DNA from: Micrococcus sp.
Lineage (GTDB): Bacteria > Actinomycetota > Actinomycetes > Actinomycetales > Micrococcaceae
Direction of reading: 5' to 3'
Length of the DNA: 64,000 nucleotides
Assembly (NCBI GenBank): GCA_029961105.1
Contig: JASBVO010000004.1
Location: forward strand, 124,001-188,000
Shown here in pieces: positions 1-64,000 of the stretch (position 1 is the stretch's first letter; every line of letters starts with the position of its first letter). A program made the position numbers and the translations under genes. The notes under the pieces were generated by a model. The model saw nothing but the letters and a program-made list of their open reading frames with translations. It had not been told where the DNA came from and ran no database searches.

Positions 1-1
1 G

Positions 2-124
2 GCCGCGGACTTCCTGGCCCACCGGGGCTACTCGGTCATCAACATCGCCGGCGGCTCCGGCGCCTGGCTGGAGTCCGGCCGCCCCATGGAGGCGGACGGC
101 GGCGCCGAGCCGACCGTCAAGTGA
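2..124 (+). CDS. C-terminal fragment of a rhodanese-like domain protein (5' end outside window)
   Basis: Open frame from window start: AADFLAHRGYSVINIAGGSGAWLESGRPME..., typical rhodanese C-terminus; stop overlaps the pheA GTG start (GTGA). Confidence 0.6.
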   Translation, partial: AADFLAHRGYSVINIAGGSGAWLESGRPMEADGGAEPTVK

Positions 125-1119
125 ACCCGACCGCCGCGTCCGCCCCGTCCACTGAACCCGACGCCGGCCAGGTCGCCGGGGGAGCGCGCCCCCGGTACGT
201 CTACCTCGGCCCCGAGGGCACGTTCACCGAGGCCGCGCTGCGCCAGGTACCCGGCACCGAGACCGCCCTGTGCGACCCGGTCGGCTCCGTGATCACCGCG
301 CTGGCCCAGGTCCGGGACGGTTCCGCCGACTACGCGGTGGTGCCGATCGAGAACTCCGTGGAGGGCGGTGTCAGCGCCACCCTGGACGACATCGCCAGCG
401 GGGAGGCCCTGCAGATCCGCCGAGAGATCCTGGTGCCGATCAGCTTCGTGCTGGTGGGACGCCGGGACATGGAGCTCTCCGCGATCCGCTCGGTGGCCAC
501 CCACAGCCACGGCTGGGCGCAGGTACGCAACTGGGCGGCCGCGCACATTCCGCAGGCCGAGTTCATCCCCGCCTCCTCCACGGCGGCCGGGGCCCGCGGG
601 CTGCTCGACGACGAGACCTCCTATGACGCGGCCGTCTGCGCCCCGCTGGTGGCCGCCCAGACCGGGCTGCCCGTGCTGGCCTCGGCCATCGAGGACACCG
701 CCGGGGCCGTGACCCGGTTCGTGCTCGTCTCCCGCCCGGGGGCGCTGCCGGCGCCGACGGGCTCGGACAAGACGACCGTCGTCGTGCCGCTGCCGGACGA
801 TCACCCGGGCGCCCTGATGGACATCCTGGAGCAGTTCGCCGCACGCGGGATCAACCTGTCCCGGATCGAGTCCCGGCCCACCGGGGCCGGGCTGGGCAGC
901 TACTTCTTCTCCATCGACCTGGAGGGCCACCTGGCGGATGAGCGGGTCTCCGCCGCGCTCGCCGCCCTGTACCGGATCATCCCGCAGATCCGCTTCCTGG
1001 GTTCCTACCCGCGCGCCGACCACCGGAAGTACTCCGTGCGGGCGGACGTCACCGACGAGGCCTACCGCACCGGCCAGGATTGGGTGCGCGGCATCCTGGG
1101 GCGCACCGCCGGGGCCTGA
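121..1119 (+). CDS. pheA: Prephenate dehydratase with C-terminal ACT domain
   Basis: YLGPEGTFTEAAL N-terminus, ACT motif GALMDILEQFAARGINLSRIESRP. Confidence 0.93.
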   Translation: MNPTAASAPSTEPDAGQVAGGARPRYVYLGPEGTFTEAALRQVPGTETALCDPVGSVITALAQVRDGSADYAVVPIENSVEGGVSATLDDIASGEALQIRREILVPISFVLVGRRDMELSAIRSVATHSHGWAQVRNWAAAHIPQAEFIPASSTAAGARGLLDDETSYDAAVCAPLVAAQTGLPVLASAIEDTAGAVTRFVLVSRPGALPAPTGSDKTTVVVPLPDDHPGALMDILEQFAARGINLSRIESRPTGAGLGSYFFSIDLEGHLADERVSAALAALYRIIPQIRFLGSYPRADHRKYSVRADVTDEAYRTGQDWVRGILGRTAGA

Positions 1120-1167
1120 GGCCCGTCCGGAAGCCACGCTCCGGGAGCGTCGTCCCGGCTGCGCCGC

Positions 1168-2400
1168 TCAGGCGTGCTGCTCCGGGGCGGACTCCGGCTT
1201 CATGGCCGGGGCCGCCGCCGAGTCCGGCACGTCCCCGGCCGGCACCTGGATGCGCAACGAGTCCGGGCGGATCCGCGCGTCGATGGAACGCACCTCGCCG
1301 ATCGCGTCGCCGTCGAGCTGGGCGATCATCGGCTCGTGCAGGATGACCCGGCAGCGCGTGGCCTGGTGGGTCTCCATGACCGGGATCTCGGTCTTGGACT
1401 TCGCCAGGGTCTTGGCCGCGATCCGGATCCAGTCGCCCACGTGCCGGGGCGAGAGCATGACCAGGTCCAGCAGGCCGTCGTCGAACCGGGCCTCCGGGAC
1501 GAAGTCCATGCCGGCCGTCAGCTCCCCGCAGTTGGCGACCATCACGGACCGGACCTTGCGGCGCTGCGGGGCGCCGCCGTCGATCGACACGGAGATCTCC
1601 TTGCGCCGGCCCGGCAGGTGGCGCATCCCGGCCTCGCCGTAGGCGAGCCAGCCGGCCTTGTCCTTCAGGTCGTCCCGGGTGTCGCCCATGACCTCGGCGT
1701 CGATCCCCGCCCCGGCGATCACCAGGGAGGTGTTGCGCACGGTCTGCCCGTCCACCGTCTCGACCTTGATGTCGATGGTGTCGATCTGCCGGGTGGCGCC
1801 GTGGATGGCGGTGTTGATGCAGGCCTCGAGGTCGTCCAGCGGGAACTTGAGGTTCCGGGCCAGCAGGTTCCCGGTGCCCAGCGGGATGACCCCCAGGGTG
1901 GCCTCCGTGCGGGCCAGTTCCTCGGCCACGAACCGCACGGTGCCGTCCCCGCCGGCGGCCATCACGACGTCGGCCCCGTCCGCGACGGCATCGCGCGCCA
2001 TCTGCTGGCCCGGGTCCTCCGCGGTCGTCTCGTACACCCGCAGGGACGGCAGGCCGGCCTCCTCGACGGCGGCCGCGGCCTGCCGGCGGACGATGTCCGC
2101 CTCGGCCTTGGAGGGATTGAGCACCAGGGCGACCCGGCGCGGGTGCTCCAGGGCCCGGGCGACGAGCGGGGCCTCGACGATCTCGCTGACCTGCCCGTCC
2201 AGGGCCTCGAGCTGCCCGGAGAGCGTGGCCACCCGGTCCGGGAGGGCGCCCACGTCACCCTTCAGGGAGCTGACGCTGCCGTCCAGTTCGTCCATCCGCC
2301 CGTGCAGGCGGCGCTGGCCGGTCCACAGGCCGATGACGAAGGCCAGGGCGGCGAACACGAGGACGAGCGCCGTCAGGGCCAGGATCAGATCAGCAGGCAT
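1168..2400 (-). CDS. Diacylglycerol kinase family lipid kinase with N-terminal TM helix
   Basis: [13 protein letters not shown] and [12 protein letters not shown] motifs of the DAGK catalytic domain. Confidence 0.88.
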
Positions 2401-2449
2401 GGCCGAAGTCTACGGGGCAGGCGCGTGGGCGGCCGCTAGGCTGGTACGC

Positions 2450-3736
2450 GTGATCGACGTCAAGCACCTCACCGAGAACCCGGACCTCTACAAGGCCTCC
2501 CAGCGCGCCCGCGGTGCCGACGAGTCCCTCGTCGACCGGATGCTCTCCGCCGATGCCGCCCGCCGGTCCTCGATCGCCGCGTTCGAGGAGCTGCGCGCAG
2601 AACAGAAGCTGTTCGGCAAGAAGGTCGCCGCCGCGCAGGGCGAGCAGAAGCAGGCCCTGCTGGCCGAGGTCAAGGAGCTGGCCGCCCGGGTGAAGGCGGC
2701 CGAGGCCGAGGCCAACGAGGCGCAGGCCGAGCTGGACCGGCTGCAGCGGGTGTTCCCCAACCTCATCGAGGACGGCGTGCCGGCCGGCGGCGAGGACGAC
2801 TTCACGGTCCTGAAGACGGTCGGCACCGTCCGGGACTTCGCCGCTGACGGCTTCACCCCCCGGGACCACCTGGAGATCGGCGAGCTGATCGGCGCGATCG
2901 ACATGGAGCGCGGCGCCAAGGTGTCCGGCTCCCGGTTCTACTTCCTCAAGGGCGTGGGCGCCCGGCTGGAGATCGCCCTGATGCAGATGGGCCTGGACCT
3001 GGCCGTCCAGAACGGCTTCATCCCGATGATCACCCCCACCCTCGTCCGTCCCGAGACCATGCAGGGCACCGGCTTCGACGTGGAGCACGACGACGAGATC
3101 TACAAGCTCGAGCGCGATGACCTGTACCTGGTCGGCACCTCGGAGGTGTCCCTGGCCGGCTACCACGCCGACGAGATCCTGGAGCTCGGCGGGGAGGCCA
3201 CCCGCTACGCCGGCTGGTCCACCTGCTACCGCCGGGAGGCCGGGGCCGCGGGCAAGGACACCCGGGGCATCATCCGCGTGCACCAGTTCAACAAGCTGGA
3301 GATGTTCATCTACACCACGCAGGACCAGGCCGCCGAGGAGCACCGCCGGCTGCTGGACTGGGAGGAGCAGATGCTGGCGAAGGTCGAGCTGCCCTACCGG
3401 GTGATCGACACCGCCGCCGGGGACCTGGGGATGAGCGCGGCCCGCAAGTTCGACTGCGAGGCCTGGGTGCCCACGCAGGAGACCTACCGCGAGCTGACCT
3501 CCACCTCGAACTGCACGACCTTCCAGGCGCGCCGGCTGAACATCCGCGAACGCCTGGTCAACGACGACGGCTCGAAGGGCGGCACCCGGATGGTCGCCAC
3601 CCTCAACGGGACGCTGGCGACCACGCGCTGGCTCGTGGCCATCCTGGAGAACCACCAGAACCCGGACGGCTCCGTCACCGTCCCCGCCGCGCTGCGGCCG
3701 TACCTGGGCGGACTCGAGGTGCTGCCGGTCCTCTAG
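2450..3736 (+). CDS. serS: Seryl-tRNA synthetase
   Basis: [22 protein letters not shown] start (GTG 2450), class II motifs, [17 protein letters not shown]. Confidence 0.95.
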
Positions 3737-3903
3737 ACACCGTGCGCCGTCCGGAGCCGGACGGGGTGAGGACCGGACGGTGAATATCCACACTGGGGAA
3801 GACCCTGTGGATGTTCACCTCCCACTAGGAGTGTTCACGTCCCGGACACCGGCTGGCCGGGACGGGGCTACTGGGTGTCTGTGCCATCTGCTTCACTAGT
3901 CCC

Positions 3904-4827
3904 ATGTTGAAAAATTCACACGCCGGCACCGAGGACCGGCACGAGAACACAGATCCGGACACGGGATCCCTGCAGACGCTGTACCACCCGCCGTCGGACA
4001 TGACGGCCTCCGGGTACCTCCCGAACGGCAACGGCAGGCGCAAGATGGTGTGCCTGGACGTGGACGGCACCCTCGTGGACCATGACGGCCACATGCACGA
4101 CGAGGTCCGCGAAGCGGCGAGTGCCGTCGTGGCCGCCGGGCATCACGTGCTCATCGCCACCGGCCGCTCGCTGGGCGCCACCCTGCCGATCATCGAGCTG
4201 ATCGGCCTCGAAGAGGGCTACAGCGTCTCGAGCAACGGTGGGGTCACCCTGCGGCTGTCCACCGCGCTCGCGGACGGCTACGAGGTCATCGACCGCCGCA
4301 CCTTCGACCCGGCGCCCGCGCTGCGTGCCCTGCGGCACCGGCTGCCCAACGCCAAGTACGCCGTGGAGGACGACCAGGGGCGTTTCCTGTCCACGGAGCG
4401 CTTCCAGGACATGAGCTTCGGGGTGGTCGCCGAGGGCGTCACCTTCGAGGAACTGATGGAGGCCAGCGCCACCCGCCTGGTGGTGTTCTCCACGGACGCC
4501 TCGGCCGAGGAGTTCGGCGAGGCCGTGGCGTCCATCGGCCTGCAGGGCGTCACTTACTCGGTGGGCTGGTCCGCGTGGCTGGACATCGCCGCGGCCGGGG
4601 TGTCTAAGGCGTCCGGCCTGGAGGCCCTGCGAGACCGCCTGGGAGTGCACATCGATGACACGGTGGCCGTGGGAGACGGCCGCAACGATATCGAGATGCT
4701 GGCCTGGGCCGGCCGCGGGGTGGCCATGGGCCAGGCGCCACCGGAGGTCAAGAAGGTCGCCGACGAGATCACCGGGCACGTCGACGAGAACGGGGCGGCC
4801 GCGGTCCTGCGCTCGCTACTGGACTGA
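3904..4827 (+). CDS. HAD-superfamily hydrolase (Cof-like)
   Basis: CLDVDGTLVDHDG and GDGRNDIEMLAWAG motifs. Confidence 0.88.
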   Translation: MLKNSHAGTEDRHENTDPDTGSLQTLYHPPSDMTASGYLPNGNGRRKMVCLDVDGTLVDHDGHMHDEVREAASAVVAAGHHVLIATGRSLGATLPIIELIGLEEGYSVSSNGGVTLRLSTALADGYEVIDRRTFDPAPALRALRHRLPNAKYAVEDDQGRFLSTERFQDMSFGVVAEGVTFEELMEASATRLVVFSTDASAEEFGEAVASIGLQGVTYSVGWSAWLDIAAAGVSKASGLEALRDRLGVHIDDTVAVGDGRNDIEMLAWAGRGVAMGQAPPEVKKVADEITGHVDENGAAAVLRSLLD

Positions 4828-5475
4828 GGCCGGCACCTCGGCGGCGTCCACCAGCCCCAGCAGCCGTGCCGCGGCGGGGCGGCAGGCATGCTCCTCTGCC
4901 CAGAAGGAGCGCTGCACCGCCTTGGACACCGCCTGCACGGTGATACCCAGCTCGGCGGCCACCAGCTTCTGCTGGCCGCGCACGCCGGGGACCATCAGGT
5001 CTAGCACGGCCCACTCCGCGTCCGTGCGGGTCAGCACCAGCTGCCCCACCAGCCGCAGCACCGCTTCGGCCTGGGCCGCGGACTCGGCGTCGGGACCGTC
5101 CACGGACACCGGCACCCGCCCGGCCCTCGCGGACTCCTCCACGGCCCGGCGGGCGTAGACCAAGCCCGGCCCGCCGACGTCGCCCAGTTCCTGGGTGTCC
5201 GGCAGGGCGCCGGGCACCGCGGGCCCGTCCGGGTCCGTGGTGCTCACCGCGCCCACGGACCCGACGCCGATCCCGACGTTCCAGCGCCGTTCCCGCAGCG
5301 CCCGCAATGCAGCGTCCACGGCCGAAGCGGGGTCGCCCACGATGCCGATGGCCTCATCACCCACCGAACGCTGGAACGGCAGGACGGTCTGCACGGGACG
5401 CAGCGACCGCAGCAGGCCGTGCACCATGTCCCCGACCTCCCGCGAGTCACGCTGGTTGATCGTCAGGACGTACAT
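4816..5475 (-). CDS. SatD-like protein with C-terminal HTH-like region
   Basis: MYVLTINQRDSREVGDMVHGLL N-terminus; C-terminal GQQKLVAAELGITVQAVSKAVQRS HTH. Confidence 0.6.
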   Translation of the reverse strand: MYVLTINQRDSREVGDMVHGLLRSLRPVQTVLPFQRSVGDEAIGIVGDPASAVDAALRALRERRWNVGIGVGSVGAVSTTDPDGPAVPGALPDTQELGDVGGPGLVYARRAVEESARAGRVPVSVDGPDAESAAQAEAVLRLVGQLVLTRTDAEWAVLDLMVPGVRGQQKLVAAELGITVQAVSKAVQRSFWAEEHACRPAAARLLGLVDAAEVPASVQ

Positions 5476-5487
5476 GGAGGGGGAATA

Positions 5488-6081
5488 TCAGCCCTGGCGG
5501 CCCTGCGGCACGTCGGCCTCCGGGCCCTCCTCGGCAGCCGGCTCGGCCTGCTCGGTCTCGACCTCGCGGCCCTGCGGCTCATCCGTGGGGGTGTGCTCGC
5601 CGGCGGCGTCGAAGCGCTCGATCGAGGCGGCCAGCTCGGCCTCGGCGGCCTCGCGGCCCTCCCAGCCGTCGGCCTTGACCCACTTGCCCGGCTCGAGGTC
5701 CTTGTAGCGGGTGAAGAAGTGCTCGATCTCCTTCTTCAGCCACTCGTCGATGTCCTCGAGCTCCTGGATGTGGTCGAAGCGCTTGTCCGCCGGCACGCAG
5801 ATCAGCTTGGCGTCGCCGCCGCCGTCGTCGGTCATGTTGAACACGCCGACCGGGCGGGCCTCGACGATCACGCCGGGCACCAGGTCGAAGTCGGGCAGGT
5901 ACACCAGGGCGTCCAGCGGATCGCCGTCCTCGCCCAGGGTGTTCTCGAAGTAGCCGTAGTGGGTCGGGTACTGCATCGACGTGAAGAGCACGCGGTCCAG
6001 GCGCAGCCGGCCGGTCTCGTGGTCGAACTCGTACTTGACCCGGGAGGCGGCCGGAATCTCGATGGTGACGTCATGGATCAT
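5488..6081 (-). CDS. ppa: Inorganic pyrophosphatase (family I) with acidic C-terminal extension
   Basis: [38 protein letters not shown]...[12 protein letters not shown]. Confidence 0.95.
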
Positions 6082-6242
6082 GTCAGCAGGCTCCTTGGAA
6101 TGCGTGGAGGGCAGGATCGGAGCCGCGCCCGGGGCACGGCATCTGGAAACAAGGGTATCCTCCGGTCAGGCGCCTCCGGCTCCGGCCCGCCCGTTGCCGC
6201 GAGCGTGACGCCCGCACCCCTACGCCTCCCAGGAAGCCTGAC

Positions 6243-7904
6243 GTGACCTCTCGACCACCACGACGCCGGCCCGCCGCGCGCGCGACCGCACGGACCCTGG
6301 GCGCCGCGCTGGCCGTGCTGGTCGCCGGTGCCGTGGCCGGCTGTGACGTCCAGGGCGCCGGCTCCGCCCCGTCAGGCACGACGTCGGCCCCCGCCCCGTC
6401 CTCCGTGGCCGCCACGGGTGCCACGGCCGCCTCGTCCACCGCGGCCGCCCCGTCCGGCGCGGCGAGTCCTGACCCTGCCGCGGCCCCGGCCAGTCCGTCC
6501 TCGACCGAGGGTTCCTCGGCGGGCGCCTCGCAGGCCCCCTCCTCGTCGGCCGCGGCGGGGGAGTCGTCGGCCACGGATCCTGCGGGCCTTCCCGACGGGC
6601 CGACCACGCTGGCCGAGGTGCTCGGCCTGCCGGACCTGACGCCGCTGCTGGACCCGATGCCCGATCCCGAGGTCCTTGCCCCCGAACTGGACGAGGCGCT
6701 GAGAGTCTCCTCGGGCACGATGTCCGCGGCCGTCGTCGACGCCCTCACCGGCGAGGTGCTCTACGACCGGGCGGCCGAGGACCCCGCGGTGCCGGCCTCC
6801 GCCGTCAAGATCCTCACCGGCCTGGCGGCCCTGGAGGTCCTGGGCCCGGACCACCGCTACACCACCGCGGCCGTCGCCCTGCCCGGGCACGCGAGCGGCG
6901 AGGACGTCACCCACGTGGTGCTCGATGCCGGCGGTGACGTCCTGCTCGGTACCGGGGACAACGCGAAGTCCACCGACGGGCGCGCCGGCCTCGGAACGCT
7001 GGCCCGCCAGGCCGCGGAGGAACTGGCCGAGCGAGGCACCTCCGGGACGGTGACCGTGCGCCTGGACGTTTCCGGCTACACCGGTCCGGCCGCCTCCCCG
7101 GACTGGAGCCCGGACATCGTCCCCTCGGGCAACGTCTCGGTCGTACAGCCCATCGCCACCCACGGCGGTCGCCCCGTCAAGGGCACCGGCACCAACCGCC
7201 TGCATGACCCGGCGTTGTACGCGGCCGAGGTCTTCCGGGATCACCTGGCCGAGCAGGTCGCCGAGCGGGACCTCGACGTCGAGGTGGCCGACGACGTCGG
7301 GCGGCTGTCCCTGAAGGGCCGCGGGAGCGAGCTCGCCAGCGTGCAGTCCGCCACGGTGGCCCAGCAGGTGACCCACATGCTCAAGACCTCGGACAACCAG
7401 GTCGCCGAGGCGACCGGCCGGAACCTGGCACTGGCGGCCGGCGAGGACGGCAGCTTCGAGGGCGCCGCCCGTGCGATCGAGGACACCCTGGAGGGACTCG
7501 GGGTGGACACGGCCGGGCTGGACCTGGTGGACGCCTCCGGGCTGTCCGGGAAGAACCGGGTCTCCGCGCTGCAGTTGACCGAGTCGCTCCAGGTGGCGGC
7601 CACGGATCCCGAGCTGGAGGCGGCCGCCACCGGACTGCCGGTGGCCGGCCGGGAGGGTACCCTCGAACACCGTATGGTCGGCTCACCGGCCGAGGGCGTG
7701 GTGCGGGCCAAGACCGGGACGCTGAGCTCGGTGGCGTCCCTGACCGGCACGGTGAAGACCGCGGACGAGAGGCAATTGGTGTTCAGTTTCATCGCCAACG
7801 GCCAGCCCGGCGTCCTGACCGACGCCCGCCTTGCCGTGGACCGCGCCGCGGTGCTGCTGGCCGGCTGCGGTTGCCGTGCGGACGCGGCGGATCCGGGACG
7901 GTAG
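6243..7904 (+). CDS. dacB: D-alanyl-D-alanine carboxypeptidase/endopeptidase (PBP4 type), probable lipoprotein
   Basis: SxxK (SAVK), SDN and KTG active-site motifs; N-terminal lipobox-like VAGC followed by Ser/Ala/Pro-rich linker. Confidence 0.85.
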   Translation: MTSRPPRRRPAARATARTLGAALAVLVAGAVAGCDVQGAGSAPSGTTSAPAPSSVAATGATAASSTAAAPSGAASPDPAAAPASPSSTEGSSAGASQAPSSSAAAGESSATDPAGLPDGPTTLAEVLGLPDLTPLLDPMPDPEVLAPELDEALRVSSGTMSAAVVDALTGEVLYDRAAEDPAVPASAVKILTGLAALEVLGPDHRYTTAAVALPGHASGEDVTHVVLDAGGDVLLGTGDNAKSTDGRAGLGTLARQAAEELAERGTSGTVTVRLDVSGYTGPAASPDWSPDIVPSGNVSVVQPIATHGGRPVKGTGTNRLHDPALYAAEVFRDHLAEQVAERDLDVEVADDVGRLSLKGRGSELASVQSATVAQQVTHMLKTSDNQVAEATGRNLALAAGEDGSFEGAARAIEDTLEGLGVDTAGLDLVDASGLSGKNRVSALQLTESLQVAATDPELEAAATGLPVAGREGTLEHRMVGSPAEGVVRAKTGTLSSVASLTGTVKTADERQLVFSFIANGQPGVLTDARLAVDRAAVLLAGCGCRADAADPGR

Positions 7905-7908
7905 CCGG

Positions 7909-9672
7909 ATGGGCCAGGTGATCGCGGGCCGCTTCGAGCTGGCCGACCACATCGCCTCCGGGGGCTCCGGGTCCATCTGGGCCGCGTGGGACCGGCGGCG
8001 GGAGCAGTGGTGCGCGGCCAAGGTGCTTCGGCACAAGGACTCCGGCGAGCTGCTGCGCTTCGTGCGCGAACAGGGCATCCAGCTCGACCACCGCTACCTG
8101 GCCACGCCCTATGGCTGGGCGGCCGAGGACGAGGACGTGGCGATCTCGATGCCGCTGGTGGCCGGCGGCACCCTGGACACCGCGCTGAACGACCACGGCG
8201 CCTTCTCCTCCGCCCTGGCCGCCCGGATGCTGCTGCAGTTGCTGGACGCCCTGGACCACGTGCACCACGCCGGCTGGATCCACCGGGACGTCAAGCCGGC
8301 GAACATCCTGCTCGAGCCCACGGGGGAAGGCATGCCCCACCTGCGCCTGGGTGACTTCGGGATCGCGGTCCGGGAGGACGATCCCCGGTTCACCACGATC
8401 GGCTGGGTGAACGGCACCCCCGGGTACCTGGCCCCGGAGGCGATGGACCTGGCGGCCCCGGCGCCCGCGCAGGACCTGTACGCGGCCGGCGTCGTGGCCC
8501 TGCGCATGCTGGACCCCACGCTGCGGGGCGAGCGCGGGCTGGAGGCCGCCGTGCTGGACCCGCGCCGGACCCTGGCCCGCATCGACGGGGTCGATCCGCG
8601 ACTGGCCTCCGTGGTGGCCGGGTTGCTGGACGCGGACCCGGACGACCGGGTCGCGGTCGCGGAGCGCGCACCGCGCACCCTGGACGTGCTCGCCGCGCCG
8701 CAGAGGGCGGCCGGCGGTTACCTGACAGCGGCCGGGGAGCCGTTCGCGGTGTTCCGCCAGGTCGAGGTCGGGGTGGCCACGGAGGGCGCCGCGGGCGTGG
8801 CCGGCGTCGGCCAGGACGCCGCGGCGCCCCCGGGGCCGGGCCCGACGGCGGCTCCGGGGCCCGCCCCGGACAGCGCGGCTGCCGCGCCGGTCCAGTCGGC
8901 GGGAACTCCCGGTGTTCCCGGTGTTCCCGGGGACGCGGCGTCCGGCCCCGAGGTTTCTGGGAGCCTGCCGCGGGTGCCCGCGCCACCGGTCAGGACCCCG
9001 CGGGTGGGCAGCCCGTCGACGGGCCGGGTCGTGGCCGCGGGCGGGGAGGAGCCGGTCACCGGCAACGGGCCGGAGGCGCAGCCCGGACGGGTGGCTCAGC
9101 CCGGACGGGTGGCTCAGCCCGGACGGGTGGCTCGGCCGGCACCACAGGCTCCGCCCGCACCGCCGAGGCCCGGACGGACCGTGCCGGCGGGCCGCGGCAT
9201 GGGCGCCGTCCTGCCGTGGGCCATGGTGGTGCTGGGCATCGTCGCCCTGGTGGTGGCCGCCGTCCTGCTGTGGCCGGACGGTGAGCGCGCCGGAGCCCGC
9301 GGTGACCCAGGAACCGGGACGGAACCGACGTCACCGGCTGCCCCCGTGACCTCCTCGCCCGGGGACCAGGGCCCGCCCCGGGCCGGACGGCCTGAGGCTG
9401 GCGCGCCGTCCGGTGCCACGTCCGAAGGCGCCACCGGTGCGGCATCCGAAGGCACCACCGGCGCCGCGCCGACGAAGAGCACGCCCCCCGCCCCGGAGCC
9501 GGATCGGCCCACGCAGTCCGGAACGTCCGGGACGCCGGTCATCACCAGCTCCGTCCGCGCCGGGGACGACTGCACGGTGCTCGAACGCGGACTGGTCGTC
9601 ACCGGTGCCGACGGCCAGCGGCTGACCTGCGTGGAGGACGGTGCGGGGCAGGCCTGGACGGCCGGCGGCTGA
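7909..9672 (+). CDS. Membrane Ser/Thr protein kinase, Pro-rich juxtamembrane region, one TM helix, short extracytoplasmic tail
   Basis: ASGGSGSIW Gly-rich loop, HRDVKPANILL, DFG; TM AMVVLGIVALVVAAVLLW; ATG 7909 is 4 nt after dacB stop. Confidence 0.88.
   Translation: MGQVIAGRFELADHIASGGSGSIWAAWDRRREQWCAAKVLRHKDSGELLRFVREQGIQLDHRYLATPYGWAAEDEDVAISMPLVAGGTLDTALNDHGAFSSALAARMLLQLLDALDHVHHAGWIHRDVKPANILLEPTGEGMPHLRLGDFGIAVREDDPRFTTIGWVNGTPGYLAPEAMDLAAPAPAQDLYAAGVVALRMLDPTLRGERGLEAAVLDPRRTLARIDGVDPRLASVVAGLLDADPDDRVAVAERAPRTLDVLAAPQRAAGGYLTAAGEPFAVFRQVEVGVATEGAAGVAGVGQDAAAPPGPGPTAAPGPAPDSAAAAPVQSAGTPGVPGVPGDAASGPEVSGSLPRVPAPPVRTPRVGSPSTGRVVAAGGEEPVTGNGPEAQPGRVAQPGRVAQPGRVARPAPQAPPAPPRPGRTVPAGRGMGAVLPWAMVVLGIVALVVAAVLLWPDGERAGARGDPGTGTEPTSPAAPVTSSPGDQGPPRAGRPEAGAPSGATSEGATGAASEGTTGAAPTKSTPPAPEPDRPTQSGTSGTPVITSSVRAGDDCTVLERGLVVTGADGQRLTCVEDGAGQAWTAGG
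9079..9132 (+). repeat. 3 x 18-bp perfect tandem repeat inside the kinase gene
   Basis: (cagcccggacgggtggct)x3 encoding (QPGRVA)x3. Confidence 0.95.
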
Positions 9673-9750
9673 ACCGGGACGGCCCGGCGGGGACGGCCTC
9701 GGTCATCCGGAACCGTCCCCCGGCGGTCGGCGTGCAGGCGCCGGTGACGC

Positions 9751-11130
9751 TCAGGCGCTGTGCCGGCGTCGGCGCAGTAGCAGCCAGGCCACTCCAGTGA
9801 GAACGGCACCCAGCCCGACCCCGCCCAGCAGGGCGCCGAGCTCGGTGGTGGACGGCAGCCACCCACCGGCGTCGCGCGCGCTCGCGGCCTGGGCGTCATC
9901 GCCCTCCGCGGCCTCCCCGCCGTCAGCGGCCTGCTCGTCCTGGGCCGCCGCCAGCCACTCGGTGGAACCGGCGGGATCGCCCGTGAGCTCGACGGCCAGC
10001 TCGACCCGGAACGGTTCACTGCCCTGGCGGCCGCCGCGCGGGGTGCCGGCGTCGACCACGATGTAGTAGTCACCGGCGTGCCGCAGGGATCCGTAGGAGG
10101 AGTCGTAGTTGTCCGGGCTGACGGCCACGGCCGTGGAGTGGGTGATGGTCCCGCCGGCATCGTTGTAGGACAGCGTGTCCGAGCCGATGGTGCTGGCGTC
10201 CACGAGCAGCGGGCCGTAGAGGTCGGTGCGCACCAGGCTCACCCTGCTGTCCTGGTTGTTGCCCGTGGAGAGCCGGTAGTTCAGGCGCTGGCCGTACTGG
10301 ACCGGCACCCTGAAGTACCCGGACTGCAGCGGTTCCAGTTCCGTCGAGTAGACCTGCCCGGGGGCCAGTTCCGTGGCGGTGGTGAAGGAGGTCCCGCCCG
10401 TGACCTCGCTGGCCTGGCCCGTCGTGGTCACGGACTCCGGGGGCAGGTCCGAGGAGGGGGCCTCGGCCAGGGCGGACTCATCGACCGCGGGCTCCACCGC
10501 GAACCGCAGCTCGACCGGAACCGGCTCATCCGCCTGCCAGGCACCGGAGCGGCTGACCTGGGCGATCACCACGCCCGAGCCGTCCTCGAAGCAGCCGAAC
10601 AGTGACTCGGGGTCCATGGGGCCGCTCGAGGTCGCCGCGACGGGCACGCCCTGGCCACCGCTGACGGTGTAGTCCGAGTCCCCCATCCCGCAGTCCTCGC
10701 CCTGCTCGTTGAGGAACTGCACCCCGATGGTGGCCGCGCCCGAGCCGGAACGACTGGCCGAGGCGTCCAGCGCCAGCACGGCCGAGACATGGGCGCGCTC
10801 GCCCTCCTCCAGCGCCGGCAGCCGGTAGTACCTGCTCGATTCACCGCCCTCGGTGCTGTCCTCGCTGGCCTCGATGACATCGCGGTACAGGCCCGGCTGG
10901 ACCTCGACGGCGGCGGACAGGGCCGTGCCCCCGGTGACCTCGGTGCCGGAAACCTGGTAGGCGACGACATCGGCGCGGGCCGGCTCCGAGGCCGCCGCGG
11001 TGCCGGACGCGGCCACCGGGACCGGGACCGGGGCGGGGGACGCCAGGGCCGGTGAGACGACCCCACCGGCCAGGGCCGCGGCCAGGGCGAGGGACGCGAC
11101 GGTGCGAGCGGTTCGTGCGGTGGTCCTCAT
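9751..11130 (-). CDS. Secreted membrane-anchored protein; vWA-less paralogue of the ectodomain encoded by the upstream gene
   Basis: Signal peptide, C-terminal TM + RRRR; two-part ectodomain aligns by eye with residues after the vWA domain of the 11127-13244 product. Confidence 0.8.
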   Translation of the reverse strand: MRTTARTARTVASLALAAALAGGVVSPALASPAPVPVPVAASGTAAASEPARADVVAYQVSGTEVTGGTALSAAVEVQPGLYRDVIEASEDSTEGGESSRYYRLPALEEGERAHVSAVLALDASASRSGSGAATIGVQFLNEQGEDCGMGDSDYTVSGGQGVPVAATSSGPMDPESLFGCFEDGSGVVIAQVSRSGAWQADEPVPVELRFAVEPAVDESALAEAPSSDLPPESVTTTGQASEVTGGTSFTTATELAPGQVYSTELEPLQSGYFRVPVQYGQRLNYRLSTGNNQDSRVSLVRTDLYGPLLVDASTIGSDTLSYNDAGGTITHSTAVAVSPDNYDSSYGSLRHAGDYYIVVDAGTPRGGRQGSEPFRVELAVELTGDPAGSTEWLAAAQDEQAADGGEAAEGDDAQAASARDAGGWLPSTTELGALLGGVGLGAVLTGVAWLLLRRRRHSA

Positions 11131-13244
11131 CGCTGCTGTCCTTCCTGGTGCGGCCAGTAGGCCTGCGTGGTCGCGGTCGCCTCGTCGGGACGACTCCGGC
11201 TGAGCAACAGCGCCGTGGCGCCGATCGCCGCGCTGCCCAGCAGGCCGCCGAGGAACCAGGGCAGGGGGTTGCCGCCGCCGCTGTCTGCCGGCGCTGCCGC
11301 GGTGGCCGTATCGGCGCCGGCATCGTCTTCGCCGGAGCCGGAGCCGGAGCCGTCGGAGCCGGCCGAGGCCGGCACCGCGTCCCCATCGGCCGGAGCGGTC
11401 TCGGCCGGGTCAACCGGGTCGGACTGCGCTCCGGCCCGGACCACCTCGCCGGTGCCGGGCTCGGCGATCATCGGGCCGTCCTGCTCCTCGCCGGTGACGT
11501 CCAGTGCCAGCTCGTAGGCATAGGCCTCGCGGTTGCGGTCACCGGACCACTTCTCCGCCGAGACGACCACGTAGTAGTCCCCGGCCAGGTAGGCGTCGTC
11601 GCCGACCGAGCCGTCCCGGTTGGACTGGCTCACCGGGACGCGCATGTTCTGGGTGATGGTCTCGCCCGTGTCCCCGCGCCACAGCCGCTGGTCGCCGACC
11701 ACCCGGACCGGCTCGCGGACGGCGGAGTAGACGTCGAGGATGATCCCGTTGGGCCCGGCCTCCTCCACGTTCCCCTGGGAGGCCCGCACGTTGAGCCGCT
11801 GCCCGTAGCCGACGTGCACGCGGTAGTAGCGGCTCTCCTCCGGCATCACCGAGTCGGCCAGCACGGTGCCGTTGTCCACCTCGGTGGCATCGTTGAAGCT
11901 GCCGCCGCCCGGCACCGCTGTGGCCGCACCGGACAGCTTGACCGACTGGGGCGGCAGGGCCTCGCGCGCCGGCTCCTCCAGGGTGGACTCATCCACCGCC
12001 GGCTCCAGCACGTACTTCAGCTCCACCGGCAGCGGCCGGTCCGACTGTCGCTCACCGGTGCGCATGACCTTGGCGAACAGCTGGCCGGTGCCGTCGGCGA
12101 AACAGCCGCTCGTGGCGCCCTCCTCGTAGTCCTTGTTGACCACGTAGCCGGCGATCGGCCGCCCGCCGTCGTCGGAGAACCGGTAGGGACGGTCGGCGGA
12201 CGAGCAACTGGCGCCCTGGCCGTTGACGAGCTCGACCACCAACCCGGCAGACTCGTTCGGGGTGTCCTTCCCGTCCGCCTCGGGGACGAGCAGGGCGGAG
12301 ACGTGCGCCCGCTCGCCGGGGGAGATGGTGCCGAGGTTGTAGAACTTCATGGTGCCGTCATCGGAGTTCAGACTGGAACCGCCGCGTTCGAACTCGTCCA
12401 GGTACTGTCCCGGCGTCAGCTGGGGCGAGGAGTGCAGCGTCTCCCCTCCCTCGACCGGCGTCCCCTGCGGAACGTACCCCTGGAAGGCCCGGACCGTCTT
12501 CGTCTGCAGCTCGGTCTGCAGCTCAGTGGCGTTGTCGGCCTGCACGTAGGTGCCGCCGGTGGCCTCGGCCACGCAGGTCAGTTCCTCGCGGGCGGCGTCG
12601 TTGACCTTGAAGCCGATGGTGTGCACGGTCAGGCCGATGCCCTTCCCGGCCAGCTCCTGGGCCGCCTCGCAGGCCGGTGGCTCGGAGCAGTTCTCCTCAC
12701 CGTCCGAGACCAGGATGATGGACTTCTCGCCGTCGATCCCCTCCAGTTCCTGTGCCGCGTGCAGCAGCGCCGCGCCGATCGGGGTCTCGCCGACCGCGTC
12801 CAGGCCGGCGATCTTCTTCTTGAGGGCGCCGACGTCGGTGGGGCCCACCTTCTGCAGCGTGGTGATGTCCTTGCAGTCGCCCACGGTGTTGGCGCCGTAG
12901 ACGACCATCCCGAGGTCGGCGCCGTCCGGGGCGTTGTCCAGCAGGCTGGTGGTCGCCTCCCGGGCCGCGGCCAGCCGGGTGGTGCCGGATGCGTCGGCGT
13001 CCTTCTCCAGCATGGAGGAGGAATAGTCCATGACCACGACGACGGGCTGCAGGGTGCCCTGCCCGTCCTCCGGCGCTCCGGACGTACCGGCCGAGGGTGT
13101 GGCGTGGGCGGGGGCGGCCAGCAGGCCGCCCAGGACCAGGGCGAATGCCGTGATCAGGGAGGAGGCCCGGACCAGTACGGCCGGGCGGCGCCGGGGCGCG
13201 GGCGGTGCGCCCGGTGACCTTCGGCGTGCGGTGGTGTCCATCAT
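11127..13244 (-). CDS. Secreted membrane-anchored von Willebrand factor A domain protein
   Basis: MIDAS: DYSSS...ETPIG...SDGEEN; signal peptide; C-terminal TM; stop overlaps next ATG (ATGA). Confidence 0.88.
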   Translation of the reverse strand: MMDTTARRRSPGAPPAPRRRPAVLVRASSLITAFALVLGGLLAAPAHATPSAGTSGAPEDGQGTLQPVVVVMDYSSSMLEKDADASGTTRLAAAREATTSLLDNAPDGADLGMVVYGANTVGDCKDITTLQKVGPTDVGALKKKIAGLDAVGETPIGAALLHAAQELEGIDGEKSIILVSDGEENCSEPPACEAAQELAGKGIGLTVHTIGFKVNDAAREELTCVAEATGGTYVQADNATELQTELQTKTVRAFQGYVPQGTPVEGGETLHSSPQLTPGQYLDEFERGGSSLNSDDGTMKFYNLGTISPGERAHVSALLVPEADGKDTPNESAGLVVELVNGQGASCSSADRPYRFSDDGGRPIAGYVVNKDYEEGATSGCFADGTGQLFAKVMRTGERQSDRPLPVELKYVLEPAVDESTLEEPAREALPPQSVKLSGAATAVPGGGSFNDATEVDNGTVLADSVMPEESRYYRVHVGYGQRLNVRASQGNVEEAGPNGIILDVYSAVREPVRVVGDQRLWRGDTGETITQNMRVPVSQSNRDGSVGDDAYLAGDYYVVVSAEKWSGDRNREAYAYELALDVTGEEQDGPMIAEPGTGEVVRAGAQSDPVDPAETAPADGDAVPASAGSDGSGSGSGEDDAGADTATAAAPADSGGGNPLPWFLGGLLGSAAIGATALLLSRSRPDEATATTQAYWPHQEGQQR

Positions 13245-13330
13245 GTGTCCCCTGTGCGAGTGAGAGCAGGTGCCTGCGACGTTTACGGATGCAAATTTAC
13301 AGACCGGTGGGGGTCCGGGCAATACGGGTG

Positions 13331-13350
13331 GATGGGGAGTTCTCCCCATC
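13331..13350. promoter_or_regulatory. Perfect 20-bp inverted repeat GATGGGGAG-tt-CTCCCCATC between vWA operon and XRE gene
   Basis: 9-bp arms; half-site GATGGGG recurs at 13392-13398 and CCCATC at 13361-13366. Confidence 0.6.
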
Positions 13351-13400
13351 GGAAAGGTATCCCATCTTTGCCTTCGCAAATGAACCGTTAGGATGGGGGA

Positions 13401-13871
13401 ATGCCTTCCCCTGTGACGGAGCAGCGACTGGGCCAGCAGCGTGCCATCTACGGGACGTCCCTGGCCGAGCGCTTCGGGGCCATGATGAGCGTCTACCAGC
13501 TCAGTCAGCGTTCCCTGGCCCGCGTCCTGGGCGTCTCCGCGCCCATGCTCTCCCAGCTGATCAACGCCCAGCGCATCAAGATCGGCAATCCGGCCGTCTA
13601 CGAGCGCCTGGTCATGCTGGAGGAGCGCCAGGACGAGCCGGACCCGGAACGCGTGCTGGCCGAGGTGCAGGCCTCGGCGCCAGTCCTCACCACCCACACC
13701 TCCCGCGGACGCCGGCCCGACGTCGGCTCACCCGAGGACGGCGACCTCGCCGCCGGGCTCGCCCGGCTCGCCGGGGCGGAACCGCTGCTGGCGGCGGCGC
13801 AGGCCGCCCGGCGGGCCGGCGGCGCGGACCTGGCCGAGGCGCTCGAGCGGGCTGCCGCGCGCCACGACTGA
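13401..13871 (+). CDS. XRE-family helix-turn-helix DNA-binding protein
   Basis: YQLSQRSLARVLGVSAPMLSQLINAQRIKI HTH. Confidence 0.8.
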   Translation: MPSPVTEQRLGQQRAIYGTSLAERFGAMMSVYQLSQRSLARVLGVSAPMLSQLINAQRIKIGNPAVYERLVMLEERQDEPDPERVLAEVQASAPVLTTHTSRGRRPDVGSPEDGDLAAGLARLAGAEPLLAAAQAARRAGGADLAEALERAAARHD

Positions 13872-13974
13872 GCGGACGGGCCCCGCCCCCGCAAGTGCTG
13901 CACCACCACACGACCTCCGCGCTGCCACCGGAGGGCCCCTGCACGCCGGCGGGTCCGTGTGGTGGGATGGGTCC

Positions 13975-15189
13975 ATGGACTCCTCCGCGTCGTCACCACA
14001 GCCCGCTGCCGAGCCCGCTGCCCCGCCGGCGTCCCAGTCCGCCGCCCAGCCGGTGGACTGGGAGATGGCCGCCTCCACCGCGGCGCGGCTGTGCGCCGCC
14101 GGACCGCGGTTCACCAGGCACCAGGCCGAGCGGGAGGCCGAGGGGCTGCGCCGCGCGGCCGACGCCGCGGTCGGCCACGTGCACCGGCTCACGGGCCTCG
14201 ACGCCGCCCGGGATCTGCGCGACTCCGAGGTGCTGGTGGTGGACCGGCCCACCTGGACCCGGGCCAACACCCAGGCGTTCTCGACCCTGCTGGGCCCGGC
14301 CTTCGAGCACGTCCGCACCTCCCGCCCGGCCGAGTACGCCCGGGCCACCGGCGGTTTCGGCCCCACGGCGACCGGCGTGGAGGCCGGGACCGTGCTGGCG
14401 TTCCTGTCCTCGAAGGTGCTGGGCCAGTACGAGCCGTTCTGCGCACTGCCGGGCCCGGACGGAACGGCCCCCGGGCCGCAGGGCGGCCGGCTGCTCCTCG
14501 TGGCACCGAACATCGCCGAGGTGCGGGTGGAGCTCAACGTGGACCCGGAGGACTTCCGCCTGTGGGTCTGCCTCCACGAGCAGACCCACCGGGTGCAGTT
14601 CGCGGCCGCCCCGTGGTTGCGCCAGCACCTGCAGGAGAACATCATGACCCTGGTCTCCGGGATGTTCGACAAGGTGGACACCCTGCCCGAACGCCTGTCC
14701 GCCGGGGTTCGGGCGCTGGTCCGGGGGCCCGAGGCCGATGCGCACTCCGCCGCGACGGGGGAGGGAGCGGCCGAGCTCGGCACGGAATCGCACCCGGCGT
14801 CCCTGGGGCTGCTGGAGCTCATCCAGGACCCGGAAGACAAGGAGCGCCTCGCCCAGCTCACCGCCGTGATGTCCCTGCTGGAGGGCCACGCCAACGTCAT
14901 CATGGACGCCATCGACTCCTCCGTGGTGCCCACGGTCAAGACCATCCGCCAGCGTTTCGACCACCGCGCCGCCACGCGGTCCTCCCTGGACCGCTGGATC
15001 CGGCGGCTCATGGGCATGGACGCCAAGATGCGCCAGTACCGGGACGGCCAGCGCTTCGTCAAGCACGGAGTGCAGGAACTGGGCATGGACGGCTTCAACG
15101 TCGTCTGGGAGTCCGCCGACCACCTGCCCTCCGAGCGGGAGCTGCACCAGCCGGCCCTCTGGGTCGAGCGCATCCGGGGCCTGGGCTGA
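13975..15189 (+). CDS. Zinc-dependent metalloprotease-like protein (DUF2342 / F420-biosynthesis-associated family)
   Basis: CLHEQTHRVQF HExxH-like motif, LEGHANVIMDAI; located upstream of tilS. Confidence 0.8.
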   Translation: MDSSASSPQPAAEPAAPPASQSAAQPVDWEMAASTAARLCAAGPRFTRHQAEREAEGLRRAADAAVGHVHRLTGLDAARDLRDSEVLVVDRPTWTRANTQAFSTLLGPAFEHVRTSRPAEYARATGGFGPTATGVEAGTVLAFLSSKVLGQYEPFCALPGPDGTAPGPQGGRLLLVAPNIAEVRVELNVDPEDFRLWVCLHEQTHRVQFAAAPWLRQHLQENIMTLVSGMFDKVDTLPERLSAGVRALVRGPEADAHSAATGEGAAELGTESHPASLGLLELIQDPEDKERLAQLTAVMSLLEGHANVIMDAIDSSVVPTVKTIRQRFDHRAATRSSLDRWIRRLMGMDAKMRQYRDGQRFVKHGVQELGMDGFNVVWESADHLPSERELHQPALWVERIRGLG

Positions 15190-15230
15190 CCGGCGGCACC
15201 GACCCGGCAGGACCCCGGTGGGCCAAGACC

Positions 15231-16367
15231 GTGCCGGCCGCGCCGGACCGGAGGCCGGTGGGTTCCGGCCCGGGCGCGGGAGGAGTTGGCCCCCGCCCCG
15301 CGGGCGAGGACCTGCCCGACGGCCCGCCCGCCTGGCCGCCGCGCCGCCGGTGGCCGGAACCCCTCCATCGGGCCGTCGCCTCGGTGCGCGCCGCCGTCGC
15401 CGGCCGGCCGCTGCCGTTGGTGGCCCTCTCCGGCGGTGCCGACTCGCTGGCGCTGGCCGTGGCCACCGCCGAGGTGCTTCGCACCGGGAGGTCGCTGCCG
15501 GACGGTGCCGGCGCCGTCGTCGTCGACCATGGCCTGCAGCCCGGTTCCGCCCAGGTGGCCGAGCGCGCCGCCGGGATCGCCCGCCGGCTGGGACTGGACC
15601 CGGTGACCGTCAAGCGGGTCGACGTCGCCAGCACCGGTGCCGGACCGGAGGCCGATGCCCGCACGGCCCGGCACGCCGCGCTGGAGGCCGCGGCGCGGCG
15701 GACCGGCTCCCACGCCGTGCTGCTCGCGCACACCCGCGACGACCAGGCCGAACAGGTCCTGCTCGGACTGGCCCGGGGCTCCGGCACGCGCTCGCTGGCC
15801 GGGATGCCGGCCAGCCGCGGCCTGCTGGTGCGGCCCCTGCTCGGGCTGACCCGGCAGGACACCGAGGCCATCTGCCGCTGGGCCGCGATCCGGTGGTGGC
15901 AGGACCCCGCCAATGCCGATCCGGCCTTCCTGCGCTCGCGGATCCGGACCCGGGTCCTGCCGCTGCTGGAGGACCCGGTGGAGGGGATCGGACCCGGGTT
16001 CGCCGCGGCGCTCGCCCGCAGCGCGGAGATCGCCGCCGAGGACGCCGACGCCCTCGAGCAGTGGAGCCGGCGGGAGTACGACCGGCTCGTGGGTGACGCT
16101 GGTGGTGCGGAGGGTCACGTCGCGTTGCCCCTGGACGGCTTGGGCTCGCTGCCGGCGGCGGTCCGGCGACGGGTGATCGGCCTGGCCGTCACCGCCGTCG
16201 GCGGCGAACGCCCTAGTCGCGAACGGATCCTGGCGGTGGACCGGCTGGTCGTCACGAGGTCCGCGGGCGGCGGCTCGGCCGGCCCGGTCGAGTTGCCCGG
16301 TGGCGTCACGGCCCGCCGTCACCGCGGGCCCGGGTATGCAAGACTGGTCCTTGACGCTGGCCGGTAG
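15231..16367 (+). CDS. tilS: tRNA(Ile)-lysidine synthase
   Basis: ALSGGADSLAL P-loop, HTRDDQAEQVLLGLARGSG; start GTG 15231 or 15258. Confidence 0.9.
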   Translation: MPAAPDRRPVGSGPGAGGVGPRPAGEDLPDGPPAWPPRRRWPEPLHRAVASVRAAVAGRPLPLVALSGGADSLALAVATAEVLRTGRSLPDGAGAVVVDHGLQPGSAQVAERAAGIARRLGLDPVTVKRVDVASTGAGPEADARTARHAALEAAARRTGSHAVLLAHTRDDQAEQVLLGLARGSGTRSLAGMPASRGLLVRPLLGLTRQDTEAICRWAAIRWWQDPANADPAFLRSRIRTRVLPLLEDPVEGIGPGFAAALARSAEIAAEDADALEQWSRREYDRLVGDAGGAEGHVALPLDGLGSLPAAVRRRVIGLAVTAVGGERPSRERILAVDRLVVTRSAGGGSAGPVELPGGVTARRHRGPGYARLVLDAGR

Positions 16368-16442
16368 CCACCGCCGCCGACCTCGGAGCGGTCCCGTCCC
16401 TCGCGTCTGACCGGTAGCAGACACCCAGCAGGAGCAGACCGC

Positions 16443-16994
<552 letters not shown>

Positions 16995-17176
16995 CGGCCC
17001 CGCCTGCCGGCCGTGGCGGGTAGTCCCCGGTATTCCACCGCTCGCGAACGGAGGGCTCCCAGCGCCCCGGCATAGACTGGCGCCCGGTACCGTTGATGGG
17101 TACGGCTGGGCCATTCGCCCGCCGTACCGCCGCGGACGCGCCACGCCCGCGCCGCAGGCCACAGTCAGGAGTGTTG

Positions 17177-19273
<2,097 letters not shown>

Positions 19274-19283
19274 GATCAGGACC

Positions 19284-19949
19284 GTGGACACATCCCCTGA
19301 ACGCGCGCCTGACATGCTGGCCCAGCCGGCCGCCGGCCTGGCGGCTGCGCTGGCGGCAGACCCCGAGGCGGAGCTGCCCCCGGCCGGCGTGGACCAGCCG
19401 CGCATCGAGGCCGCGGTGCGGGAGATCCTCGAGGCCGTCGGCGAGGACCCGGACCGGGAGGGCCTGCAGGACACCCCGGCGCGGGTGGCCAAGGCCTATG
19501 CCGAGTTCTTCGCCGGGCTGCGGCAGGACCCGGCGGAGGTGCTGGGCACCACCTTCGACATCTCCCACGAGGAACTCGTGCTGGTGAAGGACATCTCCTT
19601 CTACTCCACCTGCGAGCACCACCTCGTCCCGTTCCACGGCACCGTGCACATCGGCTACATCCCCTCCAAGGAGGGCCGCGTCACCGGGCTGAGCAAGCTG
19701 GCCCGGCTGGTGGAGATCTACGCGCGGCGCCCCCAGGTGCAGGAGCGGCTGACCACCGAGGTCGTGGAGGCGCTCATGACCCACCTGCACCCGCGCGGGG
19801 CCATCGTGGTGGTCGAGGCCGAGCACCTGTGCATGTCCATGCGGGGCGTGCGCAAGCCCGGGGCCAAGACGGTCACCTCGGCCGTGCGCGGGCAACTGCG
19901 TGACGCCTCCACCCGGGCCGAGGCGATGAGCCTGATCCTGCACGGCTGA
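19284..19949 (+). CDS. folE: GTP cyclohydrolase I
   Basis: [35 protein letters not shown]. Confidence 0.96.
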
Positions 19950-20051
19950 ATCCTCCGCGCAGACTCCTCCACGACTGATCGCGCAGGACCCGCCCAGAGC
20001 GCCCCGACCGCTCCGCCACGCCCGGACCGACCGCAGACGAAAGGACCACGC

Positions 20052-20993
20052 ATGGACTCGATGGCAGCACAGGCAGGGATGGGACCGGCCACCGGACCGC
20101 TCACCGTCATCCGGAAGGTGCGGCGCCGGACGCTGGCGGACCTGCCCACCGACCGCACCCTGGTGATGGGCATCCTGAACGTCACCCACAACTCCTTCTC
20201 TGACGGTGGCGACTACCTGGACACGGAGACCGCCATCGAGCAGGGCCTGCGCCTGCACTACGCGGGGGCCGACCTGATCGACGTGGGCGGGGAGTCCACC
20301 CGGCCCGGGGCCGAGGCCATCGACCCGCTCACCGAGCAGAACCGCGTGCTACCGGTCATCGAGGCGCTGCTCAAGGCCGGTGCCGTGGTCTCCGTGGACA
20401 CCATGCACACCGCCACCGCCGAGGCCGCCCTGAAGCTGGGCGAGGTGATCATCAACGACGTCTCCGGGCTCAGCCACGAGCCGGACATGCCCGAGCTGAT
20501 CGCCCGCACCGGGGCGACCTACGTCCTGATGCACAACCGCGGGGACTCGCAGACCATGGACTCCCTCGCCGTCTACGACGACGTGGTCGAGGAGGTCCTC
20601 CAGGAGCTCACCCGGCTCAAGGACACGTTCCTGGCCGCCGGCGTGAAGCCGGAGCAGCTCATCCTGGACCCGGGCCTGGGCTTCGCCAAGTCCGGTGAGC
20701 AGAACTGGGAGCTGCTGCGCGGCCTGCCCCGGTTGATGACCCTCGGCCTGCCCGTGCTGGTGGCCGCCTCCCGCAAGCGCTTCCTCGGCACGCTGCTGGC
20801 CACGGACGCCGGCGCCGAGCCGGCTCCGAAGGACCGCGACCACGCCACGGCCGCGGTGTCCGCGCTCTCCGCCGTCCACGGGGCATGGGGCGTGCGCGTG
20901 CACGACGTGGAGTCCTCCCTGCACGCGGTCAAGACCGCCCGGGCCTGGGCCGGTCCCGGCGCGGGCCCGTCCCGGCTCAGCCCGGGGGCGTGA
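20052..20993 (+). CDS. folP: Dihydropteroate synthase
   Basis: MGILNVTHNSFSDGG, DVGGESTRPGA, AASRKRFLG. Confidence 0.93.
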   Translation: MDSMAAQAGMGPATGPLTVIRKVRRRTLADLPTDRTLVMGILNVTHNSFSDGGDYLDTETAIEQGLRLHYAGADLIDVGGESTRPGAEAIDPLTEQNRVLPVIEALLKAGAVVSVDTMHTATAEAALKLGEVIINDVSGLSHEPDMPELIARTGATYVLMHNRGDSQTMDSLAVYDDVVEEVLQELTRLKDTFLAAGVKPEQLILDPGLGFAKSGEQNWELLRGLPRLMTLGLPVLVAASRKRFLGTLLATDAGAEPAPKDRDHATAAVSALSAVHGAWGVRVHDVESSLHAVKTARAWAGPGAGPSRLSPGA

Positions 20994-20998
20994 GGGGC

Positions 20999-21364
20999 GT
21001 GCCGGACCGCATCACGCTGACCGGCCTGCGGGCCCGCGGCTTCCACGGGGTCTTCCCGGAGGAGAAGCGCGACGGCCAGGAGTTCATCACGGACGTCGTC
21101 GTGCACCTCGACACCACCCCGGCCTCCGCCTCGGACGAGTTGGCCCTGACCGTCAACTACGCCGAGATCGCCGGCTCCGTGCTCTCCGTGGTCACCGGGC
21201 AGCCGTTCGACCTCATCGAGACCGTCGCGGATCGTATCGCGCGCTCCGTCCTGGACACCCAGCCGGTGGCCGACGCCGTCGAGGTGACCGTGCACAAGCC
21301 GGGCGCGCCGATCGAGGCGGACTTCGCCGACGTCGCGGTCACCGTGCACCGGAGCCGGGCATGA
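20999..21364 (+). CDS. folB: Dihydroneopterin aldolase
   Basis: RITLTGLRARGFHGVFPEEK, NYAEIAGSV; GTG start 20999. Confidence 0.92.
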   Translation: MPDRITLTGLRARGFHGVFPEEKRDGQEFITDVVVHLDTTPASASDELALTVNYAEIAGSVLSVVTGQPFDLIETVADRIARSVLDTQPVADAVEVTVHKPGAPIEADFADVAVTVHRSRA

Positions 21365-22008
21365 GCCTGCCGGATCCCGACGCGCGGGCCGCGGACCCCG
21401 CGCAGGACCCGAACCCGGCGCAGGACCCGGTTCCGCCCCAGGAATCCGCGGACCCCGCGGCGGATACCCTTGACCGCGTTCCCGCGGCGCCCGTGGCGGC
21501 CGTCCTGGCCCTGGGCGCGAACCTCGGTGATCCCGCCGCCACCCTGCGGGCCGCCGTGCGCGAACTGGCCGGGCACGACGGGATCGAGCTGACCGGCGTC
21601 TCGCCCGTCGCGGTGACCGCCGCCGTCGGGGGGCCGGCCGGCCAACCGGACTACCTGAACCTGGTGCTGGCGGTGGAGACCACCCTGGCCCCGCGGCAGC
21701 TGCTCGCGGCCTGCCAGGCGGTGGAGCAGTCCCATCACCGCACCCGCGAGGTGCGCTGGGGCCCGCGCACCCTGGACGTGGACGTCATCACCTACGCCGG
21801 TCTCGCCTCCGCGGACCCGGAGCTGACCCTGCCCCATCCCAGGGCCCACGAACGGGCGTTCGTGCTCGCCCCGTGGTCCTGGCTGGACCCACAGGCCACC
21901 CTCGGTGGAGTCCGGGTGGCCGAGCTGGCCGCGCAGGCCGAGGACGCCGGCACCGTCCGCCGGCTGTCCGGCTCACCGGAGCACGGGACGGGGGCGCCGA
22001 CGTCATGA
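21361..22008 (+). CDS. folK: 2-amino-4-hydroxy-6-hydroxymethyldihydropteridine pyrophosphokinase
   Basis: ALGANLGDPAATL, WGPRTLDVDVITY, HPRAHERAFVL; ATGA overlap with folB. Confidence 0.93.
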   Translation: MSLPDPDARAADPAQDPNPAQDPVPPQESADPAADTLDRVPAAPVAAVLALGANLGDPAATLRAAVRELAGHDGIELTGVSPVAVTAAVGGPAGQPDYLNLVLAVETTLAPRQLLAACQAVEQSHHRTREVRWGPRTLDVDVITYAGLASADPELTLPHPRAHERAFVLAPWSWLDPQATLGGVRVAELAAQAEDAGTVRRLSGSPEHGTGAPTS

Positions 22009-22556
22009 CGTCCATCCGTCCGCTGTGGCTGCTGCTGGTCTTCGCCGGGACCGGCGTGGTGGGCTGGTTGGCGGCCCTGCTGGCCGCCGGGGCCGGGCTG
22101 GTCTCACCGGTCCTGGCCGCCTCCTCGGCAATCACCGTGGCCGCCGTGGCCGTGCTGGTGCTGGCCTTAGGGCTCCGCGTGCAGCGGGACAAGAGGCGCC
22201 CCCCGGCCGCCCGGATGAACCCCGTGGCCGCCGCCCGGACCCTGGTGCTGGCCCAGGCCGGTGCGTATGCCGGGGCACTGATCGCCGGCTGGCACGCCGG
22301 GGTGCTGGTGCACCTGGTCTCGGCCACCGGCTTCGGCACGCCCACCGTCAACGACGCCCTGCTGATGATCATCGGCGGGCTCGTCCTGGTTATCGTGGGG
22401 TTCGTGGTGGAGCAGTTCTGCCGACTGCCTCCCGAGGACGGGGCGGACGGCACCATCAACGGGTCCGGAACGGATTCGAACGGGAGCCAGCGCAACGCGG
22501 GCCCCGCCTACGGCACGGAGGGGGAAGGCGGCTATGCCCGGTCCACAGGACGGTGA
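22005..22556 (+). CDS. DUF3180-like integral membrane protein
   Basis: Multi-TM protein directly after folK, ATGA overlap; conserved actinobacterial position. Confidence 0.75.
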   Translation: MTSIRPLWLLLVFAGTGVVGWLAALLAAGAGLVSPVLAASSAITVAAVAVLVLALGLRVQRDKRRPPAARMNPVAAARTLVLAQAGAYAGALIAGWHAGVLVHLVSATGFGTPTVNDALLMIIGGLVLVIVGFVVEQFCRLPPEDGADGTINGSGTDSNGSQRNAGPAYGTEGEGGYARSTGR

Positions 22557-23058
22557 CCTCAGGACCCTCGAGGGAGTGGACTGGACGCCGGTCTCCGAGA
22601 AACTCATCCCGGCGCGGCTCGTGGGGGAGGCCATCGGCGCGGTGGTCTTCCTGGCCATCGTCTCGGTCCCCCTGGTCCTGGTGCTGACCGGCGTCTGGCC
22701 CGCCTATCCGGCCTGGCTGGCCTGGGGGCTGCCGGCCGTGGTGCTCGCGTGGTCGCTCGTCGACATCCTGCTGGTGCCCCGGCGTGTCCGGGCGATCGGC
22801 TATGCCGAGCGCGAGGACGACTTCCTGGTGAAGTCCGGCCTCTTCTTCCGCCGCGTGCTCGCCGTGCCCTACGGCCGGCTGCAGTACCTCGACGTCAAGG
22901 AGGGCCCGGTGCAACGGCACTTCGGCATCCGCACCCTCGAGTTGCAGACCGCCTCGGCCTCCACCAACGCGACGCTGCCGGGGATCCCGGTCGAGGACAG
23001 CGAACGCCTGCGTGACCAGCTCATGGCCCGCGGCCAGGCCCGGCTGGCGGGGCTGTGA
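22534..23058 (+). CDS. Bacterial PH (bPH2/DUF304) domain membrane protein
   Basis: PRRVRAIGYAEREDDFLVKSGLFFRRVLAVPYGRLQYLDVKEGPVQRHFGI. Confidence 0.85.
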   Translation: MPGPQDGDLRTLEGVDWTPVSEKLIPARLVGEAIGAVVFLAIVSVPLVLVLTGVWPAYPAWLAWGLPAVVLAWSLVDILLVPRRVRAIGYAEREDDFLVKSGLFFRRVLAVPYGRLQYLDVKEGPVQRHFGIRTLELQTASASTNATLPGIPVEDSERLRDQLMARGQARLAGL

Positions 23059-24884
23059 CCGAGCGGCCCCAGCCCGGGCCTGCCGGGGCCGGGAACGCCC
23101 AGCCCGAGCGGCCGGGGACCGGGAACACCCAGCCCGAGCGTCCCGGGGCCGGCAGTGCCCAGCCCGGGCGTCCGGCGTCGGGGAACGGAAGTGAACAGGT
23201 CCGGCCTTCCCGTCCAGCCCGGTCGGCGGCCGCCGACGGCGGATGGCACCGCGTGCACCCGATCAGCCCTTGGGTGCGCGGCTGGGTGGTGCTGGTCGGC
23301 CTGCTGTTCGTGGCCAGCCAGTCCGTGGGGGAGGACCTGGTCCGCTCGCTCCTGGGAGCCGGGGAGTTCCAGGCCGCCGAGGGGCTGTGGATCACCCTGG
23401 CGATCTACGGGGCGGTCTTCGTGGTCATGGTGGTGGTCTACTACTTCTCCTGGCGGTTCACGAAGTACCGGCTGGACACCGAGCAGGTGCTGCTGGACAC
23501 CGGCGTGATCTTCCGCCAGCACCGGCGCGTGCGGTATGACCGCGTCCAGGCCGTGGACATCCGCCAACCGCTGCTGGCCCGCGTGTTCGGGCTGGCCGAG
23601 CTGAAGTTCGAGGCGGCCGACGGCGGCGAGACCGCCATGCAGCTGGCCTTCATCAAGGAGGATGAGGCCCGGATCCTGCGGGCGGAGATCATGGGCCGCG
23701 CCGCCGGCCTCCAAGCGGGGGCCGACCCGGTGCAGGCCGCGGAGCGCGGTGCCGCGGCTGCGGCGGCCGTCGCCGGTGAGGGGGTCGCCGGTACCGGGGT
23801 GGCCGGTGGGGGGACAGCTGGCATCGGCCACGGCCGGAGCGGGACTGCCGCGCTGGACGGCGCCCCGCCGTCAGCACCCGGTACCGGGGCAGCCCAGCGC
23901 ATCGCCCCGGGGCCCATGCCGGAGGCTCCGGAGCAGGTCATGCTGCAGGTGCCGGTGAAGCGTCTGGTCGGGTCGCTGCTGCTCTCCTCCGGCCTGGCGT
24001 GGATGGCCGGGATCCTGCTGCTCCTCGTGCTGGGCGCGTTCTTCGCCGACGTGCTCCTTCCCAGCAGTGAGGAGGACCCGTGGAGCATGGTCTTCCTGCT
24101 CTCCCTGATCCCCTTCGCCTTCTCGCTCGCGGGTTTCCTGTGGTCCGGGTTCAACAAGGGCTACAACTTCACGGTGGCCACCTCCCCGGACGGCATGCGG
24201 CTGCGCTACGGCCTGCTGGAGACCTCCCAGCAGACCGTCCCGCCGGGCCGCGTGCAGGCCGTGCGCATCCAGCAGGGCCTGTTCTGGCGCGCCCTGGGCT
24301 GGTACCGGATGAACGTCAACGTGGCCGGCTACGGGGTCAGCGCCGAGGGCGGGGGCACGGACAAGTCCCTGGTGCTGCCCGTCGGGACCCTGGAGGACGT
24401 GCTGCGCGTGCTCTCCGTGGTGGCCCCGGATCCCGGGGTGGAGGACGCCCCCGAGGTCATCCGGGCCGGGGTGACGGGCCTGGGCACCGGGCACGGCTTC
24501 ACCTGTTCCCCGCGGCGCGTGCGGTGGCTGGACCCCCTGACCTGGCGGCGCAACGCCTTCCGCTCCACCCGAACTCTGCTGATGCTCCGCTCGGGCCGGC
24601 TGGAGCGGTCCCTGGTCCTAATGCCGCACGAGCGCATCCAGTCGATCGACGTCCGCCAGGGTCCGCTGGAGCGCCGGCTGCGGGTGGCCAGCCTGCGGTT
24701 CCACTCCACGCCCGGGAGCATCGACCCCACCCTGCACCACGCGGAGGCCGACATCGCGACCCGGCTCTTCCTCGAGGAGGCGGACATCGCCGCCGTCTCG
24801 CGGCGCATGCAGGACCGCAACCGGTGGATGCGGCCCGAGGAACTGGCCCGGTTCGAACAGCGCACCCGGCAGGCCGTCGAATGA
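23055..24884 (+). CDS. Large bPH2 (DUF304) domain membrane protein with repeat-rich N-terminus
   Basis: Repeated bPH2 signatures (VRYDRVQAVDIRQPLLARVFGLAEL; PHERIQSIDVRQGPLERRLRVASL). Confidence 0.85.
   Translation: MTERPQPGPAGAGNAQPERPGTGNTQPERPGAGSAQPGRPASGNGSEQVRPSRPARSAAADGGWHRVHPISPWVRGWVVLVGLLFVASQSVGEDLVRSLLGAGEFQAAEGLWITLAIYGAVFVVMVVVYYFSWRFTKYRLDTEQVLLDTGVIFRQHRRVRYDRVQAVDIRQPLLARVFGLAELKFEAADGGETAMQLAFIKEDEARILRAEIMGRAAGLQAGADPVQAAERGAAAAAAVAGEGVAGTGVAGGGTAGIGHGRSGTAALDGAPPSAPGTGAAQRIAPGPMPEAPEQVMLQVPVKRLVGSLLLSSGLAWMAGILLLLVLGAFFADVLLPSSEEDPWSMVFLLSLIPFAFSLAGFLWSGFNKGYNFTVATSPDGMRLRYGLLETSQQTVPPGRVQAVRIQQGLFWRALGWYRMNVNVAGYGVSAEGGGTDKSLVLPVGTLEDVLRVLSVVAPDPGVEDAPEVIRAGVTGLGTGHGFTCSPRRVRWLDPLTWRRNAFRSTRTLLMLRSGRLERSLVLMPHERIQSIDVRQGPLERRLRVASLRFHSTPGSIDPTLHHAEADIATRLFLEEADIAAVSRRMQDRNRWMRPEELARFEQRTRQAVE
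23091..23180 (+). repeat. 3 x 30-bp imperfect tandem repeat in 5' end of the bPH2 gene
   Basis: Encodes GNAQPERPGT/GNTQPERPGA/GSAQPGRPAS. Confidence 0.85.
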
Positions 24885-25786
24885 CCTCGCCGTTCAGCGG
24901 AGCGCCGGCCGGCCGCCCAGGCCGGCTGGGGATCGGGATCATCGGCGCCGGCAAGGTCGGCGCCGTGCTGGGGGCCGCGCTGCGCAACGCCGGGCACGCC
25001 GTCACGGGAGTCCACGCGGTCTCGGAGGCCTCCCGGACCCGGGCGGAGTCGCTGCTGCCCGACGTGCCCGTGCTGGAGATCCCGGAGATCCTGCGCCGGG
25101 CCGAGCTGGTGCTGTTCGCCGTCCCCGACGACGTCCTGCCCGAGCTGGTCTCCGGCCTCGCGGACGCCGGGCACTTCCAGACCGGTCACCTGGTGGTCCA
25201 CACCTCCGGCCGGCACGGGGTGTCCGTGCTGGACCCGGTGCGCGCCGCCGGGGCGATCCCGCTGGCCATCCACCCGGCGATGTCCTTCACCGGCCTGAGC
25301 CTGGACATCGCGCGGCTGGCGGACTGCATGTTCGGGGTCACGGCGGACGCCATCGTGCTGCCGGTCGCCCAGGCGCTCGTGGTGGAGATGGGTGGGGAAC
25401 CCGCGGTCATCGCGGAGGCGGACCGCGGCACCTACCACGCCGCGCTGGCGCACGCCTCGAACCATCTGGTCACCCTCACCGCCCAGTCCGCGCAACTGCT
25501 GGCCTCGATCGGCGTGGAGCAGACGGACCGGATGCTCTCGCCGCTCATGCACGCCTCCCTGGAGAACGCCCTGGCCAACGGGGACGGCGCCCTCACCGGG
25601 CCGGTGGCCCGCGGGGACGTGGGTACCGTGCGCCGGCACCTGGAGGTGCTGGGTGCCGAGGGCGTGCCGGCCGACGTCGGGCAGGCCTACCGGGCCATGG
25701 CGCGGGCGACGGCGGTGCGTGCCCTGATGCGCGGGGCGCTGTCCGAGGCCACGGTCGCCGAGCTGCTGGACGTGCTGGGAGACTGA
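24881..25786 (+). CDS. Rossmann-like/DUF2520 domain oxidoreductase-like protein
   Basis: IGIIGAGKVGAVLGAALRNAGH; HPAMSFTG; ATGA overlap with upstream gene. Confidence 0.88.
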   Translation: MTSPFSGAPAGRPGRLGIGIIGAGKVGAVLGAALRNAGHAVTGVHAVSEASRTRAESLLPDVPVLEIPEILRRAELVLFAVPDDVLPELVSGLADAGHFQTGHLVVHTSGRHGVSVLDPVRAAGAIPLAIHPAMSFTGLSLDIARLADCMFGVTADAIVLPVAQALVVEMGGEPAVIAEADRGTYHAALAHASNHLVTLTAQSAQLLASIGVEQTDRMLSPLMHASLENALANGDGALTGPVARGDVGTVRRHLEVLGAEGVPADVGQAYRAMARATAVRALMRGALSEATVAELLDVLGD

Positions 25787-25977
25787 TCTGCCGTCCCGGC
25801 GACCGGCGCTTCTGGCACCCTCTGATCATCGGGACACCCCGGCTCGTCCAGCCGCCTCTTCCGAGAGCTGAAGTGGGGCCCAGCTCTAGTCAAGGTGGGG
25901 GCCTGTTGGTCTAGTGTCCCGACCAACGGCCCGCGGATACCTCAGGAACCGCGGCCCTGATCCGAGAGGGAATCCAT

Positions 25978-26775
25978 ATGACTCAGAATCCGGAGTACTC
26001 AAGGACATCGGTCGGCGGAGCTCGGGAGACCGCTCGTCAGACCAAGGACCAGGCCCAGCAGGAAGCCGGGCGGCTGGGCTCCGAGGCCCAGGGCGCCGCA
26101 CGGGACGTGGCCGGCACCGCCAGGGACGAGGCCGTGAACGTCAAGGACGAGGCTGTTGGCCAGGCCAAGGACCTCGCCGCCTCGGCCAAGCAGGAGGCCT
26201 CCTCACAACTGTCCACGCAGCAGCAGCGGCTGGCCGTCCAGACCCGTGGCATCTCCGATGACCTCGAGCGCATCTCCCGCGGTGAGCGGCCCCAGTCCGA
26301 CCTGGTGAACCAGGCCGTGACGATGCTCTCCCAGCGGGCGCGCCGGGTCACCGAGCACCTGGAGACCCGGGAGCCCATGGACCTGCTCGACGACGTGCGG
26401 CGGTTCGCCGCCCGGCGGCCCGGGACCTTCCTGGCCATCGCCGCCGGGGTGGGGCTGCTCGCCGGCCGGCTGACGCGGGGCTTGAAGGACGCCCACGACG
26501 ACGAGGCCGATCGTTACGGGTACGTGGGCGGCCGGTATGCCGGCCAGGCTCCGCCGCTTCCGCCCCAGCCGCCCACGGTCACCGGCACCGAACTGCCGGA
26601 GGTCATGGGCACGCCCGGTGTCCCGGGCACGACGGGCGCGCCGGCGACGACCGGCATTCCCGGCACGACGGGGGTCCCGGGCACGACGGGGGTTCCCGGT
26701 ACGACGGGGGTCCCGGGGGCGACCACGGGCAACCCTGATCCGTACGGCACCGACCTGCCGGGAGGCCGCCCGTGA
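25978..26775 (+). CDS. LEA-like/apolipophorin-like helical repeat protein with hydrophobic segment and collagen-like C-terminus
   Basis: ARETARQTKDQAQQEAGRLGSEAQGAARDVAGTARDEAVNVKDEAVGQAKD; FLAIAAGVGLLAGRLTRG; (GxY)n tail. Confidence 0.75.
   Translation: MTQNPEYSRTSVGGARETARQTKDQAQQEAGRLGSEAQGAARDVAGTARDEAVNVKDEAVGQAKDLAASAKQEASSQLSTQQQRLAVQTRGISDDLERISRGERPQSDLVNQAVTMLSQRARRVTEHLETREPMDLLDDVRRFAARRPGTFLAIAAGVGLLAGRLTRGLKDAHDDEADRYGYVGGRYAGQAPPLPPQPPTVTGTELPEVMGTPGVPGTTGAPATTGIPGTTGVPGTTGVPGTTGVPGATTGNPDPYGTDLPGGRP
26608..26715 (+). repeat. 6 x 18-bp tandem repeat encoding collagen-like G-X-Y triplets
   Basis: GTPGVP GTTGAP ATTGIP GTTGVP GTTGVP GTTGVP. Confidence 0.9.
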
Positions 26776-27293
26776 CCACCGATCCCCACCAGCACAGGCC
26801 GACTCCCGCCAGTGCCGTCCCGGGGGCCGGCGCGGGAGCCTCCGGTGCCGGCCGGCCGGCGTCGGGCTCGGGATCCACCGAGGCACCGATGCCGGAGGCC
26901 GAGTACCGGGCCCGGAACGAGTCCCTGGGCGAGATGTTCGCCAGCTTCTCGGAGAACCTCGGCACGCTGGTGCGGCAGGAGATCGCGCTGGCCAAGGCCG
27001 AGGCGACCGTGGAGGCGAAGAAGGCCGGGACCGGGGCGGGGATGCTCGCCGGCGCGGCCGTGGCCGGCTTCCTCGTGCTGCTGTTCCTGTCCATGGCCCT
27101 GATGTGGGCCCTGGGTTCCGTGATGCACGTGGGCTGGGCGGCGCTGATCGTCGCGGTGGTGTGGGCCATCGTGGCCGCCATCCTGGCCGTCACGGGCAAG
27201 AAGTACTTCGACCGCATGAAGGGTCTGCGCCAGACCCAGGAGACGGTTCAGGAGATCCCGCCGACGCTGAACCCGAACAAGGAGACGCCATGA
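26772..27293 (+). CDS. Actinobacterial holin-like superfamily 3 / DUF1469 membrane protein
   Basis: SLGEMFASFSENLGTLVRQEIALAKAEATVEAKKAGTGAGMLAGAAVAGFLVLLFLSMALMWAL; GTGA overlap. Confidence 0.8.
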   Translation: MTTDPHQHRPTPASAVPGAGAGASGAGRPASGSGSTEAPMPEAEYRARNESLGEMFASFSENLGTLVRQEIALAKAEATVEAKKAGTGAGMLAGAAVAGFLVLLFLSMALMWALGSVMHVGWAALIVAVVWAIVAAILAVTGKKYFDRMKGLRQTQETVQEIPPTLNPNKETP

Positions 27294-27925
27294 GCAACAA
27301 TCCCGACGAGATCCGCGCCGACATCGAGCGCACCCGGCACGAGCTCAGCCGCGACGTGGACGCGCTGGCCGAGAAGGCGAGCCCCACCCGGGCCGTCTAC
27401 CGGCAGGGCGACCGCGTGCGCGAAGGTCTGACCAACATCAAGGAGTCCGTCATGGGCAGCCCCACCGACCCGTACTCCAGCACTTCGTCGCCCGGGCTCC
27501 GGGACCGGGCCGGGGACGCCGCCCATGAGGTGCAGCACCGGGCCGAGGACGCCGTGCACGCCGTCCAGCAGGCCCCGGCCCAGGTCCGGCGCCGCACCCG
27601 CGGCAACCCGCTCGCGGCCGGCCTGATCGCGCTGGGCGCCGGCTGGCTGGTCGGTTCCCTCATCCCGGCCTCCCGGGCCGAACAGGAGGCCGCCGAGAGG
27701 GTCAAGGACCAGGCCACCCCGCTGGTGGAGGAGGCCAAGTCCGCGGCCCAGCAGATGGGCGAGCACCTCAAGCCGCAGGCCCAGGAGGCGATGGCATCCG
27801 TCAAGGACACCGCCACCGCCGGGGCGGAGCACGTCAAGGCCGAGGGCCAGGACAAGGCCAGCCAGCTCAAGGACGAGTCCGCCCAGGCCGCCCGCAACGT
27901 CAAGGGAACGACAGAGCGCTACTGA
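27290..27925 (+). CDS. DUF3618 domain protein
   Basis: NNPDEIRADIERTRHELSRDVDALAEKASP; ATGA overlap with previous gene. Confidence 0.85.
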   Translation: MSNNPDEIRADIERTRHELSRDVDALAEKASPTRAVYRQGDRVREGLTNIKESVMGSPTDPYSSTSSPGLRDRAGDAAHEVQHRAEDAVHAVQQAPAQVRRRTRGNPLAAGLIALGAGWLVGSLIPASRAEQEAAERVKDQATPLVEEAKSAAQQMGEHLKPQAQEAMASVKDTATAGAEHVKAEGQDKASQLKDESAQAARNVKGTTERY

Positions 27926-27950
27926 GACCACTCGCGGATAGAGGTACGCC

Positions 27951-27979
27951 GCCGCCCGGGGCTCCCTGCCCCGGGCGGC
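27951..27979 (+). terminator. Stem-loop, 11-bp perfect stem, probable terminator of the DUF3618 operon
   Basis: gccgcccgggg-ctccctg-ccccgggcggc. Confidence 0.7.
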
Positions 27980-28169
27980 TGCGCGTTTCGCCGCACAGGT
28001 CCTCTCGCCCGAGGCCGGGTGGTGGGGGATTCCTCCCCGTCGGACAGCCGCGGCGGGACGGCGCTCACGCCGGTCCGTGCCCGCTCCGGACGGCCGTAGG
28101 GGTCCGGCACGTCCTGCCCCCAGTCTGGCCGGTCCACGGCGGGGCCTCCACTTTCGTAGACTCACCTGC

Positions 28170-29177
28170 GTGACCCCGCTCGACCGCGTCCCCGACCGCA
28201 CCCCCGTCCCCACCGGCACCGGCCTGACCCTGGAGGACACCGCCCGGCACGCCACCGGCGGCCAGGCGCTGCCCGCGGTGCACGGCACCCGGGCCGGGTT
28301 CCGGGCCGCCCTCGCGGCCAGAGTGCGCGACGCCGTCGCCTCCGGGGTGCCGGCGCCCACCGTGGGCCTGGTCCCCACCATGGGCGCCCTGCACGGCGGC
28401 CACGCCGCCCTGGTCCGGCAGGCCCGGGCGGAGAACGACATCGTGGTGGCCTCCGTCTTCGTCAACCCGCTGCAGTTCGGCGACCCGGCCGACCTGGAGA
28501 ACTACCCGCGCACCCTCGAGGCCGACCGCGAGATCCTCGGCGCCGAGGGCTGCGAGCTGGTGTTCGCCCCGGACCTGGAGGAGATGTACCCCGGCTACCC
28601 GGACACCCCGATCGTCACGGTCTCGGCCGGGCACATGGGCGAGGTGCTCGAGGGCGCCAGCCGGCCCGGGCACTTCGACGGCGTCTGCACCGTCGTCGCC
28701 AAGCTCTGGCACGCCGCCCTGCCGCCCGCCCCGGCACGGCTGCGCAGCTACTTCGGGCAGAAGGACGCCCAGCAGCTCGCGGTGCTGCGCCGCATGCGCG
28801 CGGATCTGGACTTCGACCTGGAGATCCGGGCCGTGCCGCTGGTGCGCTCTGCCGAGGGGCTGGCCCTCTCCAGCCGGAACACGCGGCTGTCCCCCGAGGC
28901 CCTCGAGGCCGCCCTGGTGCTGCACCGGTCCCTGGAGACGCTCCGGCGGGCCGCGGAGGAGGGCCGTCGCCTGGACGTCGGCGCGGCCCGGGCGATGATC
29001 GAGGCCGAGCCGCTGGCCGGCCTCGACTACCTCGAGGTGGTGGACCATGCCACGCTCGAGCCGCTGACGCCGGAGGAACTGGGCCGCCCGCTGCGGCGCG
29101 AGGCCCTGGCGCTGGTGGCCGCGGAATTCGCCCCGGTCCGGCTCATCGACAACATGGTGCTGCCCGCCCCGTCCTGA
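28170..29177 (+). CDS. panC: Pantoate--beta-alanine ligase
   Basis: [53 protein letters not shown] start 28170. Confidence 0.95.
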
Positions 29178-29385
29178 GCCCGTCCCGCCCTGGGCGAGCC
29201 CAGGCCACCGGCCCCGCGCGGGCGGACGCGTCGCCGGTCCGGCTCCAGGCTCCAGCCGCCGGTCCGGGCCCGGATAGGATCGGACGCAAGCCGCGGTCCG
29301 GTGCCCACCGGACCGGCACCCACGGTGCCGGTCCGCCCCCACGCACCGGCACCGCCGTCGACCCCCGACTGCCCGAGGAGCCCGC

Positions 29386-31536
29386 GTGAGCCAGACCGTG
29401 ACCGCCACCAGCCAGCCGACCGCCCGCGAGGACCTGTACCGGCACGTCAACGGTGCCTGGATGGAGTCCACGTCCATCCCCGCGGACCAGGGGTCCTACG
29501 GCGCGTTCATGGAACTGCGCGATGCCTCCGAGTCCGCGGTGCGGCGGATCGCCGAGGACGCCGCCGCCCACTTCTGGTCCGGCCCGGGAGCCAGCGCGGA
29601 GACCGGCCCGTTCACCGCCGGCCATGACGACGCCGGCGCCCGCCGGCGGATCGGCGCCCTCTACGCCTCGTTCATGGACGAGTCCAGCGTGGAGGACCGG
29701 GGACTGGAGCCGATCGTGGCCGACCTGGCCGAGATCGACACCGTGGAGGGCCCCGAGGAGTTCATCGAGCTCTCCGGCCGGCTGCAGCGCTCCGGGGTCA
29801 GCGGTCTGATCCAGACCGGTGCCCTCAACGACGCCGGCAACCCGGAGCGGATGCTGCTGCACCTGCTCCAGGACGGGCTGGGACTGCCCGACGAGTCCTA
29901 CTACCGCGAGAAGAAGTTCGCGCAGTTGCTGGCGGACTACCGGCAGCACGTGGGCAACCTCTTCCAGCTGGCCGGCATCGGGGGAGACATCCCGGAGACG
30001 CAATCGTACGCGGACCGCGTGGTGGACCTGGAGGTGAAGATCGCCGCCGCCCACTGGGACGTGGTCAAGTGCCGGGACGCGGTGGCCCGGTACAACCTGC
30101 TGGACCGCGCGGCCCTGCTGGAGTCCTTCCCGCTGGCCGAGCGCTGGCTGGAGGGCGTCGGCGCGCACGCGGACCGCAGTGCCGAGGTGGTGGCCTGGCA
30201 GCCGGACTTCCTGGCCTCGATGCAGGAGCTGCTGGTCGCCGAGGACCTGGAGGACTGGAAGCTGTGGCTGCAGCTGCAGGTGCTGCGCTCGGCCGCGCCC
30301 TACCTGACCGAGGCATTCGTCAACGAGCACTTCAACTTCTACGGCCGCAAGCTCGCCGGCGCGGAGGAGGTCAAGCCCCGCTGGAAGCGCGGGGTCGCCT
30401 TCGTCAACGGGGCCGTGGGTGAGGACGTGGGCCGGCTGTACGTGGCCCGGCACTTCCCCGAGGGCCACAAGGCCACCATGGACGAGCTGGTCTCCACCCT
30501 GTTGGAGGCCTACCGCCGGTCCATCGCCACGCTCGAGTGGATGGGCGAGGAGACCCGGCAGCGGGCGCTCGAGAAGCTGTCCATGTTCAAGCCCATGGTC
30601 GGCTACCCGGTCAAGTGGATCGACTACTCCTCCCTGGAGGTGGACCCCGACGACCTGGTGGCGAACGTCCGTGCGGCCTCGGCGTTCGGGTTCGAGCGGG
30701 ACCTGTCCAAGATCGAGACCGGCCCGGATCCGGAGGAATGGCACATGACCCCGCAGACGGTCAACGCCTACTACTCCCCGCTGGAGAACGCGATCGTCTT
30801 CCCGGCGGCCATCCTGCAGCCGCCGTTCTTCCACCCCGACCGCGATCCGGCCGAGAACTTCGGGGCCATCGGCGCCGTCATCGGCCACGAGATCGGCCAC
30901 GGCTTCGACGACCAGGGCTCCCAGTACACCGGTGACGGCACCCTGCAGAACTGGTGGACCGACGACGACCGCGCCGCCTTCGAGGAGCGCACGGCCAGGC
31001 TCGTGGAGCAGTACGAGGTGCTCCACCCCGCCGAGGCGCCCGAGCACAGCGTCAACGGCCGGCTCACCCTGGGCGAGAACATCGGTGACCTCGGCGGCCT
31101 GGGCATCGCTTACAAGGCGCTGGGCATCTGGCGGGAGGAACATCCCGACGCCGGCCGCACCGGTGACGCCGCCGGTGCGGCCCGGCCGGCCGCCACGGTG
31201 GCCACGGCCGGCGCGGAGGACACGGCCGGCGGGTCGGAGGCGACCGGGCGCGCGGTGGGAGCCCACCCGGAATCCGGGGGCCCGGTGGAGGCCTCCCAGG
31301 CCGAGGAGTCCCGGGTGGAGCAGGACCGCGCGTTCTTCGCCTCCTGGGCCGAGTGCTGGCGCCAGTTGTCCCGCCCGGAGACCACGATCACCCGGATCAC
31401 CTCCGATCCGCACTCGCCCAACGAGTTCCGCTGCAACCAGGTGGTGAGGAACCTGGACGCCTTCCACGAGGCCTACGGGACCCAGCCGGGCGACGGCATG
31501 TGGCTGGATCCGGCCGAGCGCGTCACCATCTGGTGA
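29386..31536 (+). CDS. M13 family zinc endopeptidase (PepO/neprilysin-like)
   Basis: VIGHEIGHGFDDQGSQYTGDG, ENIGDLGGL, NEFRCNQVVRNLDAFHEAY. Confidence 0.93.
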   Translation: MSQTVTATSQPTAREDLYRHVNGAWMESTSIPADQGSYGAFMELRDASESAVRRIAEDAAAHFWSGPGASAETGPFTAGHDDAGARRRIGALYASFMDESSVEDRGLEPIVADLAEIDTVEGPEEFIELSGRLQRSGVSGLIQTGALNDAGNPERMLLHLLQDGLGLPDESYYREKKFAQLLADYRQHVGNLFQLAGIGGDIPETQSYADRVVDLEVKIAAAHWDVVKCRDAVARYNLLDRAALLESFPLAERWLEGVGAHADRSAEVVAWQPDFLASMQELLVAEDLEDWKLWLQLQVLRSAAPYLTEAFVNEHFNFYGRKLAGAEEVKPRWKRGVAFVNGAVGEDVGRLYVARHFPEGHKATMDELVSTLLEAYRRSIATLEWMGEETRQRALEKLSMFKPMVGYPVKWIDYSSLEVDPDDLVANVRAASAFGFERDLSKIETGPDPEEWHMTPQTVNAYYSPLENAIVFPAAILQPPFFHPDRDPAENFGAIGAVIGHEIGHGFDDQGSQYTGDGTLQNWWTDDDRAAFEERTARLVEQYEVLHPAEAPEHSVNGRLTLGENIGDLGGLGIAYKALGIWREEHPDAGRTGDAAGAARPAATVATAGAEDTAGGSEATGRAVGAHPESGGPVEASQAEESRVEQDRAFFASWAECWRQLSRPETTITRITSDPHSPNEFRCNQVVRNLDAFHEAYGTQPGDGMWLDPAERVTIW

Positions 31537-31548
31537 GCCGTAGACTGG

Positions 31549-33111
31549 ATGACCGTGACCACCCAGAACTCCCCGGTCCAGCCGGCAACGGCGGACGGAC
31601 AGCCCAGCGACCCCAGTACCAGTGACCAGCGGCAGGTCCGCCAGGACAAGCGCGACGAGATCCTGGCCTCCGGGCGCGAGGCCTACCCGGTCGTCGTGGA
31701 ACGCACCCATTCCCTGGCGCAGGTCCGCGCGGACTTCCCGGACCTGGAGCCGGGTGCCGAGACCGGGCGGCGCGTCGGCGTGGCCGGACGGGTCGTGTTC
31801 CTGCGGAACACCGGCAAGCTCTGCTTCGCCACCCTGCAGGAGGGCGGTGAGGACGGCGCCGGCACCCGGCTGCAGGTCATGGTCTCGCTGGCCAAGGTGG
31901 GGGAGGAGTCCCTCGCGGACTGGAAGCACCTCGTGGACCTCGGCGACCACATCGCCGTCCAGGGCGAGGTGATCGCCTCGCGCCGCGGTGAGCTGTCCAT
32001 CATGGCCGACGGCTGGCAGATGGCCTCCAAGGCGCTGCGCCCGCTGCCCGTGCTGCACGCCGGGCTCAACGAGGAGACCCGGGTGCGCCAGCGCTACGCG
32101 GACCTCATCGTGCGCCCGGAGGCCCGGCAGATGGTGCACACGCGGGCCGCGATCATCCGCGCCATCCGCCGCACCCTCGAGGACCGCGGCTACGTGGAGG
32201 TGGAGACCCCGGTCCTCCAGCTCATCCACGGCGGTGCCCACGCCCGCCCGTTCGAGACCCACCTGAACGCGTTCGACCAGGACATGACCCTGCGGATCGC
32301 CACCGAGCTCTACCTGAAGCGGGCCGTGGTCGGCGGGATCGACCGGGTCTTCGAGATCGGCCGCGTGTTCCGCAACGAGGGCGTGGACTCCACCCACTCA
32401 CCGGAGTTCACCACCCTGGAGTCCTATGAGGCCTGGGCGGACATGCACGTGATGGCCGAGCGGATGCAGGAGATGATCCTCAACGCCGCGGATGCCATCG
32501 GCGCCGGCCGCCGGATCGAGACGCCCCGTGGCACCATCGACCTGGACGGTGAATGGCGCTGGCTGGAGGTCTATCCCGGCCTGTCCGAGGCCGTGGGCCG
32601 GCAGGTCACCCCGGAGACCACCGCCGAGGAGCTGCGCGCCATCGCGGACGAGCACGAGGTGGCCTACGACGGGTTCTGGGATGCCGAGAAGCTCGTCATC
32701 GAGCTGTTCGGCGAGATCGTCGAGCCCACCCTCATCGATCCCACCTTCGTCTACAACTACCCTCCGGCCGCCCAGCCGCTGGCCCGTCCGCACCGGTCCA
32801 AGCCCGGAGTGATCGAGGCCTGGGACCTGATCATCGGCGGCATGGAACGCGGCACGGCCTTCTCCGAGCTGATCGACCCGGTCATCCAGCGCGAGCGGCT
32901 CACCGCCCAGTCCCAGGCGGCCGCCGCCGGTGACGACGAGGCGATGCAGCTGGACGATGACTTCCTGCGCGCCTTGGAGTACGGCGCCCCGCCGATGGGC
33001 GGGATCGGGCTCGGGATCGACCGCCTCGTCATGCTGTTCACCGGATCGGGCATCCGGGAGACCATCCTGTTCCCGCTGCTCAAGCCCGAGGCCTCGGGGT
33101 CCGGCAGCTGA
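31549..33111 (+). CDS. lysS: Lysyl-tRNA synthetase (class II)
   Basis: EVETPVLQLIHGGAHARPFETHLNAFDQDMTLRIATELYLKR; GIGLGIDRLVMLFTGS. Confidence 0.95.
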   Translation: MTVTTQNSPVQPATADGQPSDPSTSDQRQVRQDKRDEILASGREAYPVVVERTHSLAQVRADFPDLEPGAETGRRVGVAGRVVFLRNTGKLCFATLQEGGEDGAGTRLQVMVSLAKVGEESLADWKHLVDLGDHIAVQGEVIASRRGELSIMADGWQMASKALRPLPVLHAGLNEETRVRQRYADLIVRPEARQMVHTRAAIIRAIRRTLEDRGYVEVETPVLQLIHGGAHARPFETHLNAFDQDMTLRIATELYLKRAVVGGIDRVFEIGRVFRNEGVDSTHSPEFTTLESYEAWADMHVMAERMQEMILNAADAIGAGRRIETPRGTIDLDGEWRWLEVYPGLSEAVGRQVTPETTAEELRAIADEHEVAYDGFWDAEKLVIELFGEIVEPTLIDPTFVYNYPPAAQPLARPHRSKPGVIEAWDLIIGGMERGTAFSELIDPVIQRERLTAQSQAAAAGDDEAMQLDDDFLRALEYGAPPMGGIGLGIDRLVMLFTGSGIRETILFPLLKPEASGSGS

Positions 33112-33386
33112 TGGCCACCTTCTGGGAGTACTTCTCCGTCCTGGCCCCGTCCGTGGGACTGGGACTGATCTTCTGGTTGGTCATGCGCTCCCTGTTCCGG
33201 GCGGATACCGGGGAGCGGAACGCGCGCGCCGAACTGGAGGAGCGCGAGGCGGAGGAATGGGCCCGGCTGCGGGCCGGGCGTGGGGCGGCGGACCGTGCCG
33301 GCGGGACTGCCGCCGGCGGTGCCGGTGGCACCACGCGTGACGATGCCGGTGCGGATGACACCCCCGGGCCCACGCCTGCCCCGTGA
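33111..33386 (+). CDS. Small single-TM protein downstream of lysS
   Basis: TGATG overlap with lysS; SVGLGLIFWLVMRSLFRADTGERNARAELEEREAEEWARLR. Confidence 0.7.
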   Translation: MATFWEYFSVLAPSVGLGLIFWLVMRSLFRADTGERNARAELEEREAEEWARLRAGRGAADRAGGTAAGGAGGTTRDDAGADDTPGPTPAP

Positions 33387-33531
33387 TGCCGGCTACCGCA
33401 TTTCGGCGCGCGGATATCACGATTGACAACCTGTGAGTTCCCCGGGAGGGGCCAGCGCCCGGCACCGTTCAGTTGGTGAACATAATGCGGATAAGGGATA
33501 CTGGGAAGCGGGCGCCGGATCGGAAGAAGCC

Positions 33532-33548
33532 AATAGGGATTCCCTATT
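33532..33548. promoter_or_regulatory. Perfect 17-bp palindrome AATAGGGA-T-TCCCTATT upstream of lsr2
   Basis: Seen directly; lies in a locally AT-richer 5' region about 70 bp before the lsr2 ATG. Confidence 0.55.
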
Positions 33549-33617
33549 TGAGGATATCCGGGCTGTGAGCGCCGGGAACAGCAGTTCCGATAGCTCCGTT
33601 GACATCATCGAAGGGGA

Positions 33618-33923
33618 ATGGCCGTGGCGCAGAAAGTGGAAGTGGTCTTGGTTGACGATCTAGACGGAAGCCCGGCCGAGGAGACCCTCCAGTTCGCCCT
33701 GGACGGTCGGCACTACGAGATCGACCTCTCGGCCGAGCATGCGAAGGAGCTGCGGTCCACGCTCAAGCCCTACCTCCGCAAGGCCCGGGCCGTGGCCCCG
33801 CCGTCGCCGGGGAACGAGGCCGCCAAGATCCGCGAGTGGGCGGCCGAGAACGGCTACGAGGTGTCCCAGCGCGGCCGGCTGCACCGGGACATCGTCGAGG
33901 CCTACCGCAACGCCAAGAAGTGA
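33618..33923 (+). CDS. lsr2: Lsr2-family nucleoid-associated protein
   Basis: KVEVVLVDDLDGSPAEETLQFALDGRHYEIDLSAEHA; C-terminal IREWAAENGYEVSQRGRLHRDIVEAY with RGR. Confidence 0.95.
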   Translation: MAVAQKVEVVLVDDLDGSPAEETLQFALDGRHYEIDLSAEHAKELRSTLKPYLRKARAVAPPSPGNEAAKIREWAAENGYEVSQRGRLHRDIVEAYRNAKK

Positions 33924-33969
33924 AGCGGATGTAGCGCAACGGCGCGGCGGAAGCAGGGCCGCGAACCGG

Positions 33970-34011
33970 GTTCGGGCGGCTGTTCTCCCTGTGGCGAACA
34001 GCCGCCCGAAC
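33970..34011 (+). terminator. Strong stem-loop (16-bp perfect stem) between lsr2 and clpC
   Basis: gttcgggcggctgttc-tccctgtggc-gaacagccgcccgaac. Confidence 0.8.
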
Positions 34012-34061
34012 TCGTCCCGCGGTGCGTAGCATCGAAGGCACAGTCAGCAAGGAGTGTGCCC

Positions 34062-36599
34062 ATGTTTGAGAGATTCACGGACCGTGCCCGGCGGGTGGTG
34101 GTACTCGCGCAGGAAGAGGCGCGGATGCTCAACCACAGCTACATCGGTACCGAGCACATCCTGCTCGGCCTGATCCACGAGGGCGAGGGAGTGGCCGCCA
34201 AGGCGCTCGAGTCGCTCAGCATCTCCCTGGGAGCCGTGCGCGAGCAGGTCCAGGAGATCATCGGCCAGGGTCAGCAGACCCCCTCCGGCCACATCCCCTT
34301 CACGCCGCGTGCCAAGAAGGTCCTGGAGCTCTCCCTGCGCGAGGCCCTCCAGCTGGGCCACAATTACATCGGCACGGAGCACATCCTGCTCGGCCTCATC
34401 CGTGAGGGCGAGGGCGTCGCCGCCCAGGTCCTCGTCAAGCTCGGCGCGGACCTGAACCGTGTCCGCCAGACCGTGATCCAGCTGCTGTCCGGCTACCAGG
34501 GCGGCGCCGGTGGCAAGGAGACCGCCGGGGCCGGCGTGTCCTCCAGCGGCCAGTCCGAGGGTGCCCCGGCGGGCTCCGTGGTCCTGGACCAGTTCGGCCG
34601 CAACCTCACCGCCGCGGCCCGCGAGGGCAAGCTGGACCCGGTGATCGGCCGCGCCCTGGAGATGGAACGGGTCATGCAGGTGCTGTCCCGGCGCACCAAG
34701 AACAACCCGGTCCTCATCGGCGAGCCCGGCGTCGGCAAGACCGCCGTCGTGGAGGGCCTTGCCCAGGCCATCGTCCGTGGTGACGTGCCCGAGACGCTGA
34801 CGGACAAGCAGCTCTACACCCTGGACCTCGGATCCCTGGTGGCCGGTTCCCGCTACCGCGGTGACTTCGAGGAACGCCTGAAGAAGGTGCTCAAGGAGAT
34901 CCGCACGCGCGGGGACATCATCCTGTTCATCGACGAGATCCACACGCTCGTCGGGGCCGGAGCGGCCGAGGGCGCCATCGACGCGGCCTCCATCCTGAAG
35001 CCGATGCTGGCCCGCGGCGAACTGCAGACCATCGGTGCCACCACCCTGGACGAGTACCGCAAGCACATCGAGAAGGACGCGGCGCTGGAGCGCCGGTTCC
35101 AGCCGATCCAGGTGAACGAGCCCTCGGTGGACGAGACCACCGAGATCCTGCGGGGGCTGCGGGACCGCTACGAGGCCCACCACCGGGTCTCCATCACCGA
35201 GGACGCGCTCAAGGCCGCGGCCTCGCTCGCGGACCGCTACATCTCGGACCGGTTCCTCCCGGACAAGGCGATCGACCTGATCGACGAGGCCGGGGCCCGG
35301 CTGCGCATCAAGCGCATGACCACCCCGCCGGAGATCAAGGAGTACGACGCCCGGATCGCCGAGGTCCGTGCCGAGAAGGAGGCCGCCATCGACGGCCAGG
35401 ACTTCGAGGGCGCGGCCCACTTGCGCGACCAGGAGCAGAAGCTCACGGACGAGCGCAACCGCAAGGAAGAGGAATGGCGCACGGGCGTCACCGAGGGAAT
35501 CGCCGAGGTGAACGATGACCTGATCGCCGAGGTGCTCTCCGCCTCCACTGGCATCCCGGTGTTCAAGCTCACCGAGGAGGAGACCGACCGCCTGCGCAAC
35601 ATGGAGGCCGAGCTCCACCACCGGGTCATCGGCCAGGACGAGGCCATCAAGTCCCTGTCCCAGGCGATCCGGCGTACCCGCGCCGGCCTCAAGGACCCGA
35701 ACCGGCCCTCGGGCTCGTTCATCTTCGCCGGGCCCACGGGCGTCGGCAAGACCGAGCTCGCCAAGGCCCTCGCCGAGTTCCTGTTCGGTGACGAGGACGC
35801 CCTCATCACCCTGGACATGTCCGAGTTCCAGGAGAAGCACACGGTCTCCCGGCTCTTCGGCGCCCCTCCGGGCTACGTGGGCTACGAGGAGGGCGGGCAG
35901 CTGACCGAGAAGGTCCGCCGCCGGCCGTTCTCCGTGGTGCTCTTCGACGAGGTGGAGAAGGCGCACGCGGACCTGTTCAACTCGCTGCTGCAGATCCTGG
36001 AGGACGGCCGCCTGACCGACTCCCAGGGCCGCGTGGTGGACTTCAAGAACACCGTGATCATCATGACCACGAACCTCGGCACCAAGGACATCTCCAAGGG
36101 CGTCATGACGGGCTTCCAGTCCGCCTCGGACACCCAGACCGGTTACGACCGGATGAAGGGCAAGGTCCAGGAGGAGCTGCGGCAGCACTTCCGGCCCGAG
36201 TTCCTCAACCGCGTGGATGACGTCATCGTCTTCCCGCAGCTGTCCAAGGACGAGATCGTGCAGATCGTCGACCTGTTCGTGGCCCGCCTGCAGAAGCGGC
36301 TGGACGACCAGGACCTGACCATCACGGTCACGACGCCGGCCAAGGAGTTCCTGGCGGACCGCGGTTACGACCCGGCGTTCGGAGCCCGCCCGCTGCGGCG
36401 GACCATCCAGCACCTGGTGGAGGACCAGCTCTCCGAGAAGATCCTCTTCGGCGAGATCACCCCGGGGTCCAGCATCACCGTGGGGCTCGAGGGCGAGGGG
36501 GAGACGGCGAAGCTCACCTTCTCCACCACCAGCCGGCCTGAGGCGATCGAGGCCGGCCCGGTGGCCGGCGAGATCGAGGCCCAGCCCACCGGCCAGTGA
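34062..36599 (+). CDS. clpC: ATP-dependent Clp protease ATP-binding subunit ClpC
   Basis: [49 protein letters not shown]; two AAA+ modules ([30 protein letters not shown]). Confidence 0.97.
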
Positions 36600-36658
36600 G
36601 GGCGTCCGGCCCGTCCCGGAAGGACGCGGCCGGCTGACCCGGCTCCCCAGGGTGCCGG

Positions 36659-36693
36659 CGGGCCCGGTTCGGCGACGTGCCGAACCGGGCCCG
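36659..36693 (+). terminator. Stem-loop terminator after clpC (15-bp perfect stem, 5-nt loop)
   Basis: cgggcccggttcggc-gacgt-gccgaaccgggcccg. Confidence 0.85.
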
Positions 36694-36754
36694 CGTCGCG
36701 TTGGACGCTGCCCGGGCGGCAGGCGAGGCCGCCGCACGGTCCTAGACTGAACCG

Positions 36755-37267
36755 ATGGACCCCACGCAGCTGCTCATCCGGCCCGCACGGACCCAGGACG
36801 TCCCGGCGATCCGTGCCCTCGTGGAGCCCCTTGCGCAGCAGCGGGTGCTGCTGCAGAAGGAGGCCGTGGCCTACTACGAGTCGATCCAGGAATTCGTGGT
36901 CGCCCAGGCGCCGGACGGTTCACTGGCCGGCTTCGGGGCGCTGCACGTGATCTGGGAGGACATCGCGGAGGTCCGCACCCTGGCGACCGCCGCCGAATGG
37001 CGCGGTCACGGGGTGGGGCACCTGATCCTCGAGCGGCTGCTGGACCGTGCCCGGGACGTGGGCGTGGGCCGCGTGTTCTGCCTGACCTTCGAGGTCGACT
37101 TCTTCTCCCGCCACGGCTTCGAGGTGATGGCGGATCAGTCCGCCGTGGATCCGGAGGTGTACTCCGAGCTGCTGCGCTCCCACGACGAGGGCGTGGCCGA
37201 GTTCCTCGACCTGGCGCGGGTGAAGCCCAACACCCTGGGCAACACCCGGATGATCTACCACTTCTGA
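36755..37267 (+). CDS. Amino-acid N-acetyltransferase, short GNAT-type (ArgA-like)
   Basis: IRPARTQDVPAIRALVEPLAQQRVLLQKEAV...WRGHGVGHLILERLLDRARDVGVGRVFCLTFEVDFFSRHGF. Confidence 0.82.
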   Translation: MDPTQLLIRPARTQDVPAIRALVEPLAQQRVLLQKEAVAYYESIQEFVVAQAPDGSLAGFGALHVIWEDIAEVRTLATAAEWRGHGVGHLILERLLDRARDVGVGRVFCLTFEVDFFSRHGFEVMADQSAVDPEVYSELLRSHDEGVAEFLDLARVKPNTLGNTRMIYHF

Positions 37268-37372
37268 CGGCTTACGCGTTCTGACGGCTTGCGCGGCCGG
37301 GTGCCGCCGTGGTTGATTGCTGGGACAGGCCGCCGGCACCAGGCCGGGGTCGGTGAGTCCAAGGAGGTCCAC

Positions 37373-37567
37373 ATGGGTACCGGAGATCGCTTCGAGAACA
37401 GTGCCGAGGAAACCAAGGGCAAGGTCAAGCAGGGCCTCGGTGAGATGACGGACAACGACCGCCTGAAGACCGAGGGCCAGGCCGACGAGGCCAAGGGCAA
37501 CCTCAAGAACGCAGGCGAGGACATCAAGGACGCCGCCAAGCGCGTCTTCGGCGGCGACAAGGGCTGA
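37373..37567 (+). CDS. CsbD family stress protein
   Basis: GDRFENSAEETKGKVKQGLGEMTDNDRLKTEGQADEAKGNLKNAGEDIKDAAK; AGGAGG RBS. Confidence 0.93.
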   Translation: MGTGDRFENSAEETKGKVKQGLGEMTDNDRLKTEGQADEAKGNLKNAGEDIKDAAKRVFGGDKG

Positions 37568-37663
37568 CGCCCACTACCGGCGCCCCCGCGCCCGCGGTGC
37601 CCGGCGGCACTGCCGACGCCCCGGCGGTGGCGCGGTGAGCCGGCCCGACGGCCCGGACGCCCC

Positions 37664-38605
37664 TCAGCCCGGCAGGCTGAGCGTGGCCTCCGGGCCGTCG
37701 TCGTCCCAGCGCGCCAGGCCGTCGGCCACCAAACCCGCCACGCAGCGCTCCCACTGGTCCTCGGGCGGCCGGTGGGCACCCAGCCGGGCGGCCGCCGTCG
37801 CGCGCTGGGGAAGACCGGCGACGGGCACGGTGCCCTCCTCGCGCAATACGGCCATGACGGCCCCGCGCACCTGGCGATCGGTACCGGCCCAGGCCTGCCC
37901 GCTCGGCCGGTAGTGCGGCTCGGGCATGCCGGCGGCCCGCCAGGCACACAGGTCCGCCACGGGGCACTCCCCGCAGCGCGGTGACCGGGCGGTGCACACG
38001 AGTGCGCCCAGCTCCATGACGGAGGCGTTCCACCGGCAGGCCTCCTCGCGCGGGGCCGGCATGAGGTCCCGGGCCAGTGCCGTCTCCGCGGCGGTCAGCG
38101 ATTTCTCCGGGAGCGCGCGGCCGGAGACCAGGCGGGCGTGGACGCGCCGGATGTTGGTGTCCACCACCACCTCGGGCTGGCCGAAGGCGAAGCAGGCGAC
38201 GGCGGCCGCCGTATAGGTGCCGATGCCCGGCAGGACCAGCAGTTCCGCCGCCGTCCGAGGGACCTCACCGCCGGGCGCGGCGGCGATGGCGGCCGCGGCG
38301 GCCTGCAGTCGCAGCGCGCGGCGGGGGTAGCCGAGCCGTCCCCAGGCGCGGAGCACCTCGGCGGCCGGTGCGTCCGCCAGGTCCTGCGGCGTGGGCCAAC
38401 GGTCCAGCCAGGCGGTCCAGACCGGCAGGACGCGGCTGACGGGGGTCTGCTGGAGCATGACCTCGCTGACGAGGATCCCCCAGGGGCTGCAGTCCTCCGA
38501 GCGCCAGGGCAGGTCACGTCCATGGCCGGCGAACCAGTCGTTGATCCTCCGGTGCAGGGTGGCCGTGATCTCCGGCGTGGACGTCGCGGAGAGGGGATCA
38601 GGCAT
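37664..38605 (-). CDS. mutY: A/G-specific adenine glycosylase
   Basis: DLPWRSEDCSPWGILVSEVMLQQTPVSRV; LPGIGTYTAAAV; C-x6-C-x2-C-x5-C cluster (CTARSPRCGECPVADLC). Confidence 0.93.
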   Translation of the reverse strand: MPDPLSATSTPEITATLHRRINDWFAGHGRDLPWRSEDCSPWGILVSEVMLQQTPVSRVLPVWTAWLDRWPTPQDLADAPAAEVLRAWGRLGYPRRALRLQAAAAAIAAAPGGEVPRTAAELLVLPGIGTYTAAAVACFAFGQPEVVVDTNIRRVHARLVSGRALPEKSLTAAETALARDLMPAPREEACRWNASVMELGALVCTARSPRCGECPVADLCAWRAAGMPEPHYRPSGQAWAGTDRQVRGAVMAVLREEGTVPVAGLPQRATAAARLGAHRPPEDQWERCVAGLVADGLARWDDDGPEATLSLPG

Positions 38606-38757
38606 GCGATCCACTGTACTGTCCCGTCCTCTCACGGCCCTCCTGACCGCCCGTCGACCCGCCTGCGCTCCAAGGGTCCTCGGCGCCGCCACCGTCCATC
38701 GGGATCGTCCCGGCGTGGCCGATGAGGCCCGCGCCGGGCGGTCCTTAAGCTGGAGGC

Positions 38758-39483
38758 ATGGCCGGCGACCCTCGAAACAGCGATCTGATGCGTCCGCAGT
38801 CCCCGGAGGTGTACCGGCGTCGCCGGCTCGTCGCCCTGGTGCTGCTGGTGCTCGTGGTGGCGATCCTGGTGGGACTGGTGGCGTGGATCGTCTCGCTGTT
38901 CCGGCCCGCCGGCGACGACCAGGCCAGCGGGACCGGTGCTGGCGGGACCCCGTCCGTGACGGCCCTCGCCTCGCCCGCAGGGGCCGACGGCACGGGCGGT
39001 GCGGCGGCCCCCGGTGCGCCCACGGAGGAGCCACCGCCCACGGGCGCCGCCTCGGACCCGGCCTCCCCGTCCGCGGCCGACGGATCCCTCAGTGCCGGCG
39101 CCTGCCAGCCGGGTGACCTGGTGATCTCCGCCGCCACGGACCGCCAGTCGTATCCGGAGGGCGAGAACCCCGTGCTGGAGCTGCGGGTGGACAACACTGG
39201 CAACGAGCCCTGCCAGGCCAACCTGGGGACCAGCCAGCAGGTGTTCACCGTGTATTCCGGCTCGGACCGCATCTTCTCCACGCAGGACTGCCAGGTGGAC
39301 GGCGAGGACGCCATGATGGAGATCTCCCCGGACCAGCAGGAGCGGTCCCGGTTCACCTGGCCCCGTGTGCGCTCGGCTCCGGACTGCGCCGAGGTGGGCT
39401 CCGAGCCCCGTAGCGGGACCTACCGGCTTGAGGTGTCCCTGGGCGAGTTGAACGCCCAGCCGGTGTCCTTCACGCTGCAGTAG
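38758..39483 (+). CDS. Membrane-anchored secreted protein, DUF4232-like fold possible
   Basis: N-terminal TM, Pro/Ala linker, Cys-containing beta-rich domain (CQPGDLVISAATDRQSYPEGENPVLELRVDNTGNEPC). Confidence 0.65.
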   Translation: MAGDPRNSDLMRPQSPEVYRRRRLVALVLLVLVVAILVGLVAWIVSLFRPAGDDQASGTGAGGTPSVTALASPAGADGTGGAAAPGAPTEEPPPTGAASDPASPSAADGSLSAGACQPGDLVISAATDRQSYPEGENPVLELRVDNTGNEPCQANLGTSQQVFTVYSGSDRIFSTQDCQVDGEDAMMEISPDQQERSRFTWPRVRSAPDCAEVGSEPRSGTYRLEVSLGELNAQPVSFTLQ

Positions 39484-39499
39484 TCAGTGGTCACCGCCG

Positions 39500-40906
39500 T
39501 CACGTCCCGTTCACCCAGGCCCGCATGGTCCCCAGGGCCTCGTTGAGGCTGGAGACCTCGGAGACCGTGACGTTCCCGGGCAGCTCCCCGAGGGGCTCGG
39601 GCGAGACCGGCACCACCGCCCGGCGGAAGCCCAACCGGGCGGCCTCGCGGATGCGCCGCCCGATCCCCGGGACCGGCCGCACCTCCCCGGCCAGGCCCAG
39701 CTCGCCGAAGGCGATCATGCCCGGCGGCACCGGCGCCTGCAGCTTGGCGCTGGCGATCGCCAGGGCTGCGGCGAGGTCCGAGGCGGGCTCGGTCAGACGG
39801 ACCCCGCCGACCGTGGCCACGTAGCAGTCATCGTCCGTGAGCGGGAAATTGGCCCGCCGCTGGAGGATGGCGAGGATCATGGTGATGCGTGCCGAGTCGA
39901 GGCCGCTGACCGTTCGCCGGGCCGCTCCCTGGCCGGAGGGGGTCAGGAGGGACTGCACCTCGGCCACCAGCGGACGGCGCCCCTCGAGGGTGACGGTCAC
40001 GCAAGTTCCCTCCACCGGTTCCTTGGTGCCGGACAGGAACAGCCCGGAGGGGTCCTCGAGGGAGAGGATGCCGGCCTCCCCGAGGTCGAAGCAGCCCACC
40101 TCGTCCGTGGGGCCGAAGCGGTTCTTCACGGCCCGCACCAGGCGCAGCCGCGAATGGCGCTCCCCCTCGAACTGGCACACCACGTCCACCAGGTGCTCGA
40201 GCAGCCGCGGCCCGGCGATCGAGCCGTCCTTGGTCACGTGGCCGACCAGCACGGTGGTCATGTTCCGTGACTTGGCCTCGTTGATCAGGCTGGCCGCCAC
40301 CTCCCGGACCTGGGTGACCCCGCCCGCGGTGCCCTCCACGGACTGCGACTGCAGCGTCTGGACGGAGTCCACGATGAGCAGGTCCGGACTGGCCTTCTCG
40401 ATCTGGCCCAGGGCCCGGCCGAGGTCGGTCTCGGCCGCCAGGAACAACGTGTCCGCCACGGCCCCGATCCGGTCGGCACGCAGCCGCACCTGGGCGGCCG
40501 ACTCCTCCCCGGTCACGTAGAGCACCGTCCGGGTGTCACCTTCCGGGCGGCGGTGGCGGGCGACCTTGGCCGCCACGTCCAGCAGCAGCGTGGACTTGCC
40601 GATGCCCGGCTCGCCGGCCATCAGCACGACGGCGCCCGGCACCAGTCCCCCGCCCAGCACGCGGTCCAGCTCGGAGACTCCGGTGGTGTGGAATCGCGCC
40701 TGCGAGGCGTCCACGTCACCGATGGGCACGGCGGGCACGGCGACGGTGGCGGCCGGGGTGCGCCCGGAGGTGGCGTCCGCCCCGGTCTCGGTCACGGTGC
40801 CCCAGGCCTGGCACTCCCCGCAGCGGCCGACCCACTTGACGGTGGTCCACCCGCATTCACTGCAGCGGTAGCCGGGGTTCACGCGCTTGGCGGTCTTGGT
40901 AGCCAT
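39500..40906 (-). CDS. radA: DNA repair protein RadA
   Basis: CSECGWTTVKWVGRCGECQAWGT zinc finger, GEPGIGKSTLLLDVA, KNRFGPTDEVGCF. Confidence 0.95.
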   Translation of the reverse strand: MATKTAKRVNPGYRCSECGWTTVKWVGRCGECQAWGTVTETGADATSGRTPAATVAVPAVPIGDVDASQARFHTTGVSELDRVLGGGLVPGAVVLMAGEPGIGKSTLLLDVAAKVARHRRPEGDTRTVLYVTGEESAAQVRLRADRIGAVADTLFLAAETDLGRALGQIEKASPDLLIVDSVQTLQSQSVEGTAGGVTQVREVAASLINEAKSRNMTTVLVGHVTKDGSIAGPRLLEHLVDVVCQFEGERHSRLRLVRAVKNRFGPTDEVGCFDLGEAGILSLEDPSGLFLSGTKEPVEGTCVTVTLEGRRPLVAEVQSLLTPSGQGAARRTVSGLDSARITMILAILQRRANFPLTDDDCYVATVGGVRLTEPASDLAAALAIASAKLQAPVPPGMIAFGELGLAGEVRPVPGIGRRIREAARLGFRRAVVPVSPEPLGELPGNVTVSEVSSLNEALGTMRAWVNGT

Positions 40907-40986
40907 GGACCAAGGCTAGTGGTGGGCACGGACGGCTTAGGCGGGGACGGGCGATGGTGGACGGCCGGTGGGGGCCGGGCGGGAGC

Positions 40987-42147
40987 TCAGAGCTGTGGCA
41001 GGTAGGACACGGCCTCGTCATGGGTGGCGCCGGTGGCCTCGAGCAGGTCGACCATCATGGGCCGCAGCAGCATCACCAGGGCCTCGCCGTGCAGGGAGGT
41101 GGCGCCCAGCTCGGAGGGGTCCAGCCGGGACGCGGCACCGCCCAGGGCATCGCGCGCTACGGACAGGGACTTGTGGCGGCCCCGCGCGGCGGGCTCCCCG
41201 AGGGAGCGGCCGAGGATCTCGACGGCTTCGGCCGCCTCGTCGAACCAGTCGGCCAGCGCCAGCATGCCCTCCTCGTCCAGGGAGTCGTTGTCGATGACGC
41301 TGATGACCCGCCGGGCCACGATGCGCAGGCTGCGCACTGCCAGGTCGGACTTCTCCACCGTCTTCGCGGTGGACTCCAGGAGGGGACGGGAACGGCGCTG
41401 GGTCGGGGAGAAGGTCGCCACCTCCCGGGCGTTCCGCACGTCCTTGTGCAGGTTCTCGACGGCGGGCTGGGTACCCCGGCAGGCCACCAGGGCCATCCAG
41501 GCGGTACGGGACTCGTGGTTGCGCAGCGCCTCCGAGCAGTCGCGCAGCGTCCTGGTCACGGTGGCGTACAGGTCTCCCAGCCCGGTGGCGGCCTCCTTCT
41601 GCAGGTTCTTGGGGTACAGCAGGGTCACCAGCAGTGCGATGAATCCCCCGACGACGGCATCGAGGCTCCGCGTGAAGGGGCCGCCCTCCGAGGCGGGCAG
41701 CAGCACGACGAGAATGGACTGCAGGCTCATCTGCAGGGTGAAGGCGGCCCCGGAGTCCAGGAACCGCGCCACCATGATGGAGGTGAAGACCACCAGGACG
41801 GCCTGCCAGTAGCCCTGGCCGAGGACGGCCTGCATGAGGTCCCCGATGAGGATGCCCAGCGTGCAGCCGGCGGCCACCTCGATCACCTTGCGGACCTTGG
41901 GATCCCGGTTGAAGCCGAGGGCGATGAGCGAGGCAGTGGCCGCGAACAACGGGTCCTCGTGGCCCAGCACGAACTCCGCGAAGGCATAGGCCAGGACGGC
42001 ACACACCGCGCTGAGGGCCGCGGGGACGATGCTGGAGCGCACCCGTGACGCCCCGGCGCGGGCCCGGCGGGCGGCGAACGACCGGACCCGGGACCAGCCC
42101 ACCCGAAGGGCGGAGGAGCCGGGGGAGCCGGACGCTGGCTGGTGCAT
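40987..42147 (-). CDS. FUSC/aromatic acid exporter family membrane protein
   Basis: VCAVLAYAFAEFVLGHEDPLFAATASLIALGFNRDPKVRKVIEVAAGCTLGILIGDLM. Confidence 0.82.
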   Translation of the reverse strand: MHQPASGSPGSSALRVGWSRVRSFAARRARAGASRVRSSIVPAALSAVCAVLAYAFAEFVLGHEDPLFAATASLIALGFNRDPKVRKVIEVAAGCTLGILIGDLMQAVLGQGYWQAVLVVFTSIMVARFLDSGAAFTLQMSLQSILVVLLPASEGGPFTRSLDAVVGGFIALLVTLLYPKNLQKEAATGLGDLYATVTRTLRDCSEALRNHESRTAWMALVACRGTQPAVENLHKDVRNAREVATFSPTQRRSRPLLESTAKTVEKSDLAVRSLRIVARRVISVIDNDSLDEEGMLALADWFDEAAEAVEILGRSLGEPAARGRHKSLSVARDALGGAASRLDPSELGATSLHGEALVMLLRPMMVDLLEATGATHDEAVSYLPQL

Positions 42148-42334
42148 GAGACCAGAGTAGGCTGTGGACCATCGGGCCGCGGTGGACCCTGCCGGCCATG
42201 CCCGCGACCGCTCCCGCGTGGAGGTGATGTTAATCACCGCTTCGCGTCCGGTCGGTACAAGCTCGCGGAATTCCGCGGAAACACGCGGATCCGGGGCATC
42301 AAAGAGTCCGTCGGCTGCGGCAGCCCGGGGGCGT

Positions 42335-42378
42335 CGTTAAGATTGCGTTAATCTTCAACCGCCATTTGCTTCACCTTC
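42335..42378 (+). promoter_or_regulatory. Candidate Pho box: 11-bp phased direct repeats upstream of pstS
   Basis: CGTTAAGATTG / CGTTAATCTTC / (spacer unit) / GCTTCACCTTC in 11-nt register. Confidence 0.55.
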
Positions 42379-42499
42379 CCCCCATAGCTTCGACCGTGGA
42401 ACGAGGCCTGCGGCACCCGAATCCCGCACCGTGTAACCACTGGTAGCTGGTGGTGACGGCCTCGCCGGCACTGTCATCGAACTCGAAAGAGGCAAATCT

Positions 42500-43612
42500 G
42501 TGAAGGCTCTTCGCTTCGGCCGCTCCGCTGCGGTCCTCTCCGTCGCTGCTCTCGCCCTGACCGCCTGCGGCGGCAACGGCGGCGGCACCACCGAGACCAC
42601 CTCCGCCCCGGCTGAGGGCGGCAACACCTCGGCTCCGGCCGAGGTCGCGGGCACCCTGGTCGGCGGTGGCGCCTCCTCGCAGGAGTCGGCCATGACCGCC
42701 TGGACCAACGGCGTGACCGAGGTCCACCCGGACCTCACCGTCACCTACGACCCGGTGGGCTCCGGTTCCGGCCGTGAGGGCTTCCTGGCCGGCCAGTACT
42801 CCTTCGCCGGCTCCGACGCCGCGATGGACGAGGAAGAGATGGCCCAGGCCGAAGAGGTCTGCGGCCCCGAGGGCGTGTTCCACGTCCCGGCCTACATCTC
42901 CCCGGTCGCCGTGGCCTTCAACCTCGAGGGTGTCGACACCGTCAACATGGACGCCGACACCATCGCCAAGGTCTTCACCGGCGAGATCACCACCTGGAAC
43001 GACCCGGCCATCGCCGAGCAGAACCCGGACGCCGAGCTGCCGGACACCAAGATCACCGTCGTGCACCGTGCCGATGACTCGGGCACCACCGAGAACTTCA
43101 CCGAGTACCTGGCTGCGGCTGCCCCGGAGTCCTGGACCTACGACGTCGTCGAGACCTGGCCGTCCGAGATCACCGCCGAGTCCGCCCAGCAGACCTCGGG
43201 CGTCGTCTCCCTGGCCCAGTCCACCGACGGTGCCATCACCTACGCCGACGCCTCCCAGATCGGCAACCTCGGCACCGTGTCCGTGAAGGTCGGCGAGGAG
43301 TACGTGCCGTACTCCTCCGAGGCCGCCGCTGCCGCCGTCGAGAAGGCCAAGCCGGGCGAGGCCGGTGCCGTCGAGCTGGACCGCACCACCACCGAGGCGG
43401 GCGTGTACCCGATCGTGCTCGTCTCCTACCACATCTACTGCAACCAGTACCAGGACCAGGAGACCGCTGACATGGCCAAGGCCTTCGGCGAGTACGTCGT
43501 CTCCGAGGAGGGCCAGGCTGCTGCCGAGGAGTCCGCGGGCAACGCCCCGATCTCCGACGCCACCCGCGACGCCGCCCTGGAGTCCATCCAGGCAATCTCC
43601 GTCCAGGGCTGA
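42500..43612 (+). CDS. pstS: Phosphate ABC transporter substrate-binding lipoprotein
   Basis: Lipobox LTAC; GGGASSQESAMTAW, GSGSGREGF phosphate-binding motifs. Confidence 0.96.
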   Translation: MKALRFGRSAAVLSVAALALTACGGNGGGTTETTSAPAEGGNTSAPAEVAGTLVGGGASSQESAMTAWTNGVTEVHPDLTVTYDPVGSGSGREGFLAGQYSFAGSDAAMDEEEMAQAEEVCGPEGVFHVPAYISPVAVAFNLEGVDTVNMDADTIAKVFTGEITTWNDPAIAEQNPDAELPDTKITVVHRADDSGTTENFTEYLAAAAPESWTYDVVETWPSEITAESAQQTSGVVSLAQSTDGAITYADASQIGNLGTVSVKVGEEYVPYSSEAAAAAVEKAKPGEAGAVELDRTTTEAGVYPIVLVSYHIYCNQYQDQETADMAKAFGEYVVSEEGQAAAEESAGNAPISDATRDAALESIQAISVQG

Positions 43613-43649
43613 CCTATTGGTTCTGATCGCACTTGAGTAGTTCCCGATG

Positions 43650-43685
43650 CAGCCGCCGGTCCTTTCTCCCAAGGGCCGGCGGCTG
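43650..43685 (+). terminator. Stem-loop between pstS and pstC (about 15-bp stem with one G-T, 6-nt loop)
   Basis: cagccgccggtcctt-tctccc-aagggccggcggctg. Confidence 0.75.
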
Positions 43686-43774
43686 TGCCATGCTTTGTAC
43701 TTTGACCTCCGACTGGCCACCTACCCCGGGATGCGGGATCACCCCCCGCACCGCGAACTCCGAAGGGAGTCACC

Positions 43775-44743
43775 GTGACTGACACAGCCACCGAGCCGTC
43801 CAGGGAGACCTCGCTCAAGGGCTCGCGCGGCGGCGCTGCGGGAGACAAGGTCTTCTCCGGCCTGGCGCTCGCTGCCGGCATCATCATCCTCCTGGTCCTG
43901 GCCTTCGTCGCGGTCTTCCTCGTCATCGAGGCCCTCCCCGCGCTGTGGCCCACGGTGTTCTCCGAACAGGACAGCATCGAGAGCGCCGACACCTTCTGGC
44001 AGTATGTCTGGCCGCTGATGGCCGGCACGCTGATCGCGTCCATCATCGCGATCATCATCGCCACCCCCGTCGCGATCGGCATCGCGCTGTACATCTCCCA
44101 CTACGCGCCGCGGTCGATCGCGACCCCCGTCGGGTACGTCATCGACCTGCTGGCGGCCATCCCCTCCGTGGTGTTCGGCGCCTGGGGCATGTCCGTCCTG
44201 GCCGGGGCGATGGTTCCCATCTACGGCTGGTTGCACGACTACCTGGGCTGGATCCCGCTGTTCGGCGGGAGCGCGTCCACGACGGGCCGCACCCTGCTGA
44301 CCTCCGCCGTCGTGCTGGCCGTGATGATCCTGCCGATCATCACCTCACTGTGCCGCGAGATCTTCCTGCAGACCCCCAAGCTGCATGAGGAGGCCGCGCT
44401 GGCCCTGGGCTCCACCCGGTGGGAGATGATCAAGATGACCGTCTTCCCCTTCGCCCGTGCCGGCATCATCTCCTCGATCATGCTCGGCCTCGGGCGCGCC
44501 CTGGGAGAGACGATGGCCGTGACCCTCGTACTGTCCGGCGGGCCGTTCTCCTGGAGCCTGATCTCCTCGGGCGCGAACCAGACCATCCCGTCTGAGATCG
44601 CCCTGAACTTCCCCGAGGCGTTCGGGATGAGGCAGTCCGAGCTGATCGCGGCAGGTCTCATGCTGTTCATCATCACCCTCGTGGTGAACATGCTGGCCCG
44701 CTGGATCGTCAGCCGGCACAAGGAATTCTCGGGAGCGAACTGA
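43775..44743 (+). CDS. pstC: Phosphate ABC transporter permease PstC
   Basis: Multi-TM; EEAALALGSTRWEMIKMTVFPFARAGI EAA loop. Confidence 0.95.
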   Translation: MTDTATEPSRETSLKGSRGGAAGDKVFSGLALAAGIIILLVLAFVAVFLVIEALPALWPTVFSEQDSIESADTFWQYVWPLMAGTLIASIIAIIIATPVAIGIALYISHYAPRSIATPVGYVIDLLAAIPSVVFGAWGMSVLAGAMVPIYGWLHDYLGWIPLFGGSASTTGRTLLTSAVVLAVMILPIITSLCREIFLQTPKLHEEAALALGSTRWEMIKMTVFPFARAGIISSIMLGLGRALGETMAVTLVLSGGPFSWSLISSGANQTIPSEIALNFPEAFGMRQSELIAAGLMLFIITLVVNMLARWIVSRHKEFSGAN

Positions 44744-45921
44744 TGACTACCACCAAGGACACCGTGCAGCAGCGCGCACCCCAGACCGGACGTAAGAAGA
44801 ACTCGCTGACGGCGGGCCAGATGCCGCGCTGGACCTGGATCGCCGTGCTGGCCGGCGCGCTCGTGGTGGCGGCCGGGATCACCGCCCTGCTGGGCGGGGG
44901 CGGCTTCAGCTGGGTGGGGTGGCTGATCATCGCCGCCGTGCTCTACGTGCTCGGCATGTACGCGACCACCTCCGTGCTGGAGAACCGGCGACGGGCCACC
45001 GACGGCTTCTGGCGCAACCTCGTCTGGGCGGCGTTCATCCTCGCCCTGATCCCCCTGGTCTCGGTGATCTGGGCGGTCATCGCCAATGGCCTGCCCACGC
45101 TGATCGAGACGCCGCAACTGCTGTGGCGGGACATGAAGGGCGTCACCGGCGCGGATGACATCGCCACCCAGGCCGAGGGCGCCACCCTGGCCGGCGGCTT
45201 CCTGCACGGGCTGGTGGGTACGCTGATGATCACCCTGCTGGCCACCATCATCTCCGTGCCGATCGGCCTGCTGACCTCGATCTACCTCGTGGAGTACGGC
45301 CGGGGCGGCTGGTTCTCCCGGGCCATCGTGTTCTTCGTGGACGTCATGACGGGCATCCCGTCGATCGTGGCCGGCCTGTTCGCCTTCGCGGTGGTGCAGG
45401 TGGTCATCACCACCTTCATCGGTGACGGACCCCGGCAGCTGCAGATGGTCAAGATGGGCCTGACCGCGGCCATCGCCCTGTCCGTGCTGATGATCCCGGT
45501 CGTGGTCCGCTCGACCGAGGAGATGCTGCGGGTGGTCCCCAACGAGCTGCGCGAGGCCTCCTACGCCCTCGGCGTGCGGAAGTGGCGGACCATCTTCAAG
45601 GTGGTCCTGCCCACCGCGATGTCCGGCATCGCCTCCGGGGTGACCCTGGCGATCGCCCGCGTGACGGGTGAGACGGCGCCCATCCTGGTGACCGCCGGCT
45701 TCATCGCGACCACGAACTGGAACCCGTTCGACGGCTGGATGACCGCCCTGCCCGTGTACATCTACCGCCAGCTCATCAACCCGACGGCACCGGCGGCGGG
45801 CGACCCCTCGATGGAACGTGCCTGGGCCGCCGCGCTGGTCCTCATCGTCATCGTGATGCTGCTCAACCTCATCGCCCGCATCATCGCCAAGGCCTTCGCG
45901 CCGAAGAAGACCGGCCGCTGA
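44743..45921 (+). CDS. pstA: Phosphate ABC transporter permease PstA
   Basis: TGATG overlap with pst[36 protein letters not shown]. Confidence 0.95.
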
Positions 45922-45953
45922 GCCGAGCAGACCACAAGGAAAAGGAAAGACAC

Positions 45954-46733
45954 ATGTCCAAGCGCATCGACGCCGTCGACCTGAACGTCTACTACGGCAA
46001 CTTCCTCGCTGTGGAGGGCGTGAACATCAACATCGAGCCGCGGTCCGTGACCGCGTTCATCGGTCCCTCGGGCTGCGGCAAGACCACCTTCCTGCGGACG
46101 ATCAACCGCATGCACGAGGTGCTCCCCGGCGCCCGGGCCGAGGGCAGGCTGCTGCTGGACGGCGAGAACATCTACGACCCCGGCGTGGACCCGGTCACCG
46201 TCCGCACCATGGTCGGCATGGTCTTCCAGCGGCCCAACCCGTTCCCCACCATGTCCATCCGGGACAACATCCTGGCCGGTTACAAGCTGAACGGCACGCG
46301 GATGTCCAAGTCCACGGCCGACGGGATCGTCGAGAAGTCGCTGCGCGGGGCCAACCTGTGGGAAGAGGTCAAGGACCGCCTGGACAAGCCCGGTTCCGGG
46401 CTGTCCGGCGGCCAGCAGCAGCGCCTGTGCATCGCCCGGTCCATCGCCGTGGAGCCCGACGTGATCCTCATGGACGAGCCCTGCTCGGCCCTGGACCCGA
46501 TCTCCACCTTGGCGATCGAGGACCTCATCAATGAGCTCAAGGACAACTACACCGTCGTCATCGTGACCCACAACATGCAGCAGGCGGCCCGCGTGGCGGA
46601 CAAGACGGCGTTCTTCAACATCGCCGGTACCGGCAAGCCCGGCAAGCTGATCGAGTACGACGAGACCTCGGTGATCTTCAACAACCCCTCGAACAAGCAG
46701 ACCGAGGACTACGTCTCCGGCCGCTTCGGCTGA
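45954..46733 (+). CDS. pstB: Phosphate ABC transporter ATP-binding protein PstB
   Basis: [35 protein letters not shown]. Confidence 0.97.
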
Positions 46734-46748
46734 TCCGGGAGGGGCGCA

Positions 46749-46786
46749 CGACGGGGCGGGACCGACGCACGGGTCCCGCCCCGTCG
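46749..46786. terminator. Bidirectional stem-loop between convergent pstB and pit (15-bp perfect stem)
   Basis: cgacggggcgggacc-gacgcacg-ggtcccgccccgtcg. Confidence 0.85.
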
Positions 46787-46801
46787 CCGTCTGCGGACCC
46801 G

Positions 46802-47809
46802 TCAGAGCAGGGGGGAGCCCGCCGCGGTGACCAGCAGCGCGGCACCGGCACAGACCAGCAGCGTGAGCACCCAGTAGGCCGCGATCCGGGAGACCTCGGG
46901 CCAGCGCACCGAGGTGTAGCGCTGATTCTGCCCCGCACCGACGATGGAGGCCACCGCAGCATGCGTCGAGGACAGCGGGAGGTGCAGGGCGTAGGCGCCC
47001 ACGAAGAGCAGGGTCGAGCTGACCAGGGCGGCGATGCCGGCCCGCAGGGGATCGAGGACGACGAGCCTCTCCGTCAGCGTGTGGGCGATGCGCCAGCCCC
47101 CGAACAGGGTGCCGATCGCCAGGATGACGCCGACGAACAGCGGTAACCACCAGTCCACGGCCTCCGGTGTGCCGGCGGCGGCGAACGCCAGGAGCAGCAC
47201 GAACGTGATGCGCTGCCCCGACTGGACGCCGTGTCCCAGGGCGTTGGCCGCCCCGCTGACGGCCAGCGTCATCCGCGCGGCGTTGTTGACGGTGCCGGGG
47301 GCCGCGTCCCGGGCGATCCAGGTCGCGGGGGTGACGACCACCCAGGACAGGAACCAGGCCACTGCCGGAGTGATCAGCAGCCCCAGCACCGTGACGCCGG
47401 CCAGCCCGGTCAGCCACTCCGCGTACAGGCGGAGGTCCCCGGTGATCGCCAGGGCGACGCTGCCACCGAGTACCGCCGCGATGAGGGAGTGCGTCATGGA
47501 GACCGGCATGCCCCTGCCCCAGGCGAACAGCCCCCAGCCCACGGCGACGAGGAAGCCGACGCCGGCCAGCAGCAGTGCCTCCCCGCCTCCGTGGAGTTCC
47601 GCCGGCAGGGTATGCCATGCCGCCCTCATGAATCCACCGGAGAGCACGCCGCCGACGAGGTTCATGAAGGCGGCGAGGGCCAGGGCCGGGCCCGGGGTGA
47701 GGGCACGGCTGCGCACCGGGAGGGCGACGGCGTTCGGGGCGTCCCGCATCCCGTTGACGAGCCCGTAGGCGACGGACAGCGCGAGGACGACGACCAGCAT
47801 GACCGTCAT
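46802..47809 (-). CDS. pit: Inorganic phosphate transporter (PiT family)
   Basis: VAYGLVNGMRDAPNAVALPVRSRALTPGPALALAAFMNLVGGVLSG. Confidence 0.9.
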   Translation of the reverse strand: MTVMLVVVLALSVAYGLVNGMRDAPNAVALPVRSRALTPGPALALAAFMNLVGGVLSGGFMRAAWHTLPAELHGGGEALLLAGVGFLVAVGWGLFAWGRGMPVSMTHSLIAAVLGGSVALAITGDLRLYAEWLTGLAGVTVLGLLITPAVAWFLSWVVVTPATWIARDAAPGTVNNAARMTLAVSGAANALGHGVQSGQRITFVLLLAFAAAGTPEAVDWWLPLFVGVILAIGTLFGGWRIAHTLTERLVVLDPLRAGIAALVSSTLLFVGAYALHLPLSSTHAAVASIVGAGQNQRYTSVRWPEVSRIAAYWVLTLLVCAGAALLVTAAGSPLL

Positions 47810-47825
47810 GACGGCATCCACCGGC

Positions 47826-48452
47826 TCAGGACTCCCGGACGAGGATGCTGCCGAGGTGGACGATGATCCGGCGAACGCTGGCGATGGCGTCGTTGATCGC
47901 GTGAGCGGTCTCGCGCTGACGGTTGTAGTTGCGCTGGAGCAGGTCATCGGTCATGCCGGCGATCCACTGCGTCATGAGCCGCTCGGAGCGCTTGGACAAC
48001 CGCTGGAGCTGGATCCACGTCTCCTCGAGCTCGTCGAGGTCGCGGAACTGGCCGGTGGCGTCCTTGAACAGGTCGGCCTGCCGGCCCAGGATCTCGAGGA
48101 TGTCCAGGGGATCGCCCGGGAGCCGGTACTGCTCGGTGAAGATGATGAGCATCCCGGCGTTGCAGACCTTCTCCACGGCGTCGTTCAGGCCGTCCGCCAG
48201 CAGGTACAGGTCCTGCCGCGGCAGGGGGGTGATGAAGGCACTGCGCAGGCTGGTCAGCAAGGCCATGTGGCGGACCGTGGACTCGGTGTCGATCCGGGTC
48301 AGCTCTACGTCGGCGTCCTCGGTGTGCGCGCTCGACGCGGCCATCAGCTGGGCCACCCGGTCGACGGCGGCTCGCATCCCCTCCGCGAGTGCGGCGAGAT
48401 GCTCGAGGCTGGCCGTGTCCGGTGCCAGCAGGCGCGAGAGAGAAAGGTTCAT
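47826..48452 (-). CDS. DUF47 (PhoU-like) Pit accessory protein
   Basis: FITPLPRQDLYLLADGLNDAVEKV; immediately upstream of pit. Confidence 0.9.
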   Translation of the reverse strand: MNLSLSRLLAPDTASLEHLAALAEGMRAAVDRVAQLMAASSAHTEDADVELTRIDTESTVRHMALLTSLRSAFITPLPRQDLYLLADGLNDAVEKVCNAGMLIIFTEQYRLPGDPLDILEILGRQADLFKDATGQFRDLDELEETWIQLQRLSKRSERLMTQWIAGMTDDLLQRNYNRQRETAHAINDAIASVRRIIVHLGSILVRES

Positions 48453-48644
48453 CCCGTGCAGGATAGCCCGCCCGAAGGGGCGGTGCCGGACCGGGAACGC
48501 CTCTCGGCGAGTGGCCGCTCGTGGCGGCAGATTATTGGAGCCCGGGGTTACCGCGGCCCGGCACCGTCATCCAGTGTGCGCGCCCCGGTCCCGGCCTGTC
48601 CACCCCGGGCGCCGGGATCAGCCGGGGGCTGAACGCGGAATACC

Positions 48645-49319
48645 TCAGTCCAGGGTCCCGTCGCGCCAGGCGGTGGCTGCGGCCTCGAGGTCCTCGGCCG
48701 TGCCCAGCAGGCGCTTGGCCTGGCGGAGCAGTACAGCGGACTGTCCCGGCTGGGCCGCGTCCAGCGCCTCGGCATGGTGAGCCTGGCCGAGGCAGACCAC
48801 ACGGCAGTAGGCTGCCGCGCGCTCCAATGCCACGCCGAAGTCCCCGGTGAAGGCTCCCGTGAGGATGTGGTCGGTGAGCAACTGCAGTTCGCGGGCCCCC
48901 GGCGGCTCGATCGCCCCGGCGATGGCCCGGGCCACGTGAGCATCGTGGCCCGAGCGGTACCACGAGGCCCAGAGCTGGCCGTTGCGGGTGGTCGCCGTCC
49001 GCAGGGCGTACAGGCGCCACAGGGCGCCGCCGAGGGATACGGCGGGAGCGTCGGCCCACAACCGGGCCACGGTGTCGATGCCCGCGTCCTCGACCAGTCC
49101 GACCAGCCGGCCCACGGTCTGCGCATCGGCGCCCGACCGGCCGCCGGCCAGCAGGGCGCGGGCGAGCAGGGCCGCGCCCTCCGCCGTCTGCGCCGGGTCG
49201 GGGCCACCCTCGAAGGGGGCGAACTGCTCGGGCGCGAATGGGCGGGGACGGTGGTGGCGGACGATGCCGGCCGCCGTCGAACTCGGGGACCGGCCGGAGT
49301 GCCTCCGGGGGGACGTCAC
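48645..49319 (-). CDS. Conserved actinobacterial protein of unknown function
   Basis: FAPEQFAPFEGGPDPAQTAEGAALLARALLAG...LGGALWRLYALRTATTRNGQLWASWYRSGH; start GTG 49319 likely. Confidence 0.65.
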   Translation of the reverse strand: MTSPRRHSGRSPSSTAAGIVRHHRPRPFAPEQFAPFEGGPDPAQTAEGAALLARALLAGGRSGADAQTVGRLVGLVEDAGIDTVARLWADAPAVSLGGALWRLYALRTATTRNGQLWASWYRSGHDAHVARAIAGAIEPPGARELQLLTDHILTGAFTGDFGVALERAAAYCRVVCLGQAHHAEALDAAQPGQSAVLLRQAKRLLGTAEDLEAAATAWRDGTLD

Positions 49320-49518
49320 GGGTGGGTGCCTCTCGGGAACGTGGTGGGGAAGGACGTTGCCCCTCCACGGTACGCCTCTTGCGGGCGGGGTGTCCGGGGG
49401 CCGGACGAGCACTCCGGCCACGCGCGCGGGCCTGCCGGGTCTTCTCCGGGGCGCCAGGATGGCCCGCGGAATCAGGGGTCCGGTCCGCTAGCATGGACTG
49501 CGGCCGCATACAGGCTGT

Positions 49519-49594
49519 GGGCCCTTAGCTCAGTTGGCAGAGCATCGGACTTTTAATCCGCGGGTCGTGGGTTCGATCCCCACAGGGCCCACCA
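49519..49594 (+). tRNA. tRNA-Lys (anticodon UUU), CCA encoded
   Basis: gggccctTAGCTCAGTTGGCAGAGCatcggaCTTTTAAtccgcgggtcgtGGGTTCGATCCCCacagggcccACCA cloverleaf. Confidence 0.97.
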
Positions 49595-49595
49595 C

Positions 49596-49635
49596 GGAAG
49601 GCCCCCGGCACCGGATGTCGTGCCGGGGGCCTTCC
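49596..49635 (+). terminator. Stem-loop terminator of tRNA-Lys (16-bp perfect stem)
   Basis: ggaaggcccccggcac-cggatgtc-gtgccgggggccttcc. Confidence 0.85.
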
Positions 49636-49948
49636 TCGTCTACCGGCTCCCACGCAGCCATGCGGCCTGTGGGAGGACTGCCCGGGAAAGATCTCAGGAA
49701 TGTCTCAGCCCCGGGGTGCTGATCAAGATTTGATAACCGCCGCGTGCGGCTCCTGGAGTCCCGGAGTGCCGGCAAGGCGCCGGCTCGGGACGGGCGGAGC
49801 GGCCCAATTCCCTTCTCACCTGCAGATTCTCCGGGGATGTCCCGGCTCGGCCGTCCCGGGTGCCGGACCGGGGGAAGCTGAACCGATCCTCAGCTTCGGC
49901 CCCTGGGCGGCCCTTGCGGACCGCCCGTCCGTGCCTACGCTGGGAGGC

Positions 49949-51307
49949 ATGAGTGCTTCCCCCCGGGCGCTCCGCCGACGATTCCTCCGTGGCGGCGCCC
50001 TCGTGCCTGCTGCCGTCGTGGCAGCGGTCATCGGCGTACCCGCTGCGACCGCGGCCCCGGCGGCGGGACTGGCGACCCAGGTCGCGATGAATCCCGGGGT
50101 GGGACCGATGGCCTTGTTCGGGTTCGATGACTCCCTGCCGAAGAACCCCGACCTGCTGCGGCAGATGATGTGGGTCCGTTCCGGGAAGGTCCCCGAGGCC
50201 GGTGCCGGAGACCTGCGGGTGGCCACCTTCTCCGCCGGCCTGTCCCGGTCCGCGCCGGGGCTGCTGGCCAGCGAGCTGTCTGCACCGGGGTCCGTCCAGG
50301 CCCAACGGGTGGCCGAGACCGTGCAGCGAGCGGCCCCGGACGTCGTGCTGCTGACGGACTTCGACGTGGACAGCGGCGATGCCGCCGCGCATTCCTTCCG
50401 GACGAATTACCTGGCGGTCGGCACCGGTGGGCAGGAGGGGATCGACTACCCATACGTCTACACCTCCGAGGTCAACAACGGCGTGGACACCGGGGCGGAC
50501 CTGGACAATGACGGCGTGATCGGTGGGGCGGGCGACTCCTTCGGGCCCGGCGAGTTCGCCGGCCAGCACGGCATGGTCCTGTTCTCCCGCCACCCGCTGG
50601 ACACGGAGGGGATCCGGACGTTCCGGGACCTTCGGTGGGACACGATGCCCGGTAACGCCATTCCGGACGGACGGTACACCGAACTCGAGCAGTCGGTCCT
50701 GCGGCTGTCCTCCACCGCCCACTGGGACATCCCCGTGAAGGTCGCCGGACGGACCGTCCACATCCTGGCCGCCCAGCCGGTGGATCCTGCCTCGGGGACA
50801 TCCGCCGCTGAGCGGCATCACGACGAGATGCGGTTCTGGGCCGACTACATCGCCGGGGACGCCCAGTACCTGGAGGACGACGCCGGCCGGTCCGGCGGGC
50901 TGGCCGAGGGCAGCGACTTCGTGCTCGTCGGGGACTTCGGGCCCCATACCGGTCAGGGCCTCGACGAGGACCACCCCTCGGCCATCAGCACGCTGGTGGA
51001 GTCAGAGGCCGTCCACGACCCGGTGCCCGAGTCCGCCGGGGCTCGTGCCATGGGCGCAGACCAGGCCACGGCGACCCGGGTCTCCCGGGTCGATGAGGGC
51101 CTGCAGCTGGTCCGTTCCGACTACGTGCTGCCGTCCGCCGGACTGGCGACGACGGCCTCCGGCGTGTTCTGGCCCGCAGACGGGCAGCTGGGCTCCCACC
51201 TCACCCGGCTCACTAAGGCCGACGGGACTGCCGGGTCCGCCGCCGACGGCGGGACCGGACAGCCCGCCGAGCGTCGCCTGGTGTGGACCGACCTGGACAT
51301 GGACTGA
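49949..51307 (+). CDS. Secreted (Tat-type signal) endonuclease/exonuclease/phosphatase-fold protein, probably catalytically degenerate
   Basis: RRRFLRGG signal; NYLAVGTGGQEGIDYPYVYTSEVNNGVDTGADLDNDG...EFAGQHGMVLFSRHPLDTEGIRTFRDLRW. Confidence 0.82.
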   Translation: MSASPRALRRRFLRGGALVPAAVVAAVIGVPAATAAPAAGLATQVAMNPGVGPMALFGFDDSLPKNPDLLRQMMWVRSGKVPEAGAGDLRVATFSAGLSRSAPGLLASELSAPGSVQAQRVAETVQRAAPDVVLLTDFDVDSGDAAAHSFRTNYLAVGTGGQEGIDYPYVYTSEVNNGVDTGADLDNDGVIGGAGDSFGPGEFAGQHGMVLFSRHPLDTEGIRTFRDLRWDTMPGNAIPDGRYTELEQSVLRLSSTAHWDIPVKVAGRTVHILAAQPVDPASGTSAAERHHDEMRFWADYIAGDAQYLEDDAGRSGGLAEGSDFVLVGDFGPHTGQGLDEDHPSAISTLVESEAVHDPVPESAGARAMGADQATATRVSRVDEGLQLVRSDYVLPSAGLATTASGVFWPADGQLGSHLTRLTKADGTAGSAADGGTGQPAERRLVWTDLDMD

Positions 51308-51316
51308 CCTGCGGAC

Positions 51317-52057
51317 GTGAGACGACAGACCCTCTCCAGCGGCCATCACGTCGTCTGGTCCCGCCCGGCGGAGCAGCGCCCGGGAACGGACCTGGTGGTG
51401 GTGATCCACGGCTACGGCGCCAATGAGGTCAGGGCCGCCCAGGCCTACTTCGGGATGCTGCCCGAGGGGAGCACCGGGCTGGCCGTCCGGGGCGGCTTCG
51501 AGATCGACGCCGGAGCCTACCCGGTCGCCGACGGCCTCGACGGACTCGGGTCCGGTCCCGGGGGCCCGGACCCCGGTGCGTGGGGCTGGTTCCTGCTCGA
51601 CTACTTCCTGACCAATGACTTCGCCGAGGTCGTGGCCTCGGCCCATCGGGTGTTCGACCTGCTCGATGCCGAGGAGATCGCCGAGGCGGGGTTCCGCTCA
51701 GTGGCGCTGCTGGGCCACTCCCAGGGCATGGCCATGGCCTCGACGGTGTACCGGCTCCGTCCGGAGGCCTTCGACTGCGTGGTGGGACTCAGCGGCTTCG
51801 TGCTGTCCAACCCGCTGCTGGCCACCCTGGACAGCCCGCCGGAGGGACCGGGGCCCCGGCCGTTCTTCTGGGGCCGCGACGTGGAGGACCTGGTCATCAA
51901 CCCGGACGCGATCGCCTTCACGGCGGACTGGCTGGAGGAGCACACGCAGCTGACCGCGCGGACCTATGAGGGCATGGGCCACGGCACCAGTGCGGAGGAG
52001 GCCCGGGACGTGCGGATCTTCCTCAAGCACGCCCTGGCGATGAGCCGCCGTCAGTAG
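51317..52057 (+). CDS. Alpha/beta hydrolase (phospholipase/carboxylesterase-like)
   Basis: VVIHGYGANE, nucleophile elbow GHSQGMAMA, terminal GMGHG. Confidence 0.82.
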   Translation: MRRQTLSSGHHVVWSRPAEQRPGTDLVVVIHGYGANEVRAAQAYFGMLPEGSTGLAVRGGFEIDAGAYPVADGLDGLGSGPGGPDPGAWGWFLLDYFLTNDFAEVVASAHRVFDLLDAEEIAEAGFRSVALLGHSQGMAMASTVYRLRPEAFDCVVGLSGFVLSNPLLATLDSPPEGPGPRPFFWGRDVEDLVINPDAIAFTADWLEEHTQLTARTYEGMGHGTSAEEARDVRIFLKHALAMSRRQ

Positions 52058-52305
52058 TCGCGCGTCTCGCTGCGGCTGATGGACTCGCCCGTGTGTGGGT
52101 CCTGGACGTTCCGCGATTCGGTGACCCGCCGGTTGGCCGAGCTGGAGGCTCCCATCTGGACCAGCGAGATGACCAGCAGCAGGGCGCCAGCGGCCATGAG
52201 GATGTAGCCCGCGATCGCCAGGTCGACGCCGGGGATCACGTCCTGGATGGCGAAGGCGACGATGGCGCCGATGGCGATCAGGGCGATGGACGTGCCGAAA
52301 CGCAT
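52051..52305 (-). CDS. DUF6458-like small membrane protein
   Basis: MRFGTSIALIAIGAIVAFAIQDVIPGVDLAIAGYILMAAGALLLVISL. Confidence 0.8.
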   Translation of the reverse strand: MRFGTSIALIAIGAIVAFAIQDVIPGVDLAIAGYILMAAGALLLVISLVQMGASSSANRRVTESRNVQDPHTGESISRSETRDY

Positions 52306-52431
52306 GGGTTCTCCTTCGGTCGGTGTGCGGCCAGACTACAGCCGGCGTCGTGCGCGTAGTGTTTCAGGCAGGACCAGGGGCGTGCGGGATCCGACCGTGG
52401 CCCCCGCCTCACCCGAGCGCAGGAGGTTTCC

Positions 52432-53427
52432 ATGGGAAAGAAGAAGTCCATCATCGCCAGCCTCGCCGGCCAGAAGGCCGCCGACTTCGCCATCAACCGC
52501 GCCGTGGACGAGCAGGGCAACCCCACCCCGGCGTTCCAGAAGGCCGTCCTCAAGGCCCTGGACGTCCAGCGGCCGCTGGTGCTGCGCAACCTCAACCGGC
52601 TGCGCCGCCAGAACCCCCAGGACACCCCCGCCCAGCTGGCGGAACGGCTGGGCAAGCAGTACCTGGCCGCGGTCACCGGCGGCGGGGCCGCCGTCGGGGG
52701 CACCGCAGTGATCCCGGGCGTCGGCACGGCGGCGGCCCTGGGGCTCTCGGCGGCCGCGACCGTGGGATTCCTGGAGGCGACCGCCCTGTACGCCCAGTCC
52801 GTGGCCGAGCTGATGGGCATCCCCACGGACGATCCGCAGCGGGCGCAGACCCTCGTCATGGCCGTCATGCTCGGTGATGACGGCCGCCGGATGCTGCAGG
52901 ACTTCACCAGCCAGGCGAACGGGCGCGGGATGGGTCCGCTGGCCGGGTCGCTCAGCGTGGTCACGGGCTCCTCCGGGATCTCGGAGGCGCTGTTCAACCA
53001 GATGAAGAGGATGTTTATCAAGCGGTTCATCGTCCGGCAGGGTGCCGGGATGCTCGGGCGGCTGGTGCCCTTCGGGGTGGGAGCCGTCGTCGGGGGCCTC
53101 GGCAACCGGGCCATGGGCAAGGGCGTGATCAAGGGCGCGCAGAACCTCTTCGGGCCGCTGCCCGCCACGATCCCCGGTGCCCTGGCCAGCGAGCTCACGG
53201 CGCTGCCGGCTGGTCGGAAGGGTCGGAAGGACGGCAGGGAGGACGACGCCCCGGACGGTGACGTGGAGGCGTTCGGGGAGCTGCTGGCGGAGGACATCGA
53301 GACCGACTTCGAGCAACTGAGGGACGACGGCACGCTGGAGGACCTCCGGCGCGAGGACCCCGAGGCCTTCGCCGCCGAGGTCGAGGCCGCCCGCGAAGCC
53401 CACCGCCGGGCCTGTGAGGAGCGGTAG
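52432..53427 (+). CDS. Conserved hypothetical membrane-associated protein
   Basis: Gly/Ala-rich amphipathic stretches (GGGAAVGGTAVIPGVGTAAALGLSAAATVGFLEATALYAQSVAELMG); clean RBS and frame. Confidence 0.65.
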   Translation: MGKKKSIIASLAGQKAADFAINRAVDEQGNPTPAFQKAVLKALDVQRPLVLRNLNRLRRQNPQDTPAQLAERLGKQYLAAVTGGGAAVGGTAVIPGVGTAAALGLSAAATVGFLEATALYAQSVAELMGIPTDDPQRAQTLVMAVMLGDDGRRMLQDFTSQANGRGMGPLAGSLSVVTGSSGISEALFNQMKRMFIKRFIVRQGAGMLGRLVPFGVGAVVGGLGNRAMGKGVIKGAQNLFGPLPATIPGALASELTALPAGRKGRKDGREDDAPDGDVEAFGELLAEDIETDFEQLRDDGTLEDLRREDPEAFAAEVEAAREAHRRACEER

Positions 53428-53436
53428 GCAGGGGGC

Positions 53437-54891
53437 TCAGCCGAAGACCGCGTGGGCCACGGTGAAGATGGCCAGGCCCGCCAGCGCGCCCACGATCGAG
53501 CCGTTGATGCGGATGTACTGCAGGTCCTTGCCCATGTAGAGCTCGATGGTCCGCGAGGCCTGGCGCCCGTCCCACCGCTGGATGGTCTCACCGATGACGC
53601 CCACGATCTCGGGACCGTAGGCCCGGGCCAGGTGCTGGGCCGCGTCCGAGGCCCAGCCGTCCACCCGGTCGGCGAGGGCCCGGTCCTCCTGGAGGCGCCC
53701 GCCGAGGTCCTGGAGGGCGGCGACCATCGCCAGGTGCAGGTCCGAGGCGGGGTTGCGCAGCTGGACCAGCAGGGCGTCCTTCGTGGTGGCCCACGCCTGG
53801 CCGGCCCACTCGCGCATCCTCGGATCGTCGAACAGCTCCCGCTTCGTCTGTTCCACCCGTGCGCGCGTGGCCGGGTCCTCGCGCATGTCCCGGACCAGTT
53901 CTTCCAGCCACTGGTCCACGGAGCGCCGCAGTTCGTGCCTCGGCTCGTCCCGGACCGAGGCCAGGTACTTCAGGGCCTCCGCGTGGATCCGCTCGGCCAG
54001 CAGCTGGTCCACGACCTCGGGCACCCACTGCGGGGAGCGGCGCCGGACGCTGTGCAGGAAGAACTCCGGATTCCGGGCCACCCAGTCCCCGGTGCGCGTC
54101 ACCACCAGGTCCACCACCCGGTCATGGTGCCGCTCGGCGACGACCTTGCCCAGCACCGTGGACAGGGTGGGGGACCAGTCGGGCTCCACCATGTGGCGCT
54201 GGACCAGCCCGGCCAGCACGTCCCGGACCAGGACGTCGTCCAGGGCGTCCAGGATGCCCTCCGCGGTCGCCGAGACCTCGCGCGCCACTCGCTCGGCGTT
54301 CGGGCGCCGCCGCAGCCAGGCACCGGTGCGGTCCGCCACCCGCAGCCCCTCCAGCTTTTCCCGTGCCACGTCCCCGGCCAGGAAATTCTCCTGGACGAAG
54401 GTCCCCAGGGACTCCCCGATGGTGTCCTTCTTGCGCGGGATGATCGCCGTGTGCGGGATCTTCAGGCCCATGGGGTGCCGGAACAGTGCGGTCACGGCGA
54501 ACCAGTCGGCCAGTGCGCCGACCATCCCGCCCTCCGCGGCCGCCCGGACGTAGGCGAGCCAGGGGTAGCGCTCCTGCAGGGCGAAGGCCACGACGAAGAC
54601 CACGGCCATCACCACCAGCAGCCCGGTCGCCAGCAGCTTCATCCGTTTCAGTCCGGCCTCCCGCTCGGCCTCACCGGCGCCGGCCGGTGCCGGCGTGACG
54701 GTGGGCGCCTCGGCGCCGGCGGAGGCGCGGGTGCCCCCGGGGCCGCGGGGACCCGCGGGATCGGCCGGTGCGGGGAACCCCTCAGGACCGGGAGACCCGG
54801 CGGGACCGGGGGCGACGGCGGCCCGGTGCCGCGCCCGGGCAGGGCCGGGCGCGGGGGTGGGCCGGCCGGCGTCGGGAAGGTTCTGGTCCAT
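53437..54891 (-). CDS. DUF445 domain membrane protein
   Basis: AAAEGGMVGALADWFAVTALFRHPMGLKIPHTAIIPRKKDTIGESLGTFVQENFL; RINGSIVGALAGL C-terminus. Confidence 0.93.
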   Translation of the reverse strand: MDQNLPDAGRPTPAPGPARARHRAAVAPGPAGSPGPEGFPAPADPAGPRGPGGTRASAGAEAPTVTPAPAGAGEAEREAGLKRMKLLATGLLVVMAVVFVVAFALQERYPWLAYVRAAAEGGMVGALADWFAVTALFRHPMGLKIPHTAIIPRKKDTIGESLGTFVQENFLAGDVAREKLEGLRVADRTGAWLRRRPNAERVAREVSATAEGILDALDDVLVRDVLAGLVQRHMVEPDWSPTLSTVLGKVVAERHHDRVVDLVVTRTGDWVARNPEFFLHSVRRRSPQWVPEVVDQLLAERIHAEALKYLASVRDEPRHELRRSVDQWLEELVRDMREDPATRARVEQTKRELFDDPRMREWAGQAWATTKDALLVQLRNPASDLHLAMVAALQDLGGRLQEDRALADRVDGWASDAAQHLARAYGPEIVGVIGETIQRWDGRQASRTIELYMGKDLQYIRINGSIVGALAGLAIFTVAHAVFG

Positions 54892-54987
54892 GGATCCTCC
54901 GGCCGGGGTCAAAGTGTCAGCACAAGTTAACCAGCAGGTCGCCTGCCGGAGGGTCCGCGCGTACCCCGCCATTCCTATGCTGGCGCC

Positions 54988-55932
54988 GTGACCGACCCCT
55001 CGATGCACGTCACCGGCCCGGAACACCCTCATCCTACGGACCCCCGCCCCCTGGTCATCGCGCACCGCGGGTCCTCGGCCGCCTTCGCGGAGAACACGCG
55101 CGCCGCCTTCCTGCACGCGCTGGCCGAGGGGGCCGACGGCGTGGAGGTGGACGTCCACCTCAGCCGCGACCGGCACCTGGTCTGCCTGCACGACCCCACG
55201 CTGGAGCGGACCTCGAACGGTTCAGGACCGGTCGCCGACCACACCCTGGCCCAGTTGCGCCGGCTGGACTTCCACGGCTGGAAGGGAGCGCGCCTCCCCG
55301 GCGAATACGGACCGGCCTCGGCGCAGTTGCTCACGCTGCCCGAACTGCTCGGGCTGCTCGTGGAGGCCGGCCGGCCGGTGCGGCTCGCCCTGGAGCTGAA
55401 GCACCCCAGCCCGTTCGGCCACGAACTGGAGGAGCGGGCCCTGTCGTGCCTGCTGTCGGCGGGCTGGGACCCGGAGACCTCGCGGATCGGGGCGGTGGAG
55501 GTCTCCTTCATGAGCTTCTACGCGGGATCCCTGCAGTACCTGGCCCCCGCGGTGGACACCGACCACCTCTGCCAGCTGGTGTCCCTGGTGCCGAATGAGC
55601 CGGTGGCCAGCAGGTTCAGCCTCGGCCCGCTCAGCAGGGCCGCGGTCCGGGCCACGCTGCGCCAGGCCGTGGCCGACGCCGAGCGGCTGATCTGGGAGGG
55701 CCGGGCCGGGATGGCGGGTCCGGGCGTGGCCTACGTCCGGCGTCACCTGGCGGACGTGAAGGCCTGGCTCGCCGCCGGCCGGGTCCTGCGGGTGTGGACC
55801 GCGGACCGCCCCGAGGACGTGGAGCTGCTGCGTGCCGTGGGCGTGCAGGAGATCACCACGAACGTGCCCGGGGCGGTGCTGGCGCAGCTGGCCGGACGCA
55901 GCGTTCCCGCACCGGCGTACGTGGGCCGCTGA
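54988..55932 (+). CDS. glpQ: Glycerophosphodiester phosphodiesterase
   Basis: IAHRGSSAAFAENTRAAFLHALAEGADGVEVDVHLSRDRHLVCLHDPTLERTS. Confidence 0.92.
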   Translation: MTDPSMHVTGPEHPHPTDPRPLVIAHRGSSAAFAENTRAAFLHALAEGADGVEVDVHLSRDRHLVCLHDPTLERTSNGSGPVADHTLAQLRRLDFHGWKGARLPGEYGPASAQLLTLPELLGLLVEAGRPVRLALELKHPSPFGHELEERALSCLLSAGWDPETSRIGAVEVSFMSFYAGSLQYLAPAVDTDHLCQLVSLVPNEPVASRFSLGPLSRAAVRATLRQAVADAERLIWEGRAGMAGPGVAYVRRHLADVKAWLAAGRVLRVWTADRPEDVELLRAVGVQEITTNVPGAVLAQLAGRSVPAPAYVGR

Positions 55933-56025
55933 GGGGACGGCCGCCACACGCTCGAGGGGCGCAGCGGGCGAGGGTTCGCTGGATGATCTGGGGCGATGCG
56001 GTTATGCTCGCCCCATCCATCGTGA

Positions 56026-56041
56026 TGTGACCGCAGTCACG
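56026..56041. promoter_or_regulatory. CRP/GlxR-like operator TGTGA-ccgcag-TCACg
   Basis: Matches TGTGA-N6-TCACA at 9/10 half-site positions; 30 bp upstream of the substrate-binding-protein gene. Confidence 0.6.
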
Positions 56042-56070
56042 GTGATCACTCGACACCCTCGGGAGCAACC

Positions 56071-57756
56071 ATGTCCTCATTCCTCAGGCGACGCGCCACC
56101 GCGGTGGCCGCCGCCGCGGCCGCCGCCGCCCTGATCCTGTCCGGCTGTGCGCAGAGCCAGCGCGACGATGCCGGCGGGGAGACGAGCGGGGGCGGGGGCA
56201 GCGAATCCGCCGTGGACGGCCAGTTCATCTTCGCCGCCTCGTCCGACCCCAAGACCCTGGACCCGGCCTTCGCCAACGACGGCGAGACGTTCCGGGTCTC
56301 CCGCCAGATCTTCGAAGGCCTGGTCGGCACCGAGCCGGGCACCCCGGACCCGGCGCCGCTGCTGGCCGAGTCCTGGGAGACCAGCGAGGACGGGCTGACC
56401 TACGACTTCACCCTCAAGGAGGGCGTGACCTTCCACGACGGCACGCCGTTCAACGCAGAGGCGGTCTGCGCCAATTTCGACCGCTGGTACAACTTCGAGG
56501 GCATCGCGCAGGCCGAGACCATGTCCTACTACTACGGCAAGCTGTTCCGCGGTTTCGCGGACAAGCCGGAGGACGCCGTCTACGAGTCCTGCGAGGCGGT
56601 GGACGAGAACCACGCCACCGTCACCCTCGCCCAGCCGTTCGCCGGCTTCATCGCCTCCCTCTCCCTGCCGGCGTTCGCCATGCAGTCGCCCTCCGCCATG
56701 GAGGAATTCGGGGCGGACGAGGTCGGCGGCACGGCCGAGTCCCCGGAACTGAGCGAGTACGCCCGCGCGCACCCCACCGGAACCGGCCCGTTCACCTTCG
56801 AGTCCTGGAACGTGGGCCAGGACATCTCCCTGAAGGCGAACCCGGACTACTGGGGCGAGCAGGGCGACGTCCAGGAGATCACCTTCCGGGTGATCGACGA
56901 CCCGGTGGCCCGCCGCCAGTCCCTCGAGGCCGGCGAGATCGACGGCTATGACCTGGTGGCCCCGGCCGACGTGGCGGACCTGGAAGGGGCCGGGTTCAAG
57001 ATCTTCACCCGCGACCCGTTCACCATCCTCTACCTGGGCCTGAACCAGGAGGTCGAGGAACTGAAGGACATCAAGGTCCGCCAGGCCATCTCCCACGCGA
57101 TCGACAAGGACGCCCTGATCCGGCAGACGCTGCCGGAGGGCACCAAGCCGGCCATCGAGTTCATCCCGGACTCGGTCAACGGCTACACGGAGGACGTGGA
57201 GACCTACGACTACGATCCCCAGAAGGCCAAGGAGCTGCTGGCCGAGGCCGGCTACGCGGACGGGTTCACGGTGGACTTCAACTACCCCACCGGGGTCTCC
57301 CGCCCGTACATGCCCACCCCCGAGCAGATCTTCTCCAACCTCTCCGGCCAGCTCGCCGAGGTCGGGATCAAGGTCAACGCGGTGCCGGAGAAGTGGAGCC
57401 CGGACTACTTGGACCGGGTCAACGGCACGGCCGACCACGGCATCCACCTGCTGGGCTGGACCGGTGACTACAACGACACGGACAACTTCGTGGGCGTGTT
57501 CTTCGGCCAGGAGAAGCCCGAGTTCGGCTTCGACAACGCGGAGCTGTTCCAGGCGCTCAGCGAGGCCCGGCAGGAGCCGGTGCTGGAGAAGCAGACGCCG
57601 ATGTACGAGGAGGTCAACCGGATGGTCTCCGAGTTCGTCCCCGCGGTCCCACTGGCCCACCCGGCCCCCTCGCTGGCGTTCGCCGAGCGGGTGGACCACT
57701 TCCCGGCCAGCCCGGTCAACGACGAGGTCTTCAACCAGATCGAGCTGAACAAGTGA
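56071..57756 (+). CDS. Peptide/oligopeptide ABC transporter substrate-binding lipoprotein
   Basis: Lipobox LSGC; SBP_bac_5 motifs (DPKTLDPAFANDGETFRVSRQIFEGLV). Confidence 0.93.
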   Translation: MSSFLRRRATAVAAAAAAAALILSGCAQSQRDDAGGETSGGGGSESAVDGQFIFAASSDPKTLDPAFANDGETFRVSRQIFEGLVGTEPGTPDPAPLLAESWETSEDGLTYDFTLKEGVTFHDGTPFNAEAVCANFDRWYNFEGIAQAETMSYYYGKLFRGFADKPEDAVYESCEAVDENHATVTLAQPFAGFIASLSLPAFAMQSPSAMEEFGADEVGGTAESPELSEYARAHPTGTGPFTFESWNVGQDISLKANPDYWGEQGDVQEITFRVIDDPVARRQSLEAGEIDGYDLVAPADVADLEGAGFKIFTRDPFTILYLGLNQEVEELKDIKVRQAISHAIDKDALIRQTLPEGTKPAIEFIPDSVNGYTEDVETYDYDPQKAKELLAEAGYADGFTVDFNYPTGVSRPYMPTPEQIFSNLSGQLAEVGIKVNAVPEKWSPDYLDRVNGTADHGIHLLGWTGDYNDTDNFVGVFFGQEKPEFGFDNAELFQALSEARQEPVLEKQTPMYEEVNRMVSEFVPAVPLAHPAPSLAFAERVDHFPASPVNDEVFNQIELNK

Positions 57757-57758
57757 CC

Positions 57759-57807
57759 TGACGGTCCCGCGGGACCGGGCCCGTCCCGGTCCCGCGCCGG
57801 ACCGTCA
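57759..57807 (+). terminator. Long stem-loop between substrate-binding-protein and permease genes (21 bp, one 2-nt bulge)
   Basis: tgacggtcccgcgggaccggg-cccgt-cccggtcccgcg(cc)ggaccgtca. Confidence 0.8.
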
Positions 57808-57829
57808 ACCACTCGCGAAGGGACGCCGC

Positions 57830-58834
57830 GTGCTCCGACTCATCGGCAAGCGCCTGCTGCTGCTGATCCCCACCCTCATCGGGCTGTCCATCCTGCTCTT
57901 CCTCTGGGTCCGTGCGCTGCCCGGTGGACCGGCCACCGCACTGCTGGGCGACAAGGCCACACCGGAGGCGGTGGCCCGGGTCAACGAGGCCTACGGTTTC
58001 GACCGGCCCATCCTGGAGCAGTACTTCATCTACATGGGTCGGATCCTCTCGGGGGACTTCGGCAACTCCCTGCTGACCAACCGATCGGTGCTGGAGGAGT
58101 TCGCCGCCCGTTTCCCGGCCACGCTGGAACTGACCGCGTTCGCGATGATCTTCGCGGTGGCCCTCGGCATCCCGCTGGGCTACTGGGCCGCGCGGAACGT
58201 GGGGCGCTGGCAGGACCAGCTCGCCGTGCTGCTGTCCCTGATGGGCGTGGTGGTGCCCGTGTTCTTCCTGGCATTCATCCTCAAGTGGGTGTTCGCCGTC
58301 CAGCTGGGCTGGCTGCCCACGGACGGTCGCCAGGACCCGCGGATCGACGCCACCCACTACACGAACTTCTTCGTCTGGGACGGGATGATCACCGGTGAAT
58401 ACGACGCCGCGTGGGATGCCCTGCTGCACCTGGTGCTGCCCGGGGTGGCGCTGGGGACCATCCCGTTGGCCATCATCGCCCGGATCACGAGGGCCTCGGT
58501 GCTGGAGGTGCAGAACGCCGACTACGTGCGGACCGCCAGGGCCAAGGGCCTGGCGCCTCGGCTGATCCGCGACCGGTTCGTGATGCGCAACGCCCTGCTG
58601 CCGGTGGTCACCACCCTCGGCCTGCAGCTCGGGCTCCTGATCTCCGGTGCGGTGCTGACCGAGACGGTGTTCGCGTTCAACGGGATCGGAAGCTTCCTGT
58701 GGGACGCCATCTTCAATCTCGACTTCCCGGTGCTGCAGGGATTCATCATCTTCATCGCCGTCGTCTACTCCCTGATCAACCTGCTGGTGGACGTCTCGTA
58801 CGGCCTCATCGACCCCCGGGTGCGTGTCTCATGA
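57830..58834 (+). CDS. Peptide ABC transporter permease (DppB-like)
   Basis: LFLWVRALPGGPATALLGDKATPEAV; LGLQLGLLISGAVLTETVF. Confidence 0.93.
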   Translation: MLRLIGKRLLLLIPTLIGLSILLFLWVRALPGGPATALLGDKATPEAVARVNEAYGFDRPILEQYFIYMGRILSGDFGNSLLTNRSVLEEFAARFPATLELTAFAMIFAVALGIPLGYWAARNVGRWQDQLAVLLSLMGVVVPVFFLAFILKWVFAVQLGWLPTDGRQDPRIDATHYTNFFVWDGMITGEYDAAWDALLHLVLPGVALGTIPLAIIARITRASVLEVQNADYVRTARAKGLAPRLIRDRFVMRNALLPVVTTLGLQLGLLISGAVLTETVFAFNGIGSFLWDAIFNLDFPVLQGFIIFIAVVYSLINLLVDVSYGLIDPRVRVS

Positions 58835-59883
58835 GCGTGAACCTGCCTCCCACCGCCGGCGGCCCCGCCGAGGGCCTGACGCCCGGGGGCTCGCCGGCCC
58901 CCGGCCCGGGATCCGGCGGCCTCGTGCCCGGGATGACCGCGACGGTGCCCGCTGCCGGACCCGGTCCGGGCGTGGGCATCGATCCCGGCCGCGACCCCGG
59001 GGGTCCCGTGCGGGGCACCTCCGTCTGGATGGACGCCTTCCTGCGGCTGCGGCGCAACCCGGCCGCGATCGCCGGAGCGGTGATCGTGGCGCTGTTCCTG
59101 CTGGTGGCCGTCCTGGCCCCGCTCATCGCCCCGTACCCGGGGGAGGCGGTGCCGGGCGCACGCGAGATCACCCCGGGTGACATCCCCGGCCCGGGCGAAC
59201 TGCCCCAGTATCCACTGGGGCTGGACCGCTTCGGCGGGGACGTGCTGTCCAAGCTGGTCTGGGGCGCCCAGTCCTCGCTGATGATCGGCGTCGTCTCCAC
59301 GGCGCTCGGCCTGGCCGGCGGCATGCTCCTGGGCCTGCTGGCCGGGGCCTTCGGCGGCTGGATCGACGGCGTGGTGATGCGCATCGTGGACATCTTGCTG
59401 TCCGTGCCGAACCTGCTGCTGGCCGTGTCGATCGCCGCGGTGCTCGGCCAGGGGCCGTATGCGGTGATGATCGCGATCGGCGTCTCCCAGGTGCCGATCT
59501 TCGCCCGGCTGCTGCGCTCCTCCATGCTCAGCCAGAAGGGTTCGGACTACGTGCTGGCCGCCCAGACACTCGGCCTGAGCCGGCGCACCATCACCATGAG
59601 CCACGTGCTGCCGAACTCGGTCGGTCCGGTGATCGTGCAGGCCACGCTGACGCTGGCGACCGCCGTCATCGACGCCGCGGCCCTGTCCTTCCTGGGCCTG
59701 GGCGGCGGCCGTCCGGAGACCGCCGAATGGGGACGCATGCTCACCTACGCCCAGTCCGAGCTGGGCATCGCCCCGTGGCTGGCCTTCCTGCCCGGCCTGT
59801 GCATCGCCATCACCGCGCTGGGATTCACCCTGCTGGGCGAGTCGTTGCGCGAGGCGCTCGACCCGAAGTCGAGGGCACGGTGA
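58831..59883 (+). CDS. Peptide ABC transporter permease (DppC-like)
   Basis: ATGA overlap with upstream permease; GLDRFGGDVLSKLVWGAQSSLMIGVVST. Confidence 0.93.
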   Translation: MSVNLPPTAGGPAEGLTPGGSPAPGPGSGGLVPGMTATVPAAGPGPGVGIDPGRDPGGPVRGTSVWMDAFLRLRRNPAAIAGAVIVALFLLVAVLAPLIAPYPGEAVPGAREITPGDIPGPGELPQYPLGLDRFGGDVLSKLVWGAQSSLMIGVVSTALGLAGGMLLGLLAGAFGGWIDGVVMRIVDILLSVPNLLLAVSIAAVLGQGPYAVMIAIGVSQVPIFARLLRSSMLSQKGSDYVLAAQTLGLSRRTITMSHVLPNSVGPVIVQATLTLATAVIDAAALSFLGLGGGRPETAEWGRMLTYAQSELGIAPWLAFLPGLCIAITALGFTLLGESLREALDPKSRAR

Positions 59884-61799
59884 GTGCGGTGAACGGGACG
59901 GATGGGGAGATCGGGATGAACGGGGGGATCGGGATGGACGGGGGGATCGGGATGGACGGCGTGAACCGGGCGGCCGGCCGGCAGCGCACCGAGGACGAGA
60001 GGGCACCACGCGTGGAGGCAGGACCCCTGCTGCACATCGAGGACCTGCAGGTCGATTTCACGACGATGCACGGTTCCGTGCGGGCCGTGGAGGGCGCCTC
60101 GCTGTCCCTGGCCGCGGGAAGCACCTTGGCCATCGTGGGGGAGTCCGGCTCCGGCAAGTCCACCACCGCGATGGCGGCGATCGGGTTGCTGGCCGGCAAC
60201 GGCCGGGTCACCGGCGGGTCCATCCGGTTCAACGGCCAGGACCTGGTGGGGCTGCCCGAGGCGGGGATGCGGCACATCCGGGGCCGCCAGATCGGCCTGG
60301 TCCCGCAGGACCCCATGTCCAACCTCAACCCGGTCTCCCGGATCGGCACGCAGGTCGGCGAGACCCTGCTGACCCACCGGCTGGCCACCCGCAGGGACGT
60401 GGACGCCAAGGTGGTGGAGGTGATGGAGGCCGCCGGGATCCCGGAGGCCGAACGGCGCTCGAGGCAGTACCCGCACGAGCTCTCCGGCGGCCTGCGCCAG
60501 CGTGCCCTGATCGCCGTGGCCCTGGCCTGCCGGCCGCAACTGCTGATCGCGGACGAGCCGACCTCCGCCCTGGACGTGACGGTCCAGCAGGTGATCCTGG
60601 ACCAGATCGAGCAGATGACCCACCAGCTCGGCACCGCGGTCCTGCTCATCACCCACGACCTCGGACTGGCCGCCGAGCGTGCCCAGGACCTGGTGGTCAT
60701 GCACCGCGGGAAGGTGGTGGAGTCCGGGCCGGCCGCCCGGTTGCTGGAGGACCCCCAGCACCCGTACACCCGGTCCCTGGTGAAGGCGGCGCCCTCCGTG
60801 GCGGCGGTCCGGCTGGCCCCCGGGGCCTTCGCCGCCACGCACCAGGGCGGCCGTCCGGGCGGGCACCCCGCTCCCGACGGCGGCACCACCGGCGCGTCCG
60901 GGCCCCCGGCTGCCGCGGGGAGCGGGTCCACGGCGTCCGGGCCCGCGGGTGCGGCCGGGGCGCCCGTTCCGACGGCGGCCGCGACGGCGTCCGGACCCGC
61001 GGTGGACGAGCCGCTGGTGACCATCACCGGCCTGACCAAGGTCTACCCGGTCCGCGGCGGGGAGGACTTCCACGCCACGAAGGACGTCAGCCTCGAGATC
61101 CCGCGGGGCACCACCGTGTCCATCGTGGGCGAGTCCGGCTCGGGCAAGACGACCACGGCGAGGATGCTGCTGAAGTTGATCACACCGACGTCGGGCTCCA
61201 TCACCTTCGACGGCCGCGACGTGCTGGACCTGGACCGGGCCGGGTTGCGCGACTTCCGCCAGCGCGTCCAGGCGGTGTTCCAGGATCCGTACTCCTCCCT
61301 GAACCCGATGTTCACGGTGGGGCGGATCATCGAGGAGCCGCTGGTCGCCTACAAGCGCGGTGGCGCCCGCCAGCGGCGGGACCGGGTCCTGGAACTGATG
61401 GAGCAGGTGGCCCTGCCGTCGAGCATGTTCCGCCGGTACCCGGCCGAGCTCTCCGGTGGCCAGCGGCAGCGCGTGGCGATCGCCCGCGCCCTGGCCCTGC
61501 AACCGGAGCTGATCGTGTGCGACGAGCCGGTCTCCGCCCTGGACGTGCTGGTCCAGGACCAGATCCTGAGGCTGCTGCGCCACCTGCAGGACGAACTGGG
61601 GCTGAGCTACCTGTTCATCTCGCACGACCTGGCCGTGGTCCGGCTGATCTCGGACTACGTCTGCGTGATGAAGGACGGGGAGCTGGTCGAGGCCGCCACC
61701 AGCGAGGAGGTCTTCACCAACCCGCGGCACCCCTACACCCGGCGGCTGCTGGCCTCGATCCCGGGCAACGAGCTGCAGATCGACACCGACGTGGCCTGA
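59880..61799 (+). CDS. Fused dual ATP-binding protein of peptide ABC transporter (DppD-DppF type)
   Basis: Two Walker A (GESGSGKSTTAM, GESGSGKTTTAR) and two signature motifs (LSGGLRQRALIA, LSGGQRQRVAIA). Confidence 0.94.
   Translation: MSAVNGTDGEIGMNGGIGMDGGIGMDGVNRAAGRQRTEDERAPRVEAGPLLHIEDLQVDFTTMHGSVRAVEGASLSLAAGSTLAIVGESGSGKSTTAMAAIGLLAGNGRVTGGSIRFNGQDLVGLPEAGMRHIRGRQIGLVPQDPMSNLNPVSRIGTQVGETLLTHRLATRRDVDAKVVEVMEAAGIPEAERRSRQYPHELSGGLRQRALIAVALACRPQLLIADEPTSALDVTVQQVILDQIEQMTHQLGTAVLLITHDLGLAAERAQDLVVMHRGKVVESGPAARLLEDPQHPYTRSLVKAAPSVAAVRLAPGAFAATHQGGRPGGHPAPDGGTTGASGPPAAAGSGSTASGPAGAAGAPVPTAAATASGPAVDEPLVTITGLTKVYPVRGGEDFHATKDVSLEIPRGTTVSIVGESGSGKTTTARMLLKLITPTSGSITFDGRDVLDLDRAGLRDFRQRVQAVFQDPYSSLNPMFTVGRIIEEPLVAYKRGGARQRRDRVLELMEQVALPSSMFRRYPAELSGGQRQRVAIARALALQPELIVCDEPVSALDVLVQDQILRLLRHLQDELGLSYLFISHDLAVVRLISDYVCVMKDGELVEAATSEEVFTNPRHPYTRRLLASIPGNELQIDTDVA
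59910..59963 (+). repeat. 18-bp tandem repeat (about 3 copies) at 5' end of the fused ATPase gene
   Basis: atcgggatg(a/g)acgggggg repeated; encodes IGMNGG-IGMDGG-IGMDG. Confidence 0.9.
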
Positions 61800-61825
61800 G
61801 CACTCGGCAGGGCGTGGCAGACGGT

Positions 61826-62989
61826 CTAGAGCGCCCCGTGCTGCCGGGCGACCTGCAGCGTGAGCTGGGCGATCGCCATCTCCTCGTTGGTCGGCACCAC
61901 CAGCACCGGGATGGCGGAGCCCTCGCTGGAGATCACGCGGGGCGCGTCGGAGCGCTCGAGGTTCTTCTCGGCGTCGTACTGCACGCCCAGCGGCTCCAGC
62001 CGGTCCAGCACGGTGGCCCGGAAGGGCGCGGAGTTCTCTCCGATCCCCGCGGTGAACACGATCGCCTGGGCCCCGCCGACGGCCACGTGGTAGCCGCCGA
62101 TGTACTTGGCCAGCCGGTAGGAGGCCACCTTGATGGCGGTCCGGGCACGGCGGTGGCCGGCGTGGGCGGAGTCCAGCACCTGGCGCATGTCCGCGTTGCC
62201 GGACATCCCCAGCAGCCCCGACTCGTTGTTCAGCAGCCGGTCCATCTGCTCGGCGTCGTAGTGGTGGTTCCGGATCAGGTGCGTGATGATCGACGGGTCC
62301 ACGTCCCCGGAGCGGGTGCCCATGACCAGGCCGGCCAGCGGTGTGTACCCCATGGAGGTGTCCACGGACTTCCCGCCCCGGATGGCGGTGGCCGAGGCGC
62401 CGTTGCCCAGGTGCAGGATCACCGCGTTGAACGTGTCCCGGGCGATCCCCAGGGTGTCGGCGGCGATCCCGGTGACCAGGTCGTGGCTGGTGCCGTGGAA
62501 GCCGTAGCGGCGGATGCCCTCCTCGGTGTACAGCGAGTCCGGCAGCGCGTAGCGCCATGCCTCCTCCGGCATGGTCTGGTGGAAGGAGGTGTCGAAGACG
62601 ACTACCTGCGGCATGTCCGGCCACCGGTCCGCGATCGCCCGCAGGCCCTGGGCGGCCGCCGGGTTGTGCAGCGGGGCCAGCGGGGCCAGCCGCTCGATCG
62701 CCCGGATGACCTCCATGGTCACCAGCGCCGGGGCCTTGAACCGCTCACCGCCGTGCACCACGCGGTGGCCGGCGGCGGCGATCTCCCGGTCGCCGATGAT
62801 CTCCTCCAGCTCCCGGTTGACCTGGTCCAGGGCCTCCGCGTGGTTGTCGATCCCGGAACCGGGCACGCCGATGCGCTCCACCAGGCCCTTGGCGATCACG
62901 GGGTGCTCCGGCTCGGTGCCGTCCGGTTCCACCTCGCGCAGCTGGTACTTCAGCGAGGAGGAGCCGGAGTTGATGACGAGGATGAGCAT
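61826..62989 (-). CDS. ackA: Acetate kinase
   Basis: MLILVINSGSSSLKYQL; VVFDTSFHQTMP; LHLGNGASATAI. Confidence 0.97.
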   Translation of the reverse strand: MLILVINSGSSSLKYQLREVEPDGTEPEHPVIAKGLVERIGVPGSGIDNHAEALDQVNRELEEIIGDREIAAAGHRVVHGGERFKAPALVTMEVIRAIERLAPLAPLHNPAAAQGLRAIADRWPDMPQVVVFDTSFHQTMPEEAWRYALPDSLYTEEGIRRYGFHGTSHDLVTGIAADTLGIARDTFNAVILHLGNGASATAIRGGKSVDTSMGYTPLAGLVMGTRSGDVDPSIITHLIRNHHYDAEQMDRLLNNESGLLGMSGNADMRQVLDSAHAGHRRARTAIKVASYRLAKYIGGYHVAVGGAQAIVFTAGIGENSAPFRATVLDRLEPLGVQYDAEKNLERSDAPRVISSEGSAIPVLVVPTNEEMAIAQLTLQVARQHGAL

Positions 62990-63032
62990 GACGGGGGGAG
63001 CCTTTCTGGAGGATCGGGCGCGGGGCAGGGGT

Positions 63033-64000
63033 TCAGTCGCCCTGGGCCTGGATGGCGGTGATGGCCACGGTGTTGACGATGTCGTCCACGGTGCACCCGC
63101 GGGAGAGGTCGTTGACCGGCTTGTTCAGCCCCTGCAGCACCGGCCCGACGGCGACGGCGCCGGAGGACTGCTGGACCGCCTTGTACGTGTTGTTGCCGGT
63201 GTTCAGGTCCGGGAAGATGAACACGGTCGCCTGGCCGGCCACCTCGGAGTCCGGCATCTTCGAGGCTGCCACCGCGGCGTTCACCGCGGCGTCGTACTGC
63301 AGCGGACCGTCCACCTTCAACGCGGGGTGGGCCGACCGGACCAGCTCGGTGGCGGTGCGCACCTTGTCCACCGCCTCACCGGAACCGGAGCCGCCGGTGG
63401 AGTAGGACAGCATCGCCACGCGCGGGTCCACGCCGAACTGGCTGGCGGTCACGGCGGAGGCATAGGCGATGTCGGCCAGCTGCTCGGCGTCCGGGTCCGG
63501 GTTCACGGCGCAGTCGCCGTAGACCAGGGCACGGTCCGGCAGCAGCATGAAGAACACGGAGGAGACGATCGAGACCCCGGGCCGGGTCTTGACGAACTCC
63601 AGCGCCGGCCGGATGGTGTTGGCGGTGGTGTGCGCCGCCCCGGAGACCATGCCGTCCACGTCCCCGAGGTGCACCATCATGGTGCCGTAGTACGCGCCCT
63701 CGGTCATCACCTCGCGCGCCCGCTCGATGTCCACGCCCTTGTGGGACCGCAGCCTGGCGTACTCCTCGGCGTAGCGCTCCCGGGCCGGCGCCGTGGCCGG
63801 GTCCAGCAGCTGAAGGCCGGTCAGGTCCACGCCCTGCCCGGCGGCGACGTCCCGGATGCGCGCCTCCTCGCCCAGGATGACGAGGTCGCACACGTCCCGG
63901 CGGCGCAGGATCTCGGCGGCGCGCAGGATACGCGGATCCTCGCCCTCCGGCAGCACGATCCGCTTCCGGTCGGCCCGGGCCCGCTCGATCAACCCGTGCA
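63033..64000 (-). CDS. pta: Phosphate acetyltransferase, C-terminal part (5' end outside window)
   Basis: RKRIVLPEGEDPRILRAAEILRRRDVCDLVILG; GMVSGAAHTTANTIRPALEFVKT; frame stays open to window end. Confidence 0.93.
   Translation of the reverse strand, partial: HGLIERARADRKRIVLPEGEDPRILRAAEILRRRDVCDLVILGEEARIRDVAAGQGVDLTGLQLLDPATAPARERYAEEYARLRSHKGVDIERAREVMTEGAYYGTMMVHLGDVDGMVSGAAHTTANTIRPALEFVKTRPGVSIVSSVFFMLLPDRALVYGDCAVNPDPDAEQLADIAYASAVTASQFGVDPRVAMLSYSTGGSGSGEAVDKVRTATELVRSAHPALKVDGPLQYDAAVNAAVAASKMPDSEVAGQATVFIFPDLNTGNNTYKAVQQSSGAVAVGPVLQGLNKPVNDLSRGCTVDDIVNTVAITAIQAQGD

Follow-up and report, generated by a model that had tools for sequence, protein, structure and literature searches.

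The gene pair and its ectodomains

The window, by which we mean the whole 64,000-nucleotide stretch of Micrococcus sp. DNA analyzed here, carries two adjoining genes on its minus strand. The first (positions 11127-13244) encodes a 705-residue protein that consists of a signal peptide, a vWA domain (12495-13049), two further ectodomain parts that we call D1 (11955-12479) and D2 (11475-11954), a low-complexity linker and a C-terminal transmembrane (TM) segment (11199-11255). The second (9751-11130) encodes a 459-residue vWA-less twin, in which the signal peptide is followed by D1 (10447-10959), D2 (9961-10446), a C-terminal TM segment (9775-9831) and an Arg-rich tail. The two open reading frames (ORFs) have positions 11130-11127 in common as ATGA. 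In both proteins the N-terminal hydrophobic, signal-like segment and the C-terminal TM segment were identified by hydropathy, and from this topology we predict a secreted vWA domain that is anchored to the membrane.

The vWA domain scores above the curated Pfam cut-offs for PF13519 (VWA_2; 42.1 bits against 27) and PF00092 (VWA; 40.3 against 23.8), and its MIDAS is complete (D73/S75/S77/T154/D181). Across 41 full-length homologues D73, S75, S77 and D181 are invariant, while T154 is Thr in 40 and Ser in the remaining one. Invariant cysteines are found both in the vWA domain (C124, C186, C192 and C224) and in D1, where the pair C347/C381 is present in 41/41 vWA proteins and is retained by nearly all twins. 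An earlier note on this DNA had described the two minus-strand ORFs with their ATGA overlap, and had read the longer product as a signal peptide, a vWA domain with intact MIDAS, a two-part ectodomain and a TM segment. Our ORF reading agrees with the former, and Pfam, the 41-homologue alignment and hydropathy with the latter.

That note also held that the shorter product lacks the vWA domain and repeats both ectodomain parts in order. This is borne out by BLASTP, in which the two ectodomains align with 39% identity over 333 residues (E 6e-56) in the same D1-D2 order, and by pairwise scores of 288 for D1 against D1 (shuffle mean 35) and 269 for D2 against D2 (shuffle mean 33); the two ectodomains are thus homologous, and not unrelated as the note had allowed they might prove. 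D1 is in turn homologous to D2 (hhalign probability 98.4, E 5e-15, 142 columns), and each ectodomain is therefore a tandem repeat of one domain. Names for D1 and D2 were sought in Pfam, NCBIfam and PDB sequences with no convincing match; TIGR03773, at 23 bits against a cut-off of 190, was set aside as too weak.

Modelled with AlphaFold from shallow input alignments of 5 rows, the twin comes out with two beta-rich domains at a pLDDT of 62.7, and the corresponding model of the vWA protein (pLDDT 52) was too weak for use. The top Foldseek matches of the twin model are SIDT1/2 and ColG s3a-s3b, both tandem beta-sandwich ectodomains, although TM-scores are low, at about 0.2 by query; ColG s3a-s3b ranks second, with an E of 2.4e-8 that is to be read against this low TM-score and the pLDDT of the model. 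A tandem beta-sandwich, as in the SIDT ectodomains and the PPC/collagen-binding family (PF04151), is therefore the best fold match, and D2 of the vWA protein would be expected to share it through its homology to D1. On the other hand, likeness to PPC is limited by the same TM-score of about 0.2 and by Pfam, where just 1 of 31 members has a PPC match, at an E of 0.008 that does not reach the cut-off.

Scans for promoters and terminators around the genes gave no signal above shuffles. An 8-bp inverted repeat (ggggacgg...ccgtcccc, 9689-9720) lies between the stop codon of the twin and that of a convergent kinase gene and is possibly a terminator common to both; it has no T run, and the strength of its local folding does not stand clearly above that of shuffles (z -1.6).

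Kinase and HTH genes beside the twin

At the thresholds used, homologues of the vWA protein were found in 33 of 296 genomes of an order sample and 60 of 296 of a class sample, while the D1-D2 profile detected relatives in 29 and 54 genomes, respectively. Loci with ectodomain genes span families f1, f6, f11, f17, f37 and f45. The nearest relatives of the window include two Citricoccus records (L011, L012), while f37 is referred to below as Streptomyces-type, a label suggested by its gyrA/gyrB/recF neighbourhood and by a match to the tail of the kinase SCO3860. Unsupervised clustering of the neighbouring genes returned a Ser/Thr kinase (25 loci) and a small HTH protein (21 loci) as the two commonest families.

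In the window the kinase gene (7909-9672, plus strand; Pfam Pkinase E 1.4e-31) is convergent with the twin and has an alternative in-frame TTG start at 7831. Its product contains the catalytic Lys, an HRDVKPAN loop, DFG and APE motifs, one TM segment and a 132-residue C-terminal tail. Among 39 kinases from these loci, the catalytic Lys, DFG and APE are present in all, a standard HRDxKPxN loop in 38 and a TM segment in 38 (L088 has none in the ORF as read). In 24 of the 39, as in 19/19 of a second, Streptomyces-type set, the chain ends 0-6 residues past a single TM helix, so that these kinases have no ectodomain of their own. The window kinase is an exception, with a tail like those of other Citricoccus-group and some f17 kinases. 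This tail (9274-9669) closes with a two-cysteine motif (DDC...GL...LTC...W) that also occurs in the kinases of L014-L016, L058-L060 and L109. We found no PASTA repeats in the window kinase or its relatives, whose Pfam matches are to kinase-domain families only.

The association of this kinase is with the vWA-less form of the ectodomain. Of 50 evaluable loci that carry a vWA-less copy, alone or paired, 49 have an orthologous kinase next to it, and most of these loci have no vWA copy; the one locus lacking the kinase, within the 12 kb read, is L142. At vWA-only loci, in comparison, the kinase is adjacent in 15 of 32 cases and absent from the vicinity in 17 (Fisher p 5e-8, with related loci not being independent), which indicates that vWA proteins can work without a kinase or with an unlinked one. 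In a later test set, from outside the building of the kinase profile, the kinase was present at 19/19 evaluable Streptomyces-type twin loci. In the 3.3 Mb genome of the window just 6 protein kinases pass the Pfam cut-off, so we estimate the likelihood of chance adjacency at about 1-2%. Where a pair and a kinase occur together, the twin is the closer of the two to the kinase at 8 of 9 loci (L068 is reversed). Three g27 genomes and two g22 genomes have the vWA gene alone at another site without a kinase, while the twin remains beside one. Kinase and ectodomain genes are convergent in the window, L060, L075-L078 and L100-L102 and divergent at L050, L054, L065-L067, L095, L096 and L103, so co-transcription alone is not a sufficient explanation.

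These observations bear on the reading offered in the earlier note, namely a heteromeric complex of the two ectodomains at the cell surface, in which the vWA domain is a metal-dependent ligand or assembly module; we take it as an adhesin or a wall-associated assembly in which the kinase has no special role. Such a complex would fit the occurrence of pairs in the Citricoccus group, G017, G196 and four Streptomyces-type genomes, the near-complete invariance of the MIDAS across homologues, and the sister ectodomains found in each lineage. The genome-neighbourhood survey that the note called for supports it in part: the pair is co-inherited throughout the Citricoccus group, wherever either gene occurs. 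Overall, pairing is not the rule: many vWA proteins have no twin, in some twin genomes no vWA form was found, and most twins have no adjoining vWA partner, a fact that also rules out reading the twin as a satellite of its vWA counterpart. Because most twins lack such a partner and yet have the kinase, and because congeners described below lack kinase, twin and vWA genes together, we consider this reading, with no special role for the kinase, unlikely, although a heteromer as such may form. The earlier interpretation of the pair was incomplete in that it left unconnected the Ser/Thr kinase gene that the twin tracks.

The HTH-type DNA-binding protein is encoded at 13401-13871 on the plus strand, divergent from the vWA gene, and was assigned from an alignment of the family (A1) and from co-occurrence. 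The window protein has no Pfam match, while its Streptomyces-type orthologue reaches 26.7 bits for HTH_31, just under the cut-off of 27. In this family the HTH is mostly followed by 'LT' and then a Ser/Thr-rich stretch; it is conceivable, as conjecture only, that this stretch is a phosphorylation site. In the order sample 12 of 13 genomes with the HTH gene also have an ectodomain gene (Fisher p 8e-13), and in the class sample 39 of 42 do (Fisher p 1e-32); genome relatedness makes both p-values optimistic.

Natural absences separate the HTH gene from the rest. In four congeners (L116-L119) the flanking genes and the HTH gene are in place, while kinase, twin and vWA genes are all absent. Together with L105, L145, L146 and L147, this gives 8 loci with the HTH gene and neither kinase nor ectodomain; L153 was left out of this count because its genome has a kinase and a twin on another contig (L139). 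The joint absences indicate that kinase and ectodomain are gained or lost together; the HTH gene, which persists without them, does not need them and has other duties or is only loosely linked. The joint absences also bear on the possibility that chance or shared regulation has kept the kinase gene in synteny, with kinase and ectodomain proteins serving separately in the upkeep of the envelope. While the Streptomyces-type locus is indeed embedded in a conserved housekeeping neighbourhood (the gyrA/gyrB side), the adjacency persists in several families, across different genomic settings and whether the genes are convergent or divergent, and in the congeners kinase, twin and vWA genes are jointly absent though the flanking genes remain. 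We therefore regard mere synteny as improbable.

Repeated origin of vWA-less forms

Ectodomain duplication, as proposed in the earlier note, is supported by phylogeny, in which lineage-specific duplication is visible. A tree of 71 rows requires no fewer than 7 changes between the vWA and vWA-less states, and these are forced by branches with good support. A single clade of all twins, as expected of one old family, was rejected (AU p 7.7e-51), as was a clade of the Citricoccus-group and Streptomyces-type twins alone (AU p 1.4e-5). Pairs with and without the vWA domain have therefore arisen repeatedly. In separate trees of D1 and D2, vWA and twin ectodomains are sisters to each other within the Citricoccus group, f37, L060, L068 and f6. 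Distances between vWA domains correlate with those between ectodomains (r 0.81; 0/1000 permutations as high), which is consistent with one old vWA-ectodomain fusion. The twins are best read as repeated losses of the vWA domain following duplication, with the direction of change inferred on a tree that has no reliable root.

An old pair homogenised by gene conversion within each lineage would likewise yield sister ectodomains in vWA proteins and twins, as the tree shows. However, within the Citricoccus group and the Streptomyces-type genomes the two forms sort by type and not by genome, the D1 and D2 trees each retain the sister relationship when built separately, and the g27 and g22 copies are unlinked. 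In light of these patterns, we think gene conversion a distinctly doubtful source of the recurrent-duplication pattern.

Other arrangements of these genes were also encountered. There are vWA+vWA tandems at L086, L087, L088, L091 and L152 and three vWA copies at L059, while L140 (5487-9284) has two vWA-less ectodomain genes in tandem next to the kinase and HTH genes. At L094 (6533-8643), a second Streptomyces-type locus, a vWA-D1 protein with a TM segment (421 residues) is followed by a separate D2-only protein (279 residues, with a TM segment), so that the ectodomain is divided between two genes. The vWA gene of L056 (6197-7900) is apparently frameshifted between vWA and D1, which is either real or an assembly error.

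A candidate split receptor kinase

With moderate confidence, we propose that the two surface proteins make up the outer part of an as yet unnamed system in actinobacteria, a split receptor Ser/Thr kinase. In it, the kinase (7909-9672) would be anchored by its single C-terminal TM helix, with most of its relatives lacking an ectodomain, and the D1-D2 protein, held by a TM helix of its own, would provide the ectodomain in trans. Where a vWA domain is present, it may equip a second copy of the ectodomain with an extra module for ligand- or metal-dependent binding. Extracellular binding would then alter the assembly of D1-D2 and switch the kinase through contact between neighbouring TM helices, and the output of the kinase would likely include the adjacent HTH protein. 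Physical contact, the direction of signalling, the existence of a ligand and the role of the HTH protein as substrate or output are what we infer from the gene associations described above. Several observations count against the split receptor: the window kinase, with its 132-residue tail, is not itself ectodomain-less, 17 of the 32 vWA-only loci and the twin of L142 have no kinase nearby, the HTH gene persists alone at 8 loci, and the structure models are weak (pLDDT about 63 and 52). A broader generalization is more tentative, namely that this is a widespread actinobacterial class of receptor kinases whose kinase and ectodomain reside on two different single-pass proteins, where subunits with and without the vWA domain have been produced independently many times and the ratio of vWA to ectodomain is an evolved setting.

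PASTA receptor kinases of the PknB type are membrane Ser/Thr kinases that sense the cell exterior. The putative system described here differs from them in having no PASTA repeats and in placing the ectodomain on separate genes. vWA domains are also found in the TerY-P triad, which is intracellular and clustered with signalling partners. In VMAP ternary systems, intracellular vWA genes likewise occur in conserved clusters with signalling partners (PMC7159879). In both cases the vWA domain is cytosolic, whereas the one considered here is predicted to be outside the membrane, with no MoxR or phosphatase partner noted. A vWA phosphoprotein of S. rimosus, SRIM_014225 (PMC9600765), was set aside, as no tie to the vWA-D1-D2 family was established.

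The closest precedent in concept is GlnX-GlnH-PknG of Corynebacterium and Mycobacterium, where a Ser/Thr kinase that has no sensor is controlled, in the model of that paper, by separately encoded membrane and extracellular proteins of the same putative operon (PMC9769921). While the likeness lies in a kinase governed by separately encoded proteins, the precedent differs in every part: PknG is a soluble protein and GlnX contains four TM segments, whereas here the kinase has its own TM segment and its candidate partner, a putative tandem beta-sandwich protein, crosses the membrane once and may or may not bear a vWA domain. In the open-access literature covered, we found no description of the kinase, ectodomain and HTH module as a whole. 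For one bacterial Ser/Thr kinase that lacks a sensor domain, the D1-D2 protein is a specific candidate receptor. The loci also supply several independent natural repeats of one step, duplication of the ectodomain with a vWA-less copy, and genomes of one genus with and without the whole block offer a natural comparison.

Probable members of the locus appear individually in previous work on Streptomyces coelicolor. SCO3860 is listed as a predicted tail-anchored Ser/Thr kinase in one paper (PMC3087755), and the tail printed there matches the kinases of Streptomyces-type loci almost letter for letter. Its anchor, a TM segment at the extreme C-terminus, is of the kind seen in the 24 of 39 relatives noted above, in comparison with which the window kinase is a relative with an extended tail. 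The passages covered of that paper and of another, on SCO3859 (PMC4457907), mention no ectodomain partner. Orthologues of SCO3860, the kinase of this candidate receptor, are conserved beside gyrA/gyrB in Streptomyces-type genomes. DNA-affinity capture on ssg promoters recovered SCO3859 (PMC4457907), and locus numbering and synteny are in line with its being the HTH protein of the kinase island.
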